A DNA stretch of 64,000 nt from Chthonomonadales bacterium (lineage in GTDB: Bacteria; Armatimonadota; Chthonomonadetes; Chthonomonadales; CAJBBX01). Positions 1 to 64,000 of the stretch are shown here, one piece after another. The stretch spans positions 62,001 through 126,000 of the forward strand of contig DAIDHP010000003.1 in NCBI GenBank assembly GCA_027459625.1. Reading direction: 5' to 3'. Numbering within the stretch: the stretch's first letter is position 1; each line of letters opens with the position of its first letter. Position numbers and translations under genes: made by a program. The notes under the pieces were generated by a model. It did no database searches. It was not told the DNA's origin and saw nothing but the letters and a program-made list of their open reading frames with translations.

Positions 1-898
1 CTGCGTTTAAATTCGCCTGTGAAGAGAGAATTTCCGGGCGTTGTTGCAACGCTGTTTTGACAAGCGTGGCGACATCCAGTGCGTTCATGGCGGGTTCCCC
101 CGTATCCGTTGCGATGTTCAAAGGAGTGCGAGGGTCGATGCCAAGCAGCAATGTAAGGTTTACCTTCGCCACGGAGGCGTTATTTTCCGCCTGGCTTAAT
201 GTCAGTATCGCGGATGAAACGGAAGCCTCGGCATTTGTGACATCCGATAACAATCCGACGCCGGCATTTAATTGAGCTTTGGTTTCAGCCAAATGCTGCT
301 GCAGGCTGGCCACGTTGCTCTGATTCACAGCCACTAGACGTTCATCCTGCACGTAAGTGTAAAACGCTTGTTTTACCTGATAGGCGAGGTCGTTTTGTGC
401 GACAGTCAAATTCGCCTTTGTGGCGTTTTCATTCTGTTCCGCTTCCGCAACAATATCTCGTGTGTGATTGAAGTCGAAGAGCAGTTGTCGAATGGTCGCG
501 GTTGCGCTCATTGAGCCGCCGGTGGATAATTGATATTTTCCCTCCGATGCAAGCACCCCGCTTTGATTTACCCCTGCGGATATTGAAAGAAGGGGATAGA
601 GATTGGATCTTGCCTGCATCGTCGCCCCCGCCGCCGCATAAACGTTGTCCATCGCCGAGAATATTGACGGCTGATGATGCAGAGCGATACGCACCGCCTC
701 CTCAGCTGAAAGCGGTTTGTTCGGGATGTCTTTTGGCAGAGGAGCGTTTGGCGCCTCCAAAGTGATCGTCGGTGGGAGTGGTGTTTCCTCGATTTTAGGC
801 ATTACGGGCTGGGTTTCCTGAGCGAACCCCAATACGGGAAAGACAACGAGACTGGTAATCAACAACGTTTGGGTGATTGACTTTTTTATTCGATTCAT
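1..898 (-). CDS. TolC-family outer membrane efflux protein (partial, C-terminus off the left edge)
   Basis: I translated this from the minus strand; it stays open from an ATG at 898 to the window edge (about 299 codons). It begins with a signal peptide whose hydrophobic stretch ends in GFA before QE. Long alanine/glutamine-rich helical segments follow, typical of the OEP/TolC fold, including an LLFDFN segment and a PLPPTITLEAP-like linker. The ATG has a GGAG seven bases upstream. It is the last visible gene of the MFP-RND-MarR operon, so it is expected to be the trimeric outer-membrane channel for the RND pump. The C-terminal half of the protein is missing from the window. The TolC-family assignment is confident; the substrate is unknown. 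Confidence 0.85.
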   Translation of the reverse strand, partial: MNRIKKSITQTLLITSLVVFPVLGFAQETQPVMPKIEETPLPPTITLEAPNAPLPKDIPNKPLSAEEAVRIALHHQPSIFSAMDNVYAAAGATMQARSNLYPLLSISAGVNQSGVLASEGKYQLSTGGSMSATATIRQLLFDFNHTRDIVAEAEQNENATKANLTVAQNDLAYQVKQAFYTYVQDERLVAVNQSNVASLQQHLAETKAQLNAGVGLLSDVTNAEASVSSAILTLSQAENNASVAKVNLTLLLGIDPRTPLNIATDTGEPAMNALDVATLVKTALQQRPEILSSQANLNA

Positions 899-1031
899 TT
901 TAATCTCCAACGGATGCATTACAAAATCGGCGCACTGATACTATTATGATCGATTGCAGAGAAATAGTGTCCGTTGTGCGGCGATTGAACAATGACCTCG
1001 CCAATGTGATGTAAAAATCGTTATTTCTTTT

Positions 1032-1523
1032 TTAGGAAAGCGCCAGAAATTCAGCAACGGTAACATCGTTTTGAATGTTGTCACAAGTTGACAGTAAAAT
1101 CCTGAGCGCTTGCATAACGATATCGATATCCCTCTCGGGCATTTTCCGAAGGGTATCATAAACGCGCTGTATCCGCAAGTCCTTCCGCTCCTTCATAATT
1201 TCGCGCCCGTGTTCGGTGAGGCTTAATTCCTTGGATCTTCGATCATCCGTGTGTAAGGTGCGTTCCACCATCCCCATATGCTCCAACCTGTCCGCCAATT
1301 GAGTTACTGCGCTGATGGATATCCCGAGTTCCTCGCTCACGGATGACATGGATTTGGAGTGGGATTGGAGGAGGATGCAAAGGCGCAATTGCGCCAATGT
1401 TAAATCCCCAACGGTCAATCCAAGTTCCAAACGATAAATGCCTCGAAGTATTTTGGGCAGCAAATCCTCGAAAAAAACGGATTTTCGTAATAGATCACTT
1501 CGTGCGGTTGTTTGCTTTTGCAT
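1032..1523 (-). CDS. MarR-family transcriptional regulator
   Basis: This 163-residue protein has the size and winged-helix pattern of MarR. A recognition-helix region with SEELGISISAVTQLADRLEHMGMVER (residues about 60-85) is followed by a wing with DDRRSKELSLTEHGRE, the family's DxRs..lTe.G signature. MarR proteins are dimeric repressors that release DNA on binding small hydrophobic ligands. It sits between the RND gene (52 bases upstream) and tolC (133 bases downstream) on the same strand. It therefore probably represses this efflux operon, including itself. The GAGAGAGA just before the ATG is a plausible ribosome-binding site. The inducing ligand cannot be read from the sequence. Confidence 0.88.
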   Translation of the reverse strand: MQKQTTARSDLLRKSVFFEDLLPKILRGIYRLELGLTVGDLTLAQLRLCILLQSHSKSMSSVSEELGISISAVTQLADRLEHMGMVERTLHTDDRRSKELSLTEHGREIMKERKDLRIQRVYDTLRKMPERDIDIVMQALRILLSTCDNIQNDVTVAEFLALS

Positions 1524-1575
1524 GTCTCTCTCTTTTAATTTGATTGAGTCCTGACGGTTAATGCGCCAATGGCTC

Positions 1576-4500
1576 TTAGTCCGACGGTTCCGGCGGTTGG
1601 ATCGCCGACGTTTCGGTCTGATACTTGCGGAACTTCAGCGCCAAATCATCGAACAAGGTGTAAACCACGGGAATAATGAAGAGTGTCAATATGGTCGATG
1701 TCAGCAACCCCCCCGTTACGGCGGTAGCCATGGGAGCATTGGTTTCGGATCCCTTTCCAAGCCCGATCACCAAAGGCATCATGCCCAAAATGGCGGCGGA
1801 TGCGGTCATGAGGATCGGTCGCAAACGAGTTGGTCCTGCGGTTAAAACGGCTTCATCGCGCTCGAACCCCCGAGTTCTTAAAAGATTGGTGTAGTCAATT
1901 AAAAGGATCCCGTTTTTGACCACAATCCCTACTAGCATCAATATCCCGATAAAGGCGGTCAAGCCGAATGTGCGCCCGGTTAGGAACAAGGCTAATATTA
2001 CTCCGATGGCGGAAAGCGGCACAGAGAGAAGGATTGTCAGCGGATGTACGAAGGACTCAAATTGGGACGCTAACAACATGTAGATTAGCCCTATGGCAAG
2101 GAAAACCGCCAACCCCATACCGGAGAACTCTTGCGCGCGACGTAGTTGATTCGTACCCCAATTCCAGTAATAACCGGGCGGGAACTTCATCCCCTTCATG
2201 TCCTTTGCGATGTCATTTTGAATTTGTCCTTCGGATCGACCTTGAGGTTGTCCGCTGACTGCGATGTATCGCTGACGATTCAATCGAGTTATTTCACTTG
2301 GCCCCATGGCGAAAACAGGTTTGGCCACCTGACGCAAAAGTACATCATGCGAAATTCCATTCGAGTTTGGCATGGAGGAGTTAATCAGAATGTTATTCAT
2401 CTCAGGGATCGTTCTCCGCATATCCTGCGGCATCTGCACAATGATGGGGTATTCGAAGCCCCCTTCCTGATAATAACTCGCGATGAAACCGTTCGTGGCG
2501 TCATTGATAGTGTTTGCGATATTCTGAAAACTCACGCCCATCTGTTCGGCTTTCTGGCGGTCGACATTCCATTGAATTTCCGGGGTGGCTTGCTGCCAGT
2601 TGATATCCACGTTTTGCAAACCTGAAACGCCTCGAATTCGTTTTTCAACTTCCATTCCAAGTTTATACAGTGTGTTCAGGTCATTACCGAAGATATCCAC
2701 CTCCACGTTTTGGAAACCGCCTGTCATGAGCATGGAGACGATATCGAATTGATAAGGCATGGCTCTCGCGCCGGGGATCTTGGCGAATTGCTTGCGCAAC
2801 TGGTTGATTACCTGCTGAGTGGTCTCCTTGCGATTATCCTTCAGTTTCACCTGACAGGAGCCTTCGTATGTTGCAAGAGAGGTGGTGGTTCCTCTAAGAG
2901 ACAAGGTTGTACCGGCGGAAGAGAACACCGTGGCGACATTGGGATTTTTTAACAAGATCGCCTCTATTTTTTTCATCGTCGCGTTGGTTACGGATAACGC
3001 CGTGCCCACCGGCATTTTCACGGTGATATTGAAATCCCCGCTGTCCGTGGCAGGCATAAGCTCCGTGCCTATTTGAGGTAAGAGCAGTAAACTCGCCAAT
3101 GAAATGACTATCGCGCCGGTAATCACCCATATCCTGTGATGGATCGCCCATTTCAGCCCGTTTCGATAGGAGTTATCTAGCGCATCGAACCACCCGCCAA
3201 ATCTCGCGAACGCTCGTTCGAGTAAATTATGTTTGACGCCTGCGATCTTTTCGTGGTGCGCTTCTCCGCTGATGAATCTGGAAGCCAACATTGGCACGAC
3301 AGTTGTGGCGTCAAGCAACGATATGGATATCGAGAAGATCACTACCATCGCGAAGGAGGTGAACATCTGTCCCGCCTGTCCTTTGATGAGAAGCAGAGGG
3401 AGAAAGACCACCATGATGGTCAATGTGGACGCCACAACAGCGGTGACGATTTCATTGGTCCCGCTAACGGCTGCTTCCGCAGGCTTAAGTTTATCTCGTT
3501 CAATATGCCGAAATATGTTTTCCAACACAACGACAGCGTCATCCACTATCAATCCTGCGGAGAGCGCCAAGCCTCCCAATGTCATGGTGTTCAGAGTGAA
3601 GCCGCTAATGTACAGCAGTGCGAAGGTGGATGTGATTGAAATTGGAATCGATAGCGCCACCACGAGAGTGCTTCGAATGTTTCTTAGGAAGAACAGCAAT
3701 ATCAGAATGGCGAGCACTCCGCCGAGGAGAGCGTTCAGTTCCACGTCATCGATGGATGCCTGAATGAACTGAGCCTGATCGTAAGCCAACCCGAATTTCA
3801 GTTGAGGATACAGCTTGTGGATTTCCTTTAGCTTCTCTTTGACCGCGTTAGAAGTGGCGATGGTGTTTGCAGCGCTCTGTTTGGTGATGATCACACCCAC
3901 GGCGGGTTGTCCGTTAAGGCGAGTATATAGTCTGGTTTCCGGGTGGGAATCCTTGACTTTCGCCACTTGATTCATATATATAAGTTGTCCGTTATAGGAA
4001 CCAACCGGTATATGGGATATCTGTTGAGGGCTGATGAACCATCCAAGACTGCGTATCGTGTATTCCGTCTTGCTCTGCTTAGCGATGCCGGCGGGGACGT
4101 TTTCATTTTCCTGTGAAATTCGATTCACAATGTCCAAAATCGTAAGATGGTAGGCTTGCAGCTTCACGGGGTCCACATCCACGATGATCGCCCGTGTGTT
4201 TCCACCCGTCGTAATTGCCGCCGCAACTCCATCAGCCGATTCAAGTATCGGGGTGATCTGATTATCAAGCAATGTCCTGAGTTTGACGTCATTCGACATG
4301 CCGGTAACGCCGTAAATAAGGATGGGCAACTGCGTAGGGTCGTATTTAAAGACAATTGGGGTTTGCAGCGTGGGATCGCCTGTTGGGAAGCTTTGCTGCG
4401 CTCTTTGCACAAGCTGCAGGACATCCACTGCGCCTTGCCCGATGTTCGTGCCCCATTGAAATTGAACTCTTACTACGGAGGATCCCTGTGTGGAACTGGA

Positions 4501-4743
4501 ATCCACTTCGTACAATCCTTGAACCGAAGACACGGCCTCTTCAATGGGTCGGGTCACTTCCGCCTCCACCACCTCCGGAGCGGTGTTTCCCCAGTTAGTT
4601 ATCACCGCCACGGTGGGAATCGAGACGTTGGGCAGGAGATCAACGGGAAGTTTGGTCAGACAAATCGCTCCGAGTAACACAAGCGAAGCGATACGCATGG
4701 TGACGGCGACCGGCCGATTAACGGAAAATTTAGCAAAGTTCAT
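1576..4743 (-). CDS. RND-family multidrug efflux transporter, inner-membrane pump (HAE1/AcrB-like)
   Basis: This 1055-residue protein has the AcrB/MdtB-family length and layout: an N-terminal membrane helix, a large periplasmic porter loop, a six-helix block, a second porter loop and a second helix block. Near residue 400 the helix motif GGLALSAGLIVDDAVVVLEN carries the paired aspartates of the proton relay. The second half contains the GILMLVGIVVKNGILLIDY and RLRPILMTA motifs of the family. It exports drugs or lipophilic compounds from the periplasm or inner leaflet, using the proton gradient. The start ATG has AAGGAG 12 bases upstream and lies 44 bases after the MFP gene. Family is secure; substrate unknown. 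Confidence 0.95.
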   Translation of the reverse strand: MNFAKFSVNRPVAVTMRIASLVLLGAICLTKLPVDLLPNVSIPTVAVITNWGNTAPEVVEAEVTRPIEEAVSSVQGLYEVDSSSTQGSSVVRVQFQWGTNIGQGAVDVLQLVQRAQQSFPTGDPTLQTPIVFKYDPTQLPILIYGVTGMSNDVKLRTLLDNQITPILESADGVAAAITTGGNTRAIIVDVDPVKLQAYHLTILDIVNRISQENENVPAGIAKQSKTEYTIRSLGWFISPQQISHIPVGSYNGQLIYMNQVAKVKDSHPETRLYTRLNGQPAVGVIITKQSAANTIATSNAVKEKLKEIHKLYPQLKFGLAYDQAQFIQASIDDVELNALLGGVLAILILLFFLRNIRSTLVVALSIPISITSTFALLYISGFTLNTMTLGGLALSAGLIVDDAVVVLENIFRHIERDKLKPAEAAVSGTNEIVTAVVASTLTIMVVFLPLLLIKGQAGQMFTSFAMVVIFSISISLLDATTVVPMLASRFISGEAHHEKIAGVKHNLLERAFARFGGWFDALDNSYRNGLKWAIHHRIWVITGAIVISLASLLLLPQIGTELMPATDSGDFNITVKMPVGTALSVTNATMKKIEAILLKNPNVATVFSSAGTTLSLRGTTTSLATYEGSCQVKLKDNRKETTQQVINQLRKQFAKIPGARAMPYQFDIVSMLMTGGFQNVEVDIFGNDLNTLYKLGMEVEKRIRGVSGLQNVDINWQQATPEIQWNVDRQKAEQMGVSFQNIANTINDATNGFIASYYQEGGFEYPIIVQMPQDMRRTIPEMNNILINSSMPNSNGISHDVLLRQVAKPVFAMGPSEITRLNRQRYIAVSGQPQGRSEGQIQNDIAKDMKGMKFPPGYYWNWGTNQLRRAQEFSGMGLAVFLAIGLIYMLLASQFESFVHPLTILLSVPLSAIGVILALFLTGRTFGLTAFIGILMLVGIVVKNGILLIDYTNLLRTRGFERDEAVLTAGPTRLRPILMTASAAILGMMPLVIGLGKGSETNAPMATAVTGGLLTSTILTLFIIPVVYTLFDDLALKFRKYQTETSAIQPPEPSD

Positions 4744-4787
4744 AAAGATAAAGCTCCTTCAGTGATTGGGTTGCCGGTTTCCACTGG

Positions 4788-6401
4788 TTACATCACCACG
4801 CCCACGCTGTTGATTGGCTGGCGCTGGTTTTTAGACGGATTAACCTTTTGCCCGTTCTTGAGAGGATTGGAACTGAGAACCACAACGTTGTCGCCGACTT
4901 TCAAGCCTTTCAGGATCGCAACACCGCTGGGGTCAGATTCTCCGACCACTACAGGGATCTTCTGAACTTTGTTATCCGTTCCGACAAGCATGACCTCGTT
5001 CGCACCGTTCGAGGACTTTTGCAAAGCCTCCGGGGGAACGACAACCTGATGCGGGAAGAACTGGGTCACTATGGTGGCGCGAATGAACATGCCCGGTTTG
5101 AGCCTCTCATCCACGTTATTTAATGTCACTCGTATGGTGAACTGCCTGCTTAAAGGATCCGCTGCGGGGTTGATCTGTGTCACCATGCCGTGAAATATCA
5201 GTCCCGGCAGTGCGTCGGCGGTAATTTTAACCACTTGTTTGAGATGAACAAAACGAGAGATATCCTCGGGAATTGTGATTGCCGCCCATTGCTGTCTTAT
5301 CTGTTGTATGGCGAGTATCGTCTGGCCGGGCGCAGCCATTGAGCCGGGGTCCATGTTTCGGGCGGTGATATATCCGTCTATCGGTGAGCGTATAATCGTA
5401 TAGGATTCCTGCGCCAGGCTATCCTGCAGCATCGCCTTGGCGGTGTTTACCGTCGCTTGCAATGCGGCGAGGTTTTGCTTGTAAGCCGGAATCTGCGCCG
5501 TGTTGGATTTTGCGTATTGCAATGCCGCCTTGGTTTGATTTAAAGACGCTTTGGATGATTCGATGTTTGCTTTGCCAGTGGTTTTCGTGATAGCGAGTTG
5601 CTCTTGAGCGGATTTCAATTCCGCTTGCGCAGACGCCAGAGCGGAATACGCCGATTTTAGTTGCCCTTGCGCCACGTCAAGATTAGCCTTCTCCACGCTC
5701 ACTTGGGTTTGAGAATTATCCGCGTCTTGCGCAGCGACATACCCTTGCTTATATAGGTTTTCTTCTCGATTGAAAGTGGCGATGGCGTTGTTAAGATTAG
5801 CATTCGCGCTTTCCACTTGGGCTTTTGCGTTGGTGATTCCAACCTCCGCGGAGTTCACTTTGTTTTGATTATCCGTAACAACGGCTTCGGCGGATGCGAC
5901 CTGGGATATGTAGTTCTGCTGCACCTGATTGTAATTCGCCTCGGCGCTCGCCAAGCTAGCCTGTTGTTGGAGTATTTGCGTGTTAACGGAGACATTGTTT
6001 GGATTTTGCGTCAGTATCGCCTGATATAAACGATATTTCGCCTCCGCCAATGTGGCTCTTTGCTGCTCGACCTGCGCACGAATGTCCGCATCGTCCAGAC
6101 GAACTAAAACCTGCCCCTTAGTTACGTGGTCGCCTTCAACGAATGGAAAATAGAGTATTTTTTCACTGACCTTGGGAGCGATCTGAACGTTCAGTGGAGA
6201 TTGTAACACCCCAATTCCCTCATAAGACTTCATGATAGTCTTTAGCTTCGCGGATGCGGTAACCACTTCCGGAGGGGCTGTCAACATCATCTGACGTATT
6301 TTCTCCTGCTGCGCTAACTGTGCGTGATTATATCTAAGCCTCCAGCCTATCAATAAACCAAGAGCGAGAATCATCACGAATGTAAAAACCCATCTCTTCA
6401 T
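4788..6401 (-). CDS. RND efflux membrane-fusion protein (HlyD/AcrA-like periplasmic adaptor), extended hairpin
   Basis: First gene of the efflux operon. An N-terminal membrane anchor (VFTFVMILALGLLIGW) precedes a biotinyl-lipoyl-like half (VEGDHVTKGQVLVRLDD, residues about 90-110). A very long Ala/Gln/Asn-rich coiled-coil hairpin covers roughly residues 115-325. The second lipoyl half is IIRSPIDGYITARNMDPGSMAAPGQ, and the beta-barrel and membrane-proximal domains follow. At 537 residues it is well above the usual 370-420, the excess lying in the hairpin. It should bridge the RND pump and the TolC channel. An AACGGAG lies 8 bases before the ATG. The long hairpin could match a longer periplasmic reach or a different outer-membrane partner; that is inference. 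Confidence 0.92.
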   Translation of the reverse strand: MKRWVFTFVMILALGLLIGWRLRYNHAQLAQQEKIRQMMLTAPPEVVTASAKLKTIMKSYEGIGVLQSPLNVQIAPKVSEKILYFPFVEGDHVTKGQVLVRLDDADIRAQVEQQRATLAEAKYRLYQAILTQNPNNVSVNTQILQQQASLASAEANYNQVQQNYISQVASAEAVVTDNQNKVNSAEVGITNAKAQVESANANLNNAIATFNREENLYKQGYVAAQDADNSQTQVSVEKANLDVAQGQLKSAYSALASAQAELKSAQEQLAITKTTGKANIESSKASLNQTKAALQYAKSNTAQIPAYKQNLAALQATVNTAKAMLQDSLAQESYTIIRSPIDGYITARNMDPGSMAAPGQTILAIQQIRQQWAAITIPEDISRFVHLKQVVKITADALPGLIFHGMVTQINPAADPLSRQFTIRVTLNNVDERLKPGMFIRATIVTQFFPHQVVVPPEALQKSSNGANEVMLVGTDNKVQKIPVVVGESDPSGVAILKGLKVGDNVVVLSSNPLKNGQKVNPSKNQRQPINSVGVVM

Positions 6402-6436
6402 TTGGGACTCCGTTAATCTTAAGCGTTCTTAAAAAT

Positions 6437-6455
6437 TAATATACCTTAAATATTA
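6437..6455. promoter_or_regulatory. Short AT-rich inverted repeat upstream of the efflux operon (possible MarR site)
   Basis: TAATAT and ATATTA are separated by 7 bases, 36 bases upstream of the MFP start and between the divergent efflux and arsR genes. MarR proteins commonly bind AT-rich palindromes in such positions. The arms are only six bases in an AT-rich region, so chance is quite possible. Confidence 0.25.
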
Positions 6456-6538
6456 GGACGTATGAATCAACTATTGTGTTCATTTTTACCTTTCAGAAGA
6501 TTACATGATGAAAATGAAGAAATGATGAAAAATGAAAC

Positions 6539-6567
6539 TTGACGACACAGATGTTTGGCTATATGGT
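6539..6567 (+). promoter_or_regulatory. Candidate sigma-70 type promoter for the arsR-like gene
   Basis: TTGACG at 6539-6544 and TATGGT at 6562-6567 are separated by 17 bases. The first is a near-consensus -35 box; the second matches four of six -10 positions. The ATG is at 6593, about 20 bases after the expected transcription start, and AGAAAGGA lies between. Confidence 0.45.
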
Positions 6568-6592
6568 AAAATAAATTCGAGAAAGGATTATC

Positions 6593-6922
6593 ATGATGAT
6601 CAACTTCAAATTACGCGCACAAATACTTAAGGCTATGGCGCATCCGAGCAGGCTGATGATGCTTGAGGCTCTCAAGGAGGGGGAGTTATGCGTATGCGAT
6701 CTGCAAAAGATCGTGGGATCGGATATCTCGACCGTGTCAAAGCATCTTTCGGTTATGAGGAACGCGGGCATTGTGGAGGACCGCAAGGCGGGATTGCAGG
6801 TCTTTTATAAATTAAGAGTCCCATGCATCATGAATTTCTTTGATTGCGTGGATATGGTGATGTTTACGCATTTCGCCTGCCCAAACGAGCAGATTGACAC
6901 GATCAATATCAACGCCCTCTAG
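6593..6922 (+). CDS. ArsR/SmtB-family metalloregulator
   Basis: This 109-residue winged-helix protein carries ELCVCDL at residues 31-37, the classic metal/As(III)-binding alpha3 signature, with Cys33 and Cys35. The recognition helix SDISTVSKHLSVMRNAGIVEDRK follows, with the wing GLQVFYKL. Three further Cys (in VPC, FDC and FAC) in the C-terminal third could complete a thiolate site. Such proteins repress until metal or metalloid binds. AGAAAGGA precedes the ATG; a second ATG one codon later is equally possible. No ars efflux or reductase gene adjoins it: the efflux operon is divergent, and the secreted rubrerythrin follows 230 bases downstream. Its target may be either neighbour or only itself. 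Confidence 0.88.
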   Translation: MMINFKLRAQILKAMAHPSRLMMLEALKEGELCVCDLQKIVGSDISTVSKHLSVMRNAGIVEDRKAGLQVFYKLRVPCIMNFFDCVDMVMFTHFACPNEQIDTININAL

Positions 6923-6939
6923 ATTCTTCACTAACTTAT

Positions 6940-6972
6940 GGTTCCAATATAACAAGTAGACGGATTGGAACC
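6940..6972. repeat. 9-bp perfect inverted repeat between arsR-like gene and rubrerythrin
   Basis: GGTTCCAAT (6940-6948) and ATTGGAACC (6964-6972) are perfect inverted arms with a 15-base spacer. No T-run follows, so this is not a convincing terminator. The right arm overlaps the -35 element of the ECF-type promoter candidate, so a protein-binding site is a reasonable alternative. Confidence 0.45.
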
Positions 6973-6993
6973 GAAGTGGCTTTGTTTCGTATT
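6967..6993 (+). promoter_or_regulatory. Candidate ECF-sigma promoter (GGAAC-N16-CGTATT) ahead of the rubrerythrin gene
   Basis: GGAAC at 6967-6971 is followed after exactly 16 bases by CGTATT at 6988-6993. This is the spacing and -10 core (CGT) used by many ECF sigma factors. The same arrangement occurs before the ECF gene at 7873-7899. Transcription would start near 7000 and read into the rubrerythrin gene. Inferred from pattern only. Confidence 0.4.
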
Positions 6994-7154
6994 TCTTAGA
7001 TGATTGCATATCTACGAAGATACGCATGCGTCCAGAGGAGGATTGAATTGGCTCCATTAAGGCGATTTTAGCCGATGCTCACAATTAAAGCCCATGTTTT
7101 GTTGTTTTTAGACCCATGACACATTGTTTGAATACGAAAGGAGTATTGTTTAAG

Positions 7155-7772
7155 ATGTCAAGAAAATTATTGTTTTCGACCGCTTTGATCTGTTTGATCT
7201 CGTTCGCCAATCTCTCCGCCACTCACGCAGCTAGCAAGACTGTGAACGACCTCAAAGCGGCTTATCTCGGAGAAACTACCGCGCATTCCAAGTATGCAGT
7301 ATACGCTAAAATCGCGAATAAGGAAGGATACAAGGATGTGGCGAGGCTATTTCGCGCAGCGTCAGTCGCGGAATCGATCCATGCGCGGAATCACAAGCGC
7401 GCATTGGAACAACTAGGAGTCAGGAACCCCAAAGCTGGAGAGTTCGCCGCATCCAAGGCGAAAACCACCAGGCAAAATCTTCAAGACGCCATAAAAGGGG
7501 AGACATACGAAAAGGATATTATGTATCCCGGAATGCTCAAAGACGCCCGGCAAGAGAACAAGAAAGGCGCGATACAATCCTTCAGCTTCGCCTTGCAAGT
7601 GGAACGACAGCATGCGGCGCTCTACACCGCAGCGTTGAAAAGCCTTAGCAAAAACACGCGGCCGGTGAATTACTACGTTTGCCCCGTGTGCGGCTCCACC
7701 TTCCGCAATGTAGCTCCCCGATCTTGCCCTGTGTGCGGTACCGCGAGGGAAAGATTCATCTCCGTTCGATAA
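7155..7772 (+). CDS. Rubrerythrin with Sec signal peptide (exported peroxide-reducing diiron protein)
   Basis: I start at ATG 7155, which has AAAGGAG at 7137-7143. An in-frame extension upstream to 7116 lacks a ribosome site. The protein (205 residues) opens with a clear signal peptide (MSRKLLFSTALICLISF..., cleavage likely after THA). A ferritin-like four-helix domain follows, with the iron ligands in GETTAHSKY, ESIHARNH, GETYEKDIMYP and VERQHAALY (two ExxH motifs). It ends in a rubredoxin-like FeS4 domain with CPVCG twice. Rubrerythrins reduce hydrogen peroxide using electrons from the rubredoxin centre. Export is unusual, since most are cytoplasmic. An ECF-type promoter candidate lies upstream and the ECF sigma gene is next. 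Confidence 0.93.
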   Translation: MSRKLLFSTALICLISFANLSATHAASKTVNDLKAAYLGETTAHSKYAVYAKIANKEGYKDVARLFRAASVAESIHARNHKRALEQLGVRNPKAGEFAASKAKTTRQNLQDAIKGETYEKDIMYPGMLKDARQENKKGAIQSFSFALQVERQHAALYTAALKSLSKNTRPVNYYVCPVCGSTFRNVAPRSCPVCGTARERFISVR

Positions 7773-7781
7773 ACGTCATGT

Positions 7782-7808
7782 CAGGGCGAGCCTATTCGAC
7801 TCGCCCTG
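7782..7808 (+). terminator. Probable terminator after rubrerythrin
   Basis: CAGGGCGAG (7782-7790) and CTCGCCCTG (7800-7808) form a 9-bp GC-rich stem with a 9-base loop, ten bases after the rubrerythrin stop. TTGCATTT follows, a weak T tract. Confidence 0.6.
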
Positions 7809-7872
7809 TTGCATTTCGAACGCCCGTGGTTATGCATATGGCGACTCATTTTCCTTTGCTATGTTTCCGCAT

Positions 7873-7899
7873 GGAACGCAAATCGTTATCTGTCGTCTT
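7873..7899 (+). promoter_or_regulatory. Candidate autoregulatory ECF promoter (GGAAC-N16-CGTCTT)
   Basis: GGAAC at 7873-7877 and CGTCTT at 7894-7899 are separated by 16 bases. This matches the general ECF promoter form, with a GGAAC -35 and a CGTC -10. Transcription would begin near 7905, leaving a leader of about 20 bases that contains GGGAGAGG (7908-7914) before the ATG at 7926. ECF sigma operons are typically autoregulated. Confidence 0.55.
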
Positions 7900-7925
7900 C
7901 ATATGCGGGAGAGGTTCGGTGAGCG

Positions 7926-8534
7926 ATGTCGAGCAATCAATTGCCTGGCGAAAGCTATCAGATGGACGCTCTGCTGGTCCAAAAGGCGCAGCATGGGGAC
8001 AATGAAGCGTTCGATCAGCTATTTCAAAGACATTACGCCAGAATATTAAATTTCTGTCGGAATATGGAGGTCGATGCTGACACTTCAGAGGATATCGCTC
8101 AAACCACATTCGTACGCGCGTATGAATCTCTCACGCAACTCAAGGATGGGAAGACGTTCGTTGGATGGCTGTACCGTATCGCGGTGAACCTCAACAAAGA
8201 TCGCATAAAGAGCGAGCAGAGAAAGCCGTGGTCCTTTTTAAGGGATATGTTTAATAATTCCACGGATGCATATGATGAAGAGAGAATCAGTGAAATGACG
8301 GATAAATCCGCGGATCCTCAGGATCGCGTCGTGGCGGATGCCTTGATCCATAGTATTCGCAACGCCATCGCATCTCTTCCAAAAGATTATCGAGCGGTGG
8401 TTGTGATGCGACATCTTGAGAATCGAGACCTGAAGGAGATTGCCGACCTATTGCACTGTCCCGAGGGCACGATTAAGTCTCGCTTGGGAAGAGCGCGCAT
8501 GAGGCTTCGAGAGGAATTGAAGGATTGGTTCTAG
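7926..8534 (+). CDS. ECF-subfamily RNA polymerase sigma factor
   Basis: This 202-residue protein has sigma region 2 with FDQLFQRHYARILNFCRNM and the core-binding/-10 segment DTSEDIAQTTFVRAYESL...FVGWLYRIAVNLNKDR. Region 4 carries a helix-turn-helix (SLPKDYRAVVVMRHLENRDLKEIADLLHCPEGTIKSRLGRARMRLREEL). There is no region 1 or 3, as expected for ECF factors. The linker of about 50 residues is on the long side. GGGAGAGG supports the ATG at 7926. An anti-sigma gene follows 16 bases downstream, then an RseB-like gene, so the three form one operon. It probably reads its own promoter and possibly that of the secreted rubrerythrin. Confidence 0.93.
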   Translation: MSSNQLPGESYQMDALLVQKAQHGDNEAFDQLFQRHYARILNFCRNMEVDADTSEDIAQTTFVRAYESLTQLKDGKTFVGWLYRIAVNLNKDRIKSEQRKPWSFLRDMFNNSTDAYDEERISEMTDKSADPQDRVVADALIHSIRNAIASLPKDYRAVVVMRHLENRDLKEIADLLHCPEGTIKSRLGRARMRLREELKDWF

Positions 8535-8550
8535 ATGGAGAGGTGAAAAG

Positions 8551-9048
8551 ATGAAAACCATTACCTGTAACAAGACGCGGGAATACTTGGCGGGGTATCG
8601 TGAGGGATGGTTGGACCCCGGTCTCACGGAAAAGGTTCACACCCATCTGCAAGGATGTCAAAAATGCGAATTGGAACTCAAACGCGACAACTCACTTTCC
8701 CGGGCGATTGAGGCGATGCCGGAACGAAGCGTCGATCCTGTTACGTGGGAAGCCGTGTACGTTTCGAAAAAAGATTACGCGCGAGCAAATCAGTTTCACG
8801 GAAAGAGAAGATTGGCTTATGCATTCTCGGTATGTTGCGTTTTGTTCATACTTGGCGTTTTGTTTGGGCGTCTGGATGAATCGAGGCGAATTGTTTCGCA
8901 AAAAAACATAGCTCTGATCGGAACTGTGACTCCTGCGAACAACGGCATGAGATCTTACATGGGGGTGGATGCGGTTCTGTCCGCTGCGGATGTCACATCG
9001 GATCCTAACAGGGCGGTGATGTTATTATATGAATCCAAAAATCGATAA
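8551..9048 (+). CDS. Zinc-finger (ZAS) anti-sigma factor, single membrane span
   Basis: The N-terminal 40 residues carry the zinc-binding anti-sigma motif HX3CX2C (His32, Cys36, Cys39), with Cys6 upstream as the probable fourth ligand. One membrane span (about residues 88-108, AFSVCCVLFILGVLFG) separates the cytoplasmic sigma-binding domain from a short extracytoplasmic tail of about 55 residues. ZAS proteins sequester the cognate ECF factor at the membrane and release it on proteolysis or redox change. The gene follows the sigma gene by 16 bases, with AGAGGTGAAA before the ATG, and overlaps the next gene by 20 bases. Its inducing signal is unknown, but the RseB-like partner points to the envelope. 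Confidence 0.88.
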   Translation: MKTITCNKTREYLAGYREGWLDPGLTEKVHTHLQGCQKCELELKRDNSLSRAIEAMPERSVDPVTWEAVYVSKKDYARANQFHGKRRLAYAFSVCCVLFILGVLFGRLDESRRIVSQKNIALIGTVTPANNGMRSYMGVDAVLSAADVTSDPNRAVMLLYESKNR

Positions 9049-10078
9049 AAGACGGATATTAAAATGTATCCGGTTTATAAAATACATTGTCCTTGCTCAG
9101 ATAACGCTCTGTGTTGGTGTTTCAAACGCCCATGCGCAGAATGTCAGGGCGTTGTTAACCAAAGCGTTCGAGAGCCCCAAATACGCATTCGAAGGCACTC
9201 AATCCACAACGCTTTCCATGTCATCCGGGAATATAACCAGTCAGGTGACGGTCATTTGCGATGGGCATGGGGGCGAAAAGAGATTCTATCGAAATGGCGC
9301 CATGAAGGGGGTTGAAACGCTTCAGGTGGGAAAAATGATGTGGCGCAAGGCGGGTTCCGAGAGATGGATTGAGATGCCCATGGTGGATGATCGGACTCCG
9401 ATATCTGTAATGGTTCGGGACATACTCAACAACTACGAGTTGCAATTTAAGCCAGCCGTGAATATTGCGGGACGAAAAGCCATTCCAATTTGGATTGACG
9501 CCAAGCATCAGTATAATCCATCCCGACATATTTGGGTGGATCCTGCCATTGGCGTAATCCTGAAGGACGTTTTATACGCTCCCGACGGGGCGATGCGTTC
9601 CGTCTCGTACTTTACGAGGCTAAGGGTGTCTCGTCCCACCTCAATGAAATTCCAACCCCCTGGTGAGTTTGATCTGCCGACCCTATTCGGACCAGCGTCG
9701 TTCGTTCCACGTGATTCATCTCAAGCGGTGATGAACGAGACACAAATGAATATCTATTACCCGACCGTTATTCCCAACGGATACCACCCCGCAATGTACG
9801 GCGTGATGATAACCGGTAGCGGGAGAAAAATGCCCGTGGTTCGATACAGTGACGGATTAGGCGCTTTCACGATCTTTCAACGCGGAATGGGCGGAGGCTT
9901 TGGATACGGTCAGGGTTACGGACGAAGAATGCGTAATGGGGGAGGTCCGGGAACATGCGTTGGCAATACCGACAAACAGCACGCGATAGTAACCTACAAC
10001 GGAGTAAAGGCAAACTACATTTTAATTGGCGGCATATCGGAATCGGAATTGAAAAAAGTGGCGCTGTCTCTGCCATGA
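9029..10078 (+). CDS. Secreted RseB/MucB-like sigma-factor regulatory protein
   Basis: The 349-residue product begins with a basic n-region and signal peptide (FIKYIVLAQITLCVGV, cleavage near NAHA). Residues about 40-225 resemble the LolA-like N-terminal domain of MucB/RseB: a lipoprotein-carrier-type beta sheet with FEGTQSTTL, VICDGHGGEKRFYRNG and an IWVDPAIGVILKD strand. The C-terminal part has the family's GYHPAMYGV...VRYSDGLGAFTIFQRG pattern, interrupted by a Gly/Arg-rich insert. RseB proteins bind the periplasmic part of the anti-sigma factor and block its proteolysis. The ATG lies inside the anti-sigma gene, implying translational coupling. Assignment rests on pattern and context; the exact fold needs a profile search. 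Confidence 0.72.
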   Translation: MNPKIDKRRILKCIRFIKYIVLAQITLCVGVSNAHAQNVRALLTKAFESPKYAFEGTQSTTLSMSSGNITSQVTVICDGHGGEKRFYRNGAMKGVETLQVGKMMWRKAGSERWIEMPMVDDRTPISVMVRDILNNYELQFKPAVNIAGRKAIPIWIDAKHQYNPSRHIWVDPAIGVILKDVLYAPDGAMRSVSYFTRLRVSRPTSMKFQPPGEFDLPTLFGPASFVPRDSSQAVMNETQMNIYYPTVIPNGYHPAMYGVMITGSGRKMPVVRYSDGLGAFTIFQRGMGGGFGYGQGYGRRMRNGGGPGTCVGNTDKQHAIVTYNGVKANYILIGGISESELKKVALSLP

Positions 10079-10106
10079 TCTATCAGCGGTGAAATGAGGA
10101 TAGGAC

Positions 10107-10142
10107 AATGAACGCCGATCGTGAACCCGATCGGCGTTCATT
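10107..10142. terminator. Bidirectional intrinsic terminator
   Basis: AATGAACGCCGATC (10107-10120) and GATCGGCGTTCATT (10129-10142) form a perfect 14-bp stem with an 8-base loop. It lies between convergent genes (the RseB-like gene and the isomerase-like gene). Confidence 0.85.
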
Positions 10143-10151
10143 ACATCTACG

Positions 10152-11042
10152 CTACGGATTTGGGATATAATCTCCCCCCCTGCATCTCTTAAGATAGTTC
10201 AGCCCGTAAACTTGTCCGGTCATCTCCAATTCGCCTCGGTACACAGGGTCATGCCACCCTTCGATATCAATGCTTCCCTTGAAACCGCCCTGGCGCAATA
10301 TGGAGATGATATCCGTCCAATTGGAATCCCCGAACCCCGGTGTGCGATGGTAGGCGAATGTGTGCGAACCATACACGCCATGTTCTCGAACGACATCCCA
10401 CAACACGGTGGCGTCCTTGCCATGAACATGGAAAATCTTTTTTACCCACTTACGCAACTGCGGAATTGGGTCGATCAACTTCACCATCTGATGGCAAGGT
10501 TCCCATTCGAGTCCGATATTCTCCGCCGGGAGTTCGTTGAACATCATTTCCCAGCAGACCGGGGTTTGAGCGATGTTCCAATCTCCCGATTCCCATCTGC
10601 CATCCATATCGCAGTTTTCGAAAGCGATACGCACCCCTTTATCGGCGGCTTGCTTGGCGAGAGGTCCGAAAACCTCCTTATATCTTGGCATCGAACTGGG
10701 AATGGGTTGATTGACAACTCTGCCTGCGAACCCCGCGACGATATCGCACCCGAATAGCTCCGCCGCTTCGATTAATTGACTCCATCCCTCCCGGGCTATC
10801 CGCGCATTTTCATCGCTCTCGAGGGGGTTGCCGAATATCGCCAAAGAGCTAATGATCGCATCCGATCCATCCAACGCCTTGCGAACATCCTCCGCCATAT
10901 TTTTCAAATCAGCTCCGCCGAGCGTTTGCCAGAAAGTGATTGAGAAAGATTCAAAACCGTGAGGCAATATCTTTTTAATATATTCCGCTGGGTTTCCGTT
11001 ACCGCTTACAAGAGTTCCAATGCGTATTTTTTGTTGAAACAT
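10152..11042 (-). CDS. Sugar phosphate isomerase/epimerase-type TIM-barrel protein
   Basis: This 296-residue protein fits the xylose-isomerase-like/AP-endonuclease-2 family. Metal-ligand carboxylates and histidines recur at the strand ends: AFENCDMDG (Glu), GLEWEPCH (Glu/His), IFHVHGKDA (His) and GSIDIEGWHDP (Glu). These enzymes isomerise or epimerise sugars and keto-sugars in the cytoplasm, and no signal peptide is seen. The gene stands alone, between the bidirectional terminator and a divergent promoter region. Similar proteins often accompany Gfo/Idh/MocA oxidoreductases and DUF1080 hydrolases, all present elsewhere in this window. Substrate cannot be inferred. Confidence 0.82.
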   Translation of the reverse strand: MFQQKIRIGTLVSGNGNPAEYIKKILPHGFESFSITFWQTLGGADLKNMAEDVRKALDGSDAIISSLAIFGNPLESDENARIAREGWSQLIEAAELFGCDIVAGFAGRVVNQPIPSSMPRYKEVFGPLAKQAADKGVRIAFENCDMDGRWESGDWNIAQTPVCWEMMFNELPAENIGLEWEPCHQMVKLIDPIPQLRKWVKKIFHVHGKDATVLWDVVREHGVYGSHTFAYHRTPGFGDSNWTDIISILRQGGFKGSIDIEGWHDPVYRGELEMTGQVYGLNYLKRCRGGDYIPNP

Positions 11043-11153
11043 AGCTGATTGCCTTTAACGCTCGCCCGTATCCGCTTTTCAATTCAAAATGAGCATGAGT
11101 GAATTTACTCTATCGGATTGTGCGGGGACCGTCCTTTCGCATTTAATGATGGA

Positions 11154-12743
11154 TTATTGTATGGGAGTCCCTGTATCGCCCGTGGAGGGCGGTATGGTAG
11201 TGGTGGGTGGCGGCGGCGGTTCCGATACTGTTACCGTTACCGTTTGCGTCCGTATGATTCCTCTGTTGTCAATGGCGGACAAAGTGTATGTGGTTGTTTG
11301 TGCCGGTGTTAATGATAACTGACCTTTGACCGGAAGATTGGAACCGATGTTATTATCAATATCAACTGACATCGCGTTATCCACTGACCATGAGAGGGTG
11401 GTTTTTTGATTGGTGTATATCGAATCAGGCTTAGCCTTGAAATAAGAGATGGTGGCAAGCGATTCATTCGGCGGCACCACGGTCACCGTTAATTGTCTTG
11501 TGATGACATTGCCCGCTCCATCCTTGGCGGTGAGAATGTATGTGGTGGTGGAATCCGGTTTGACTTCCTGACTGAGATACTGTCGCGGATCGCCGGACTG
11601 ATTGAGCGGATTGAGAATGATGCTGATGGCGTTTATTACATCCCAAGACAAAGTGACGCTATCGCCGGGATGAATGCGGGTTTGAGAAGCGGTGAAAGAG
11701 CGTATGCGAGCCTTTGGCGGTATTGGCGCTGGTTGTATGTTGATCGGCAGATCACGGGTTATATCTCTTCCGCCACTGGGGATGTGTAAAGTGTAAATGG
11801 TTAACCCGGGTTGAGGTGCGGTGACCTGAACGCTTCCGACGGAGGATTTCACGGGGATATTTCCAGGCGTAATATATGCGTCCGGTCCGAAGTTCATGCC
11901 CGCCCAGGACAAAAGGATCGTGGAGCCGGCTACGGGTTTCATATTATCCGCTGTGAACGAAGATATCTCCGCCGGGTGAGGATGAAATAACGCCCAACCT
12001 AAAACCCCTATAACGATGATGGAGAGCATTAACGCTGTGAGAGTGGATAAAAACGGACGTCTCTCCAACTGACCATGGACGCTGGCGGATACATAGGAAT
12101 CCTGAGAGGAACGCGCGGTGACTGTAAAACCGATCAATCTGCCGGATCCTACAAACGGACGAGCGACGGGCTCAATCAGCAGGGGAATGGTTTCGATATG
12201 TCCCGACTTAAGAGTGATGCGATCCCTGTCAAATTCGTAAGCGCAATCATCATCCGGGTCTGATGCGTATAAATCAAGTGTCTCTTCATGGTTTCCCAAA
12301 TTCGATACGGAGATATCGTAGACGTTTGCATGATGAATAAAGGTGGATATCGCTCGTTTCGGATTAATATCCATCATAAGGGAACTAAAGGGTTTGATGG
12401 AGAGAACCGCTTGCTGGATACCGAATTCGCCTGATTCCATGCTGCGCACTCGCACTACAAACGGATAGGTGCCAGCATAGGATTCGCAAGCCCGTGCGAT
12501 TTTAATCATAACGCGAGCGGTTTGTTGCTGTCCCGCAGCAATGGTGAATGATGGTACGGGAATTGCGTACCATTCTATATCGATCCCTTCGATTTCTATG
12601 AAGAGATGATCATCATTTTCCTGTTGGTTTGTTATTGTAACTGATAACTGAGCCGTTGTGCCCGGCTCAACAACGATTTCCGCAGCAGAGATATCAACCT
12701 GAATCACAGGAGAATCCTCCGGATATTTTGAACGAACACGCAT
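11154..12743 (-). CDS. Membrane-anchored multi-Ig-like domain protein of unknown function
   Basis: 529 residues without an N-terminal signal peptide. Residues about 15-225 hold two beta-rich NEW3/CARDB-like modules (TTAQLSVTITNQQENDD, VSNLGNHEETLDLYAS). A single hydrophobic span (LTALMLSIIVIGVLGWALF) lies near residues 233-252. After it come three repeated Ig-like units, each with an ISSFTA/IRSFTA/ISYFKA opening, a TLSW core and a TTTYTL(S/T)A strand. A Pro/Thr-rich tail (PPPPPTTTIPPS) ends the protein. The repeats suggest an adhesion or scaffolding role with the C-terminal half outside the cell. Topology is unusual because both halves are beta modules. Function unknown. Confidence 0.7.
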   Translation of the reverse strand: MRVRSKYPEDSPVIQVDISAAEIVVEPGTTAQLSVTITNQQENDDHLFIEIEGIDIEWYAIPVPSFTIAAGQQQTARVMIKIARACESYAGTYPFVVRVRSMESGEFGIQQAVLSIKPFSSLMMDINPKRAISTFIHHANVYDISVSNLGNHEETLDLYASDPDDDCAYEFDRDRITLKSGHIETIPLLIEPVARPFVGSGRLIGFTVTARSSQDSYVSASVHGQLERRPFLSTLTALMLSIIVIGVLGWALFHPHPAEISSFTADNMKPVAGSTILLSWAGMNFGPDAYITPGNIPVKSSVGSVQVTAPQPGLTIYTLHIPSGGRDITRDLPINIQPAPIPPKARIRSFTASQTRIHPGDSVTLSWDVINAISIILNPLNQSGDPRQYLSQEVKPDSTTTYILTAKDGAGNVITRQLTVTVVPPNESLATISYFKAKPDSIYTNQKTTLSWSVDNAMSVDIDNNIGSNLPVKGQLSLTPAQTTTYTLSAIDNRGIIRTQTVTVTVSEPPPPPTTTIPPSTGDTGTPIQ

Positions 12744-12768
12744 GAATTATATGCGAGAGATCAATCGT

Positions 12769-12797
12769 TTGTCAATCTGAAACCTGTAATGGATAAT
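12769..12797 (+). promoter_or_regulatory. Strong sigma-70 promoter candidate for the APH-fold gene
   Basis: TTGTCA (12769-12774) and GATAAT (12792-12797) have a 17-base spacer. The predicted transcription start is about 12803-12805. The purine-rich AAGGAG at 12798-12803 would then lie upstream of the RNA and could not serve as a ribosome-binding site for the GTG at 12805. Confidence 0.6.
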
Positions 12798-12924
12798 AAG
12801 GAGAGTGAATTCTGTCTTTATACGAACAAAAAGTGGGTTTGTGTTTCATGGATTTGGCAGCGACAGGATTTGTAACGCTGCAACTTTTTACTTGGCAATT
12901 TATCTGGCTGGACGGGTGGAGGCG

Positions 12925-13866
12925 ATGGACGAGGATCAAATACGCGCCTTTGTGGAATACGCCTTGGGATTGACGGTTTCCCCCTCACGGATTATTCGGC
13001 TGAGTGGCAAGCAGGGACTGGATGTTTGTCGTATCGAGTGCGGTGAGCGAGGCAAATATATATTCAAATGCGTTACGGAAGCCGGGAAACTGGAGTTGCG
13101 TCTCACAGCGTATTTGAGTGAAATCGCGCCATTTTGTATCTGTCCGGTTATCCGTTACGAGGAGGATGAGAAACGCCATCTCTACTGGATATTGGAAGGG
13201 GATGCCGGGGAGGATCGTTTGTTGAACCATCCCACCCTTGAAAATTTCCTCAAGGTCGCCACTAAATTGGCTAAATTGCAAATTGAGGCGATGGATCACG
13301 TTCAGGGTTTGCAGGATTTGGGCATGCAAGTGATGATGGCTAAAGAGTGGGAGATTATGGGTCTGCATCTCATACAGATACTCGATATGGTGTCTGATCC
13401 ACTGATTGCAAAGTTTCGAGGTGACTTGGAGCGCTTATTATGGAATGTGGATGAGATTGCCAGGGATGCGTGTAGCATACCATGCAGTCTCATTCATGGC
13501 GATCTGCACGCCGGCAATATCGCTTGCAATCCGAGAGGAGACAACGTCAATTTTCTCGATTGGGGATCCGCCTATCTCGCTCCCATACTATTGGGAATCG
13601 AGGAACTTCTTCTGCCTTCAACTCATTATCTTCGAGATCGTGAAATGATGGAGCGAGTGAGGAATTCCTATCTCAATCAGTTTCAACCTCTGCTTGGCAA
13701 AATGTCGTTCTGGGGAAAGTCAGTGGCAGCATGTTGCGCCTTGGTGAATATGCACATGACACTTGAAGCCCTCAGGAATTATTCAATTGGTCAAATGGAT
13801 GTTTACGCCACCGCCCGACAAATGAGTCTGCTTGTCCAATCCATGAGACACTGGGACTGCATGTAA
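12925..13866 (+). CDS. APH/choline-kinase-fold phosphotransferase
   Basis: The kinase core starts right after ATG 12925 (313 residues): an N-lobe with LSGKQGLDVCRIECGERGKYIFK, the catalytic loop HGDLHAGN at about residue 191 and the metal-binding NFLDWGSA some 15 residues later. This places it in the aminoglycoside/homoserine/choline kinase superfamily. Substrate is unknown, and resistance should not be assumed. An in-frame GTG at 12805 would add 40 residues, but the predicted promoter starts transcription there. GGAGG at 12918-12922 lies just before the ATG, with a tight spacing of 2. Either start is possible; a leaderless GTG mRNA is the alternative. Confidence 0.82.
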   Translation: MDEDQIRAFVEYALGLTVSPSRIIRLSGKQGLDVCRIECGERGKYIFKCVTEAGKLELRLTAYLSEIAPFCICPVIRYEEDEKRHLYWILEGDAGEDRLLNHPTLENFLKVATKLAKLQIEAMDHVQGLQDLGMQVMMAKEWEIMGLHLIQILDMVSDPLIAKFRGDLERLLWNVDEIARDACSIPCSLIHGDLHAGNIACNPRGDNVNFLDWGSAYLAPILLGIEELLLPSTHYLRDREMMERVRNSYLNQFQPLLGKMSFWGKSVAACCALVNMHMTLEALRNYSIGQMDVYATARQMSLLVQSMRHWDCM

Positions 13867-14061
13867 GCAACGAATTATCGTGAGTTTAGGGTTTAGTGCC
13901 CGGTCAAAGATCATTGGTCTTAAGACGGCGAATTTAAAATTGCAACAAGATGCTAAAGTATTTCCGCGAATATTTCGGTAAAATGAAATACGGGCGATAT
14001 CATCGCCGCAGGTTTCATCAGAGCTACTTGATCCTATTTTTGGGTGGAAAGACGGATAAAA

Positions 14062-15303
14062 ATGTTTGAAGATCGCGTACGGACGAGAACACTTTCCAAC
14101 GGAGTGCGAGTTATATCGGAACAGGTCGGGTATGTGGATTCCATCTCTGTTGGCATATGGGTGAAGGTGGGATCCCGTGATGAACAAAAACAATATCAAG
14201 GTATCTCCCATTTTATTGAGCACATGATGTTCAAGGGAACGGAGCGAAGAGATGCGAAAACCATTGCGGATGAAATCGAATCTCGTGGCGGCAACCTGAA
14301 CGCCTTCACGGATAAGGAGTACACCTGCTACTACGCGAAAGCGCTTGCGGAGCATGCGGATATTGTGGTGGACGTGCTCTCCGATATGATCCTTCATTCG
14401 AAGCATGACTCCGAGGAACTGGCGCGGGAGAGGAACGTGGTGCTGGAGGAGATCAAGCGTTACAAGGATACTCCCGATGATACGGTTCATGATCTTTTCG
14501 CTCAAACCATTTGGGCTGGGCATCCGTTGGGGCGGTCTGTAATTGGTTTGGATAAAACCGTGCGAGGGTTGGAACGCGAGCACCTTATGGAGTATATCCG
14601 AAACAATTACACACCGGATAGAACTGTGCTTTCTGTTGCTGGGAATGTGGAATTCGACAAGGTTGTCGAGCTTGCGGAAACACACCTGGGGGAGATGAAG
14701 GGTAGTTCAAGTCGAAAGTATGGCAAGAACCCGCAATATACCCGAAAGAACAAGTTGCAGCGAAAAAGCACGGAACAGGTGCATTTTTGTCTTGGATGCC
14801 AGGGTTTCAAGGAAACGGATGAGACTCGTTATCCCCTTGTGATATTGGACACTGTGTTGGGTGGCAATATGAGTTCCAGACTTTTTCAGGAAATTAGAGA
14901 GAAACGTGGTTTGGCTTACGCGATTGGATCGTATGGAGTATCCTACGGAGACGGCGGGTTGTTCACCGTTTATGGAGGCACGAGCCCGGATACTTTCGAT
15001 CAAGTTGTGGAGTTAACACGTCTGGAACTGAATAAAGTTAGAAAAGAGGGATTGACTGAACAAGAGATCACCAAGGCGAAGACTCAAATCAAGGGAGCGA
15101 TGACCCTCGGGATGGAGAACATGAGTTCCCGAATGATGAGAATGGGGAAATCCATGCTCTATTATGATCGCTTTGTGAGTTTGAACGAGATACTTGGAAA
15201 GATTCAAGCTGTGACATCCAAGGATATCATAATGACCGCCGAGAATTTATTTAATGAAGAGAATATGACACTGGCGGCGATCGGTCCATTTAAATCGATT
15301 TGA
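14062..15303 (+). CDS. M16-family (insulinase-like) zinc peptidase
   Basis: The protein (413 residues from ATG 14062) has the inverted zinc motif HXXEH as HFIEH at residues 50-54. The downstream glutamate region ELARERNVVLEEIKRYKD supplies the third zinc ligand. The C-terminal homologous domain includes REKRGLAYAIGSYGVSYGDGGLFTVYGGTSPD, the R/Y-containing substrate-binding segment of processing-peptidase-like M16B enzymes. No signal peptide is seen. An in-frame GTG at 14044 exists, but the homologous region begins at MFEDRVRTRTLSNGVRV. Such peptidases degrade peptides, often as dimers; the single-copy form next to housekeeping genes resembles YmxG/PqqL types. Its stop overlaps an unused in-frame extension of the following gene. 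Confidence 0.92.
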   Translation: MFEDRVRTRTLSNGVRVISEQVGYVDSISVGIWVKVGSRDEQKQYQGISHFIEHMMFKGTERRDAKTIADEIESRGGNLNAFTDKEYTCYYAKALAEHADIVVDVLSDMILHSKHDSEELARERNVVLEEIKRYKDTPDDTVHDLFAQTIWAGHPLGRSVIGLDKTVRGLEREHLMEYIRNNYTPDRTVLSVAGNVEFDKVVELAETHLGEMKGSSSRKYGKNPQYTRKNKLQRKSTEQVHFCLGCQGFKETDETRYPLVILDTVLGGNMSSRLFQEIREKRGLAYAIGSYGVSYGDGGLFTVYGGTSPDTFDQVVELTRLELNKVRKEGLTEQEITKAKTQIKGAMTLGMENMSSRMMRMGKSMLYYDRFVSLNEILGKIQAVTSKDIIMTAENLFNEENMTLAAIGPFKSI

Positions 15304-15338
15304 CCCAAAAGATATACACATCCATCAGGAGGATTTTT

Positions 15339-16118
15339 ATGCACTTTCGTATCAGTAACCGTACAAAACAGCTGGGTAAAGTCTCGGCAATCGGTCTGTT
15401 CACTTTCGCAATCGGAGTCATTATGTTCACTCCAGCCGCATGCGCTCAGGAGCGTGTAAATCCTGCACAACCGGTTGTGACTACGGGATTATCGGGAATG
15501 CCAAACGGCGCCATTCCTCTATTCACAGGCAAAGAGTCGGATTTGCAAGAATATTGGACCGCCCGCGATCCCAGCAAACCCGCTCCTTGGCCAGTGTCGA
15601 ATGGAGTGATGACGTCCGCGCAAACCGACATCATCACAAAGCAAAAATTCACGGATTTTCAGTTGCATTTGGAGTTCAGAGAGCCTTACATGCCGAATGC
15701 GCAAGGTCAGGCGAGAGGCAATAGTGGAGTGGGACTGCAGGGACGCTATGAAATCCAGGTGCTGGATTCCTACGGGCTCGCCAGCCCCGGCTCCGGCGAT
15801 TGCGGAGCGGTGTACGGCGAGCATGCCCCATTGCTCATCGCTTACAAACCGCCGCGTGCATGGCAAACTTATGATATCATGTTCCGAGCGCCCAGATTTG
15901 ACGCTTCCGGCAAGATGATCGAGAAGGCGCACGTCACGGTGTTGTTGAATGGAGTTTGCATTCAAAACAATCAGTCGATCAACGGAGCCACCGGCTTACA
16001 GTTGGATGAAAACTACGATCAACCCGGGCCGTTGTTGCTGCAGTATCATAACAACTCGGTTGAATATCGTAACGTTTGGATTCTGCCTTTGCCTCTGCAA
16101 GGCGCGAATCACTATTGA
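15339..16118 (+). CDS. Secreted DUF1080 (3-keto-glycoside hydrolase-like) protein
   Basis: I start at ATG 15339 because CAGGAGG sits 7 bases upstream; an in-frame ATG at 15300 has no such site. The 259-residue product has a signal peptide ending at CAQE, then a concanavalin-like DUF1080 domain. Visible features are GAIPLFTGKESDLQEYW, a FTDFQLHLEFREP strand and the family's NSGVGLQGRYEIQVLDSYG. Further on come SGDCGAVYGEHAPL and the ending GPLLLQYHNNSVEYRNVWILPL. Members of this family hydrolyse 3-keto-glycosides formed by Gfo/Idh/MocA-type dehydrogenases, three of which are in this window. Transcription ends at the hairpin at 16144. Confidence 0.92.
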   Translation: MHFRISNRTKQLGKVSAIGLFTFAIGVIMFTPAACAQERVNPAQPVVTTGLSGMPNGAIPLFTGKESDLQEYWTARDPSKPAPWPVSNGVMTSAQTDIITKQKFTDFQLHLEFREPYMPNAQGQARGNSGVGLQGRYEIQVLDSYGLASPGSGDCGAVYGEHAPLLIAYKPPRAWQTYDIMFRAPRFDASGKMIEKAHVTVLLNGVCIQNNQSINGATGLQLDENYDQPGPLLLQYHNNSVEYRNVWILPLPLQGANHY

Positions 16119-16143
16119 TATTGTTTGTTAGATATCACAATTT

Positions 16144-16175
16144 AAGCCGATCCTCATCTTGAGGATCGGCTTTTT
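16144..16175 (+). terminator. Intrinsic terminator after the DUF1080 gene
   Basis: AAGCCGATCCTCA (16144-16156), loop TCT, TGAGGATCGGCTT (16160-16172) and a run of five T in total make a textbook rho-independent terminator. Confidence 0.9.
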
Positions 16176-16402
16176 GCTTGATCATGACAGTTTTCAAGGC
16201 GTAGTTGCTGTTTCCCGAACCAGTATATTGATTTCTATCTTCGAATGATGAATCCATGCGAAACGTGACTTGACTGGATGCATGCGTTATTCCTTGAAAA
16301 ATCTCGGAAAAAATATTTTCCGCATATTATGGGATAAATGTATATACTATATGGCGTATAAAATAGGGTATATATATTTCTGTAGTATCAAGGAGGTTTC
16401 TC

Positions 16403-16879
16403 ATGATCGCCACACCTTGTCATTCCTTTGTAAGCGAGCGCAGATATTATCGTGTTTCCGGTGTCGTTTGGTTTGCAATTTGCATTGTGTTATTAGGAGC
16501 ACTCTTGTGGGGCATTGGGCAATCGTTTTCCATATCCGCCTCTTCAGACAACCTAACTCGTTTGCCCTCAAACGCATCAACGGTTCATCCTTCTATTGAA
16601 TTTATTTCCGTGAATGGTTATCGGAGGGATGGTTTCTTTGAGTTCAGCGGAGTTTGCAGAAATGTTTCAAATAGCACATTTACAACTGTCGCAGTGTATG
16701 TGGAGTTGATAGATTCAAAGGGATATCTCCGGGATGTGGATTTGCAACCGATATACATCAATCCATTGCTTAGAAATGGCGAGTCGCCTTTTAAGGTGAT
16801 TATGCCGTATATTTCCGGGATTAGTGGATACAGGGTGTTCGTGTGCGGCTTGAATGGAAAATCGATTCCTTCCCGGTGA
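16403..16879 (+). CDS. Small membrane-anchored FxLYD-like domain protein
   Basis: A strong AAGGAGG lies 7 bases before the ATG. The 158-residue protein has one N-terminal membrane span (VVWFAICIVLLGALLWGIG, residues about 21-39), then a single extracytoplasmic beta domain. Its core FFEFSGVCRNVSNSTFTTVAVYVELIDSKGYL fits the FxLYD pattern (F.f.G.v.N.s......v.v.l.D..G). FxLYD domains occur in secreted or anchored proteins of unknown role. The gene stands alone between a terminator and tyrS. Confidence 0.7.
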   Translation: MIATPCHSFVSERRYYRVSGVVWFAICIVLLGALLWGIGQSFSISASSDNLTRLPSNASTVHPSIEFISVNGYRRDGFFEFSGVCRNVSNSTFTTVAVYVELIDSKGYLRDVDLQPIYINPLLRNGESPFKVIMPYISGISGYRVFVCGLNGKSIPSR

Positions 16880-17069
16880 TATCACACTTCCAGGGTATGC
16901 CTATTGCATGTCGCATTGCTGAAAGCTTCCTTGTGGAATAGCCTGCAATAGACACGGTTTTTCAAGCATCCCGCCCCTCCCTGTATGTTTTGCGTGCTAT
17001 ACTTATGAGGAATATTGTACGATCAATCATGAAATGCAATAAAATCGAGGATAAGGAAGGGCTGGGGAT

Positions 17070-18290
17070 TTGGATATCAGGGAACAGGCGGAAATATTAA
17101 AACGAGGAACTACGGGAATCATTCCCGAGGGAGGACTGGAGCGGAAACTTGAAATGTCCGTGAAGACAGGAAAGCCGCTCCGAATCAAATTGGGATTGGA
17201 CCCGACGGCTCCGGATATCCATCTTGGTACGGCGGTGGTTTTACGAAAATTGCGCCAGTTCCAGAACCTCGGTCATGAGGTTATCGTTATTATTGGTGAT
17301 TTCACCGCCATGATAGGGGACCCATCCGGTAAAAGCGACACCCGAAAACAGTTGTCGCCGGAGGAGGTGCGAGTGAACGCCGCAACTTACGAGGCGCAGT
17401 ATCACAAAATTTTGGATCCAAACCGAACACAAGTGCGGTTCAACAGCGAATGGCTGGGGAAGATGGATTTTTTTCAAGTCATTCAACTATCCGCTCGTAT
17501 GACGGTGGCTCAAATTCTCGAACGGGATGACTTTGCAAACCGATTCCGTGAGGGCAGACCGATCGGCTTACATGAACTTCTCTATCCTCTTTGCCAAGCC
17601 TACGATTCCGTTGAGCTTCAGTCGGACATCGAAATGGGCGGCACGGACCAGATGTTCAACATCCTTGCAGGCCGCGCTTTGCAGACGCAATACGGACAAG
17701 ATCCTCAAACCGCACTCTTTACTCCGTTGCTGGTGGGGTTGGATGGCGTGCAAAAAATGTCCAAATCGCTTGGCAATTATGTCGGCATATCCGAATCCCC
17801 TGATGCTATTTTCGGCAAGTTAATGTCCATCCCCGATAGTGCGATGCGCACCTATTTTGAGCTTGCCACCGAGATCCCCATGCAACAGATGGATGAGATA
17901 GTTACCAAGTGCGAGCGTGGCGAGATGAACCCCAAAGATGCGAAGCGCATTTTGGCAAAGGAGATCGTCTCGATTTATTACTCAACCGAAGATGCGAATA
18001 AAGCCGACGAGGAGTTCGAGCGAGTGCACGCCAGAAAAGAGCAGCCAGATGAGATGCCCGAGAGGCCTTTCCCAAGAGGGGATATGAAAGATGGGAAGCT
18101 CTGGGTATGCAAATTACTTCCATCCATCGGACTCGCGAAGGGAACGGGCGAGGCGAGAAGATTAATAGAGCAGGGTGGTGTTAAAGTAGATGGCAAAAAA
18201 ATTAACTCCTCCTCTGATGAGTTCTCCGAGGAGGAGTTGACAGGCAAAGTGGTTCAGGTGGGCAATCGTCATTTTATACGGATCGTCTGA
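17070..18290 (+). CDS. tyrS: Tyrosyl-tRNA synthetase
   Basis: This 406-residue class Ib synthetase has the HIGH-equivalent APDIHLGTA (residues about 48-56), the tyrosine pocket region YPLCQAYDSVELQSDIEMGGTDQ and KMSKSLGN (residues about 229-236). It ends in an S4 RNA-binding domain (ARRLIEQGGVKVDGKKI). It charges tRNA-Tyr. Length and motif spacing fit the TyrS subgroup with a TIM-like insertion near 400 residues (TyrZ type). The start is TTG, with GGAAGGG and GGGG upstream. No T-box-like leader is apparent in the 190-base upstream gap. Its last 22 bases overlap the convergent deacetylase gene. Confidence 0.96.
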   Translation: MDIREQAEILKRGTTGIIPEGGLERKLEMSVKTGKPLRIKLGLDPTAPDIHLGTAVVLRKLRQFQNLGHEVIVIIGDFTAMIGDPSGKSDTRKQLSPEEVRVNAATYEAQYHKILDPNRTQVRFNSEWLGKMDFFQVIQLSARMTVAQILERDDFANRFREGRPIGLHELLYPLCQAYDSVELQSDIEMGGTDQMFNILAGRALQTQYGQDPQTALFTPLLVGLDGVQKMSKSLGNYVGISESPDAIFGKLMSIPDSAMRTYFELATEIPMQQMDEIVTKCERGEMNPKDAKRILAKEIVSIYYSTEDANKADEEFERVHARKEQPDEMPERPFPRGDMKDGKLWVCKLLPSIGLAKGTGEARRLIEQGGVKVDGKKINSSSDEFSEEELTGKVVQVGNRHFIRIV

Positions 18291-19183
18291 TCTTTTGTCA
18301 CTTTTGTATTGGATGCGATGGATTTTGAGGGCACGTTAGTCAACGTCCCGCCTGTTGGTGATTCGTTGAGCACATAGGCCGGCAAAGGCACGGATTTCAA
18401 GCGATCCGCATATACCGGATGGGGGAGATGCTCCAGCATCTGAGAAATGGTAACAAACTGATAACCCTGTTCTTTCAATGCTGAGATAATTCTTGGCATG
18501 GCCATAACAGTGTTTTCCATATCATCGTGCAGTAGAATAATGCTGCCGTTTTCTACACGCCGCATAATTCGTTCATAGATGAAATCAGGCGACTTGTTTT
18601 CGTAATCCTCCGCCGCGCAATCCCAGGATACGGTTACGTATCCCATATTCTTCGCCACTTTCAGCACTTTGTCGTTGTAATTCATCCCCGGGGGGCGCAA
18701 CAGATGAAATCGCATTCCGGTGATCCGATACAGGTTGATATCGTTGTTGAGTATTTCGTTATGGATATCCCATGGAGACAGATAGGATAGTCGGTAATGG
18801 TCCATGGTGTGATTCGCTAGTTCATCCCCATCCTGAACCATTCTCCTGATGATATTGGGATGTATCTTCATTTTTATCCCAACCAGAAAGAACGTGGCGT
18901 GGATGTGATTCTTCTCGAATATTGATAAAAGCTGAGGTTCCATGGGCACGTGAGGACCATCATCTATTGTGAGAGCAACCTCTTTCAACGATCGGTTCCC
19001 ATGATACAGGATGTACTTGTTGTAATCGAAAAGGTCCTCTCCTCTCCATCGCCTTATCCAATACATGGGATTGATAGCGTCCGCGATGCTTTCCTTTCGA
19101 GTTTGATTCCACCACCATAACGACGGAGCCAGAATCGCTAGTGCGACGATAGCGATAGTTAACTTTATCTTGCGCAATATCAT
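18269..19183 (-). CDS. Membrane-anchored polysaccharide deacetylase (CE4/NodB domain)
   Basis: The 304-residue product has an uncleaved-type N-terminal hydrophobic anchor (KLTIAIVALAILAPSLWWW). A NodB homology domain follows with its five motifs: TIDDGP (catalytic and metal Asp), HTMDH (two metal His), RPPGMNY, SWDCAAEDY and LLHDD. Such enzymes remove N- or O-acetyl groups from peptidoglycan, chitin-like or surface glycans outside the cytoplasm. AAAGGAGATGAT precedes the ATG. The gene ends by overlapping tyrS (convergent) and is divergent from the disrupted beta-propeller gene. The tail of about 45 residues after the domain is of unknown use. Confidence 0.92.
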   Translation of the reverse strand: MILRKIKLTIAIVALAILAPSLWWWNQTRKESIADAINPMYWIRRWRGEDLFDYNKYILYHGNRSLKEVALTIDDGPHVPMEPQLLSIFEKNHIHATFFLVGIKMKIHPNIIRRMVQDGDELANHTMDHYRLSYLSPWDIHNEILNNDINLYRITGMRFHLLRPPGMNYNDKVLKVAKNMGYVTVSWDCAAEDYENKSPDFIYERIMRRVENGSIILLHDDMENTVMAMPRIISALKEQGYQFVTISQMLEHLPHPVYADRLKSVPLPAYVLNESPTGGTLTNVPSKSIASNTKVTKDQTIRIK

Positions 19184-19287
19184 CTCCTTTCATCATATTA
19201 TATCGGATTGCGATGGGGTAAAGGTTTCCCTCCTGATGATGAAATTGGTATAATTCAACAGTAAGAGTTAATTGATCGGGTTGATCC

Positions 19288-20592
19288 ATGATTAACATAG
19301 ATCTCAACATTTCCTTCACATCAAAACGTATGCTTATCTTGATTGCGATCTATTTTTAGCTCGCCTCGACATTGTCGGCTCATGCAAACAGGGATATCGT
19401 CTTCTCCGCTCGTTTCTACGCCCCGCCTGGTCATCACATCCTAACGCATTTTCAACTTTATCGGATAAACCCTGACGGTTCCAAATTAATGCAATTATCC
19501 TTCGGGAAATTCGATGACCTGAATCCTCAGTGGTCTCCTCATGGCAAATTCATTTTATTCGATAGGTCCAATGAATCCGCTCATTTATGCTTAATCCGTT
19601 CAAACAAGCGTAAAGTTCGATCGCTCTTCAGCGGTAATTTTACATTGGAGGATTTTAGGTGGTCCCCTAAAGGCGGAACGATACATGTCTTTTGCAATCT
19701 TAATTTCGACGGGGCTTGGACGGGAACGGTGTATTTAATCACACTTCCTTCCGGAAGAGTCGTTCCGATCACAAGTGAAGCGGTATCCTTCAGTTGGTCT
19801 CCGAACGGGCGATATGTTTCCATCGTGAAACCCGCATATAAGAGGATTCAAGATCAATACACCGAGGTGAGTTCATCCACGTGGGTAATCCAACCCGGTC
19901 ATGGTAAAGTTCTTCTTTTGAATGGGACTTCAAATCCTATATGGTCGCCAGACGGGAATAAGCTTTGCCTCTCCTCCTTCCCCTCAGAAAACACCGAGAT
20001 ATTGGACATCTCCAATCATACGAAAAGCACCATTTTTCGTAAGTTCGATGAATATTTATGGATCGATTCAAAAACTATCGTCGGAGAAAGGCATGATAAC
20101 AAAACAGGCAAGGTTGATATCACCGTTTTTGGTTCGAACGGGGGGGAGATGAATCAATACCATATTACAGCATCCATTTACAGGCGGATACCGGATATAA
20201 GCTCCATTGCGAATAGTCCGGATATTATACTCTGCACCTATGACGATAGTAATAGCACGGAGCGTCCGCTAAATGAATACGATGTCCTGAATATTAGGAC
20301 GGGAGTGTTCATGACATTGATAAAGGATGGTCAGTTTCTTGTATGGTCTCCTCATGGAAATCGATTTTGCACCGCACAACGCAGGCTCGTTCCTTATGGC
20401 GAAAAGGTTCGCGGTTATCAAAGAGATGTGTGGACGGCTCCGCTGATAACAGGCGCAATCTCCAAGCGGTTTGTAAGGCTTCCCACCAAATCAGCATGGA
20501 AGCCGTCGTTGGTTGTAAGTTCCATATCCAAATCTCAGGAAAAACTCATTACGCCTCAATTCGTGTGGGTGCTGGGGTGTGATTGGAGATGA
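19288..20592 (+). pseudogene. TolB/WD40-like secreted beta-propeller, signal peptide broken by an in-frame amber codon
   Basis: The 406-residue open part (from TTG 19372) is a beta-propeller with repeated PQWSPHGKFILF, FRWSPKGG, FSWSPNGRYVSI, PIWSPDGNKLCL and LVWSPHGNRFCT strands, as in TolB/PD40 proteins. In the same frame upstream, from ATG 19288 or 19330, the codons spell a signal peptide: KRMLILIAIYF, then TAG at 19357-19359, then LASTLSAHA and NRDIV. Only that single stop separates a complete signal peptide from its mature domain. Without readthrough, the only products are a 23-residue stub and an unexported propeller started at TTG. It may be a recent nonsense mutation, a sequencing error or recoding. 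Unrelated neighbours give no functional clue. Confidence 0.65.
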
Positions 20593-20738
20593 CTTCAAAG
20601 AGCACGTTGCAAGAAATCCAAAAAATGTTTCAGAATGATGCAGGAAACTTCCAAATGGACGCAGAAATTATAACAGGATAACAGGAAGAGTAGAATTCCA
20701 TTCATTTCCTCATATTATCAAATTACAAGGAGATAGTA

Positions 20739-22142
20739 ATGCAGCGGAAACAAGCACGGGGTTTCTCTCGCAGAGATTTTCTCGCCACATCCATGGTTGG
20801 ATTGGGACTGGCGGGACTGCCGGATTGGTTCGTGAAGGAGGCTATGGCGGATGAAAACGAGACGGCATCGAAAGCACCTCGCAAGATCGGTCCGAACGAC
20901 ACCATCCAGTTCGCAGGCATAGGGCTCGGTGGCAGTCGCGGCGGGTTCTGTCAGGGGCTTAATGACACACATGCGGCGGCAAATCATCCAGGAACAAAAT
21001 TAATGGCGTTGTGTGATCTGTGCGGATTGCATTTGGATGAAGCGGCGGCTGGATTTGGCCCGGAAGTGGCTAAATACAATGATTTCCGAGATGTGTTGGC
21101 AAGGAAGGATATTGATGCGGTGGTTATCGGTACACCGGATCATTGGCACGTTCTTGTGGCGACGGCGGCGTTGAAAGCAGGGAAGGATGTATATTGCGAG
21201 AAGCCATTAACGCTGACAATTGATGAAGGCAAGAAACTCGTTAAGGTGTGGAAGGAGTCTGGGCGAACGTTTCAAGTGGGAAGCCAGCAGCGCTCCGATC
21301 CGCGGTTCCGTCTCGCCTGTGAGTTAGTGAGAAACGGCAGGCTGGGTCAAATTTCCACCGTGGAGGCGCATCTTCCAACCGGACCCACCGGAGGACCTTA
21401 TAACGCTGAACCAGTGCCCAGCGATTTCGATTTCGAGATGTGGCTCGGACCGCGCCCTCAGGTGGATTACAATCAAGTTCGCTGTTTCGGCAATTTCCGA
21501 CAATACATGGATTATTCCGGCGGAATGATGACGGACTGGGGCGCCCATCACAACGATATCGCGCAATGGGGATTGGGCTATGATCGATCTGGTCCTGTGG
21601 AAATAGAAGGGACCGCCACCAAGCTCCCATTCGATGATTACGATCCCTATCGCAAGGCTTGGCAAGACACCCGTATATACGGCAAAAAGGAATCGCTACC
21701 CGCCGATCATAACAACTGGTTCGATAACTACCCTGAATTCCGTGTTGTATACACTTATGAAAATGGCGTACAGTTAATCACATCCAATGTCGGTGATAAT
21801 GGGGTCTTGTTTACGGGAGAAGCGGGATGGATATTCGTAAGTCGGTCCGAAATAAAAGCTAGCGATCAAAAATTGCTGGATGAGCCTCTGCCGCCAGACC
21901 ACATTAAATTATATGTATCGAACGACCACATGGGTAATTTCCTTGGCTGCATCCGAACGGGGGAGGATACCATATGCGACGCGGAGATAGGGCATAGATC
22001 CGCCACCGTGTGTCATTTGGGAAATATATCCATGGTTCTGCAGCGGAAGCTCCATTGGGATCCGAAAAAAGAGCACTTCGTCAATGACGGTGAGGCAAAT
22101 CACTATCTACGTCGTCCGATGCGAAAGCCATGGACCATATAA
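20739..22142 (+). CDS. Gfo/Idh/MocA-family oxidoreductase with Tat signal
   Basis: This 467-residue protein starts with a twin-arginine signal (FSRRDFLATSMVGLGLAGL). After a linker comes the Rossmann NAD(P) domain (IQFAGIGLGGSRGG), the VVIGTPDHWHVLVATAALKAGKDVYCEKPLTLT motif with EKP, and the C-terminal sheet domain with GGMMTDWGAHHNDIAQWGL carrying the catalytic-site histidines. Export by Tat fits a folded, cofactor-loaded enzyme acting on sugars in the periplasm. Members oxidise or interconvert sugar hydroxyls, including 3-keto-glycoside formation. AAGGAGA precedes the ATG. It is a single-gene unit closed by the terminator at 22169. The substrate is not readable from sequence. Confidence 0.93.
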   Translation: MQRKQARGFSRRDFLATSMVGLGLAGLPDWFVKEAMADENETASKAPRKIGPNDTIQFAGIGLGGSRGGFCQGLNDTHAAANHPGTKLMALCDLCGLHLDEAAAGFGPEVAKYNDFRDVLARKDIDAVVIGTPDHWHVLVATAALKAGKDVYCEKPLTLTIDEGKKLVKVWKESGRTFQVGSQQRSDPRFRLACELVRNGRLGQISTVEAHLPTGPTGGPYNAEPVPSDFDFEMWLGPRPQVDYNQVRCFGNFRQYMDYSGGMMTDWGAHHNDIAQWGLGYDRSGPVEIEGTATKLPFDDYDPYRKAWQDTRIYGKKESLPADHNNWFDNYPEFRVVYTYENGVQLITSNVGDNGVLFTGEAGWIFVSRSEIKASDQKLLDEPLPPDHIKLYVSNDHMGNFLGCIRTGEDTICDAEIGHRSATVCHLGNISMVLQRKLHWDPKKEHFVNDGEANHYLRRPMRKPWTI

Positions 22143-22168
22143 GTACGTATTCACAGGTGAACAATATT

Positions 22169-22202
22169 GGGGTGTGCGAATTGATCGCCACCCCTTATTT
22201 TA
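22169..22202 (+). terminator. Intrinsic terminator after Tat-type oxidoreductase
   Basis: GGGGTG, a bulged T and GCGA pair with TCGC CACCCC (22169-22194), giving a 10-bp stem with a five-base loop. TTATTTTAT follows. Confidence 0.8.
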
Positions 22203-22306
22203 TGGAGTATCGTAATAAAGTGACTGGAAAAACAGATATTGAGGACTGGATGGCTTTTTTGCTTAAAGTGTAATATTCATCAGCATTTCGCAATCCCATG
22301 CCTTCA

Positions 22307-23704
22307 TCACTTGATTTTTCCGCATGGCTGACGGTTATCCTTGATGGAAAGGATTGTGATCACCCACGAAATCATCAAGCAAAAGGCGCATAGAATGAAT
22401 GGGGAGTAATGAGAGTTGAGCCATGGGAGGAAGGAGATGTGTATGGGCATATGCTCGTATAGAACCCCACCGATGGGTGCGCCCAGCATGGCGCCAAGCC
22501 CTTGAGCTGTGCCTACAGCACCCATGATTGCTCCTCGTTGTCTTGGATCGCAACTGGCGCTGAGATACGCCATCCAGGACGGGAAGGCGATAACGAACCC
22601 AATGCCGATAAGCGACCCACCTATGATCAACGATATCTCGCTATGCATCAGGATGAGAAACCACATCGATATCGCGCAGATGCCCACTCCGTAACGCACC
22701 GCCTTGGCTTTGCCGATGCGGTCGCCGATAGTGCCTAGCGGCACGGATATGGCGGCGATGATCAGACAAGGAACAAGAAGGAGCGCCCCAAACTGAACTT
22801 CCGACATATTCAACTCCGACATGGCGAATAGTTTGACGATCAACATAATCAATCCAATCCCGAAAAATGTGACAAACGCCATCAGCAACATATCAGGAAT
22901 CTGCTTTAGACTGTGAATCATATCTTTGAAACTGAAATGCGGCTCCAACGAATTTGGGTTGTTCTCATGGTGCGGCTTGACCGAGGGTATCTTCCAAAGT
23001 GCAAAAAGGGAGGTCATAAGAAACATAAAGCTGATAATGTAAAAGGAGGCTTCTCTTGGGTCAATCACATGCTCATGTAGATGAGCGGAGAATATTTTGG
23101 GTCCGTGCGACTGCACCAATTTCGGCACTCGCTCCGTAAAAATAGCCGTGAGGTCGTTGGCGGCACCCCCAAGAAACGGTCCGAGGGCGATTCCTATCAG
23201 ATAGGTCACGTTGAACATGCTCATCGCCTGAGACCTGCGCTCCTCCTCCACAACATCGGCGATGAGGGCCAACGCGGAGGGCCACAGAGCAGCGGCGCCA
23301 AGTCCGTCCAATGCGCGGAGAATGAAGAAATAGTAAATCTGTGTGGGGTGAACAAGCAAAGTGAGCAGGGATGTGACAGTGCTTACCAAGGGACCTGCAA
23401 CAATTAGTTTCTTGCGGCCTATACGATCCCCCAGAACCCCAAGCGGGCTTTTCGCCAACCCTTCGCATAATAAAAACGCTGTTCCGATTGCGGCGACGGA
23501 GCTTGCTTGGTATCCCATGCTATAGTAGAGATACACCGGCATCGCCGATACATTCATCATGGCGTAACTGAGTTCCGCAAGCCCCGCCACGATTGCGATA
23601 GCGAAAATAGTGGATTGAGCGTTGACCGGTTTTTTATCTTGTGGTGTCATTTGGGTCGAAATTGGCATGGTGAATTCGAGATTCTGCAATGGGGAGAACG
23701 CCAT
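22307..23704 (-). CDS. Major facilitator superfamily transporter
   Basis: This 465-residue protein has about 12 hydrophobic spans. MFS motif A between helices 2 and 3 reads GVLGDRIGRKKL, with a related GTIGDRIGKAKA in the second half. A central hydrophilic loop (residues about 205-265) separates the halves. GGGAG lies upstream of the ATG at 23704; later in-frame ATGs (MPIST, MTPQD) are possible because the first helix begins only near residue 32. It follows the Gfo/Idh gene at 24790-23732 by 27 bases on the same strand, suggesting a shared transcript and a sugar or sugar-acid substrate. The substrate is inference. Confidence 0.9.
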   Translation of the reverse strand: MAFSPLQNLEFTMPISTQMTPQDKKPVNAQSTIFAIAIVAGLAELSYAMMNVSAMPVYLYYSMGYQASSVAAIGTAFLLCEGLAKSPLGVLGDRIGRKKLIVAGPLVSTVTSLLTLLVHPTQIYYFFILRALDGLGAAALWPSALALIADVVEEERRSQAMSMFNVTYLIGIALGPFLGGAANDLTAIFTERVPKLVQSHGPKIFSAHLHEHVIDPREASFYIISFMFLMTSLFALWKIPSVKPHHENNPNSLEPHFSFKDMIHSLKQIPDMLLMAFVTFFGIGLIMLIVKLFAMSELNMSEVQFGALLLVPCLIIAAISVPLGTIGDRIGKAKAVRYGVGICAISMWFLILMHSEISLIIGGSLIGIGFVIAFPSWMAYLSASCDPRQRGAIMGAVGTAQGLGAMLGAPIGGVLYEHMPIHISFLPWLNSHYSPFILCAFCLMISWVITILSIKDNRQPCGKIK

Positions 23705-23731
23705 ACGCTTTCTCCCAGCAATTCAATACGA

Positions 23732-24790
23732 TCAGGATATCTTCACCTCGCACCCAGCTTCCGCCGATGCGTAGATGGCGTCCATGCATTGAGCAACCAT
23801 CATTCCTTGCTCTCCGGTGACAAGTGGTTCCTTGTCATGCAGGATGCATTCCACGAAGTCCTTGATTTCGGCGTGGTAAACGTTTAAATCTCCGCCTGGG
23901 TATTCCGGTTTGAACGTTTGCAACGATCCGAGTTTTTCCTTGACTATTGTCAAGGGGCTTGTGGTGGCACCCCCCTCCGTGCCGCATAACGTGGAGTTAT
24001 GCATCTCTTCGGGGATGTTGGCGACAAAACTGGATTCAAGCATGATTGCTGCGCCGTTATCCAGTCGGATGATGGCGGATGCAAAATCCTCAACCGTGAA
24101 ATTCTTGTAATCCCATTGCCCCATGAAGCCGACGACATCGCTTCGTTTGCCGAATTTGGCGTAGGTCACTCCGCTAGCTGCGATTGGCTTGGGATGCCCC
24201 ATCATCCAAAGCGTGAGATCAAGAATATGCACGCCGATGTCGATCAACGGTCCTCCGCCTTGTTTGCTTTTATCTATGAACACACCCCAGCCGGGAATTC
24301 CTCGCCTTCGAAGCGATTGCGCTCTTGCCCAGTAGATGTCGCCAAGCTCTCCGTTGTCGATGTATTTCTTTAGCAACTGATTGGATCGTGAAAATCGACT
24401 GCAGTATCCAATTTGAAGGATTTTTTTCGCCTTTTTAGACGCATCCACCATCAGTTTGGCTTCGGTGGCGTTCATGGCGATGGGTTTCTCGCAAATCACA
24501 TGCTTTCCGGCTTTCAGCGCGAGAACGGTGGGATCCATATGCACGTAATTCGGAGTGCATACGGATACCGCATCCACCTCCTCCATTTCCAGTAAGTCTT
24601 TGTAATTTTCGAAAGTGTTCTTGACATTATACTTTTCAGCGGTGCGCTTCAAAGCTGCGGGGTCAATATCGCAGAGGGCGACGATCTCGCACATATCCGG
24701 AATTGCCGAATAACCTGGCAGATGCGCGCCATTTGCAATACCTCCTGTTCCAATAACACCTATTCCAATCTTCTTTTTCTTTTTCGCCAA
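23732..24790 (-). CDS. Gfo/Idh/MocA-family oxidoreductase (cytoplasmic)
   Basis: The 352-residue enzyme has the N-terminal dinucleotide fold (GVIGTGGIANGAHLPGY), VSVCTPNYVHMDPTVLALKAGKHVICEKPIAMN with EKP, and GGGPLIDIGVHILDLTLWMMG, which holds the Asp and His of the active site. There is no signal peptide. The start is TTG, chosen because AAAGGAGAT precedes it. It is paralogous to the gene at 25505-26590 (shared RRRGIPGWGVFIDKSKQGGGPLIDIG-type block). It probably forms a unit with the MFS transporter downstream. Such enzymes oxidise sugars, inositols or derivatives with NAD(P). Confidence 0.93.
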   Translation of the reverse strand: MAKKKKKIGIGVIGTGGIANGAHLPGYSAIPDMCEIVALCDIDPAALKRTAEKYNVKNTFENYKDLLEMEEVDAVSVCTPNYVHMDPTVLALKAGKHVICEKPIAMNATEAKLMVDASKKAKKILQIGYCSRFSRSNQLLKKYIDNGELGDIYWARAQSLRRRGIPGWGVFIDKSKQGGGPLIDIGVHILDLTLWMMGHPKPIAASGVTYAKFGKRSDVVGFMGQWDYKNFTVEDFASAIIRLDNGAAIMLESSFVANIPEEMHNSTLCGTEGGATTSPLTIVKEKLGSLQTFKPEYPGGDLNVYHAEIKDFVECILHDKEPLVTGEQGMMVAQCMDAIYASAEAGCEVKIS

Positions 24791-24845
24791 CGGATTATCT
24801 CCTTTGCTTATGGAATTGCCTTTCAGAAGTGTGTTATGCCGATAT

Positions 24846-25286
24846 TCAATAGATCTTGAGCCTCATCGCTTTTTGAATGGCGAACATTGCGCCAAATTGA
24901 GCGAAAACCATCATCAATAGCGTGTAAATCGTCATCATAAAGCACAGATCACCGGAATATGCGATGAAGGACTCCCCCGCGCAACATGCGCCTATCACGA
25001 AGTAAATAGCCGCTCCCGTTAATGCTCCGTGACGCATTGAGCGCAATATCATATCCTTCTTGTCAGGGCTATTGCGGATAGCGTAATGAGTGTGAATGGA
25101 TGAGACAATGAAAGCTGCAAGGGGAAAAAACAAAAGGAACGAGCCGGAACTTCCGTTTAAAAAGACGCATCCCTCATATTCGGGAATGTTGCCGGCCACC
25201 ATGTATAGAAAGTTGACAATTACCATCGCGAATGCAGTGAAAAAGGCTGCGCTCGCTAACATTCCATATCTTTTCAAAAAAAACAT
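24846..25286 (-). CDS. Small four-helix membrane protein of unknown function
   Basis: I start at ATG 25286 because AAGGAGGGGGC directly precedes it; an upstream in-frame extension to 25337 has no ribosome site. The 146-residue protein has four hydrophobic segments: MLASAAFFTAFAMVIVNFLYMVAG, GSFLLFFPLAAFIVSSIH, ALTGAAIYFVIGACCAGE and MMTIYTLLMMVFAQFGAMFA. A double Cys lies in the third. I recognise no family. It sits between two paralogous Gfo/Idh genes on the same strand, but a terminator separates it from the upstream one, so it may head the oxidoreductase-MFS transcript. Confidence 0.68.
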   Translation of the reverse strand: MFFLKRYGMLASAAFFTAFAMVIVNFLYMVAGNIPEYEGCVFLNGSSGSFLLFFPLAAFIVSSIHTHYAIRNSPDKKDMILRSMRHGALTGAAIYFVIGACCAGESFIAYSGDLCFMMTIYTLLMMVFAQFGAMFAIQKAMRLKIY

Positions 25287-25453
25287 GCCCCCTCCTTGTA
25301 TACGAATATCGATCAGGGAAACTCGGAGAGCGTTCAAGACGTTTGGTTCGAGTTGTGGCGGCTAATCTTTCAGATTGCCAATGCATTTTATCACATTGCA
25401 TCTCTCTTTAGCAAGAAATCATCCCTATCGTGGATTGGAAATCAATAAGAAAT

Positions 25454-25486
25454 AGCGCGTTGCGGCTGGAGTGGTCGCAACGCGCT
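25454..25486 (-). terminator. Intrinsic terminator of the upstream Gfo/Idh gene
   Basis: AGCGCGTTGCG (25454-25464) and CGCAACGCGCT (25476-25486) form a perfect 11-bp stem. On the minus strand ATTTCTTATT follows, about 20 bases after the stop of the gene at 25505. Confidence 0.82.
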
Positions 25487-25504
25487 GAATGGTTGGTTCG
25501 AACT

Positions 25505-26590
25505 CTATTTGAAATAGACGGGCTCACCCGTTCTGGCGGAGGTGTAGATCGCCTCCAGAACCTCGGTGACCTTCAAAGCCTGCTCGGGAAGAACGGTTGG
25601 ATTCTTGTCTTTGATGACGGCTTCGATCCACTGTCGGGCTTCCTCATGCTCGGGTCGGGTGCTGGTGCCTTCATAGAACGCAACGCCACCGGCTGAGAAG
25701 TCCGGCTTGGTGATATAAAGGCGGCTGTCCTTTTCGCCGTTGATGCGCAATCCATCATGAAAATCGATGCCCGCTTCCGAACCGCAAAGTACGCATCGCG
25801 CCTCTCCCACATGCAGGTTGTTTATCGCCCAAGTGGCTTCCAAATTGACGGTAGCTCCGTTCTTGAAAGTGATGAATCCGAAAGCCGCATCCTCAACGGT
25901 GAACTTCTTCGGGTCCCAAGGTCCCCATGCGTTTGCCGCATTCTTTCGGGGGGCGAGTTTGCGATAGGTGGTTCCAACAGCCATTTTGGGCTCGTAATTG
26001 TTCATCAGCCACATCGTCAGGTCCAGAGCATGGGTTCCTATGTCGATCAGAGGACCCCCGCCCTGTTTTTCCTCGTCCAGAAACACCCCCCATGTGGGAA
26101 CAGCCCTACGTCGAACGGCCTCCGCTCGCGCGTAGTAAATATCCCCCAGTTCCCCTCGCTCGCAGATTTTTTTCGCGTACTGCATCTCTGGCGCCTGGCG
26201 GGTTTGATATCCGATCGTAAGTTTCTTGCCGGTTTTTTGTGCGGCGGCGAGCATCGCTCTTGCCTCTTCGGAGGTTTTCGCCATAGGTTTTTCACACATC
26301 ACATGCGCCCCGGATTCCAAGGCGGCGACTGTAATGGGCGAATGCAGATTGTTTGGTGTTAAAACATGAATGACATCAAGGTTCTCCTTGGATAGCATCT
26401 TTTCGTAATCGAGGTAAACGGTGGAACCTTTCACGCCATACTGCGCTGCGGCTTTATCCGCCCTCTCCTTGATGATGTCACAGAAAGATACTAACTCAAC
26501 ATCCTTAAGTCGTGAAAGGCTGGGTAGATGTTTTCCCTCGGCGATGCCTCCGCAACCGATAATACCCACTCGCAATTTTGATTTGGGCAT
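25505..26590 (-). CDS. Gfo/Idh/MocA-family oxidoreductase (cytoplasmic)
   Basis: 361 residues with GIIGCGGIAEGKHLP (NAD(P) binding), VIHVLTPNNLHSPITVAALESGAHVMCEKPMAKT (EKP motif) and QGGGPLIDIGTHALDLTMWLMN (active-site Asp/His). It is closely related to the oxidoreductase at 23732-24790, including the AVRRRAVPTWGVF segment, which points to an old tandem duplication. AAGGAG lies 7 bases before the ATG. It is a monocistronic unit ended by the hairpin at 25454. The role is inferred as oxidation or epimerisation of a sugar derivative; substrate unknown. Confidence 0.93.
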   Translation of the reverse strand: MPKSKLRVGIIGCGGIAEGKHLPSLSRLKDVELVSFCDIIKERADKAAAQYGVKGSTVYLDYEKMLSKENLDVIHVLTPNNLHSPITVAALESGAHVMCEKPMAKTSEEARAMLAAAQKTGKKLTIGYQTRQAPEMQYAKKICERGELGDIYYARAEAVRRRAVPTWGVFLDEEKQGGGPLIDIGTHALDLTMWLMNNYEPKMAVGTTYRKLAPRKNAANAWGPWDPKKFTVEDAAFGFITFKNGATVNLEATWAINNLHVGEARCVLCGSEAGIDFHDGLRINGEKDSRLYITKPDFSAGGVAFYEGTSTRPEHEEARQWIEAVIKDKNPTVLPEQALKVTEVLEAIYTSARTGEPVYFK

Positions 26591-26888
26591 AATAGCTCTC
26601 CTTCTTTATCTATGCATGTTTGCATGGACCATCCGTTTCGTCACACCGAACGGTCTCAATGGAAACCATATCCCATTATACCCATTCCGCTTTTAAAGGA
26701 GTAGCGTATGAGTGAGAAGAAATATCGATCCGTACATTCGCTATGTTCGAGCGGGTAAGTGACGGAGTTCAATGTGCGGGGTGCGAACGAACCACTCTCC
26801 GAAAGAACGGAGCCATGAGTGTATACTACGTGTTCAATTCTCGGGGGAACCGTGGTTCAGAGGCTGGTCGCATAAGGAAGTATTCTTC
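26591..26888. other. Gene-free stretch between Gfo/Idh gene and ankyrin gene
   Basis: About 300 bases with no convincing reading frame, tRNA or strong hairpin. It should hold the promoter of the minus-strand oxidoreductase at its left end. The short open frames here lack ribosome sites and family motifs. Confidence 0.5.
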
Positions 26889-27617
26889 CTATTCCTTCAT
26901 CTCCTTGGCTGATCCTGCGCCGATGCTTTGCAGCCAATCCGCTAATTCCATCGTCCCACCGCGTCGAGCTGTGTCCAATGGGGTGAGGTCCTCCCACGGT
27001 GGCAACCAGTTCAAATCAGCACCGTGAATAAGTAGATATTCGGCGGCGGGTCTTTGACCGCCGTGACAAGCATACCAAAAGGCATGATTGATTTCATCGG
27101 AGGTTGGTGGGGGATTACTGTTAAAACGCTCCTCCAAGCGGTTCATCAAACCAAGCGCGGCGGAATGGGGCATATCCGAGAAGGCGCCCCGCTCGACCAG
27201 GCGCCTTGCCGCCTTCCATTGACCGAAACCGACCGCATCGCTCAACGGAGAGCCACCTCCAAGTACGGCGCCTTGAGCCTCGATGTCGGCGCCGCTGTCA
27301 AGCAATGCATCAATCGCATCCACGTCGTCGGAACTCGCCGCCCAGTGTAATGGGGTTTCACCCACATCGCCACCCGTGAGGGGGTTCACCTCGGCTCCGG
27401 ACGCAACCAATAGCCTGATGGTCGCCGCCACATTGGGAAAGTGTCCGGGCCAATCGGTTGCGATATGCAAAAGCGTCCTTGAACTTTTTCCGTCGCGGAT
27501 TATAGCGGCAGCCAAATCCCGATTTGAATATAGCAGACGCCTCACCGAGTCGATGTCACCGAGTTGGATCGCGTTCATTATTTCCATGGCAAGCGAATCG
27601 TTTGACTGCAGAAGCAT
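26889..27617 (-). CDS. Ankyrin-repeat protein
   Basis: The 242-residue protein consists of degenerate ankyrin repeats: RTLLHIATDWPGHFPNVAATIRLLVASGAEVN, ETPLHWAASSDDVDAIDALLDSGADIE, SPLSDAVGFGQWKAARRLVERGA and LTPLDTARRGGTMELADWLQSIGA. A leading helix pair is AIQLGDIDSVRRLLYSN. Ankyrin stacks mediate protein-protein contacts. No signal peptide or enzymatic domain is seen. The start at 27617 has only weak GGGAAG upstream; an internal ATG at residue 11 is an alternative. Partner and role are unknown. Confidence 0.85.
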   Translation of the reverse strand: MLLQSNDSLAMEIMNAIQLGDIDSVRRLLYSNRDLAAAIIRDGKSSRTLLHIATDWPGHFPNVAATIRLLVASGAEVNPLTGGDVGETPLHWAASSDDVDAIDALLDSGADIEAQGAVLGGGSPLSDAVGFGQWKAARRLVERGAFSDMPHSAALGLMNRLEERFNSNPPPTSDEINHAFWYACHGGQRPAAEYLLIHGADLNWLPPWEDLTPLDTARRGGTMELADWLQSIGAGSAKEMKE

Positions 27618-27844
27618 TAGTTGGATTTTCTTCCCATTCCGAGTAAAAAGGCGCGCGCCGTAATTACTCTATATGCGGCAATGTCGGTTGGCGGAGTTTG
27701 TAATTCTTGGAAGCATCGTAACACATGTCAGCTCACTTCCCAATACGGCATTTGCGCCTTTTTTGCATCGGAAACCGCAACCTCAAGTATTTTCCGATTC
27801 ATCTTAAGAGCCATACGTCCTCCATCTTACGGACGGTGAATAAA

Positions 27845-27868
27845 CGGGTCGCCAATTCGGGCGACCCG
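27845..27868 (-). terminator. Intrinsic terminator of the GH42-like gene
   Basis: CGGGTCGCC and GGCGACCCG form a 9-bp GC-rich stem with a 6-base loop. On the minus strand TTTATTC follows, about 40 bases after the stop at 27911. Confidence 0.82.
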
Positions 27869-27910
27869 CATGCAATGCAAAGCTCTCCACCTATTCGAAT
27901 CCAAGATATC

Positions 27911-30211
27911 CTACTTGATTGTCTGCAGTTCAATGCTTCGCGGGGGGAGGGATATCCTGTTCTTTTGAACCGTTTGATCCGTGTAGTTGAGCCAGAGCAA
28001 TTTATCGGGAGCAAGGAGCGTGCAATACACCTGATCCTCAACGCCATCCGCCTTTATCATCGTTCTGGTATCGGAGGAGAGTTCAGGGGCGTCGCGGAGT
28101 TGATCCACAATGTAATCTCGGTAAGCGGATCCGCTCGCATCGCCATTAAAGGTCAGAACCCTTCCGCCCTCGTCCTTCAAGACGAGATCATCCATGTCTT
28201 TTCCCTCCACGGTACGCAGCATTCCCATGCTGGTGGGATATAGAATAACTCCTCCCTGCGCCCTCCAATCCGCGATTCTTTTCCAAGTGTCCGCTTCGGC
28301 GGTGGAGCCGTTCATCAGGATCAGGGCTTTGATGTTCTTCAGACCACCATCTCGAATCTGACCATCACTCATGTAATCGAAGTTGAAGCGATCGAAGAGC
28401 GGTTCATAGTACTGCAGGCTATGCAGACCATGAAGCATGATATCCGTTTCGGGATAGTACACGGCGATCTGAACGACAGGTTTTTGATCGGTGAAGTAAT
28501 GTGCATACTTAATGAAATTCTGCAGGTTTTGTGGATTGGCATTGAAGACATTATTCTGATAGTAATGCAACCCGTGCGCACCAGACGCGGTTGCGTTATA
28601 GATGCGCGCCACCACTCCGTTTTGGTCCACCCCTCCCGCCGGCTCGAAGGAGAAATAGGCTCCGTATTGATTACATGCGGAGGCGACCCATCGTGTGATG
28701 GCTACGTTTAACCGATAATTGCTCCCTTCGTTGGTGATACGCACTCCCGCTCCGGATTCCGCTGCGACTTTAGACTGCTCTCCGAAATCAGAACCCAGCA
28801 TGGGATTGGAATCTCCGCCGGTGCATAGATATATATCCCCTTTGGGGAAGTATTTTCGTGTTGTTTGAAGCCAGAAACTCGCCCAGTCCGTCATGGAGCC
28901 CACATACCAGTGCATGAAGTCCAGCCAGGCGCGATCGTTCGGCGCTTCCGCCTGCAGCATGGGTTGCACTGTGGCGAGATGAACATTGGGATCATTCCAT
29001 GCCGCCTGTATATGGGCGTCATCCTTGTATTTTTTCGTCAGCCACTCCCGAAAACTCTTGATGGCATAGGGATCGTCAGCCCAGAAACCCATATGCGTGT
29101 GATAAGGACCATGGATATCCGCTGTCCAATCGTTGCCAGTAGCGGGATATATCGCCTCTCCATAGTTTCCCGTAATCCCCAGCAGGATGGATTCGATCAC
29201 CCCGCTGTCGCGGTAATGCTCGCAGAAAGCCTTGATGAACTTTGTCACCTGATCACGCATGGCGGGGTTCCAAAGCGATTGCACGTCGCACTCCTCGTGA
29301 TGCTCCAGGCAGACGTATCCCTGATACCCCTTTTTCTTATAAAACCAATCCGGCAGGGAGTAGGCGCTGCCCATGATCAGAAACGGCACCCATTTGATGT
29401 GCTCCTTTTTGTATAGGTTCACATACTGGTCGTAAATGCTCCAGTCGTATTTTCCTTCCTCCGGCTCGCAGAGATTCCAGCGCACGTACACTTCGTGGCT
29501 GGTGAACCCCACCGCTTTAAAGGCGGGGATCCTTTGAGAGAGCGCCTTGATGTTCGCATTGGCGGTCGCCTTGGATGTCGGATCAAATCCGCCGAAAATC
29601 ATTTGTTTTCCTTCGCCGATTGTCACCATTTTGGGATAACTCCTTTGGGGTGTGTTTTGCAATGTGTCCCACAATTGAGGTTTGGTGCTCGAAACCTTTA
29701 CGAAGGCGATTTCCAAATCCGATCCATGAATACGGAAATCCGCTCCGCAATTCTCCCCTCGCAAAAACCGAGGTTTATCTAGCTTGAAAATCACGGTTTC
29801 CCATTTACCACTGCCGAAATGCATGCCTCCCGCCTGGTCATCCGCTGGTAGATACCTATCTGGAAGTGTTTCGCCTGTATCGCTGTCGTAATCCAAGTCG
29901 ATGTCGCCCCCGAACTCTGTGTCAAGGTATCGTATCTCCACATAGACGGGATTCTTCGACAACAGTGGATCCGCAGGATCTATCTGAAAGTAGAGGTATT
30001 GGGAGGCGGGAGTTTCGCCGGGTTTGTTGGTAAGGCAGGTCACGCCCGCCTTTTCGTTCTGCATGGTCACTCCGTCCGCGCCGCTGAGAGAACGGATACC
30101 CTTTTCGACTGGTTGTCCGTTTTGAATGGACCAGGAAATATCCGCATTTGGGGCTTGGAGGACAAGCAATAAAAGAATGGCTGCATATATCAGAGGGATG
30201 AGAAAACGCAT
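27911..30211 (-). CDS. Secreted glycoside hydrolase, GH42-like (beta-galactosidase-type TIM barrel)
   Basis: I start at ATG 30211, preceded by AAGGAGCG; the in-frame extension to 30280 lacks a ribosome site. The 766-residue protein has a signal peptide (FLIPLIYAAILLLLVL). A beta-sandwich-like N-terminal region (about residues 30-190) is followed by a TIM barrel with EVYVRWNLCEPEEGKYDWSIYD, typical of GH42/clan GH-A. GITGNYGEAIYP (Glu near 352, proposed acid/base) and YFSFEPAGG (Glu near 523, proposed nucleophile) follow. A glutamine-amidotransferase-like trimer-type domain (ALILMNGSTAEAD...GGVILYPTSMG) comes next, as in GH42. Bond specificity is unknown. It is followed upstream by a second hydrolase gene on the same strand, 186 bases away. 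Confidence 0.78.
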   Translation of the reverse strand: MRFLIPLIYAAILLLLVLQAPNADISWSIQNGQPVEKGIRSLSGADGVTMQNEKAGVTCLTNKPGETPASQYLYFQIDPADPLLSKNPVYVEIRYLDTEFGGDIDLDYDSDTGETLPDRYLPADDQAGGMHFGSGKWETVIFKLDKPRFLRGENCGADFRIHGSDLEIAFVKVSSTKPQLWDTLQNTPQRSYPKMVTIGEGKQMIFGGFDPTSKATANANIKALSQRIPAFKAVGFTSHEVYVRWNLCEPEEGKYDWSIYDQYVNLYKKEHIKWVPFLIMGSAYSLPDWFYKKKGYQGYVCLEHHEECDVQSLWNPAMRDQVTKFIKAFCEHYRDSGVIESILLGITGNYGEAIYPATGNDWTADIHGPYHTHMGFWADDPYAIKSFREWLTKKYKDDAHIQAAWNDPNVHLATVQPMLQAEAPNDRAWLDFMHWYVGSMTDWASFWLQTTRKYFPKGDIYLCTGGDSNPMLGSDFGEQSKVAAESGAGVRITNEGSNYRLNVAITRWVASACNQYGAYFSFEPAGGVDQNGVVARIYNATASGAHGLHYYQNNVFNANPQNLQNFIKYAHYFTDQKPVVQIAVYYPETDIMLHGLHSLQYYEPLFDRFNFDYMSDGQIRDGGLKNIKALILMNGSTAEADTWKRIADWRAQGGVILYPTSMGMLRTVEGKDMDDLVLKDEGGRVLTFNGDASGSAYRDYIVDQLRDAPELSSDTRTMIKADGVEDQVYCTLLAPDKLLWLNYTDQTVQKNRISLPPRSIELQTIK

Positions 30212-30397
30212 CTGGGACGCTCCTTGAAATGAAATGAAATGGTTGCTCAAAATGGAATTACGGCTGATTATCCGTCCCACATCCTCGTTATACCTGTATT
30301 ATGAAAGAATGAGTTGTTGTTAATTTCACATCGAAAGGCATAGATTGATTTTTTTATTTTCGTTGCATAAGGTATGAATTCGAATTGATTTTTTAGG

Positions 30398-32983
30398 TTA
30401 TTTGGAGTGCCACTCCAATTTGCCGTTTAAACGAAGTTCGCACGGCAAACGCACGCGATTAGGCGCGGGGCGCTCCCGTTCAAGCAACCGCAAACCGGGA
30501 GCGGTGGTCTTGACCTCGCAAACGCCATGACCGCTTAAATAGAGGAGTGCGCCGTTGGCGGCATAGTGCGTCACTTTGATTGTCACCACTCCCGTTTTTC
30601 CGAGAGGCTTGACCGCAATGGGCAATCGATAGATATCGGCGACCTCGTTTTCACTGAGTGAAACCGAACCTTGAGCGTTCACCTTGTCTTTCGAGTTGCA
30701 TCTATTCAACACGGGTATGGAGACCGGCTTACCGCTTTTCACCAGAATCTCTGCAAGATGTTTCGTTGTGATGGGGAAGGGGTAGGAGACGTTCATCGGG
30801 AAATGAGGCGGATGCACCATGCGAATCCAGTTGATCGGGAGTTCCGCAGGATGCAGTATGATCGTAGGAGCGGGATTGACGGTGACTGAGCGAGCCGCGA
30901 CGCCTTTCACTTCGGTGAACATCTTGAATTCAGGTTCATAGGGAGCGGGCATTCCCAGTTTCGCCATCAGCCGGTGGTAAACCGACAAAGCGGGAGAGGC
31001 GCTGTTCACCCAGAAGATGTCTCCCCGTTGAAGCACCAACGGCACGCGACTTTTCGCCCATGTCGTCCAAGACAACGCCTTCGCCTCCGGAAGGAGGGGG
31101 AAGATTTGGGAGCAGGTGTCCATGGGTGACTGAGAATATCGTGCATTCATGGAAAGCCTCAAAATTCCGCCTTGCTCTGGTAGAACCTTCAGAGATCCCT
31201 TCGGCCATGTGAAGTTCGGACCGTTTTGAAAACTGGAACGGTACTCCCAAAGCTTTGCGGAGTCAAAGTTGACGCGAGAACCCACGTTGCCATTCGCGTC
31301 GGTGAAGGAGGCGTCGGCGAAATCTCCTTGAAAGTTTCCAGGCACGCCGGTGGCGTTCAAAATGACCGTGATTCCAGTGATCCTGACTATCGGCTTATGG
31401 GCGTAAGCCTCAAGTATCTCCTTGGCGTTCGCTGTTCTTTTCGTCCATTTGTCGCCAGTCACCTGCCAATCCAAGGGGCTTCTGTTGTCGTGGTTTTCGT
31501 AGATGTTTCCTTCCGCATCGACTCCCTGAAATCGAACCATGTAGAAAGTATTCAGACTGTTGCGCACTTGGATATGGATAAATGGATATTTGTTCGGGTC
31601 CACCTCCACCTTTTGCACTGCGCCAACCCATTGGTTACCGGGCGGAGGAGGGTATTTTGCAAAAGGCTGGATACGCTTGCCGGTTGTGAAGAGGCGAGTG
31701 AGCAGGTTCGATTGAGTGGTGTCCGGCGCAAAAAATAACACATGCGTTTTCTTATGGTTGGCAATTCGTATGAGTCGTTGTTGTAGTGACTGGGTTATAT
31801 TTAGAGCGGTGACGATTACGATTTTGGCGGATTTGAGGAGCGGTTCACTCGCCTGAGCCGGTAAAATCTCATCCGCTTGTGGGAAAAGATAGCGGTAATA
31901 ATTCAGGAGATTTATCTCTGCGTCATACCAAGTATTGGGGCGCTTTTGGCTATCGGGATACAGGTCATCGGCGATGAGGACGGCCTTTGGCAAGGGGTTC
32001 AAGTTTTTATCCGCCTTCAGGCGCTTCACTATGGCTGACATAACCCGATACCTCCAATCGCCCCATGTGGAATCCGGGAAGATGTGCTCGCCCTCATAAA
32101 ACTCGTTCCAACCGTAATTGAAGACAAGCTCCGGATTGCCCACTTCGGCAAGCCGCAGGTCTGTTTCCAAATATCGCGGATCATCATTGATTGTTCTCGC
32201 TGCTCGTCCTCCCACAACGGCGCCCGCATCGTCGTACGCGGCGATCAGGGTAACCGATTTCGCGCCGATCTGGATTTGGTTTCCCCACCAGCCGAAAGTG
32301 TACGAACTGATTTGGGGGAAATGCTGAAAGGCGTATATCTGAGGAAGCGCGTTCGTGGAGGTCCAATAGATGTGAACGGGTGCGTTGAGTTGTGATTGCA
32401 ATCCGCTCAGGAGGGTTTTGTAAAAGTGATCCCACTGGGAAATATCGTTGAAGGCTGTGTCGAACTGGTAGGCGTAGAAGATGATAGGGAGTGCGCCGTC
32501 CGCCTCCCGCAGCCAAAGGTTACGTGGAATTCTGTCGTAAAACGATACAATGTCATGAATGACGAAATCGCGGAAAGTGTCTGTCGGCTGAATGTAATTG
32601 GCTGTGCCGCCATGACGGATCTCCATGTCGTAGAACATCGCCGTTTTCATGTGGGTCGCTTTGATTGCGGAAATAAATTCATTCGATGGCTGCACTCCGT
32701 ACCACTCATAATGGATGCCATCGAACCCCGCCTGATGGATCATCCGCATTTGAATTGCGTAATAGGGTTCGGTTTCGCCGATCTCATCGGATTGTATGCC
32801 GTATCTTTCCCATTCTGGGTGATAGGTCCACTGTCGCTGGTAATATGAAAAAGTGCGCTGTTGATTGACATGATACCAATCAAAGAAATGAGTGGTGTAG
32901 ATCGGTCGAGCGGATGTGACAATGGAAGCCGTACAGACGAATATCAAAGTCAGTAAAAGGACTGATGATTTCCGAATATTCAC
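30398..32983 (-). CDS. Large secreted GH99-like/DUF5010-type protein
   Basis: The 861-residue product starts with a signal peptide (VLLLTLIFVCTASIVTSA). Residues about 27-330 resemble the GH99/GH71-like barrel: PIYTTHFFDWYHV, HQAGFDGIHYEWYG, KTAMFYDMEI, IIFYAYQFD, and near its end VFNYGWNEFYEGEHIFPD with the WNE(F/W).EG.. signature. A middle domain (about 335-445) looks like a Rossmann-type module. A beta-sandwich carbohydrate-binding-like region (about 450-620) and a further C-terminal part follow. GH99 enzymes act as endo-mannosidases; whether this one does is inference. It is probably co-expressed with the GH42-like gene. Confidence 0.68.
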   Translation of the reverse strand: MNIRKSSVLLLTLIFVCTASIVTSARPIYTTHFFDWYHVNQQRTFSYYQRQWTYHPEWERYGIQSDEIGETEPYYAIQMRMIHQAGFDGIHYEWYGVQPSNEFISAIKATHMKTAMFYDMEIRHGGTANYIQPTDTFRDFVIHDIVSFYDRIPRNLWLREADGALPIIFYAYQFDTAFNDISQWDHFYKTLLSGLQSQLNAPVHIYWTSTNALPQIYAFQHFPQISSYTFGWWGNQIQIGAKSVTLIAAYDDAGAVVGGRAARTINDDPRYLETDLRLAEVGNPELVFNYGWNEFYEGEHIFPDSTWGDWRYRVMSAIVKRLKADKNLNPLPKAVLIADDLYPDSQKRPNTWYDAEINLLNYYRYLFPQADEILPAQASEPLLKSAKIVIVTALNITQSLQQRLIRIANHKKTHVLFFAPDTTQSNLLTRLFTTGKRIQPFAKYPPPPGNQWVGAVQKVEVDPNKYPFIHIQVRNSLNTFYMVRFQGVDAEGNIYENHDNRSPLDWQVTGDKWTKRTANAKEILEAYAHKPIVRITGITVILNATGVPGNFQGDFADASFTDANGNVGSRVNFDSAKLWEYRSSFQNGPNFTWPKGSLKVLPEQGGILRLSMNARYSQSPMDTCSQIFPLLPEAKALSWTTWAKSRVPLVLQRGDIFWVNSASPALSVYHRLMAKLGMPAPYEPEFKMFTEVKGVAARSVTVNPAPTIILHPAELPINWIRMVHPPHFPMNVSYPFPITTKHLAEILVKSGKPVSIPVLNRCNSKDKVNAQGSVSLSENEVADIYRLPIAVKPLGKTGVVTIKVTHYAANGALLYLSGHGVCEVKTTAPGLRLLERERPAPNRVRLPCELRLNGKLEWHSK

Positions 32984-33119
32984 GGCATGCCTCCATTTCC
33001 GATTGCAGAGACTGCACCTTCAGAACATTTAGATGTTATAACTTTCGACTCGTACCACATATGACAACAATTTGGATGGTATATTGAAGATGCGGTCATG
33101 ACTCATTGAAAGATTTCCC

Positions 33120-34487
33120 ATGAAAACCAATCCGTCACTTACTGAGAATAGTGACATCAAATCGCCGCAAATCGCAAATCCTCACACAACGGGTCTTGCG
33201 GCTCTAAGCGCATTACTGGCAACATTCAGTCTTCCTCCGTTTGGTTTCAAGGCGCTCGCTTTCCTCGCGTGGATTCCTCTATTCATTATTATTCGCAAAG
33301 GTTCGATGCGGCAATCCTTCTATTTCGGGATGTTGCAGTGGTTTCTCTTTTACGGATCCACTCTGATTTGGTTAACCCCATATTCGGTCTGGCGGCGATA
33401 TCGCTTTTCGCCATCCTCGCGTTTTTCTCCGCACTGTTATGCCTCATTGGATGCGCTTTGAAAGAGCGTATGCGTTCCCCTTTGCTTGATGCGATGTTGA
33501 TGGCGACATTATGGACAGGCATCGAATATTGTCGTTCCGAATGGTTTCCTTTGCACTTTTCGTGGGCGACTCCGGGCATGGCTATCGGCCCGGACTGGTG
33601 CACCCCTATCTAGGTGCTTATGGTGTGAGCTTTCTCGTTGTTTTCGCCTGCGTGTTATTTTCCAGGATTCAGGAAATACCGTTATGTAATCGGATCATCG
33701 CGGTTCTTGTCTGCATTTTACTTTATTTCCCCTTACCGAAAAAATATCCGGTAAATCCAGTCAAAGTAGTGGCAATTCAGAACGAGGACGCTCCCTTGGA
33801 GGATTACATAACAGCGACACGCAAATGGAGGTTCCATCACCCAGCATTCGTGGTATGGCCGAAATATGCTTTGCCCGAGGATATTAGGCGAGTGTATACG
33901 GACGGAAATAAGATAATGCAAATGGTGCGAGATATGAAAACAGTTCTCGTCTTTGGCACCAGAACGGATACAGGGAACCGGCAAGGAGACTGGAGAAACA
34001 TCGCGCTTGTCGTTAATCCACTGGGCGAACTTGGGCGTGTTTATAAAAACCGACCGGTTCCGCTATTTCAGGAAGGTATACCGGGTTCTCACGCGTATCC
34101 CATATCCACGCCCCTTGAAACTATCGGAACGCCAATATGCTTCGACAACGACTTCGAGGAGATTGATCGTAAAATGGTGGCGAAGGGCGCTCAATTGTTG
34201 CTTGCCCCCAGCATGTATGAAGCATCATGGTCACGCGAGGAGCATCTTCAGCATGCGCTTCAATTCCGTTCCGTCTTAGCGCGGCCGAGAACGGGAGATG
34301 GATGCTGGAGGCGTCCAGTTCAGGGCTGACGGAGATCATTGATCCAAATGGCAGAATGCACAGTTTCCTTCCAATGATGCAACCCGGGATGATAGGGGGA
34401 GAGGTCGAGATGATTAGCGCAAGAACGTTTTCAACAATATCGGTTGGATATGGGGGCCAGTATGATTCTTCATTAGCATTATTCTGA
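33120..34487 (+). pseudogene. lnt: Apolipoprotein N-acyltransferase remnant with three frameshifts and a lost catalytic Glu
   Basis: Three successive frame changes are needed to read one Lnt protein of about 457 residues. Frame A gives the membrane segments (LPPFGFKALAFLAWIPLFIIIRKG). The frame shifts near 33386, then near 33590, then near 34280, each time as if one base were lost at or beside a G or C run, so the net loss is three bases. The nitrilase domain keeps the Lys (GRVYKNRPVPL) and Cys (GTPICFDNDF) of the Glu-Lys-Cys triad. The normally invariant WPE is WPK (AAA at 33862-33864). Lnt adds the third acyl chain to outer-membrane lipoproteins. This copy should be inactive unless the sequence is in error. 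Confidence 0.85.
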
Positions 34488-34643
34488 TTACTGGCTCGCA
34501 TATCTGGATGGGCTTGCAGAGTATTGCAAGGGGGTTATCTCACGTTTAGAGGCGATTATCACACTCAAAGACGTAAATCCCCTTTTTTGACATCATGTTC
34601 ATCATGAAATCATGTTGAAAATATGTTCGGCGGGAAGGAGTGG

Positions 34644-34660
34644 GCGACCGTTATGGTCGC
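34644..34660 (-). terminator. Possible weak terminator after glmS
   Basis: GCGACC, a five-base loop and GGTCGC lie two bases beyond the glmS stop on the minus strand. The stem is only six bp and no T-run follows, so this is tentative. Confidence 0.35.
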
Positions 34661-34662
34661 GC

Positions 34663-36507
34663 CTACTCCACCGTAACGCTTTTCGCGAGGTTACGCGGCT
34701 GGTCTATGGAGCAACCCTTCTCCTTCGCGACGTAATACGCCAGCAACTGCATCGGCACCATGGATAGGATCGGCATGAACGGCTCCAACGTGACAGGAAT
34801 GGAGATCACCGCATCCGCGCAGTCGGGAGTGGGAACATCCTCGCGCAACAGCGCCACCACGAAACCATCCCTCGCCTTCACCTCCTTCAGGTTGCTGATC
34901 ATCTTCTCATTCGTATAAGGTTGCGTGCAGAACCCGATCACCGCCACACCTGGCTCCACAAGCGCCAAGGGGCCGTGCTTCATCTCTCCTGCAGCGTACG
35001 CCTCCGCGTGAATGTACGATATCTCTTTCATCTTCAACGCAGCCTCCATGGACGCGGCGTAATCGTATCCGCGCCCGAGATAGAAGAAGCAAATGTGATC
35101 TCTTAACCGCAAGGCGAGGTCGTGGATTTGATCGCACCGGGAGAGAATATCATCTACCTGACCGGGCAAGGCGCGCAATGCGGAAATCATCCGGTTTCGC
35201 TCCTCCTCAGCCAAGCCATGATCCTGAGAGAGATAAATGGAAAGCAGGGAGAGGGCGGTGAGTTGTGCAAGATAAGCCTTGGTGGACGCCACGCCGATCT
35301 CCGGACCAGCCTGGGTGTAAAGAACCGCGTCAGCCTCCCTTGCAAGGGTGCTTCCCACCACGTTCACGATGGCGAGCGTTGCGGCTCCCTTGCGCCTCGC
35401 CTCTCGCATCGCCGCCAACGTATCGGCCGTCTCGCCGCTCTGGCTGATCAGCAATACGAGCGTCTCATCATCCACTAAAGGATCGGAGTAGCGAAACTCC
35501 GATGCGACTGTGGCGTCAACCGGTCGTTTGAGCGTCTTTTCCAATAATCTCTTGCCCACCAATCCCGCGTGATACGCCGTGCCGCATGCAACGATGCTAA
35601 TCCGTCGTATTCGGTTCCATTGCTCCGGCGTAAAATTCACATCCGGCAAATCCACTCTTGATTCCTCGGTGATTCTCCCTCGGAGCGTGTCGCGAACGGT
35701 GCGCGGCTCCTCGTGTATCTCCTTAAGCATGAAATGATCGAAACCGCCCTTCTCCGCGGATTGGTCATCCCAAGTGACATCGAGAACGTTCCTATTCAAC
35801 TGATTCCCATCCAGATCGAAAATCCGCACGCTCTTCGAAGTGATCAAGGCGCAGTCGCCATCCTCCAGAACGATCACCTTTCGGGTGAAGGACATCACAG
35901 CCGGGATATCCGACGCGAGGAAGTTTTCCTCCTCTCCCAAACCAATCACGAGCGGGGAATCTTTACGCGCCACGACGAGAGAATCCGAAATCAGCGCTGA
36001 GACGATGCCGACCGCGAAGGAACCGGTGATCTCCTTCAGGGCTTCCCGACAGGCTTGCACGAATTCATCCGAGGTGGGGGATGCCGAAGGAAGCGCAGCT
36101 TCGATAAGATGAGCGATCACCTCCGTGTCCGTTTCGGAGTTGAAGACGTGACCCGCTTCCTGCAGCTTGGAACGCAATTCCGCGTAATTCTCGACGATGC
36201 CGTTGTGCACCACGGCTATGCGACCGGTGCAATCGCAGTGCGGATGTGCGTTGGCTTCGTTTGGTCGCCCGTGGGTCGCCCATCGGGTGTGCGCCACGGC
36301 GACATTGGAGGAGAGATCATGCATTCCTCCGTTAATGCTACGCTCCAGATTGGCGATCTTCCCCACGGCCTTATGCACGCTGATCTTTTCAGCCAAAGGA
36401 TACGCCACGCCGGAACTGTCATAACCCCGATACTCCAAACGTTTCAAATTGGCGATGGCGATGGGGACCGCATCCCCCTGACCCACATAACCGGTGATTC
36501 CGCACAT
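34663..36507 (-). CDS. glmS: Glutamine--fructose-6-phosphate aminotransferase (isomerizing)
   Basis: The 614-residue protein begins MCGITGYVG, where Cys2 is the N-terminal nucleophile of the glutaminase domain. TRWATHGRPNEANAHPH and HNGIVENYAELR follow. The C-terminal half has two SIS domains (RISIVACGTAYHAG, LLISQSGETADTLAA, GRGYDYAASMEAALKMKEISYIHAEAYAAGEMKHGPLAL) and ends KSVTVE. It makes glucosamine-6-phosphate from fructose-6-phosphate and glutamine, the first step toward peptidoglycan and LPS amino sugars. AAGGAGAAATAA precedes the ATG. A DeoR-type regulator lies 60 bases upstream on the same strand. That gap is too short for a glmS ribozyme, and none is seen. Confidence 0.97.
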   Translation of the reverse strand: MCGITGYVGQGDAVPIAIANLKRLEYRGYDSSGVAYPLAEKISVHKAVGKIANLERSINGGMHDLSSNVAVAHTRWATHGRPNEANAHPHCDCTGRIAVVHNGIVENYAELRSKLQEAGHVFNSETDTEVIAHLIEAALPSASPTSDEFVQACREALKEITGSFAVGIVSALISDSLVVARKDSPLVIGLGEEENFLASDIPAVMSFTRKVIVLEDGDCALITSKSVRIFDLDGNQLNRNVLDVTWDDQSAEKGGFDHFMLKEIHEEPRTVRDTLRGRITEESRVDLPDVNFTPEQWNRIRRISIVACGTAYHAGLVGKRLLEKTLKRPVDATVASEFRYSDPLVDDETLVLLISQSGETADTLAAMREARRKGAATLAIVNVVGSTLAREADAVLYTQAGPEIGVASTKAYLAQLTALSLLSIYLSQDHGLAEEERNRMISALRALPGQVDDILSRCDQIHDLALRLRDHICFFYLGRGYDYAASMEAALKMKEISYIHAEAYAAGEMKHGPLALVEPGVAVIGFCTQPYTNEKMISNLKEVKARDGFVVALLREDVPTPDCADAVISIPVTLEPFMPILSMVPMQLLAYYVAKEKGCSIDQPRNLAKSVTVE

Positions 36508-36567
36508 TTATTTCTCCTTAATTCTCCGTAAACATGACTGATAACCGTTCCTATTGCTCGGTTAATT

Positions 36568-37467
36568 CTATATAATCCCATCCGCATCGTTTGTGTGGAA
36601 ACAACTAAAATCTGGCTTGGTTTGGGTGTATTCGAACACAAAACTCGCTCTTTGAGCAAGCAGGTTGAGCGTTTCGATTTGGGAATCCTGCAACTCACTG
36701 GTAAAAAGATGGATTTTTTTCCCTTTTAGCAGCGTTTCCGATGTGAATGCCCAGGGATGGCGCGCGCCAAGCTTTGATGAGTCCGCAGCAAGAATGATCT
36801 CCGGGGCGCGGGAGATCAGTTGCTTGAGGAATGCCGCCTCCTCGGCTCTTTGTGAGTAAAGCTCCAATAAACCCGAATCCGTGTTCGGGGCTATACCGCT
36901 GGAGCCGAGAATTAGGAGAGAGGGATGGAAGTTGCTTAGGGTTTCCTGAGAGTGGAAAGCGCAATCCTCCTCGTTGTAAACATCCCCCACAATACCGGTT
37001 TTGATCCCTGCGGAGGTGAACTCTAAAAGGGCGGGAAGGCTGTTGGTGAAGGCGATCAATCCTTTTGGGCTTTCATTGTTGAGATGAGCGCGGTGAATCT
37101 CCTTCGCCACGAAGTAAGTGGTGGTCCCAGCCGTAAGTAGAATGGCGGAGTTATCGGGGATGACCTTTACCACCGCTTTGGCGATTCCGAGTTTGCAAGC
37201 CTCATTGCGGTTGAGTTGCGAGGTGAAATAGCTCGCACCGAAACCTTTGCGGAGCAACACCACCCTGCCTCTGTGGATCTCAATCTGCTCGACGCCCGCC
37301 AGAAGGTCATGCAAAAAATCTATGTCCCGTCGAATTGAGCGCTCATCCACCTTGAACTTCGATGCGCACTCAGCGAGTTCAATCCCGACCGGTTCGGTGT
37401 ATAATTGCTGTAGGAGACGCATTCGTCTCGAATCCGTTTTATCGCTCAACGTTGCCACACCTTTCAA
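36568..37467 (-). CDS. DeoR-family transcriptional regulator
   Basis: 299 residues. The N-terminal helix-turn-helix (RLLQQLYTEPVGIELAECASKFKVDERSIRRDIDFL) matches the DeoR family's LA..f.VS..TIRRDL pattern. The C-terminal half is a DeoRC-like sugar-phosphate sensor (TAGTTTYFVAKEI, FTNSLPALLEF, LILGSSGIAPNTDSGLLEL, ILAADSSKLGARH). It lies 60 bases upstream of glmS on the same strand, suggesting a shared transcript. Divergently it faces an MTAP-like gene across an intergenic region with nested palindromes. DeoR proteins usually respond to phosphorylated sugars, so glucosamine-6-phosphate or ribose/deoxyribose phosphates are plausible ligands. That is inference. Confidence 0.87.
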   Translation of the reverse strand: MKGVATLSDKTDSRRMRLLQQLYTEPVGIELAECASKFKVDERSIRRDIDFLHDLLAGVEQIEIHRGRVVLLRKGFGASYFTSQLNRNEACKLGIAKAVVKVIPDNSAILLTAGTTTYFVAKEIHRAHLNNESPKGLIAFTNSLPALLEFTSAGIKTGIVGDVYNEEDCAFHSQETLSNFHPSLLILGSSGIAPNTDSGLLELYSQRAEEAAFLKQLISRAPEIILAADSSKLGARHPWAFTSETLLKGKKIHLFTSELQDSQIETLNLLAQRASFVFEYTQTKPDFSCFHTNDADGII

Positions 37468-37484
37468 TGTATAGATACCTATTA

Positions 37485-37544
37485 TATCATAAATATGTCA
37501 TCCTTTTAAATATTATTGTCAAATATATTTATGATAATGACAAT
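37485..37544. promoter_or_regulatory. Nested palindromes between divergent DeoR-type and MTAP-like genes (operator candidate)
   Basis: TATCATAAATAT (37485-37496) is perfectly inverted as ATATTTATGATA (37525-37536) with a 28-base spacer. Interleaved with it, ATTGTCA (37515-37521) is inverted as TGACAAT (37538-37544) with a 16-base spacer. A GTCAT half site also lies at 37497. The region is very AT-rich. Divergent regulator/target pairs usually carry the operator in such a place, so binding by the adjacent DeoR-type protein is the likely reading. Confidence 0.6.
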
Positions 37545-37581
37545 ATAACATTTAAACATGACAGAAACGAGGCGGATAACC

Positions 37582-38328
37582 ATGAACAAGTATGCGATCA
37601 TAGGTGGAACCGGCGCCGAACATCTCCTATCCTCTGCAAAATGGGAGGATATTCTGATCTCCACGCCATACGGTGATGTTCTTTTGAAGGAAACCGATTT
37701 TGAAGGCGATAAACTGACAATCCTTTTGCGTCACGGCGAACAGCATCAATATCCACCTCACCTCATCAACTATAGAGCAAATATCCTCGCATTGCGTAAT
37801 CATGGTGTAACGGATGTATTCGCAGCGAATGCCGTCGGTTCCTTGCGGATTGATCTCCCCCCGGAATCACTCATTTTGCTCAGCGATTTCATCGATTTCA
37901 CCCATGGACGCCCGTTAGATCTAGGGGAGACAGGCAAGATGTCGCACACGGATTGCTCCGAGCCATATTCCGCCGAAATGAGATCCATTCTATTGGAAAC
38001 ATCGGCGGAGATCGGCACGCCTCTTTTTCCGCGCGCGGTCTATCTGTGCACCAACGGGCCAAGATACGAATCTCCCGCCGAGGTGCGATTGTTCGGGGAG
38101 TGGGGTGCCGATGTGGTGGGGATGACAGGATTGCCCGAGGCGTATCTTGCCAGAGAGGCGAACATGAGGTACGCCTGTGTCTCCGTGGTGACGAATTACG
38201 CAGCGGGGCTGGATGCGAAGCCGATACGACATGAGGATGTGGAGAAAATCATGCGGCAAAAGAGCCAGGAGATATTCGAGCTTTTCCTCTCCGCAATTTC
38301 ATTTGCAAAAAATAACCCCTCGCAATGA
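37582..38328 (+). CDS. MTAP/PNP-family nucleoside phosphorylase (methylthioadenosine/-inosine phosphorylase-like)
   Basis: The 248-residue protein has the MTAP-family landmarks: YAIIGGTGAEHL near the N-terminus, LLRHGEQHQYPPHLINYRANI (phosphate/ribose region), FAANAVGSLR, RAVYLCTNGPRYESPAEVRLFGEWGADVVGMTGLPEAYLAREANMRYACVSVVTNYAAG. The TNGPR.E(T/S).AE and VGMT blocks define the purine nucleoside phosphorylase 2/MTAP group. It splits a nucleoside (methylthioadenosine, methylthioinosine or inosine) with phosphate. I start at 37582, where GAGGCGG lies upstream, rather than at ATG 37558. Its promoter region carries palindromes next to the divergent DeoR-type regulator. The exact base preference is uncertain. 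Confidence 0.88.
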   Translation: MNKYAIIGGTGAEHLLSSAKWEDILISTPYGDVLLKETDFEGDKLTILLRHGEQHQYPPHLINYRANILALRNHGVTDVFAANAVGSLRIDLPPESLILLSDFIDFTHGRPLDLGETGKMSHTDCSEPYSAEMRSILLETSAEIGTPLFPRAVYLCTNGPRYESPAEVRLFGEWGADVVGMTGLPEAYLAREANMRYACVSVVTNYAAGLDAKPIRHEDVEKIMRQKSQEIFELFLSAISFAKNNPSQ

Positions 38329-38337
38329 AACGAGGGG
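38316..38337. terminator. Bidirectional terminator between MTAP-like gene and pilT
   Basis: CCCCTCG (38316-38322) and CGAGGGG (38331-38337) form a 7-bp stem with an 8-base loop. AAAATAA lies before and ATTTG after. The loop contains the MTAP-like stop codon, and the hairpin separates convergent genes. Confidence 0.75.
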
Positions 38338-38357
38338 ATTTGCAACTGGGCGACGGC

Positions 38358-39428
38358 TTATCTTCGAAGCATTTGACGCATCTCGGTAAGGTTGCCCGAA
38401 TTGGCGAGGGCCTCATCCTGGGTGATAACACCCGCCTTGAAATATTTGATAAGGCACTGGTTCATTGTTTGCATGCCCCAATAGGTTTCGAGACCCGCCT
38501 GCCGTATCTGTGCGTATATGTCCTCGGATTTCCCCTCCTCGAGCATCTTGGAGATGGTCGGGGTGACGATCATCACCTCCACTCCAGCAACTCGGCCTGT
38601 GCCGTCAGCCTTGGGGATGAGCTTTTGAGAGAGGACGCCTCTCAAGGAGACTGATAGGCGCAGCCAGAGAAGCGGTCGCTCGTGCGGCGGGAACATATTG
38701 GATAGGCGGTCCAATGTTTCCGCCGCGCTGGATGTGTGCACCGTGGCGAAAACGAGGTGACCCGTTTCCGCAGCTTGCAATGCGACGTTCATCGTTTCGA
38801 TATCGCGCATCTCCCCCACGAGAATCACGTCCGGAGCTTGTCGCAAAACACGTCTTAAAGCCTCCTGGAAATTATCCGTATCAATCCCCACCTCGCGTTG
38901 GGAGATGATTGCCATCTTATCTGAATGAACATATTCCACAGGATCCTCAATGGTGACGATGTTAACCGGTCGGCTAGAGTTGATCATGTCTATCATCGCG
39001 GCTAGCGTGGTGGTTTTACCCGAACCGGTAGGACCAGTTACCAAAACAAGCCCATTGCGTTGCTTGGTGAAATCGCCAATGGATGTTGGCACACCTAACT
39101 CCTCCAAGGGACGGATACGCAAGGGAATCAAGCGAAGCACAAATCCCACCGAGTTTCGCTGCATGTAGATACTAGCTCGTATTCGTACAACACCTTCAAG
39201 GCTGAAGGAGAGATCCATTTCATGATGCCGCTCGAATTCCTCTATCTGACGCCCCGTCATCTTCGAATACGCCAGATTGCGCGAATCATCCTCCGTAAGC
39301 ATGGGGAATTGTTCAAGGGTAACAATTTTGCCGTGAACCCGAATTGCGGGCATTGCGTTGGCGCGAACAAATAGATCGGAAGCATCGACTTCATGAGCCG
39401 CTATTAATAATTCATCAACGGTGAGCAT
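38358..39428 (-). CDS. pilT: Type IV pilus retraction ATPase
   Basis: This 356-residue hexameric secretion ATPase of the GspE/PilT family has Walker A GPTGSGKTTT (residues about 133-142), the Asp box VTIEDPVEYVH, Walker B PDVILVGEMRD and the His box TGHLVFATVHT. The AIRVHGKI...N-terminal PAS-like domain and the C-terminal RQAG.....MQTMNQCL portion match PilT closely. It powers pilus depolymerisation for twitching motility. No other pil genes adjoin; an uncharacterised membrane protein gene lies upstream on the same strand. The ATG is preceded by GGAGTGATAGA. Confidence 0.93.
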   Translation of the reverse strand: MLTVDELLIAAHEVDASDLFVRANAMPAIRVHGKIVTLEQFPMLTEDDSRNLAYSKMTGRQIEEFERHHEMDLSFSLEGVVRIRASIYMQRNSVGFVLRLIPLRIRPLEELGVPTSIGDFTKQRNGLVLVTGPTGSGKTTTLAAMIDMINSSRPVNIVTIEDPVEYVHSDKMAIISQREVGIDTDNFQEALRRVLRQAPDVILVGEMRDIETMNVALQAAETGHLVFATVHTSSAAETLDRLSNMFPPHERPLLWLRLSVSLRGVLSQKLIPKADGTGRVAGVEVMIVTPTISKMLEEGKSEDIYAQIRQAGLETYWGMQTMNQCLIKYFKAGVITQDEALANSGNLTEMRQMLRR

Positions 39429-39631
39429 TCTATCACTCCTTCATTTAATCTTAGATATTCTACCTGCAAAAATATGTTGGCTGATTTGTATTTCATTCAA
39501 AAAGGAAAATCATTGCTGAATCGCATCAGTAGTCCAAACACGATTTTTTGCCTTGAACGCGGTCACCCTGTTGAAGCAATCATATATGCAAACTCCTTCA
39601 TCTCGATCAAGCGAGTTCAACATCCTGACTT

Positions 39632-40456
39632 CTATTCCTTTCGCACGCCTTTTCGATAATAACGAAGGATGTAAATTGCCAACATTACAAGCCCAACGAA
39701 TCCGCCAACAATCATCCAAAGCGCGAAAGGCGCCAGAGAGCCAAAATCGCGATGTGTTTGTTGGGTGTTTGTAATGAGATGCTGGATGAGCGGAAGAGTG
39801 GGAAGCGGATCTGAGTGATTGGTGATGCGAAACAGATAGCGATAAGGACTGCCATATTGGATCAATTTCACGGTCATACCGGGGGCGCTAAAATCGAACA
39901 GTCCGTCGAAATTGGGATCCATTTGCTCCATGTAAATCACTTCGAATGTGTCGAAGTCCGAGAATGTGTTAAGGAATGGCTGCAGTATGAACGCCCCTTT
40001 TTCCTTAAGTAACGGATTATCCAATAGGAGTGTGGCTGACGTTTGAATGGTGGTCGATCCGGGCGTCATCCCCTTTAGTTGGTCGTCATGAATCACAACG
40101 GAGATTACGCGCCAGCCCGTAAAACTGATCAGGTAATTAAGTCGCTGCTTAACCACCTGTTTAGGAATCCGCTTCGAAAAAGTGACGGAGATGATGGCGT
40201 GCGGCTGGTTTGGAACGATAAGTATGATCACATCGGAGGGATAGGAGTTGCTTTGCGACCGTGCCGGTGAAATTGCATAGAGCACACAAAGGAATACAAG
40301 GATGATAGGGAAAAAAACTTTCTTCAACCCTTGTCCATGTTTATAGGTATGGCAACGCTTTCGAATATCGATCATTAATGGGAAAAAGAGGCGCAAATCG
40401 GTTCCATCATTGTCTTTTAGTGATATGTCACAATTTATTATATCCCATACGTTCAC
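39632..40456 (-). CDS. Secreted/membrane protein of unknown function with two hydrophobic ends
   Basis: 274 residues as drawn. A hydrophobic signal-like segment (VFFPIILVFLCVLYAIS) lies at residues about 47-63, so the true start may be an internal one: the ATG at 40375 (MIDIRKR) gives a more normal signal peptide. The mature part is beta-rich (VIILIVPNQPHAIISVTFSKRIPK, TTIQTSATLLLDNPLL). Near the end is one membrane span (FALWMIVGGFVGLVMLAIYILRYY) followed by a basic tail, so it is probably anchored with a short cytoplasmic end. I recognise no family. No good ribosome site marks either start. It lies 200 bases upstream of pilT on the same strand. Confidence 0.62.
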   Translation of the reverse strand: MNVWDIINCDISLKDNDGTDLRLFFPLMIDIRKRCHTYKHGQGLKKVFFPIILVFLCVLYAISPARSQSNSYPSDVIILIVPNQPHAIISVTFSKRIPKQVVKQRLNYLISFTGWRVISVVIHDDQLKGMTPGSTTIQTSATLLLDNPLLKEKGAFILQPFLNTFSDFDTFEVIYMEQMDPNFDGLFDFSAPGMTVKLIQYGSPYRYLFRITNHSDPLPTLPLIQHLITNTQQTHRDFGSLAPFALWMIVGGFVGLVMLAIYILRYYRKGVRKE

Positions 40457-40483
40457 AGGAATGGATAACGGGGCTGGATTTCG

Positions 40484-41905
40484 CTACTTCTCGCTCGGAC
40501 GCATCATGTTCAGGTATCTCGCTCTTTGAAGCGTAAGATCCACGATGGGAAGGGGGAAAGTTCGTCCAAGGATCACTCCGTATTTCATTTGATCGTCATG
40601 TGGTATCACCCATGGTTTGTGAATGAGTGAAGATGGGATATTGTTTAACTCCGGTAGGTATCGCTTTACGTAGGTTCCATCCGCGTCAAACTTCTCGCCT
40701 TGAAGAGTGGGATTGAAAATTCGAAACCAAGGTTGCGCATCCGTACCGGTGGACGCCGCCCATTGCCATCCGCCGTTGTTGCATGCAATATCACCGTCGG
40801 TTAGATGATTCATAAAATGTTTCTCGCCGACACGCCAGTCCGTAAAAAGGCTTTTGGTCAGGAATGAGGCTGTAATCATACGCACGCGATTATGCATCCA
40901 TCCCTCCTGAAGAAGTTGACGCATGCCTGCATCCACAATGGGGTATCCCGTCTCCCCTCGCCGCCATGCCTCGATCAACGTTTGATCGTTTTCCCAAGGG
41001 ATAGTATTTCGTCTCTCCTTGAAATCGCTTGAAAGAACATGGGGAAAATGACGGAGGATGGAATAATAGAAATCTCTCCATGCGATTTGCCTCAGGAAAA
41101 CCGCAGCGGGTGAGATTGCACCTCCCATTGCGCTGTTTTGCTCTTTCAGACACCTCCATGCCACAACCCTTGGCGAAACGGCTCCCAGGTTCAAGAAAGC
41201 GGATAAGCGAGAGGTGCCCTCAATGCCGGGATGATCGCGATGAGAGGGGTATTTTTCAAGCTTTTTTTCAAAAAAAACATCCATTGTATTTAATGCGGCC
41301 ATCTCCCCGGCCTCGTTGACGGAAGCGTTGATTGGCGTAGGAATATCATTTTCCATGATCTTGGCAAGATTAACGGGCGAAGAGATATTATGCGGACTTG
41401 GCAGTGGTTGGGATATATGCAGTCCGCTCCATGCTCTGTAATAAGGACTGAATACCGTGTAGGGAGCGCCGCTAGGCTTGAACACTTCTCGCATACGGTG
41501 CACTGTCAATCCGTCCGAGGGTATCATCCTCACGCCGTTATCCCTGGCCCATGACGAAACTCTCGTTTCCAATGCGATTTCATTGGGTTCGACTTGCTCC
41601 TGATAATAGATCGCTTCGAACGGCAGGATATTTTTTATCATTGTGAAAAGATCGGTTGGCTCTCCAGAGAGAATCACCAATCGGGTTCCACAAGCATCAA
41701 GCTGTTGATCCAATGCCCAGAGGCACTTTTCAATAAGCTGACGCTTTCCTGGCGAGATGGTGAAAGGAGGTGAATTGGGGTTATCCCGTATGTATATGGG
41801 AATTACATCATTCGATTCTTGAACGGCATTCCATAACGAGGGGTTATCATGCAATCTCAGGTCACGACGAAACCATACGATGGATATTCGGAAATGCTCA
41901 TCCAT
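40484..41905 (-). CDS. phr: Deoxyribodipyrimidine (DNA) photolyase
   Basis: I start at ATG 41905, preceded by CGGAGCGAGATC; the frame runs further upstream through the tRNA and is not real there. The 473-residue protein has the photolyase N-terminal domain (IVWFRRDLRLHDNPSLWNA), an antenna/linker region, and the FAD domain with GTSRLSAFLNLGAVSPR, WRDFYYSILRHFP, GYPIVDAGMRQLLQEGWMHNRVRMI and NGGWQWAASTGTDAQPWFRIFNP. The last block, with W, NGGWQW and DAQP, is diagnostic of class I CPD photolyases. It repairs UV dimers using light. The start lies 26 bases after the tRNA-Ala gene on the same strand. Confidence 0.95.
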   Translation of the reverse strand: MDEHFRISIVWFRRDLRLHDNPSLWNAVQESNDVIPIYIRDNPNSPPFTISPGKRQLIEKCLWALDQQLDACGTRLVILSGEPTDLFTMIKNILPFEAIYYQEQVEPNEIALETRVSSWARDNGVRMIPSDGLTVHRMREVFKPSGAPYTVFSPYYRAWSGLHISQPLPSPHNISSPVNLAKIMENDIPTPINASVNEAGEMAALNTMDVFFEKKLEKYPSHRDHPGIEGTSRLSAFLNLGAVSPRVVAWRCLKEQNSAMGGAISPAAVFLRQIAWRDFYYSILRHFPHVLSSDFKERRNTIPWENDQTLIEAWRRGETGYPIVDAGMRQLLQEGWMHNRVRMITASFLTKSLFTDWRVGEKHFMNHLTDGDIACNNGGWQWAASTGTDAQPWFRIFNPTLQGEKFDADGTYVKRYLPELNNIPSSLIHKPWVIPHDDQMKYGVILGRTFPLPIVDLTLQRARYLNMMRPSEK

Positions 41906-41931
41906 GATCTCGCTCCGTTGAGAAAGAGGAA

Positions 41932-42004
<73 letters not shown>

Positions 42005-42551
42005 GAACAGGTTAGAATTATACCGTATTCAAGTATTATTTGCAAGCTTCGGAATCGCCAAAACGCGGAGATCCAGAGACTAACCCTAAGTAGCCAGAAT
42101 AACAAAATTGGATTTAGGGAAGGGGAAGTGTTTCCGATTTGCAACATTCGCGCTGTAAAGGCTTCAAAGTTAACAGCGATAACAAGGAAACCGCAATCCA
42201 TTCTTCATGGCGTAACCTTCCAACTGGTTTCGGACATCGCCCCGCCAATCTATATTTGTTCGATGACGTTTTTTTCATTAGGCGATGATATCCTGAAAAC
42301 TATTCGCATGTCCTCAATACATGGTATGATTTTATTTCGTTTAACAATGACAAACACATGATTGATAATATGTGGTTAAGATCGCTTGTCACACACCCGA
42401 AACAATGTCTTTAATGAGAAATTTACTATTACCATCCTCGAAAAACGTATGAGAATTGATGCAATGTAATTCGATATGCTAAGTACGGGATAGGTCGAAA
42501 ACGTAAACGTGTACAACGGCGTGGGTTAGGAGCAAAAAAATCGAATTTGTT
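42005..42551. other. Gene-free stretch of about 550 bases
   Basis: I see no credible reading frame, tRNA or strong hairpin here. It must hold the promoter of tRNA-Ala at its left end (minus strand) and that of the membrane glycosyltransferase gene at its right end. A long open frame across its left part runs through the tRNA and is not credible. No repeats or insertion-sequence ends are visible. Confidence 0.5.
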
Positions 42552-44600
42552 ATGGCATTCACGGAATTATTGATAGTGTTGGCTGCGGCTCTTCCGGTTG
42601 GGTGGCTGGTCACTTCCCTGCTCGGGTTAAATTGCCGTGAGCGTATTTACCGTGGAGTCTTCGCGTTGGCGATCGGGCTCGGAATATTCTCTTACCTTAT
42701 CCTGTGCGTGGGTTTGCTGGGAGGAGTTAGTTCTTTATCTCTTACGATCAGCCTTTTCGCTCTTACAATTATAGCTTTTACAATTCTGCTAATTAGGAGA
42801 CCAAAATCCGCTTCAAAAAGCGGAACGATATCTCGTACGGAGTATCCACGTTCCAACACTGCGAAAGCATATAAATGGGCGTCTGTGATATTGCTTGCTT
42901 TTATTGGATGCCTCGTGGTTTTCTATTGTTTCGTTCCCCCCGGGGCGCATGAGTGGGACGCTCTCTCCTATCATTTGGCGGATCCCAAGATTTGGATAAT
43001 CGATCATCGCATCGTTTTTCTACCCACCGATTCACACAGCGACTTTCCTTTCCTCATGGAGATGCTTTATATGTTAGGGTTGTTGTGGAACGGGTACGCG
43101 CTTGCTAATCTTTTTCATTTCGTATTTGCCGCACTTTGCGTTGTCGCGCTGCTGAATATCGGCGAAAGGCACTTTGGTTCAACTGCAGGATTTCTCGCCG
43201 TGTTGGTTTTTGTCACCTCGCCTCTGGCGATCTGGGAAGCGAGTTGCGCCTATATCGAGATGGGAATGGCGCTCTACGCATTGCTTGCCACGGCGGCGTG
43301 CCTGGAATACTGGAAATCCTCTCATGAAAGCTGGCTTTACATAGCTGGAATATGCATGGGTCTTGGACTGGGTGTAAAGGACCTTTCCCTGATTCCCGCT
43401 TTCATTTTGCTGTTGTTGATGATCGTTCGCAAGGCGCCATGGAGACCTTTGACCACAGCCGTGATTCTCGGGGTGCTGTTCGGATGTCCCTTCTACGTGA
43501 AATCGACCGTTATGACAGGCAATCCGGTGTATCCTTTCGCTTACAGTATATTCGGCGGAAAATACTGGAACGCCGAGCTTGCGCATACCTATTCCACGGA
43601 GCAACGCAGTTTTGGCGAGAGTGGTGAGACAGATACCGTGGCTCAGGATGTGAATTTAACCCGTCCGCCATACAAGGCGCCTAATATATTCGAGAGGCTG
43701 AGAAGCTGGATTGACGCACCGTTTAAGCTTATATCCATTCCGCACATCTATTACAATTATAACGACCCGGGTATCTTCACGCAGTTAGGGTTTCTATTTC
43801 TCTCGCTGGCGCCCCTCATCTTTCTCGCTCCTGAAATATCGTTCGCGGCGAAGACCTGTCTTGTGTTGGCGGGAGGGTGGTTTCTTGGATGGGCGATAAG
43901 TATGCAGTATGTGCGTTATATCCTGCCGATGCTTCCCGTGATAGGGCTGATTGGGGGCGAGGGGGCGGCACTGACGGTACGCCGGTGGAACGCTGTCAAG
44001 TACTTGATGATTTTCACAATCATCTTGCAAACTGGGTTGTCACTTTCTTACTATATTCCGAAAATCCTTTCCGACGGGCGATTGCCGGGGATGTGGGCGG
44101 TTGTGACGAATGATGAGGCAAGATCAACATACCTCCGGGGGAACGTAAATTCCTACAGATCGGATAGATGGATTAATCGAAACACTCCTCGTAACGCCGG
44201 TGTCATACTTTACGAGGAGACCAGAGGGTATTATCTTAATCGGCGATATCTATGGGGAAATCAAGGACATTCATTGTATATCCCTTACTCTTCCTTCCGA
44301 AATGGACATCAGATGGTGAAATGGTTTGTTGATCATGGTTATCAATACGCATTGCTAAACCTTCAGTTCGCTCCGCAAAGTCAAAGTCCTGATGGCATGC
44401 ACGATTTGGCGAAAGCCGTACAAACCGGATCGGAGGGGCAATTGTTGTTGCAGTGGTATTACCCTGGAGAGTCAGGCGAGAGGTGGCGAGGTTTTTTAGG
44501 CGAGGCGTATCGTGATGGCGAAGCCATTCTGATCCCTGCCGCATCCGCGGACGCGACGGTGGTGTTTCAGTTTAAGCCGACGAATGGACATGGACTATGA
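42552..44600 (+). CDS. Multi-pass membrane protein, GT39/PMT-like glycosyltransferase candidate
   Basis: The 682-residue protein has about 13 hydrophobic spans. After the first helices, an extracytoplasmic loop begins with FVPPGAHEWDALSYHLADPKIWI and DSHSDFPFLMEML, the acidic loop-1 arrangement used by lipid-phosphosugar-dependent (GT-C) transferases. LALWLSP-like helices and VTSPLAIWEASCAYIEMGMALYALL follow. It ends in a soluble domain of about 150 residues. Such enzymes transfer sugars from polyprenyl phosphate carriers at the membrane. The next gene, also GT-like, starts at the overlapping ATGA. The nearest AGGAG is 19 bases upstream, so the start is slightly uncertain. Confidence 0.72.
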   Translation: MAFTELLIVLAAALPVGWLVTSLLGLNCRERIYRGVFALAIGLGIFSYLILCVGLLGGVSSLSLTISLFALTIIAFTILLIRRPKSASKSGTISRTEYPRSNTAKAYKWASVILLAFIGCLVVFYCFVPPGAHEWDALSYHLADPKIWIIDHRIVFLPTDSHSDFPFLMEMLYMLGLLWNGYALANLFHFVFAALCVVALLNIGERHFGSTAGFLAVLVFVTSPLAIWEASCAYIEMGMALYALLATAACLEYWKSSHESWLYIAGICMGLGLGVKDLSLIPAFILLLLMIVRKAPWRPLTTAVILGVLFGCPFYVKSTVMTGNPVYPFAYSIFGGKYWNAELAHTYSTEQRSFGESGETDTVAQDVNLTRPPYKAPNIFERLRSWIDAPFKLISIPHIYYNYNDPGIFTQLGFLFLSLAPLIFLAPEISFAAKTCLVLAGGWFLGWAISMQYVRYILPMLPVIGLIGGEGAALTVRRWNAVKYLMIFTIILQTGLSLSYYIPKILSDGRLPGMWAVVTNDEARSTYLRGNVNSYRSDRWINRNTPRNAGVILYEETRGYYLNRRYLWGNQGHSLYIPYSSFRNGHQMVKWFVDHGYQYALLNLQFAPQSQSPDGMHDLAKAVQTGSEGQLLLQWYYPGESGERWRGFLGEAYRDGEAILIPAASADATVVFQFKPTNGHGL

Positions 44601-45958
44601 GCCGTAAAAAGTACGTGGAACAGGAGCCACCTCCGCTTTCCCCGCTGCCTGATCAGCCCGTTACGCTTTCCCCTTTTCAACAATGGGCGGTCATTGCCTT
44701 TTTCATCTTGTTCGTGCTCTTCGGGATAGGGCATGTCGTGGCGACTTCGCGGCTAACCTCCGGAAGTTTCATCCAAGCCCCGGACGAGGCTGCACATATC
44801 GGCTACGTTCGGGCTTTGGCTGTGGGGCATAGATTGCCGTTGCGAAATGATCCAAAATATCCGACTTACGAATGGCATCAGCCGCCTATGTACTATTTAC
44901 TGATGACACCGTTTTACGACGCTGGAATTCTCGCCATGCGAATTCTAACGTTATTTTTCGGCTTGATAGGGGTTTTTCTCGTATACCAAACGGTGCGCCA
45001 TTTTTTTCCCAATGATCCCTCAATCGCAATTTTCGCGCTCGCTTTCACCGCACTGCTTCCCATGCGGCAGGCTACGACCGCATCCGTGGGTAACGACGCT
45101 TTGCTTGAGGTGTTTTTTACATCGATAATGAGCTTGATTTTCCTCTCCTTGCGGAAGGGATTTAATACCCCGCGCGCTGTCATGATAGGGGTTTGCTTGG
45201 GATTGGCACTGCTAACTAAGCTCACAACACTGCTCCTTTTCCCATTCCTAATTGTCGCTCTCTACTTTTTAAGATGCGAAGGAGAGACTTGGAAATCCAT
45301 TGGGCGCGGGGCTTTGCTAATCCTAGTGGTCGCTTTCGTCATCGCCTCGCCATTCTATGTTGCACGTTATCAGGAGACGAGGGAGATTGTGCCATTTCGC
45401 GCTTTTCAGCAGGAGTTCTCAGGCACAAGCAAGGCGACGGATTGGATCGGAAGACCGTTGCAGGTTAGTTGGTGGTCGGGAGCGTTGGAACCAGGCGAAA
45501 AGATGACACGCATGGGCTATTTGATGTTGCTAACGGATTGGTCCTGGCGCACTTTTTGGGCTGCGTGGACTCCACTTCGACTGGCATCCATGGGCATCCC
45601 TCTGTTTCTCTCCCCGACCCTTTACTTCGTGGAGATTATATTCGTAATTGTAGCGTTGTATGGTTTGGCGAGGTTTCATTTTGCCGAGGCGAAGAATCTA
45701 AAGAAGGCGCAAACACACGCCTTCTATCTTTGCGTGATTCTGTTCGGTTTAGTTCTTTTCTCATTTCTCGGTTTTACATGGACATGGTTTCAAGCCCAGG
45801 GAAGGTACCTATATCCCGCCATTTTGCCTATTGCGGTGTTCCTTTCATTAGGATATCTCTCGGCGTTTCCTCCGAAATACAGGAATATCGCCATGGGAGT
45901 TTTCATCATCTTTCAGTTCATGTTTTCGCTGGCGTTCCTCATTACTGTCTTTCCGTAA
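44597..45958 (+). CDS. DUF2142/GT39-like membrane protein
   Basis: 453 residues, about 10 hydrophobic spans. After the first helix comes FIQAPDEAAHIGYVRAL, then YEWHQPPMYYLLMTPF: the DE.AH and Q/hPPxYY motifs of GT39-related DUF2142 proteins, thought to be glycosyltransferases or sugar-lipid handling proteins. The C-terminal helices include FTWTWFQAQGRYLYPAI, matching the QGRYL.P motif typical of this group. The ATG overlaps the previous stop by four bases, so the two are translationally coupled. Their joint role is probably envelope glycan or lipid glycosylation. The acceptor is unknown. Confidence 0.78.
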   Translation: MSRKKYVEQEPPPLSPLPDQPVTLSPFQQWAVIAFFILFVLFGIGHVVATSRLTSGSFIQAPDEAAHIGYVRALAVGHRLPLRNDPKYPTYEWHQPPMYYLLMTPFYDAGILAMRILTLFFGLIGVFLVYQTVRHFFPNDPSIAIFALAFTALLPMRQATTASVGNDALLEVFFTSIMSLIFLSLRKGFNTPRAVMIGVCLGLALLTKLTTLLLFPFLIVALYFLRCEGETWKSIGRGALLILVVAFVIASPFYVARYQETREIVPFRAFQQEFSGTSKATDWIGRPLQVSWWSGALEPGEKMTRMGYLMLLTDWSWRTFWAAWTPLRLASMGIPLFLSPTLYFVEIIFVIVALYGLARFHFAEAKNLKKAQTHAFYLCVILFGLVLFSFLGFTWTWFQAQGRYLYPAILPIAVFLSLGYLSAFPPKYRNIAMGVFIIFQFMFSLAFLITVFP

Positions 45959-46005
45959 GTGCGGCGATATTCGGGTGGGTATGTTTGGGAGTTATAATCA
46001 TTTAA

Positions 46006-46491
46006 ATGTCTGAAACGCAAAAAATGAGTTTGGTGTTTGTCAGTTCGAGCAAAGAGGAGACGCAGGCGTTTGGCGAGCGTATGGGCGCCGTGTTGAAACC
46101 CGGGGATGTGATCTGCCTGGAAGGCGCATTGGGGACTGGGAAAACCACTTTGGCGCAAGGAATCGCCCGAGGTCTGGGAGTGATCGAGGATGTGACCAGT
46201 CCAACCTTTACCATCATCCAGGAGTATCTCTCGGGACGGATACCGCTTTGCCACTTCGACTTTTATCGCATCGAAACACCAGAGGAAATTCAGTATCTCG
46301 GTTTCGAGGATTATCTGGATTCCGACGGCGTGGTCCTCACGGAATGGCATGAGAATCTAGGCGATTACGCGCCTGTGGATAGAATCAGAATTTATCTAAG
46401 CCTCAATGAGGATGCATCTCGTCAAATTGTGGTTTGCGCGGATGGAGAGCGATATCAGGAGCGGTTAAAGGAGTTGAAAGCGAATTGTTGA
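46006..46491 (+). CDS. tsaE: tRNA threonylcarbamoyladenosine biosynthesis ATPase TsaE
   Basis: 161 residues with Walker A LEGALGTGKTTLAQGIARGLG (residues about 40-58). VTSPTFTIIQEY, LCHFDFYRIETPEEIQYLGFEDYL and VVLTEWHENLG (Walker-B-like) follow. These are the complete TsaE/YjeE signatures. It is the ATPase that drives turnover in the TsaB-TsaD-TsaE complex making the universal t6A37 modification of ANN-decoding tRNAs. It is followed at once by tsaB, which overlaps it by seven bases. tsaD is not in the window. Confidence 0.96.
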   Translation: MSETQKMSLVFVSSSKEETQAFGERMGAVLKPGDVICLEGALGTGKTTLAQGIARGLGVIEDVTSPTFTIIQEYLSGRIPLCHFDFYRIETPEEIQYLGFEDYLDSDGVVLTEWHENLGDYAPVDRIRIYLSLNEDASRQIVVCADGERYQERLKELKANC

Positions 46492-47189
46492 TATTGGCTG
46501 TCGAGACGTCAGCTGATTTATGTTCTTACGCATTAATGGACGATAATGGAATAGCTGGGGCGCGTATGTTCCGGCATCGTATGCACTTGTCCGAAAGGAT
46601 CATTATCGATATCGATACAATGCTTAGGGACGTGGATTATGCATTAAAGGATATTTCAGCCCTTGCGGTGGATATCGGTCCGGGCTCATTTATGGGGATA
46701 CGTATCGGATTAATGACGGCTAAAACTTGGTCCGACGCGCTATCCGTGCCCTTGGTTGGCATTTCCTCATTGGAGGCGGTCGCCTTTCCTTACGCCGAAT
46801 ATCCGAACGCCCAGGTGCTTTCCCTTCTCTACGCACGTCCTGGATTTCTGCATTCACAGCTATTTAAATCCATTGACGGGGAGTTGCATCCCCTATCGGA
46901 ACCACTGATGAGGACTGAGGCTGAGATTGCATCCGATTTCCAAGAGAGAAAACTGAAAGAAGTCGTGATAATATGCGGCGAAGGCTTGAAAAAAGCGACG
47001 TCCGCATTATTTCAGGGATTGAAAGAGGCGAATCACAACGTGGTGATTTGTAACCCCTTGGCGCCTATCGCATCATCCTTGGCGTTGATTGCAAGAAAAC
47101 GCTTGGAAGAAGGCGGAAATTACGACCCTATGGCGCTGAATCCGCTCTATCTCGCACCGCCGCAAATAACCATTTCCTCCAAAAAGTAA
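46485..47189 (+). CDS. tsaB: tRNA threonylcarbamoyladenosine biosynthesis protein TsaB
   Basis: The 234-residue product begins, from TTG 46485, as LLILAVETSADLCSYALMDD, the usual TsaB start; AAAGGAG lies 11 bases upstream. The signature AVDIGPGSFMGIRIGLMTAKTWSDAL corresponds to GPGSFTGLRIG of the ASKHA fold. TsaB is the catalytically inactive partner that binds TsaD. The start lies inside tsaE, indicating translational coupling. A longer in-frame reading to 46434 lacks homology and is rejected. Confidence 0.95.
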   Translation: MLILAVETSADLCSYALMDDNGIAGARMFRHRMHLSERIIIDIDTMLRDVDYALKDISALAVDIGPGSFMGIRIGLMTAKTWSDALSVPLVGISSLEAVAFPYAEYPNAQVLSLLYARPGFLHSQLFKSIDGELHPLSEPLMRTEAEIASDFQERKLKEVVIICGEGLKKATSALFQGLKEANHNVVICNPLAPIASSLALIARKRLEEGGNYDPMALNPLYLAPPQITISSKK

Positions 47190-47324
47190 AAATGCTTAGG
47201 AATAGGAATTAGCGATAAGGATGGTTACAAGCGATATCCTCTGTTCGAGCCTTTTACTAATCATGATTTTCGAGATGCCGGCAGCTTTTCCGAATTAGGC
47301 GGTTATTATGGTCAAGTGCGGGAA

Positions 47325-47960
47325 CTAATGCATTAATGCGTGGTAATTTCGCAATAAACCAATCACCTTTCCGATGATGCGGCTATCCTCGCTGTTGATT
47401 TCAATGGGTTCGTAAGCGGGGTTGGCGGGGATGAGACGCACTTTGTCATCATGGAAATGAATTCTTTTGATAGTAGCTTCTTCGCCGATCAACACCGCTA
47501 CGAGATCGCCGTTATCCGCGTGGGCTTGCGGCTTTATGACCACGAGGTCGCGCGGCATAATGTGCTCGTTGATCATGCTATCCCCTTGCACCCGAAGGCA
47601 AAACGCTCCCTGTATGTTATTGACGATCTCCTGAGGAACGGGAACCATTTGCTCCACATTTTCAGTCGCGAGAATAGGCGTGCCCGCAGCGATTGTTCCC
47701 AAAAGTGGAAGGAAACTGACATCGCGGGATGTGGGGCGCATATGGGATTTATCCACAATGGTGATTGATCGGGCGGTGTTGGAACGTTTGATGAATCCTT
47801 TTCTTTCCAATGCGTCCAAGTGAACGGTTACGCCTCTAAGGCTCGAGATTCCAAAACCATCTCCGATATCACGGATGGATGGGGGGTAGCCATGATCATC
47901 CGTGAATTCAGATATGAATTGCAGGATGCGCTCTTGCTTTTCCGTTAGACCACGTGTCAT
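47325..47960 (-). CDS. lexA: LexA SOS repressor
   Basis: I start at ATG 47960 because AAGGAGGG lies nearby upstream; a longer frame to 48014 is not needed. The 211-residue protein has the LexA winged helix (LTEKQERILQFISEFTDDHGYPPSIRDIGDGFGISSLRGVTVHLDALERKGFI). The self-cleavage bond Ala92-Gly93 lies in GTIAAGTP. The catalytic dyad is Ser128 (GDSMI) and Lys165 (TIKRI). RecA filaments trigger autocleavage and derepress DNA-repair genes. The DNA box this family member binds cannot be read with certainty. A 9-bp inverted repeat covers its own start site. The neighbouring tsaB and nusA genes are functionally unrelated. Confidence 0.95.
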   Translation of the reverse strand: MTRGLTEKQERILQFISEFTDDHGYPPSIRDIGDGFGISSLRGVTVHLDALERKGFIKRSNTARSITIVDKSHMRPTSRDVSFLPLLGTIAAGTPILATENVEQMVPVPQEIVNNIQGAFCLRVQGDSMINEHIMPRDLVVIKPQAHADNGDLVAVLIGEEATIKRIHFHDDKVRLIPANPAYEPIEINSEDSRIIGKVIGLLRNYHALMH

Positions 47961-47998
47961 GAATGTAACCCTCCTTATGTCATTAAGTGTACATTCAT
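47959..47998 (-). promoter_or_regulatory. 9-bp inverted repeat enclosing the lexA ribosome-binding site
   Basis: ATGAATGTA (47959-47967) and TACATTCAT (47990-47998) are perfect inverted arms with a 22-base spacer. On the minus strand the spacer carries AAGGAGGG, and the right arm reaches into the ATG. A TGTACA palindrome is at 47988-47993. It could be an autoregulatory LexA operator or an RNA hairpin masking translation. Confidence 0.5.
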
Positions 47999-48125
47999 AA
48001 TCGTCTACTGTCAAGTGATTCTATGGGCGATACTGGAAATATTTACACCTATTTTTTAGCGATTGTAATTATATTCTCATCATTTCTCTGTTTGATAAAC
48101 GCTCACCCCTTTCTTCATATTCTTC

Positions 48126-48154
48126 TTGTCATTTCGCCTCGCTTGTGATATAAT
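48126..48154 (+). promoter_or_regulatory. Sigma-70 promoter of the nusA transcript
   Basis: TTGTCA (48126-48131) and TATAAT (48149-48154) have a 17-base spacer and an extended -10 TG at 48146-48147. This is close to the full consensus. Transcription should start near 48161, leaving a leader of about 215 bases before nusA. Confidence 0.85.
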
Positions 48155-48182
48155 TACTTTTACAATACTCGTGCCATTAAGG

Positions 48183-48209
48183 AAGAGTGGGATTGTCGCC
48201 CGCTCTTTT
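48183..48209 (+). terminator. Terminator-like hairpin in the nusA leader (possible attenuator)
   Basis: AAGAGTGGG (48183-48191) pairs with CCCGCTCTT (48199-48207) through one G-U pair, with a 7-base loop, and ends in TTTT. It lies about 20 bases into the leader. A second GC-rich hairpin, GCCGCC/GGCGGC at 48222-48239, follows. A terminator-like hairpin placed this early upstream of nusA suggests transcript attenuation, plausibly by NusA itself. Confidence 0.6.
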
Positions 48210-48377
48210 ATGTTATCTGTGGCCGCCTCTCGGGGCGGCTTCGATTACGTTATGGGATTGACTAATAGCGAAGTTCCATGAAACGGGTGGAAAATGGCTG
48301 CTCTCGTGACGGAGAGATGATTCCGTTGTGAATTTCGCCAACGCGGGGATTACAAAAAAATATCATAAAGGAGAAAT

Positions 48378-49601
48378 ATGGCTATGAATGGGGATTTCCT
48401 CATGGCTTTACAGCAGATCGCAAAAGAGAAAGAGATATCTCCGGAAGCGTTGTTGGAGACGGTTGAGACCGCATTACTGACAGCCGCCAAAAAAAACATT
48501 CCGGGGCACGGTGATTTGCGTGTGAGGATCAACTCCTCAAAGGCGACCTTTCAAGTTCTCAGTTATAAGGTTGTGGTTGAGGGAGAACCTGAGGATGCCT
48601 GCCAAATTTCCCTGTCCGATGCGCTCGAAAAGGATCCGGATATCGTGGTTGGGGAGACTTTGGAATTGGATGTCACTCCATCCACTTTTGGGCGTATCGC
48701 GGCGCAAACGGCTAAACAGGTGGTTGTACAGCGCATTCGCGAAGCTGAGCGCGCCAGGGTCTTCGAGGAATTCAACGAGCGAGTCGGCGAAGTTCTCACT
48801 GGAACGGTACAAAGGCGTGAGCAAAAACAGGTTATCATCAATTTAGGTAAGATAGAGGCTTTTCTTCCCCAGCAGGAACAGGTGCCTTCGGAACCGTATC
48901 GCTTCAATGACCGCTTGAAGGTGTACCTTTTGGAAGTGAGAAGATCGAACAAAGGCACGCAGGTTATTGTGTCTCGCACTCATCCCAGCCTCATACGACG
49001 TCTCTTTGAACTGGAAGTTCCTGAGATATCGGATGGGACGGTAGCCATAAAATCCGTTGCGAGAGAGCCCGGCGCTCGATCAAAAATCGCCGTCTACTCC
49101 GCAGACGAGAAAGTGGATCCGGTGGGAAGCTGTGTGGGGCACCGAGGAAGCCGGGTGCAGGCGGTTGTTAACGAGCTTTATGATGAAAAAATAGATATTA
49201 TTCGATGGTTTCCAGACCCTGCGCAGTTCATTGCGGAATCACTCTCACCCGCCAAGGCGGTGAAGGTGACGATCAACGAAGATGCGAAGAGTGCGTTCGT
49301 TATCGTTCCGGACAATATGCTCTCATTGGCGATAGGCAAAAGCGGGCAGAACGTACGCCTTGCGGCGAGATTAACTGGATGGCGCATCGACATTCGAAGC
49401 GAATCCCAGGTGGCGAAAGCCACGTTGATTGCCGCCACCACTCTCAGCGATGAAACCGAGGAGGCACCCGAGACGACTGCGACTGCTCAGCCTCAATTGG
49501 GCGATGAGCTGGTTCCTCCGGTGACACGCGGAGACGAGGATATACCGGACGACACTCTCCCAATGATAGATCTGCCCGATATTGATATTGAAGAGGAATA
49601 A
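48378..49601 (+). CDS. nusA: Transcription termination/antitermination factor NusA
   Basis: 407 residues: an N-terminal RNA-polymerase-binding domain (FLMALQQIAKEKEISPEALLETVETALLTAAKK), an S1 domain (GEVLTGTVQRREQKQVIINLGKIEAFLPQQEQVP), KH1 (EVRRSNKGTQVIVSRTHPSLIRRLFELEVPEISDGTVAIK) and KH2 (VGHRGSRVQAVVNELYDEKIDIIRW, SLAIGKSGQNVRLAARLTGWRIDI). An acidic, low-complexity tail of about 50 residues follows. AAAGGAG lies 7 bases before the ATG. rimP, which usually precedes nusA, is absent. ylxR follows after 133 bases, but infB does not. Confidence 0.97.
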   Translation: MAMNGDFLMALQQIAKEKEISPEALLETVETALLTAAKKNIPGHGDLRVRINSSKATFQVLSYKVVVEGEPEDACQISLSDALEKDPDIVVGETLELDVTPSTFGRIAAQTAKQVVVQRIREAERARVFEEFNERVGEVLTGTVQRREQKQVIINLGKIEAFLPQQEQVPSEPYRFNDRLKVYLLEVRRSNKGTQVIVSRTHPSLIRRLFELEVPEISDGTVAIKSVAREPGARSKIAVYSADEKVDPVGSCVGHRGSRVQAVVNELYDEKIDIIRWFPDPAQFIAESLSPAKAVKVTINEDAKSAFVIVPDNMLSLAIGKSGQNVRLAARLTGWRIDIRSESQVAKATLIAATTLSDETEEAPETTATAQPQLGDELVPPVTRGDEDIPDDTLPMIDLPDIDIEEE

Positions 49602-49609
49602 ACTATGGC

Positions 49610-49636
49610 GAGAGGAGGGATGCTATCCTTCCTCTC
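49610..49636 (+). terminator. Strong hairpin between nusA and ylxR
   Basis: GAGAGGAGGGAT (49610-49621), loop GCT and ATCCTTCCTCTC (49625-49636) form a 12-bp stem with one G-U pair, nine bases after the nusA stop. Few Ts follow, so partial termination or an RNA processing site is as likely as a full terminator. Confidence 0.55.
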
Positions 49637-49734
49637 ATTGTCGGTTGCAATTGCCGAGCGCACAAATTATTGGGTTATATGAGCGCCGAGCGAGAATATG
49701 ACGTGTTACCAATGTCACTTGAGAATATTCAGTT

Positions 49735-50028
49735 ATGCCTTCTAAACATATTCCTATTCGCACGTGCATAGCTTGCAGAACAACCGGGGATAAACGAGGG
49801 TTGATGCGCTTGGTGCGCCGTCCGGATGGCGTCATCATGAGTGACCCTACCGGCAAGATGAACGGCCGAGGAGCGTATCTTTGCCATTCGGAGGCGTGCA
49901 TATTGAACGCTCAAAAACGCAAGAATTTGGAGAGAAGTCTTAAAGCGACAGTTCCGCCGGATTTATACGAATCCCTCCTCGCTGAAATAAGAGATAGCGC
50001 ATTGGAAGATAAGAACAATCCAAATTAA
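49735..50028 (+). CDS. ylxR: YlxR (RnpM) family RNA-binding protein
   Basis: This 97-residue protein has the family's IPIRTCIACRTTGDKRGLMRLVRRPDG start, a GKMNGRGAYLCHSEACI core (GRGAY.C) and a basic C-terminal helix. YlxR/RnpM proteins bind RNA and have been linked to RNase P. It normally lies between nusA and infB. Here it follows nusA by 133 bases, with a hairpin in the gap, but a ROK kinase comes next instead of infB. No good ribosome site is visible immediately before the ATG. Confidence 0.9.
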   Translation: MPSKHIPIRTCIACRTTGDKRGLMRLVRRPDGVIMSDPTGKMNGRGAYLCHSEACILNAQKRKNLERSLKATVPPDLYESLLAEIRDSALEDKNNPN

Positions 50029-50277
50029 TATGTTTGCTCTTGTGTTTAATGCACGTTTGTAACATAATATCCACGAGTGAAAGAATTGCATATCCCTGTC
50101 TCCTCCAAGCAGGTTATCACACTGATGGGTGGATATGCAGTTGATGCAAATAAGCCACTATGCGATGATTGCCATGGAATACCAACTCCTTGATGCGGAT
50201 GTCACATCGTTGTGGCCTCAGGGAGCGAAACGGTTACAATCTCACGTACCACATTAATTCAGATTGACGGAGATGAT

Positions 50278-51294
50278 ATGGAACACAATAGAAGTACTAG
50301 CGCACTGTTTGTAGTAGGTGTGGATCTCGGAGGAACAAACGTTAGAGCGGCGGTTGTGGATAGAAAAGCGAATATTTGCGGGCAGGCGAGAAATCCATCC
50401 GCTGCCAAACAGGGGATTCACCTGGTTGTCAATTCGTTAGTGGAAACCGTTCGCAAAGCAGTGGCGGACGCGGGGATTAAAATGACGGATATTGGCGGCA
50501 TAGGCTCCGCGGTTCCGGGGCATATCGATGCCAAGACGGGCGTGATACACTGGTCTCCGAATTTCGGCGAGGTTGTAGACGGTCAGATGCGCATCTTCCT
50601 CGAAACTCCTTATTGCGAACCGATTTCCAACGAGTTAGGAGTGCCCTCGTTTGCTGGCAATGACGCGAACATCGCGGCGCTGGGTGAATTCGAATACGGC
50701 GCGGGTAAAGACACTCAGGATATGGTGATGTTCACTCTCGGCACTGGTATCGGGGGCGGAGTGATATCAGGAGGCAAACTTGTAACCGGTAGCACAGGCG
50801 GCGCAGTGGAGATAGGGCACCATGTTATTGTTGCCAATGGCGATCAATGCGGGTGTGGGACGTTTGGGTGCATGGAAGCCTATTGCGGCACAGCAGCCAT
50901 TCTTGAGAGAGCGATGAGGAAAATAGAATCCAATCGCCAGACACTCCTCTTTGACATGCTCCAAGGGGATAAGACAACACTAACTCCAAAGATGATTGAC
51001 GATGCCGCAAAACTTGGCGATGCCGTTTCCTTGGAGGTTTTTGAAGAGACGGGTTATTACCTGGGAATTGGAATCGGGAATGCTGTGAACCTATTTAATC
51101 CGGCAGTGGTGGTGATCGGAGGAGGAATACGCAAAGCAACAGGGCTTCTTGACGCCGCGGAGCGTTCCATGCGTCGTCATACCATTCACTCCTTGGCACA
51201 TACCTGTCGGATCGCCGAGGCGCAATTGGGCGAGGATGCGGGGGTGATGGGCGCCGCCGCTTTGGCATGGAGAAAGCTTGATGGGTTGGAGTAA
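50278..51294 (+). CDS. ROK-family sugar kinase (glucokinase-like)
   Basis: 338 residues from ATG 50278, chosen because ACGGAGATGAT precedes it; a longer frame reaches back to 50212. Visible are the ATP-binding LFVVGVDLGGTNVRAAVVD, the sugar/catalytic block VPSFAGNDANIAALGEFEYGAGK and FTLGTGIGGGVI. The ROK zinc motif is EIGHHVIVANGDQCGCGTFGCMEAYCG, with His and three Cys. It phosphorylates glucose or a related hexose in the cytoplasm, consistent with the saccharide-degrading genes of the region. It ends at a terminator at 51321. True sugar specificity is not readable. Confidence 0.93.
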   Translation: MEHNRSTSALFVVGVDLGGTNVRAAVVDRKANICGQARNPSAAKQGIHLVVNSLVETVRKAVADAGIKMTDIGGIGSAVPGHIDAKTGVIHWSPNFGEVVDGQMRIFLETPYCEPISNELGVPSFAGNDANIAALGEFEYGAGKDTQDMVMFTLGTGIGGGVISGGKLVTGSTGGAVEIGHHVIVANGDQCGCGTFGCMEAYCGTAAILERAMRKIESNRQTLLFDMLQGDKTTLTPKMIDDAAKLGDAVSLEVFEETGYYLGIGIGNAVNLFNPAVVVIGGGIRKATGLLDAAERSMRRHTIHSLAHTCRIAEAQLGEDAGVMGAAALAWRKLDGLE

Positions 51295-51320
51295 GCGTTG
51301 ACATCGAAAAGGCAATTAAA

Positions 51321-51349
51321 AAGGGCGAAGCACAGAAGGCGTCGCCCTT
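51321..51349 (+). terminator. Intrinsic terminator after the ROK kinase
   Basis: AAGGGCGA (51321-51328) and TCGCCCTT (51342-51349) form an 8-bp stem with a 13-base loop. GATTTTAT follows, 27 bases after the stop. Confidence 0.7.
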
Positions 51350-51474
51350 GATTTTATAAGTTCAGGTTCTTGAGAAAATCTCTTTTTCGCACATTCCCCA
51401 TGTTGAAATGTGGAAATATAAGCGCACTATATGATTATTGCGTTCACTTTGATTGAAATGAGAATGGTCTTCAA

Positions 51475-51546
51475 AGCCGACGCGCGGATTCGAACCGCGG
51501 ACCTGCTCATTACGAGTGAGCTGCTCTACCACTGAGCCACGTCGGC
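51475..51546 (-). tRNA. tRNA-Thr (anticodon CGT)
   Basis: The 72-base minus-strand segment folds as a cloverleaf: acceptor GCCGACG/CGTCGGC, D arm GCTC-AGTGGTA-GAGC, anticodon arm GCTCA-CTCGTAA-TGAGC with CGT, and T arm CGCGG-TTCGAAT-CCGCG. The discriminator is T and CCA is not encoded. It reads ACG codons. It stands alone. Confidence 0.95.
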
Positions 51547-51715
51547 TTAAGGCTCACCTTGGAAACAAGGTGTTGCTTCATAATCAACCTTAATATATTA
51601 CACCTTGGTGCGTCTTTAAGTCAATCCTAACCGGGATTATTGAGACACCGGTACGGGTTTGTTTCATCTTGGTGGTCAACATTAATAGCCTTTTGTTTCT
51701 CATCAGGAGGAACCA

Positions 51716-52753
51716 ATGAACGATGAATGCATAGTCAGTCAACATGCCGGGATTTCCAGGGCGGATTTCCTTCGTCTTGGCGGAGCAGCATTGTTAGGGG
51801 CGACGGAGATGATACCTTTTTCGTCTGCGGAAGAGGATACTCCGGCGGATCACGCCGACAAAACATCCAACGTTTGGATGATGCCCCCGTCATATCAAAA
51901 CGGACGTTGCATACGTGATCTTTTCAAATCGCCGGCACAGTGGACTGAGACCCGCAAGCTCATTCAAGGCATAGGCTATGCGGATCATTGCTTCGCAACG
52001 CAATTCTCCGACTCCGAACTGAAATCCATTTTCAGCATGATAAATAGTTGGGGCTTGGCGTTGGGATTGGAGGTTGGGGCGGTGAAGCCATGGGGAGTGA
52101 CAGGTGAGGCGACTTTCAAAGCCGAGAACCCCATGTGGAAAAGATTTCAATCATTGGGGGCGAAAATAGCCGCCATCGGAATGGACGAACCCTTTTGCGC
52201 CGTCCGATCGTCTATCCACAAACCGGATGAATACGCCGTGAATGAAACCGCGAATTTCATATCGCTTGTCAGAGGAGGATATCCTGATCTGATGGTTGGT
52301 GACATCGAACCGTATCCCTATTTCAGCGTTCAGGAACTGACGAATTGGATCGACTCATTGCAGAGCAAGCTGAGTTCCATGCAAACGAAAGGAATGGACT
52401 TTTTCAGACTGGATGTGGACTGGGTCTCTTTTAATCTCGCAGGCAAAGGATCTTGGCAAGATGTGAAAACCATCGAACAATACTGTCGACAAAAAGGGTT
52501 GAAATTCAGTTTGATCTATTGGGCTTCGGATTTCCCACAACTTCAGCGCTTGGGAATCGCTAACGACGCAACTTGGTATGTCTCCGTCATGCAACAGGCT
52601 TACGATTACGCTATGGTAGGTGGCAAACCGGACCAATACATGGTGGAAAGCTGGGTGGATGGACCTGAAAAAATGGCGCATGACAGCGGAGATTTTACTT
52701 TCACAAGATCGGTGAGGGATATAAGTCGTATGATTGCCCGAAAAATATCGTGA
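51716..52753 (+). CDS. Secreted protein of unknown function, TIM-barrel glycosidase-like
   Basis: AGGAGG precedes the ATG closely. The 345-residue product starts with a Tat-like signal (ISRADFLRLGGAALLGATEM) in which the second arginine is replaced by alanine, so Sec export or weak Tat use is possible. The mature part alternates strands and helices in TIM-barrel style, with acidic residues at strand ends: AAIGMDEPFCAV, LMVGDIEPYPYF, FFRLDVDWVSF, FSLIYWASD and QYMVESWVDGPEKM. DEP and E.S.W placements resemble glycosidases, but I recognise no family. It is alone, between tRNA-Thr and the DUF6784/6785 membrane protein. Confidence 0.62.
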   Translation: MNDECIVSQHAGISRADFLRLGGAALLGATEMIPFSSAEEDTPADHADKTSNVWMMPPSYQNGRCIRDLFKSPAQWTETRKLIQGIGYADHCFATQFSDSELKSIFSMINSWGLALGLEVGAVKPWGVTGEATFKAENPMWKRFQSLGAKIAAIGMDEPFCAVRSSIHKPDEYAVNETANFISLVRGGYPDLMVGDIEPYPYFSVQELTNWIDSLQSKLSSMQTKGMDFFRLDVDWVSFNLAGKGSWQDVKTIEQYCRQKGLKFSLIYWASDFPQLQRLGIANDATWYVSVMQQAYDYAMVGGKPDQYMVESWVDGPEKMAHDSGDFTFTRSVRDISRMIARKIS

Positions 52754-53061
52754 TGAGGGTGAATGGGAGAGCAATCCTGTTGCACATATATGCCGCTTAA
52801 TGAGATGCTTAAAACATGATTTTTGCGTTCGCTTCGGAATAGATTCATTTTGGCGTAGTAATCATCTCTCTTCACGAGTTCAGTTGCCGCGAACCGTTTT
52901 GCCGAACAGGAAATTTGACACTTTCGAGGTAAACTGCTTGTGTATGTGCGTGTTTTGGGAATAATTCGAATCGATCCATTGACAATTCTCATCCATAATG
53001 AAGGAGAATTCCTGTCATAAATATGCGCTAGTTACATAGTTCGTCCGATGAAAGTAACACA
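52754..53061. other. Gene-free stretch of about 310 bases
   Basis: I see no plausible gene or strong hairpin. An AAGGAG at 53001-53006 is followed by no credible long reading frame. The next gene's GTG start at 53062 has only a weak site. It probably holds the promoter of the membrane protein gene. Confidence 0.45.
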
Positions 53062-54939
53062 GTGATAAATAAGCCATTAAAAGAACGTGTAACATGGGGC
53101 GTCATCCTGTTCGGGATGGTGTGCCAATTATTCGTAATTTTTTGGATTGTCTCCTCCGAAGTTCCGGGCAAGGTTTTCATAAGCTCCTGGTCCGTCGTGA
53201 TGCCAGGCATCCTTCTGTTGGTTGCCTTTCTTCTCTTACGACGTTTCATCCCGCATAAATTAACGCGTCAGAGGCTGCTCCTGATATACGCCATGCTGGC
53301 GGTCTCCTCGTGCCTGGTGGGGTATGAGGCTATTCAGGCGATGTATCCCGCCATTGCCACTCAGTTCTACGGAGCTGACGCCGCTAATAATTGGAACTCT
53401 TTCAATAAATACGTGCCGATGTGGCTTGTTCCGCATTCACAGGAAGTGCTCAAGGGGTTGTTCATCGGACACGCCTCCGTCCCTTGGCGCGCCTGGATGG
53501 TTCCTCTATTGGCTTGGGGGTCATTCATTTGCGCTTTGGCGTTTGCCATGCTTGCGATCGCCCTTTTGTTGAGCCGTCAATGGATAACAGGTGAGAGGCT
53601 GGCGTTCCCTATTGCTCAGTTGCCATTGGAAATTACATCCGAGCGTTCACCACTCTATCACAACAAACTCTTTTGGTTCGGATTTGGGATTGCCGCGATA
53701 TTGGAGAGCCTGTTGGCGCTGAACTACTATTTTCCATTTATCCCCGCGATTCAGCTTAAGCATATCGATTATGGCTATCTCTTCCCCAACCCGCCTTGGA
53801 GTGCGCTGGAACCCTTTTACATCGGATTCACCCCGTTTATTATTGGGTTCGCTTACCTTGCGCCGACGGACATATCCTTCTCTATCTTTTTCTTCGGCAT
53901 TCTGGATAGGCTGATTCAGGTATTAACGGTGGCTTTGGGGGGGCAGCCTGCGTCATTGGGAGCCTACATGAAACAAGCCCCCTTCTCGCAGCAACAGACT
54001 CTCGGGGCTTTTCTCGCATTCGCCATCATCCCGCTCATACGCGCGTTTCAAACTCGCAAGCAGGAGTCGAAAACCTATCGAACCGGCGGGGAGTGGGGGG
54101 CGATCTCGCTTCTGGCGGTCTCCGGTTTGTTTCTTTTCAGCTTTCTTCACGAAGTGGGATTATCCTTATTGTTATCCGGCGTTATCATTGTTTTACTTTT
54201 GCTTTTCGCTGTGGCGTTGACGCGTATTCGGGCGGAGGCTGGTCCGGTATGGGCTTTCGGACCTTACGGGGGATTAATGAATAACTTGGTCAATGTGACG
54301 GGATCCGCGGAATACACGCCCGCAGTGCTGGCGAATTTAAGCACCATGCACTGGATGTCCTCAGATATGCGGTTCATGCCGATGCCCTTTCAAATGGAAT
54401 CCTTGAAGATTGCCGACAGCGGAGGGATCTCCCGCCGAAATATGTCCATTGCGATACTGTGCGCCACGGTTTTCGGGGTCGCCACGGGATTGATTTCCGT
54501 GCTTTGGCTTGAGTATCGGATAGGATTACAATCCGGAAAAATATACGGCGGCGTTTCCTACTGGCAAGTTGTGACAACCTCTCTCACCACAAACTGGATC
54601 GGCTCCGCCAGCCATTGGGATAAGGTAGGCATTCCGTGGATCATTATCGGAGTGCTGGTTACAATTGGCTTGGGTGTAATGAGGCAGAGATTTCTGTGGT
54701 GGCCCTTGCACCCAATCGGATACGTTTTGGCGCATACCGGAACGGGTGTCTCCTTCTGGGATCACTATTTCATCGCCTGGCTCGTGAAGTCGTTGGTATT
54801 ACGCTACGGGGGCATGAACCTTTATCGCAAATCGATTCCATTGGTTATCGGTTTAATCATGGGGGATATCATCTCAATGTCGTTATGGTCAGCGGGTGCG
54901 GTCATCCTCCACATTCCCGTGTATCAATTCATCACGTAA
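53062..54939 (+). CDS. Multi-pass membrane protein, DUF6784/DUF6785-type
   Basis: The 625-residue protein has about 14 hydrophobic spans spread over its length. Landmarks are LLLSRQWITGERLAFPIAQLPLEI, LFPNPPWSALEPFYIGFTPFIIGFAYLAPTDISFSIFFFGI, ALTRIRAEAGPVWAFGPYGG and FLWWPLHPIGYVLAH. Conserved RIRAEAG and WWPLHPIGY blocks recall the large uncharacterised DUF6784/6785 transporter-like proteins of Armatimonadota and Planctomycetota, distantly like oligopeptide transporters. Transport is inferred, not shown. The start is GTG with a poor ribosome site, so another start is possible. It is a single gene, about 250 bases before the NlpC/P60 gene. Confidence 0.7.
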   Translation: MINKPLKERVTWGVILFGMVCQLFVIFWIVSSEVPGKVFISSWSVVMPGILLLVAFLLLRRFIPHKLTRQRLLLIYAMLAVSSCLVGYEAIQAMYPAIATQFYGADAANNWNSFNKYVPMWLVPHSQEVLKGLFIGHASVPWRAWMVPLLAWGSFICALAFAMLAIALLLSRQWITGERLAFPIAQLPLEITSERSPLYHNKLFWFGFGIAAILESLLALNYYFPFIPAIQLKHIDYGYLFPNPPWSALEPFYIGFTPFIIGFAYLAPTDISFSIFFFGILDRLIQVLTVALGGQPASLGAYMKQAPFSQQQTLGAFLAFAIIPLIRAFQTRKQESKTYRTGGEWGAISLLAVSGLFLFSFLHEVGLSLLLSGVIIVLLLLFAVALTRIRAEAGPVWAFGPYGGLMNNLVNVTGSAEYTPAVLANLSTMHWMSSDMRFMPMPFQMESLKIADSGGISRRNMSIAILCATVFGVATGLISVLWLEYRIGLQSGKIYGGVSYWQVVTTSLTTNWIGSASHWDKVGIPWIIIGVLVTIGLGVMRQRFLWWPLHPIGYVLAHTGTGVSFWDHYFIAWLVKSLVLRYGGMNLYRKSIPLVIGLIMGDIISMSLWSAGAVILHIPVYQFIT

Positions 54940-55072
54940 CATGGATTGTACGACTGAGTTGAGTAATTTCATAATGCGATTAGTGGCCCTTTACGTATGA
55001 GTTGGCGGAAGGGGAGGGGGTCAAGCCCAAGAAAAATGTTTGAATATTTTTTCACAATGAATCTTGAAAAGC

Positions 55073-55102
55073 TTGACTCTCACATAATCGATTGGCTAGA
55101 CT
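55073..55102 (+). promoter_or_regulatory. Sigma-70 promoter candidate for the NlpC/P60 gene
   Basis: TTGACT (55073-55078) and TAGACT (55097-55102) have an 18-base spacer. The first matches five of six -35 positions, the second four of six. The gene begins about 85 bases after the expected start. Confidence 0.5.
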
Positions 55103-55193
55103 ATAGGGCAGTTCGACATAAAAAAGCATAACCGCTTAACACAAATTCCGACAACGATTCGGAACTAATAACGCCACGGAAGGATGTGAAGAT

Positions 55194-56225
55194 TTGACTG
55201 GCCACAGACTTCGCTGGGCGCTTAGGTGCGTCGCGGCTCTTTCATCCATTTGTTTTGTCGCTTCATGTGAAGCGAAAACATGGATAACCATTGGTCCGAA
55301 TGACTCGCTTGACAGTCTTGCAAGGAAATATCACGTTTCCATAAAAGACATCGCTCATGCAAATTGCATTACGACAAATGCGCTGTTGATCAATGGCAAG
55401 AAACTCCTGATACCAGATCCGCCGAAGCAGGTGATCAAGCCTGCTAAATTGGAGGTCTCCGGTGCGATCCTTGGCAATCGGATTATCGTTCATATGGGTC
55501 CAAGTGAAAAATATCGTCTTTTGACGTTAGTTGACTTCGGAACACCGCTGACGGTGACCAATCGCAAAGGGGCATGGTTTCAGGTTCGTCTCCGAAACGG
55601 ATCGACGGGTTGGGTACTTGGCAAGTATGTGACGTGTGGAACCCCCGAACACATTGCGAAAGCTCTGGAGTTCTACCCGCCTCAAAAACCCGAACAGATT
55701 GTGAGACATGTGCGCGATGACAGGCATATCAAGGTTGCCTATCATCGTACCAAACGCCACGTACGTGTCGCTGAGCGTCACAGCGAACACAGAAGATATG
55801 CGATGGCGGTATCATGGCGCTTTTTGAAGCATCGTCCATCGGATAACGGTCATACCTCGTCCCACAGGGGGATCATTGGAATGGCCCTTGCCTGCAGAGG
55901 TGTTCCGTATCGATGGGCTGGAACATCACGCAGTGGATTTGATTGTTCCGGTTTCACCCGTTATGTGTTTCGCAAGAAGGGCATTGATCTGCCCCATAAC
56001 GCCGCAGAGCAGTTTGAAGACGGTAAAAGGGTGAAACGTAGCAATATCAAACCGGGTGATCTGGTCTTTTTCCACACCTGCGGTAGCGGAGTGTCTCATG
56101 TCGGTATTTATATCGGGCATGGAAAGTTCGTACACGCTTCCAGCGGCGGCGGAGAAGTCCGAGTGGATACGCTGCGATCAGGTTATTATCATAACCGACT
56201 CGTAGGCGTACGCAATGTGAAGTAA
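55194..56225 (+). CDS. LysM-SH3-NlpC/P60 cell-wall endopeptidase (possible lipoprotein)
   Basis: 343 residues. The signal sequence ends in FVASC (Cys25), a lipobox-like site. A LysM domain follows (ITIGPNDSLDSLARKYHVSIKDIAHANCITTNALLINGKKLLIP), then an SH3-like domain (IIVHMGPSEKYRLLTLVDFGTPLTV...GSTGWVLGKYV). A His/Arg-rich linker leads to the NlpC/P60 domain. Its triad is Cys251 (FDCSGF), His302 (VSHVGIYIG) and His314 (KFVHASS). Such enzymes cleave gamma-D-Glu-meso-DAP peptide bonds in peptidoglycan. The start is TTG with GGAAGGATG upstream. Alternatively, cleavage after SCEA would make it soluble. It ends at the terminator at 56254. Confidence 0.92.
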   Translation: MTGHRLRWALRCVAALSSICFVASCEAKTWITIGPNDSLDSLARKYHVSIKDIAHANCITTNALLINGKKLLIPDPPKQVIKPAKLEVSGAILGNRIIVHMGPSEKYRLLTLVDFGTPLTVTNRKGAWFQVRLRNGSTGWVLGKYVTCGTPEHIAKALEFYPPQKPEQIVRHVRDDRHIKVAYHRTKRHVRVAERHSEHRRYAMAVSWRFLKHRPSDNGHTSSHRGIIGMALACRGVPYRWAGTSRSGFDCSGFTRYVFRKKGIDLPHNAAEQFEDGKRVKRSNIKPGDLVFFHTCGSGVSHVGIYIGHGKFVHASSGGGEVRVDTLRSGYYHNRLVGVRNVK

Positions 56226-56253
56226 AACGAAATACTTCGATTGCCAATTATGC

Positions 56254-56281
56254 AGCCCTTGGGATGTATTTCCCAAGGGCT
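56254..56281. terminator. Bidirectional terminator between NlpC/P60 and MATE genes
   Basis: AGCCCTTGGGA (56254-56264) and TCCCAAGGGCT (56271-56281) form a perfect 11-bp stem with a 6-base loop. TAATAATTT follows. It separates convergent genes. Confidence 0.85.
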
Positions 56282-56289
56282 TAATAATT

Positions 56290-57735
56290 TCATACTACCT
56301 CGCATTCAATCACTCGCATATGCTGCCATCGACCATGCAAATATCTTAGCAGAAACGCAATGGAGAGGGTTAGCACCGTGAGGGTAAGAAAACACCATGC
56401 GCCTATCACCCCCAGCCCTCCCGCCGGGACGCACAAGAAAAACACCGGCAGGAGCATGCAGCATATGGAGATGCTTGAGGATATGAGCATCACGAAGAGT
56501 GTGTCGCCCGCACCCTTCAGCGCAGCGGAAAGCACCAAATTCCCCACGTCGAAAAGACAATAGGCGCTGATGAACCTTAGCAGAATTATGGAGAGGTGCC
56601 GCACGGGCGCGAACTCCGCTTTGTTCGCTTCCGCTCCAAACGGAGCGATAAAGATATCCGGCGCGAATACGTAGAACACTGCCACGATACCCGTGAACAT
56701 CAAGCCGATATGCATGGCGGACCAAACAGAGCGGTTAGCCCCATCGGTGTCGTTTCTTCCTAGATTTTGCCCGACAAGAGTTGACGCCGCCATGGCAAAC
56801 CCAATGATCGGGAAGAAAGCGAAAGTGTTGATTTGGAAGGCGATATTGGATGCGGCAAGATCCACCACCCCCATCCTTCCCACCAGCAGCAGGAATGTGG
56901 TCCAGCCCAGCATGTCCAAGGCGAATTGCAAACCGTTCGCAGAGCCGAACCTTACGATCCTCGCAATAAGGTCAAGCCTTGGCTTCCATGCCTGGGAGTG
57001 CTCCAGAACCTCAGGGTCCCTCAGGAAAAAGACGATATTGATTATTAACCCGAGAGTCTGAGCGATGATGGATGAGATAGCAGCGCCCGCGACGCCTAGG
57101 CGCGGGAAGCCAAGGTTCCCGAAGATCAGGAGATAATCCGATACAATGTTAGTTAGCACCCCGACGATATTCGTCATTAATACGACACGGGTTCTTCCCT
57201 TGCCTATGAAATATCCGGATACCGCTGCATTGGAGAGAAACACTGCGGAGCCCAAAAGGAAGATATCGAAAAATATTCGCTCGTACCTTCGTATTGCTGC
57301 CGGATGCCCGGCAAGCTTGAAAACCATTCCGCCCAATGGAATGCCAAGTAAAAGTATCACGCTCGACACAATCGAGAGATAGAGGGCTTGCCATACAACC
57401 GAGACCGCCTGAGAGGGTTTTTTCGCGCCGGTGTATTGCGCCACGAAAACAGAGGAGTAGCCTGTCATTCCGATAAAGAACGCTTGCATGGAAAACGCAA
57501 GCATTCCCGCCGGACCCGCAGCCGCCATTCCCTCGGCGGAGTACCATGTGAGGAACATGCGATCGATAAACTGCAGGATGGTGGAGGACCCCTGCGCGAG
57601 AAACAGGGGCCACGCCAAACGCCATACGTCCTTGTACCCCCCGTTGATGTTAAGCCAGTCATGAAACGATCGCTTTGAATGAGGCGGAGTGGGAATGCGT
57701 AAACTTGTGGATGAACGCTTAATGAAAATCGCCAT
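56290..57735 (-). CDS. MATE-family multidrug/sodium antiporter
   Basis: 481 residues with 12 predicted spans in two bundles. WRLAWPLFLAQGSSTILQFIDRMFL opens the first bundle. GLGFPRLGVAGAAISSIIAQTLGLIINIVFF and LLLVGRMGVVDLAASNIAFQINTFAFFPIIGFAMAASTLVGQNLG are MATE signatures. The second bundle has ISAYCLFDVGNLVLSAALKGAGDTLFVMLIS. It exports cationic drugs or metabolites against Na+ or H+. AAGGAG lies before the ATG. The hydrophilic N-terminus (about 35 residues) is longer than usual. A single gene, divergent from the FAD oxidoreductase. Confidence 0.92.
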   Translation of the reverse strand: MAIFIKRSSTSLRIPTPPHSKRSFHDWLNINGGYKDVWRLAWPLFLAQGSSTILQFIDRMFLTWYSAEGMAAAGPAGMLAFSMQAFFIGMTGYSSVFVAQYTGAKKPSQAVSVVWQALYLSIVSSVILLLGIPLGGMVFKLAGHPAAIRRYERIFFDIFLLGSAVFLSNAAVSGYFIGKGRTRVVLMTNIVGVLTNIVSDYLLIFGNLGFPRLGVAGAAISSIIAQTLGLIINIVFFLRDPEVLEHSQAWKPRLDLIARIVRFGSANGLQFALDMLGWTTFLLLVGRMGVVDLAASNIAFQINTFAFFPIIGFAMAASTLVGQNLGRNDTDGANRSVWSAMHIGLMFTGIVAVFYVFAPDIFIAPFGAEANKAEFAPVRHLSIILLRFISAYCLFDVGNLVLSAALKGAGDTLFVMLISSSISICCMLLPVFFLCVPAGGLGVIGAWCFLTLTVLTLSIAFLLRYLHGRWQHMRVIECEVV

Positions 57736-57870
57736 TGACTCCTTGAATGAACGTCTGGCTTTGCCACATAATTCGCAATAGGCGACAAGCCAATGAGCTA
57801 TAATTATTCTACCAGCGGATTTACCCGATCTGTCCTATTCGATAAAACCAGCCAATTTGAGAGGAAAAAA

Positions 57871-59199
57871 ATGGAGAGAACAAGATACGCCTTTGCCGAA
57901 GAGATACCCATTTCCATCACAGCGGATGTGATCGTTGCGGGAGGCGGTCCAGGAGGTTTGGGCGCGGCTGTCATGGCTGCAAGAGCGGGCGCCGACACGG
58001 CTCTTGTGGAGAGATACGGTTTTCTCGGCGGCATGGCTTCTTCAGGGGAGATATCCCCCTTTATGTGGAACCATGTCAAAGGACGCTGCCTGGATCGCCC
58101 AGTGTATGCAGAATGGGTGGAGCGGATGCATTCCTATCTTCCGGCATCCATGCGAGAGGGACTGCAATCCGACACGGAGATCACCTCCACCAATTCCCAC
58201 ATCCTTTCCAAGGATATCGCCATGTTGGCGATGGAGGATCTCTGCCTCGATGCGGGGGTAAGGATTATATACCATCATTCACTGGCGGATGTAATTGTCA
58301 AGGAGCGGAGGATTGACAGCATCATCTTGCTCTCCAAGTCAGGGTTTGCTGCGGCGAAGGCGAAGGTGTTCGTGGATTGTACCGGCGACGCCGATCTTGC
58401 AGCGAAAGCCGGATGCGAATTCGAGATCGGCGGTCCGGACGGATACGCCCAGCCCATGACTCTTTGTTTCAAGCTCTCTCATGTGGACAGGGAAAGAATG
58501 CCGAAACGGGAAGAGTTAAACAGGCTCTACCTTGAAGCTAAGGCGAACGGGATCATCAGCAATCCTCGAGAGGATGTGCTGATCTTCAACACCCACGAGC
58601 CGGATATCATTCACTTCAATACCACGCGCATCATCCGAAAAAATGGCGTGGTCGGCATGGACCTTTCCGACGCGGAGATTGAGGGGAGGCGTCAGCTCCG
58701 TGAGATGCTTGTGTGGCTTCGCATGGATGTTCCGGGATTTGAAACCGCCATGTTGCATTCCGTGGCGCATCATGTGGGCGTGCGGGAGTCGCGAAGGGTG
58801 AAGGGGATTGCCTACCTTGAGAGGGAGGCGTTCACAAATGCGCAAAAATTTCCTGACGCAATTGCAAGGGTGAATTACCCCATAGACATCCATAACCCTG
58901 TGGGGACCGGAACGGAGCTTGTTAAATTGCCGGAAAATGAATTCTACGAAATCCCTTATGGGTGCGTGGTGCCAAAGGATGTGGATAACCTGACCGTCGG
59001 AGGTCGCCCAATCTCGGTGGACCACGCAATACACAGTAGTATGCGCGTTATGCCCGTGGCGTGCTCCGTTGGACAGGCGGCGGGGATGGCGGCGGCGATG
59101 TGCATTCGGCGAAATGTTCCCCCCGTGCAGCTTTCAGGTGCGGATATTAGGATAGCCTTGATTGAACAGGGGGCGGCATTGGAGAAGGGGTTTGCTTGA
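57871..59199 (+). CDS. FAD-dependent oxidoreductase (PF12831-type)
   Basis: 442 residues from ATG 57871, chosen because GAGAGGAAAAAA precedes it; a longer frame reaches 57793. The N-terminal Rossmann fold DVIVAGGGPGGLGAAVMAARAGADTALVERYGFLGGMASSG carries GXGXXG plus the LGG(M) flavin contact. KVFVDCTGDADLAAKAGCEFEIGG is the family's second conserved block. The C-terminal NLTVGGRPISVDHAIHSSMRVMPVACSVGQAAGMAAAMC completes the FAD site. PF12831 proteins are often linked to saccharide utilisation, but the substrate is unknown. There is no signal peptide. A terminator follows at 59232. Confidence 0.9.
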   Translation: MERTRYAFAEEIPISITADVIVAGGGPGGLGAAVMAARAGADTALVERYGFLGGMASSGEISPFMWNHVKGRCLDRPVYAEWVERMHSYLPASMREGLQSDTEITSTNSHILSKDIAMLAMEDLCLDAGVRIIYHHSLADVIVKERRIDSIILLSKSGFAAAKAKVFVDCTGDADLAAKAGCEFEIGGPDGYAQPMTLCFKLSHVDRERMPKREELNRLYLEAKANGIISNPREDVLIFNTHEPDIIHFNTTRIIRKNGVVGMDLSDAEIEGRRQLREMLVWLRMDVPGFETAMLHSVAHHVGVRESRRVKGIAYLEREAFTNAQKFPDAIARVNYPIDIHNPVGTGTELVKLPENEFYEIPYGCVVPKDVDNLTVGGRPISVDHAIHSSMRVMPVACSVGQAAGMAAAMCIRRNVPPVQLSGADIRIALIEQGAALEKGFA

Positions 59200-59231
59200 G
59201 GAATCAACCTCAGTCATTGATTATTAGGATG

Positions 59232-59268
59232 AAAGAAGCCGCTGCATGAAATTCGCAACGGCTTCTTT
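59232..59268 (+). terminator. Terminator after the FAD oxidoreductase
   Basis: AAAGAAGCCG (59232-59241) and CGGCTTCTTT (59259-59268) form a 10-bp stem, with extra GC pairs possible in the loop region. ATTC follows. Confidence 0.75.
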
Positions 59269-59349
59269 ATTCGATGATAGGGCTTCATTCCACGGGGAAA
59301 CAGTTCTGTCGCGTGGTGATGGCTATTCGTTTCTCTTTTGATAGTGATT

Positions 59350-61329
59350 TTAAGGGGAGGGCCTCCTTGGATGACCTATTTTCAGCAAAACGCAGCCGTG
59401 CGAAGGCGTCATTGCGGAGTAGGAGCCATTACGCTGGCCTACGTTTTTGTGCAGCCAGAGGTCACGTATCGGCTGTGTTCCTTTAATCCCTATTTCCGAC
59501 CATGTCGCCTTGATGACGGCGGGGGCGAACCTCGTATTCACCAATGCTACGGCTTTCGTGCCGTCATATAGCGGACGAACCCAAACGGATAACCCATCCT
59601 TGTCATACACCCTTTTCGCCGCAACGCCGAGCGGATCCTGATTGATAGCGATCACTTCATCGTTCGTAAGCAGAGCTTTGGTGAACGGGGTCATATGCAG
59701 GATACCACCGCCGATTAACAGAGGCGCCGAGGACATCGACCACATAGTGAACTGTAAAATCTGTTCATTCGGGGTGAGCCGCGAGGGATGTCCCCAAAAA
59801 TCGCCGACGGAGAGCATATCCGGATCGTTCCATCCCCCAGGCTTGCCATAGTGATTGATTTGCGCCATCTGCCTAATGCGGATGAGAAGTTCGGACCAAA
59901 CATCCTGAAGGTCGCCGTTCGTCCTCCACATATTTCCACCGGTCTTCCTACCCCATTTCCACACGTCCCCCATGCCATATTGGCAGAATGAAAAGACGAT
60001 ATCTCTGTCGACCTTGTTAAGCGCGGATCTCATTACGGCGTAAGGTTTCTCCAACGCCACAAGGGAGTGATCCCCATGCACGACGCCGTCGTAAGAGCAC
60101 CAATCGTATTTAAGAAAATCCACGCCCCACGAAGCATAGGTGTTTGCATCCTGCAATTCGTGTTGGTAACTCCCCTCGAAGCCACCACATGTTTTAGGAC
60201 CAGGCGAGGAGTATATACCGAATTTAAGTCCGAAGCCATGTATGTAGTCCGCAAGCCCCTTCATATCCGGGAATTTCGAGTTGGCGCGAATGTTTCCGTT
60301 GGCGTCGCGGGAATCCTCCCAGCCATCATCGATATTGACATACTGATAACCGTGACTCGCCAAGCCGGATTCGATTAACACACGCGTGGCGGCTTTCATC
60401 TCATCCTCCGTGACGCCGGTGGCGTAGGTGTACCAAGAGTTCCACCCCATGGGCGGCGTGAGGGCGAGCTTGCGGGATCCCCCCACGATATCAAGCAAGC
60501 CATGCGCCACTCCCCGAGGCCCCTGAACCGTCAGTTTCACAATGGTTGAACCCGCTTTATGGAGAGAGCCTGTGATGACACCTGTTTTGGGATTTAGATG
60601 CAGTCCATTGGGCAAGTCAAGCGCTTTGTAAGTCAATGGCGGTTGGCCCGTAGTGGGAATCAGGAAAATGAAAGGTCTGCCAGGGGTCGCTCCCACGATG
60701 CGCGGAGAGTGAATCTCCGGCGCCGCTGATAAGATCGGTATCACCATGCGCGGAGGAGCCATGGAAATGGATACGGCGTCCGGAATTTTTTTCGCGTTGT
60801 CGGAGAGAATGATCATTGCCCCCGCCCAGTCAGCGTGATCGTAATCGATCCCGTCGCCGGCGTCCGACACCCGCAGGATGAGGCTCTTCGCCCCCTTAAG
60901 GCTCACATCGGAGAGCATGGGTGCGTCGCCGCCGTGCATCACGGGCGATTTGTATTTCAGCTTGCCGTCGACATACACTTCGAAAATAGCCGATCCCTTG
61001 GGTTTCGCTTCGTCGTCGATACCGACCATGCTGATGAAGCGCAATGCGTCGCCGTGAAGAGCGACATCGAATTCGCTTACCGCGTGAGAGCCGACACCGT
61101 GCGGATAAACCACTCCCGCGAGAGTGATGGGGGCGCCAACGATGTTTTTACCCGCCATCGCCTTGCCCCAACCAGTGGTCATTTTGCTTAAGTCGAGGCT
61201 ATCAAGCCATATTGCATGTGCTGGCGGGGGGCCTGCGGCGCGAAGATCGGGGAGCGGCGCCGTTTGCGCTCGAGCGGGTAAGTAGTGGATCATGCAGAGT
61301 GCAAGTATTGCAAATGCTGTACGAATCAT
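59350..61329 (-). CDS. Secreted GH27 alpha-galactosidase with NPCBM domain
   Basis: 659 residues: a signal peptide (ILALCMIHYLPARAQ), then an NPCBM carbohydrate-binding domain (about 37-185, with KNIVGAPITLAGVVYPHGVGSHAVSEF and the closing LRVSDAGDGIDYDHADWAGA). A putative Ig domain (PLTYKALDLPNGLHLNPKTGVITG) and the GH27 barrel follow. GH27 motifs: LTPPMGWNSWYTY, YVNIDDGWE, the nucleophile Asp in FLKYDWCSYDG (near 410), and MWRTNGDLQDVW with the proposed acid/base Asp. GGWNDPDMLSVG and a C-terminal beta domain complete it. It removes terminal alpha-galactose from polysaccharides or oligosaccharides outside the cytoplasm. It is 66 bases downstream of the ACT-domain gene on the opposite side of a promoter gap. 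Confidence 0.92.
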   Translation of the reverse strand: MIRTAFAILALCMIHYLPARAQTAPLPDLRAAGPPPAHAIWLDSLDLSKMTTGWGKAMAGKNIVGAPITLAGVVYPHGVGSHAVSEFDVALHGDALRFISMVGIDDEAKPKGSAIFEVYVDGKLKYKSPVMHGGDAPMLSDVSLKGAKSLILRVSDAGDGIDYDHADWAGAMIILSDNAKKIPDAVSISMAPPRMVIPILSAAPEIHSPRIVGATPGRPFIFLIPTTGQPPLTYKALDLPNGLHLNPKTGVITGSLHKAGSTIVKLTVQGPRGVAHGLLDIVGGSRKLALTPPMGWNSWYTYATGVTEDEMKAATRVLIESGLASHGYQYVNIDDGWEDSRDANGNIRANSKFPDMKGLADYIHGFGLKFGIYSSPGPKTCGGFEGSYQHELQDANTYASWGVDFLKYDWCSYDGVVHGDHSLVALEKPYAVMRSALNKVDRDIVFSFCQYGMGDVWKWGRKTGGNMWRTNGDLQDVWSELLIRIRQMAQINHYGKPGGWNDPDMLSVGDFWGHPSRLTPNEQILQFTMWSMSSAPLLIGGGILHMTPFTKALLTNDEVIAINQDPLGVAAKRVYDKDGLSVWVRPLYDGTKAVALVNTRFAPAVIKATWSEIGIKGTQPIRDLWLHKNVGQRNGSYSAMTPSHGCVLLKIGHPRRPSP

Positions 61330-61395
61330 GTTTCGCCCTCCAGTGAGAAATTGCCGGGGTCGTTCGGATGAATTGAAATCGTCGGAACATTCTGA

Positions 61396-61827
61396 TTATA
61401 GCTGATAAACCTCCTTACTCGGCGCCAGGCATACATTGTTTTCCTGGAACACCTTTAGCGCGGTATCGATATCCTCCAAACGGAATATGACCAGAGCGTT
61501 GTCGCTTCGTTTCTCCACGAATGCATAGAGATATTCGATGTTCAGGCGGGCTTTTTGGAGTATTTCGAGTATATACGCCAAGCCTCCCGGCTTGTCCGGC
61601 ACCTCCACAGCAAGGACGTCCGTCATAGTAACCATGAAGCCGTTCGCCCTAAGAATGTCGCATGCTCGGTTAGGATCGTTCACAATCAAACGCACCACGC
61701 CGAAATCCGCAGTGTCCGCAACGGAGAAAGCCCTGATATTGATGTCGTTCGAACCAAGCACCATTGTGACCGCAGCCAATCTTCCTTGACGGTTTTCCAG
61801 AAATATCGACACTTGCTTCACTTTCAT
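61396..61827 (-). CDS. Tandem ACT-domain protein
   Basis: 143 residues made of two ACT modules (VKQVSIFLENRQGRLAAVTMVLGSNDINIRAFSVADTADFGVVRLIV and DVLAVEVPDKPGGLAYILEILQKARLNIEYLYAFVEKRSDNALVIFRLED). Each has the beta-alpha-beta-beta-alpha-beta pattern with a glycine turn. ACT modules bind amino acids as regulatory ligands. It follows paaK by 21 bases with GGGAGGGAT before the ATG. ACT proteins are a standard companion of iorAB-paaK clusters. It may sense an aromatic amino acid; that is inference. Confidence 0.88.
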   Translation of the reverse strand: MKVKQVSIFLENRQGRLAAVTMVLGSNDINIRAFSVADTADFGVVRLIVNDPNRACDILRANGFMVTMTDVLAVEVPDKPGGLAYILEILQKARLNIEYLYAFVEKRSDNALVIFRLEDIDTALKVFQENNVCLAPSKEVYQL

Positions 61828-61848
61828 AATGATTCTATCCCTCCCTGG

Positions 61849-63147
61849 TTACAGATCCCTGCGATCCACAACTCTTTTAGCCTTACCCTCGCTTCGCGGC
61901 AATGTTTTAGGCTCCACGAGTTTCACCTTTACGGAAATCCCCAAAGCGCTTTCGATCTCTTTTCGCATATTAACCTCCACATCCTCGATTTTTCTAATTT
62001 CATCGTTGAAGAGTGCCTCGGACATCTCCACTCTGATCTCCAAATCGTCCATATGCCTTGCGGATCTATCGGCGATGAGTTGGTAATGAGGGTCCACATC
62101 CCCCACGCTAAGCAGCACCGCCTCCACCTGCGATGGGAATACGTTTACGCCGCGAATAATCAGCATGTCGTCGGTGCGCCCCATGATGCGCTCCATGCGA
62201 ACAAGGGTGCGCCCGCAGGCGCACGGTTCGTAATAGAGGCGGGAAAGGTCTCTGGTGCGGAAACGAATGACCGGAGCCGCCTCCTTGGTGAGTGTCGTAA
62301 ATACAAGCTCCCCGATTTCCCCTTCCGGAAGAAGCTCCTCGGTGTCCGGATCGATGATTTCAGGCAGAAAATGATCCTCGAAGACGTGCAGCCCGCACTG
62401 ATAGGGGCACTCACAAGAGACACCAGGACCGAGGATTTCCGTGAGACCGTAGATATCTACGGCGCATAGGTTCAGTTTCGACTCTATTTCATGGCGCATG
62501 CTTTGCGACCATGGTTCCGCGCCGAATATCCCTATTCTAAGCTTGAAATCCTCCGCAAGGAAGCCGGAATCCCTCATCTCCTCCGCCATATACGCTGCGA
62601 AGGATGGGGTGCAGGCAAGTGCTGTCACGCCGAAGTCGCGCATTAACATCACCTGGCGTTTCGTGTTACCGCCGGATATCGGCACTACAGTCGTCCCAAG
62701 CTTTTCCGCTCCGTAATGCAGACCCAGACCGCCGGTGAAGAGACCGTATCCGTAGGCGATCTGGATGATATCGTCCGATGTTACTCCCGCGCATGCAAGC
62801 GAACGAGCAACGCATTCCGCCCACAACTCTATGTCCGCACGCGTGTATCCCACGGCGATCGGTTTCCCGGTTGTGCCCGAGGATGCGTGAATGCGCACGA
62901 TATCTCTTCTCGGGGCTGCGAAGAGATCAAAGGGATAGTGATCCCTCAGGTCGTTTTTATAGGTGAAAGGAAGTTTGACGAGATCATCAAGGGATCGGAT
63001 ATCGTCAGGAGATACGCCGTGAGAATCTAAAGACTCGCGATAGTGAGGCACGTTCTCGTAACATCGTCTCACCACGCTTTTTAGACGCTTCGTCTGAATT
63101 TCTCGCATGTGTTCGCGACATAACGTCTCAATTTCACCGTTCCACAC
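61849..63147 (-). CDS. paaK: Phenylacetate-CoA ligase (PaaK-family arylacetate-CoA ligase)
   Basis: 432 residues with the acyl-adenylate motifs [97 protein letters not shown], and the C-terminal [13 protein letters not shown]. It makes aryl-CoA esters (phenylacetyl- or indoleacetyl-CoA) from the acid, ATP and CoA. The GTG start overlaps iorB by 14 bases, with GGAGAAGAGT upstream, and the Met-Trp-Asn-Gly-Glu-Ile-Glu start is typical. It is part of the iorA-iorB-paaK-ACT operon, in which aromatic 2-oxoacids are converted through CoA thioesters. Confidence 0.94.
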
Positions 63148-63757
63148 ACTCTTCTCCGTCCTTCATTTCTGTTGTGTGAGTGGAGATCGCGTTCCATCCG
63201 AGATCGAACGCGCGCAAATTCACATCAAGATACTTCGTAGGTACTGTTTCGGATACGGCTCTGATCCATTCCTCTTTGTTTCCGTTCATCACCATCGCCA
63301 ACGCCCCAACCAGAACTACATTCGATGTTCTGGGATTGCCCGCTCTTTTTGCAATGTCCGGTGCATCAATGACTTTGGCGTGGAACTCGGATTCCAATCG
63401 TGACAAGACACCTTCCGGGTAAGAGGCAACCCCCATTAAGACGGGGGATGGATCGAGGCGCTGTGTACTGACAATCATCGTTCCTTTAGGAGAAAGCATA
63501 TGTACGTATCGAAGCCCCTCCAATTGCTCGAAAGCGAGAATGTAGTGCGCCGTTCCTATGTCTATTATCGGTGCATAAACCTTTTCTCCGATGCGCACCT
63601 GCGTGATCACACTGCCGCCTCTTTGCGCCATCCCGTGAATCTCCGAGTATTTCACATCCATCCCGATGATTTTAGCCCATTGGGAGAGAATTTTGCCCGC
63701 GAGGATCGTCCCCTGACCTCCCACTCCTGCCAAAAGTATGTTTTTCGGACTATGCAT
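63134..63757 (-). CDS. iorB: Indolepyruvate ferredoxin oxidoreductase, beta subunit
   Basis: From ATG 63757 (207 residues; AAGGAGGGAAAGA just before it) the protein reads [78 protein letters not shown]. This is the gamma/beta-type domain of 2-oxoacid:ferredoxin oxidoreductases, with the GVGGQG and [11 protein letters not shown] signatures. With IorA it oxidatively decarboxylates indolepyruvate and other aryl-pyruvates to acyl-CoA with ferredoxin. The start overlaps the iorA stop by eight bases; an upstream in-frame extension to 63856 is rejected. Confidence 0.95.
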
Positions 63758-64000
63758 TCTTTCCCTCCTTGTGCGATAAAGCGCCGAATGGGCACACTCC
63801 CGCACAGAGGGCGCATCCAGTGCACAAGGAGGGGTCCACTTCAACCACGCCGTCATTAAGGCGCATGGCGGGACATCCTAATTTGATGCATATCCCGCAC
63901 CCCTTGCATAGCTCCTCGTCGCACTCCATCGAGGGGTCATCGGATTTCACAATCAAAGCGCAGGGTCTCCGAACGATGATGACGGAGACTTCCGGAGCGT
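63750..64000 (-). CDS. iorA: Indolepyruvate ferredoxin oxidoreductase, alpha subunit (C-terminal fragment)
   Basis: The frame is open to the right window edge. It contains the typical end of IorA: PEVSVIIVRRPCALIVK, then a two-cluster ferredoxin domain with ECDEELCKGCGICIKLGCPA and VDPSLCTGCALCAGVCPFGAL, which would hold two [4Fe-4S] centres. The TPP-binding parts lie outside the window. It passes electrons to ferredoxin during aryl-pyruvate oxidation. It is the first visible gene of the iorA-iorB-paaK-ACT operon and overlaps iorB by eight bases. Confidence 0.95.
   Translation of the reverse strand, partial: APEVSVIIVRRPCALIVKSDDPSMECDEELCKGCGICIKLGCPAMRLNDGVVEVDPSLCTGCALCAGVCPFGALSHKEGKNA

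Follow-up and report, generated by a model that had tools for sequence, protein, structure and literature searches.

The Lnt-like gene that starts with the ATG at position 33120 of the window (the whole stretch of 64,000 nucleotides analyzed here, from a member of the Armatimonadota, whose numbering is used below) is broken into several reading frames. This raises the question of whether the lineage has lost lipoprotein N-acylation, whether undercalled bases have disrupted an otherwise intact gene, or whether a spare copy is decaying. Judged from its sequence, the gene is in all likelihood a pseudogene that lost its function recently and that derives from a non-essential Lnt paralogue, an arm-less Lnt that was named Lnt2.

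Fragments and lesions of the Lnt-like gene

The lesions were called by alignment to one sister orthologue (L034; another species of the same genus), with which the window gene shares 85% DNA identity. This orthologue was found at the same place, adjoining glmS, in the metagenome-assembled genome G001 (JAJZOL010000003.1, contig coverage 3.7x). Its ORF comprises 425 open codons with an intact Glu-Lys-Cys triad, and both LNT_N and CN_hydrolase were detected above the Pfam cut-offs. Within L034, at 1673-1770, a one-base difference (GGTTCTC vs GATTCCTC) throws the first ~50 N-terminal codons out of frame, which may be either an error, given the coverage, or the first step of decay.

The ORF listing and the alignment to the sister confirmed that the window gene is broken, as the earlier note had described; reading passes through four successive frames, and the wreck spans 33120-34549 (1.43 kb), that is, up to the ancestral stop and not to 34487 as had been proposed. 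Its fragments match LNT_N (own-genome search) and CN_hydrolase (Table 1).

Table 1. Fragments of the window gene and lesions called against the sister orthologue (window numbering).
Feature	Position	Strand	Evidence or remark
Fragment a: membrane segment at the N-terminus (LNT_N), frame 0	33120..33377	+	ORF listing; alignment to sister L034; LNT_N match in own-genome search
Fragment b: remainder of LNT_N, frame 2	33380..33601	+	ORF listing; own-genome search
Fragment c: CN-hydrolase domain, frame 1	33604..34266	+	Pfam CN_hydrolase, E=2e-7
Fragment d: C-terminal portion of CN-hydrolase domain, frame 0; near-invariant Arg replaced by Ser	34274..34431	+	
Fragment e: membrane helix at the C-terminus, with the ancestral stop (TAG, 34547-34549), frame 2	34433..34549	+	Alignment to sister
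Lesion 1: single-base loss	33376..33379 (~33378)	+	Sister ACCCGCAT, window ACCCCAT
Lesion 2: run of 5 C residues reduced to 4, one base lost	33603..33606	+	
Lesion 3: tandem duplication TTCCG/TTCCG, +5 bp	34264..34273	+	
Lesion 4: one base lost after TTTT	34431..34432	+	
Lesion 5: in-frame nonsense codon TGA	34463..34465	+	Sister TGC
Catalytic Glu codon (E. coli E267), GAA to AAA (Lys)	33862..33864	+	Sister GAA

Four frame-breaking indels were thus recognized. They do not correspond to the three single-base losses beside G/C runs that had been reported from the letters alone, as the third of them is the 5-bp duplication and a fourth, again a loss of one base, had been missed; consequently, the net length change is +2 and not -3. 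It is nevertheless true, as had been noticed, that all of the frame changes go in the same direction, since +5 equals -1 modulo 3 and each of them steps alike. For lesion 3, the length of the family members favors the unduplicated state as the original one, whereas the run of four C residues at lesion 1 results from the loss itself.

The replacement of the catalytic glutamate by a single G-to-A change was likewise corroborated: the WPE motif reads WPK in the window (TGG CCG AAA, 33856-33864), and Glu is present at this position in all 33 relatives compared. Both the window and the sister copy retain YKNRPV (catalytic Lys, K335) and PICFD (catalytic Cys, C387), the latter with CFD, not CYE, at the E389 position. 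Among residues conserved in at least 95% of the family, the window copy lost three (G to W, the catalytic E to K, and R to S) and the sister substituted none, although these are small numbers.

Elsewhere in the window, a tRNA gene (41932-42004, minus strand) overlaps the 5' end that was mechanically assigned to a photolyase-like ORF (40484..41989), and the true start of this ORF therefore lies downstream.

Decay of the gene and the alternatives to it

Homopolymer undercalling, which had been considered as a cause of the frame changes, was confronted with 14 further window genes, 19.6 kb in all, compared with the same sister contig. These contained no internal indel, and none of their 297 homopolymer runs of at least four bases was affected. 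The difference between four indels in 1.43 kb and zero in 19.6 kb of the same contig pair is significant (Fisher p = 2e-5), as is the difference per homopolymer run (3 vs 0; p = 3e-4). It is true that one lesion is a shortened C run, and that the single breaks in the sister and in another family member, L041 (G010:C161, about 1762, minus strand; a single in-frame TAG separating the membrane part of Lnt2 from its catalytic domain), could be errors. However, this is the only lesion resembling a run contraction, two of the three -1 events being of another kind, and neither the 5-bp tandem duplication nor the nonsense substitution nor the three near-invariant missense changes can be undercalls. 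Taken together with the clean neighboring genes, they leave homopolymer undercalling without explanatory power, and a sequencing or assembly error that breaks an otherwise intact gene is highly improbable; as far as can be read from the sequence, the decay is real. There is also only a slim chance that the CN-hydrolase part (33511-34329) is still expressed in a new, non-catalytic role. Its 272-codon frame is indeed open and gives the CN_hydrolase match listed in Table 1, but the catalytic Glu and the near-invariant Arg are gone, the C-terminal part lies in another frame, and the conserved sites changed faster in the window than in the sister.

The third alternative is that the lineage has lost lipoprotein N-acylation, as the earlier note had supposed it might have, since the window copy cannot encode a full-length enzyme. 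Against it stands an intact canonical lnt on another contig (G000:C39), which encodes 523 aa with WPES, KNWLVPFGE, and ICYE and scores 265.9 bits in NCBIfam lnt (cut-off 132.9), as well as one intact copy each of lgt and lspA, side by side on contig C82. Given these three genes, lipoprotein N-acylation is very probably kept in this lineage, and the probability of its loss is next to negligible. The other option raised at the outset, namely the presence of another Lnt, was therefore the right one, and the identification of the broken gene as lnt held in part: it is Lnt-like, but it is a divergent paralogue without the 345-365 arm and not the canonical lnt. As an intact canonical lnt resides elsewhere in the genome, the loss of the window copy is ordinary gene decay; a misleading signal of N-acylation loss gives way to the simpler account of a decaying spare paralogue, probably acquired horizontally.

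The pairwise dN/dS, which is one figure for both branches together, amounted to 0.20 (bootstrap 0.13-0.27) for the window and sister genes, compared with 0.11 for the canonical lnt. This value suggests that the gene was constrained through most of the divergence and that its inactivation is probably recent. Neutral decay throughout the time since the species split was ruled out, the dN/dS being too low for it. In the tree, the branch of the window fragment (0.16) is longer than that of the sister (0.02), and the polarized changes in Lnt2 overall (17 vs 8 to 11) are suggestive only; the canonical Lnt shows no such skew or excess in the window genome (branches 0.055 vs 0.13; polarized changes 16 vs 19).

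Similar cases were described in Actinomycetota. Streptomyces scabies carries a second Lnt (Lnt2) beside the functional one, reported as subsidiary and inessential (PMC3850990), and in M. tuberculosis a second Lnt homologue is divided over two ORFs, Rv2262c/Rv2261c (PMC3850990). We liken both of them to the window gene by their description; the S. scabies protein comes from a different phylum. In M. tuberculosis too, the frame is divided while the main Lnt is kept, although that independent case involves two ORFs and the window gene five fragments. In the light of these parallels, it is not a new kind of event for a spare Lnt homologue to decay.

The arm-less Lnt2 clade and its origin

Phylogenetic trees placed the window and sister gene in a clade apart from the canonical Lnt, comprising the loci L034, L037-L044, L048, L051-L077, L081, L085, and L088, with representatives in Verrucomicrobiota, Planctomycetota, Sumerlaeota, Armatimonadota, and Cyanobacteria. 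The fold, domain order, and membrane topology of the canonical Lnt (TIGR00546, PF20154 and PF00795; E. coli 5N6H) are the same in the sister and the clade, and so is the Glu-Lys-Cys triad; the window copy differs from the canonical enzyme in having lost both the catalytic Glu and the open frame. In agreement with this, when L051, an intact relative, was modeled with AlphaFold (pLDDT 96, pTM 0.93), the model matched the Lnt crystal structures at TM 0.79-0.84. The clade is nonetheless sharply defined. In the core members with a readable site, the catalytic Lys and Cys are spaced by exactly 31 residues, whereas in canonical Lnts of the same phylum the spacing is 49-60; where the latter have VPFGE (with VPYGE and VPMGE as rare variants) and C[YF]E, the clade has VHFFxDG-like and C[FY]D motifs (CFD in the copies described above).

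The stretch absent from the clade corresponds to the 345-365 arm of E. coli Lnt. This arm is mobile, with the essential E343 at its joint, and was proposed to restrict access to the N-termini of apolipoproteins (PMC6971011). Besides the triad, W237, E343, Y388, and E389 are essential in E. coli Lnt (PMC3850990), and of these both E343 and E389 are lacking in the clade, together with the arm. Nevertheless, NCBIfam scores the clade as lnt, in part above the cut-off (L034 and L037 above; L048 and L044 below), and automated annotation may thus overcount Lnt.

The intact ancestor of the window gene would have been a periplasm-facing Cys acyl-enzyme of the inner membrane, taking an acyl chain from a phospholipid as a thioester in an Lnt-like manner. 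Having no mobile arm to gate the entry of apolipoprotein, it probably used another acceptor or played an auxiliary role. Once it was dispensable, the window lineage would have gained the frameshifts and the nonsense codon and lost the catalytic base, with the canonical Lnt presumably continuing lipoprotein N-acylation. The patchy presence of Lnt2 in the order of the window organism fits such dispensability. Among the other relatives, the G018 match also contains one TAG.

Concerning its origin, the sister gene groups with Verrucomicrobiota-type members (support 100/98.9), apart from other Armatimonadota Lnt2 genes, and the window fragment sits beside it in the tree. Vertical descent with the other Armatimonadota Lnt2 genes was rejected (AU test p = 0.007), with the long branch calling for caution. 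With the same caution, the simplest reading of this grouping is horizontal transfer; it suggests that the genus acquired Lnt2 horizontally and that the window lineage then lost it recently.

A further LNT_N gene, i.e., a second Lnt, was present in 14 of the 15 non-Armatimonadota genomes checked that carry a clade member. Widespread arm-less paralogues would accompany the canonical Lnt and acylate something other than standard apolipoproteins, a proposal that we put forward tentatively and regard as somewhat doubtful. The arm-less clade appears uncharacterized, and our literature search yielded no paper that deals with a second Lnt from Verrucomicrobia or Armatimonadota. It is this clade that is worth pursuing, its acyl acceptor being a testable question, whereas the pseudogene itself is ordinary. 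No conserved gene neighborhood hinting at the function of Lnt2 was found, as the recurring neighbors, Lnt2 itself aside, were limited to shadow frames that overlap it and to other CN hydrolases. Near the G004 Lnt2, about 1.5 kb away on the opposite strand, there is an extra CN-hydrolase-like frame (L037 5765-6757, minus strand), which is possibly unrelated.
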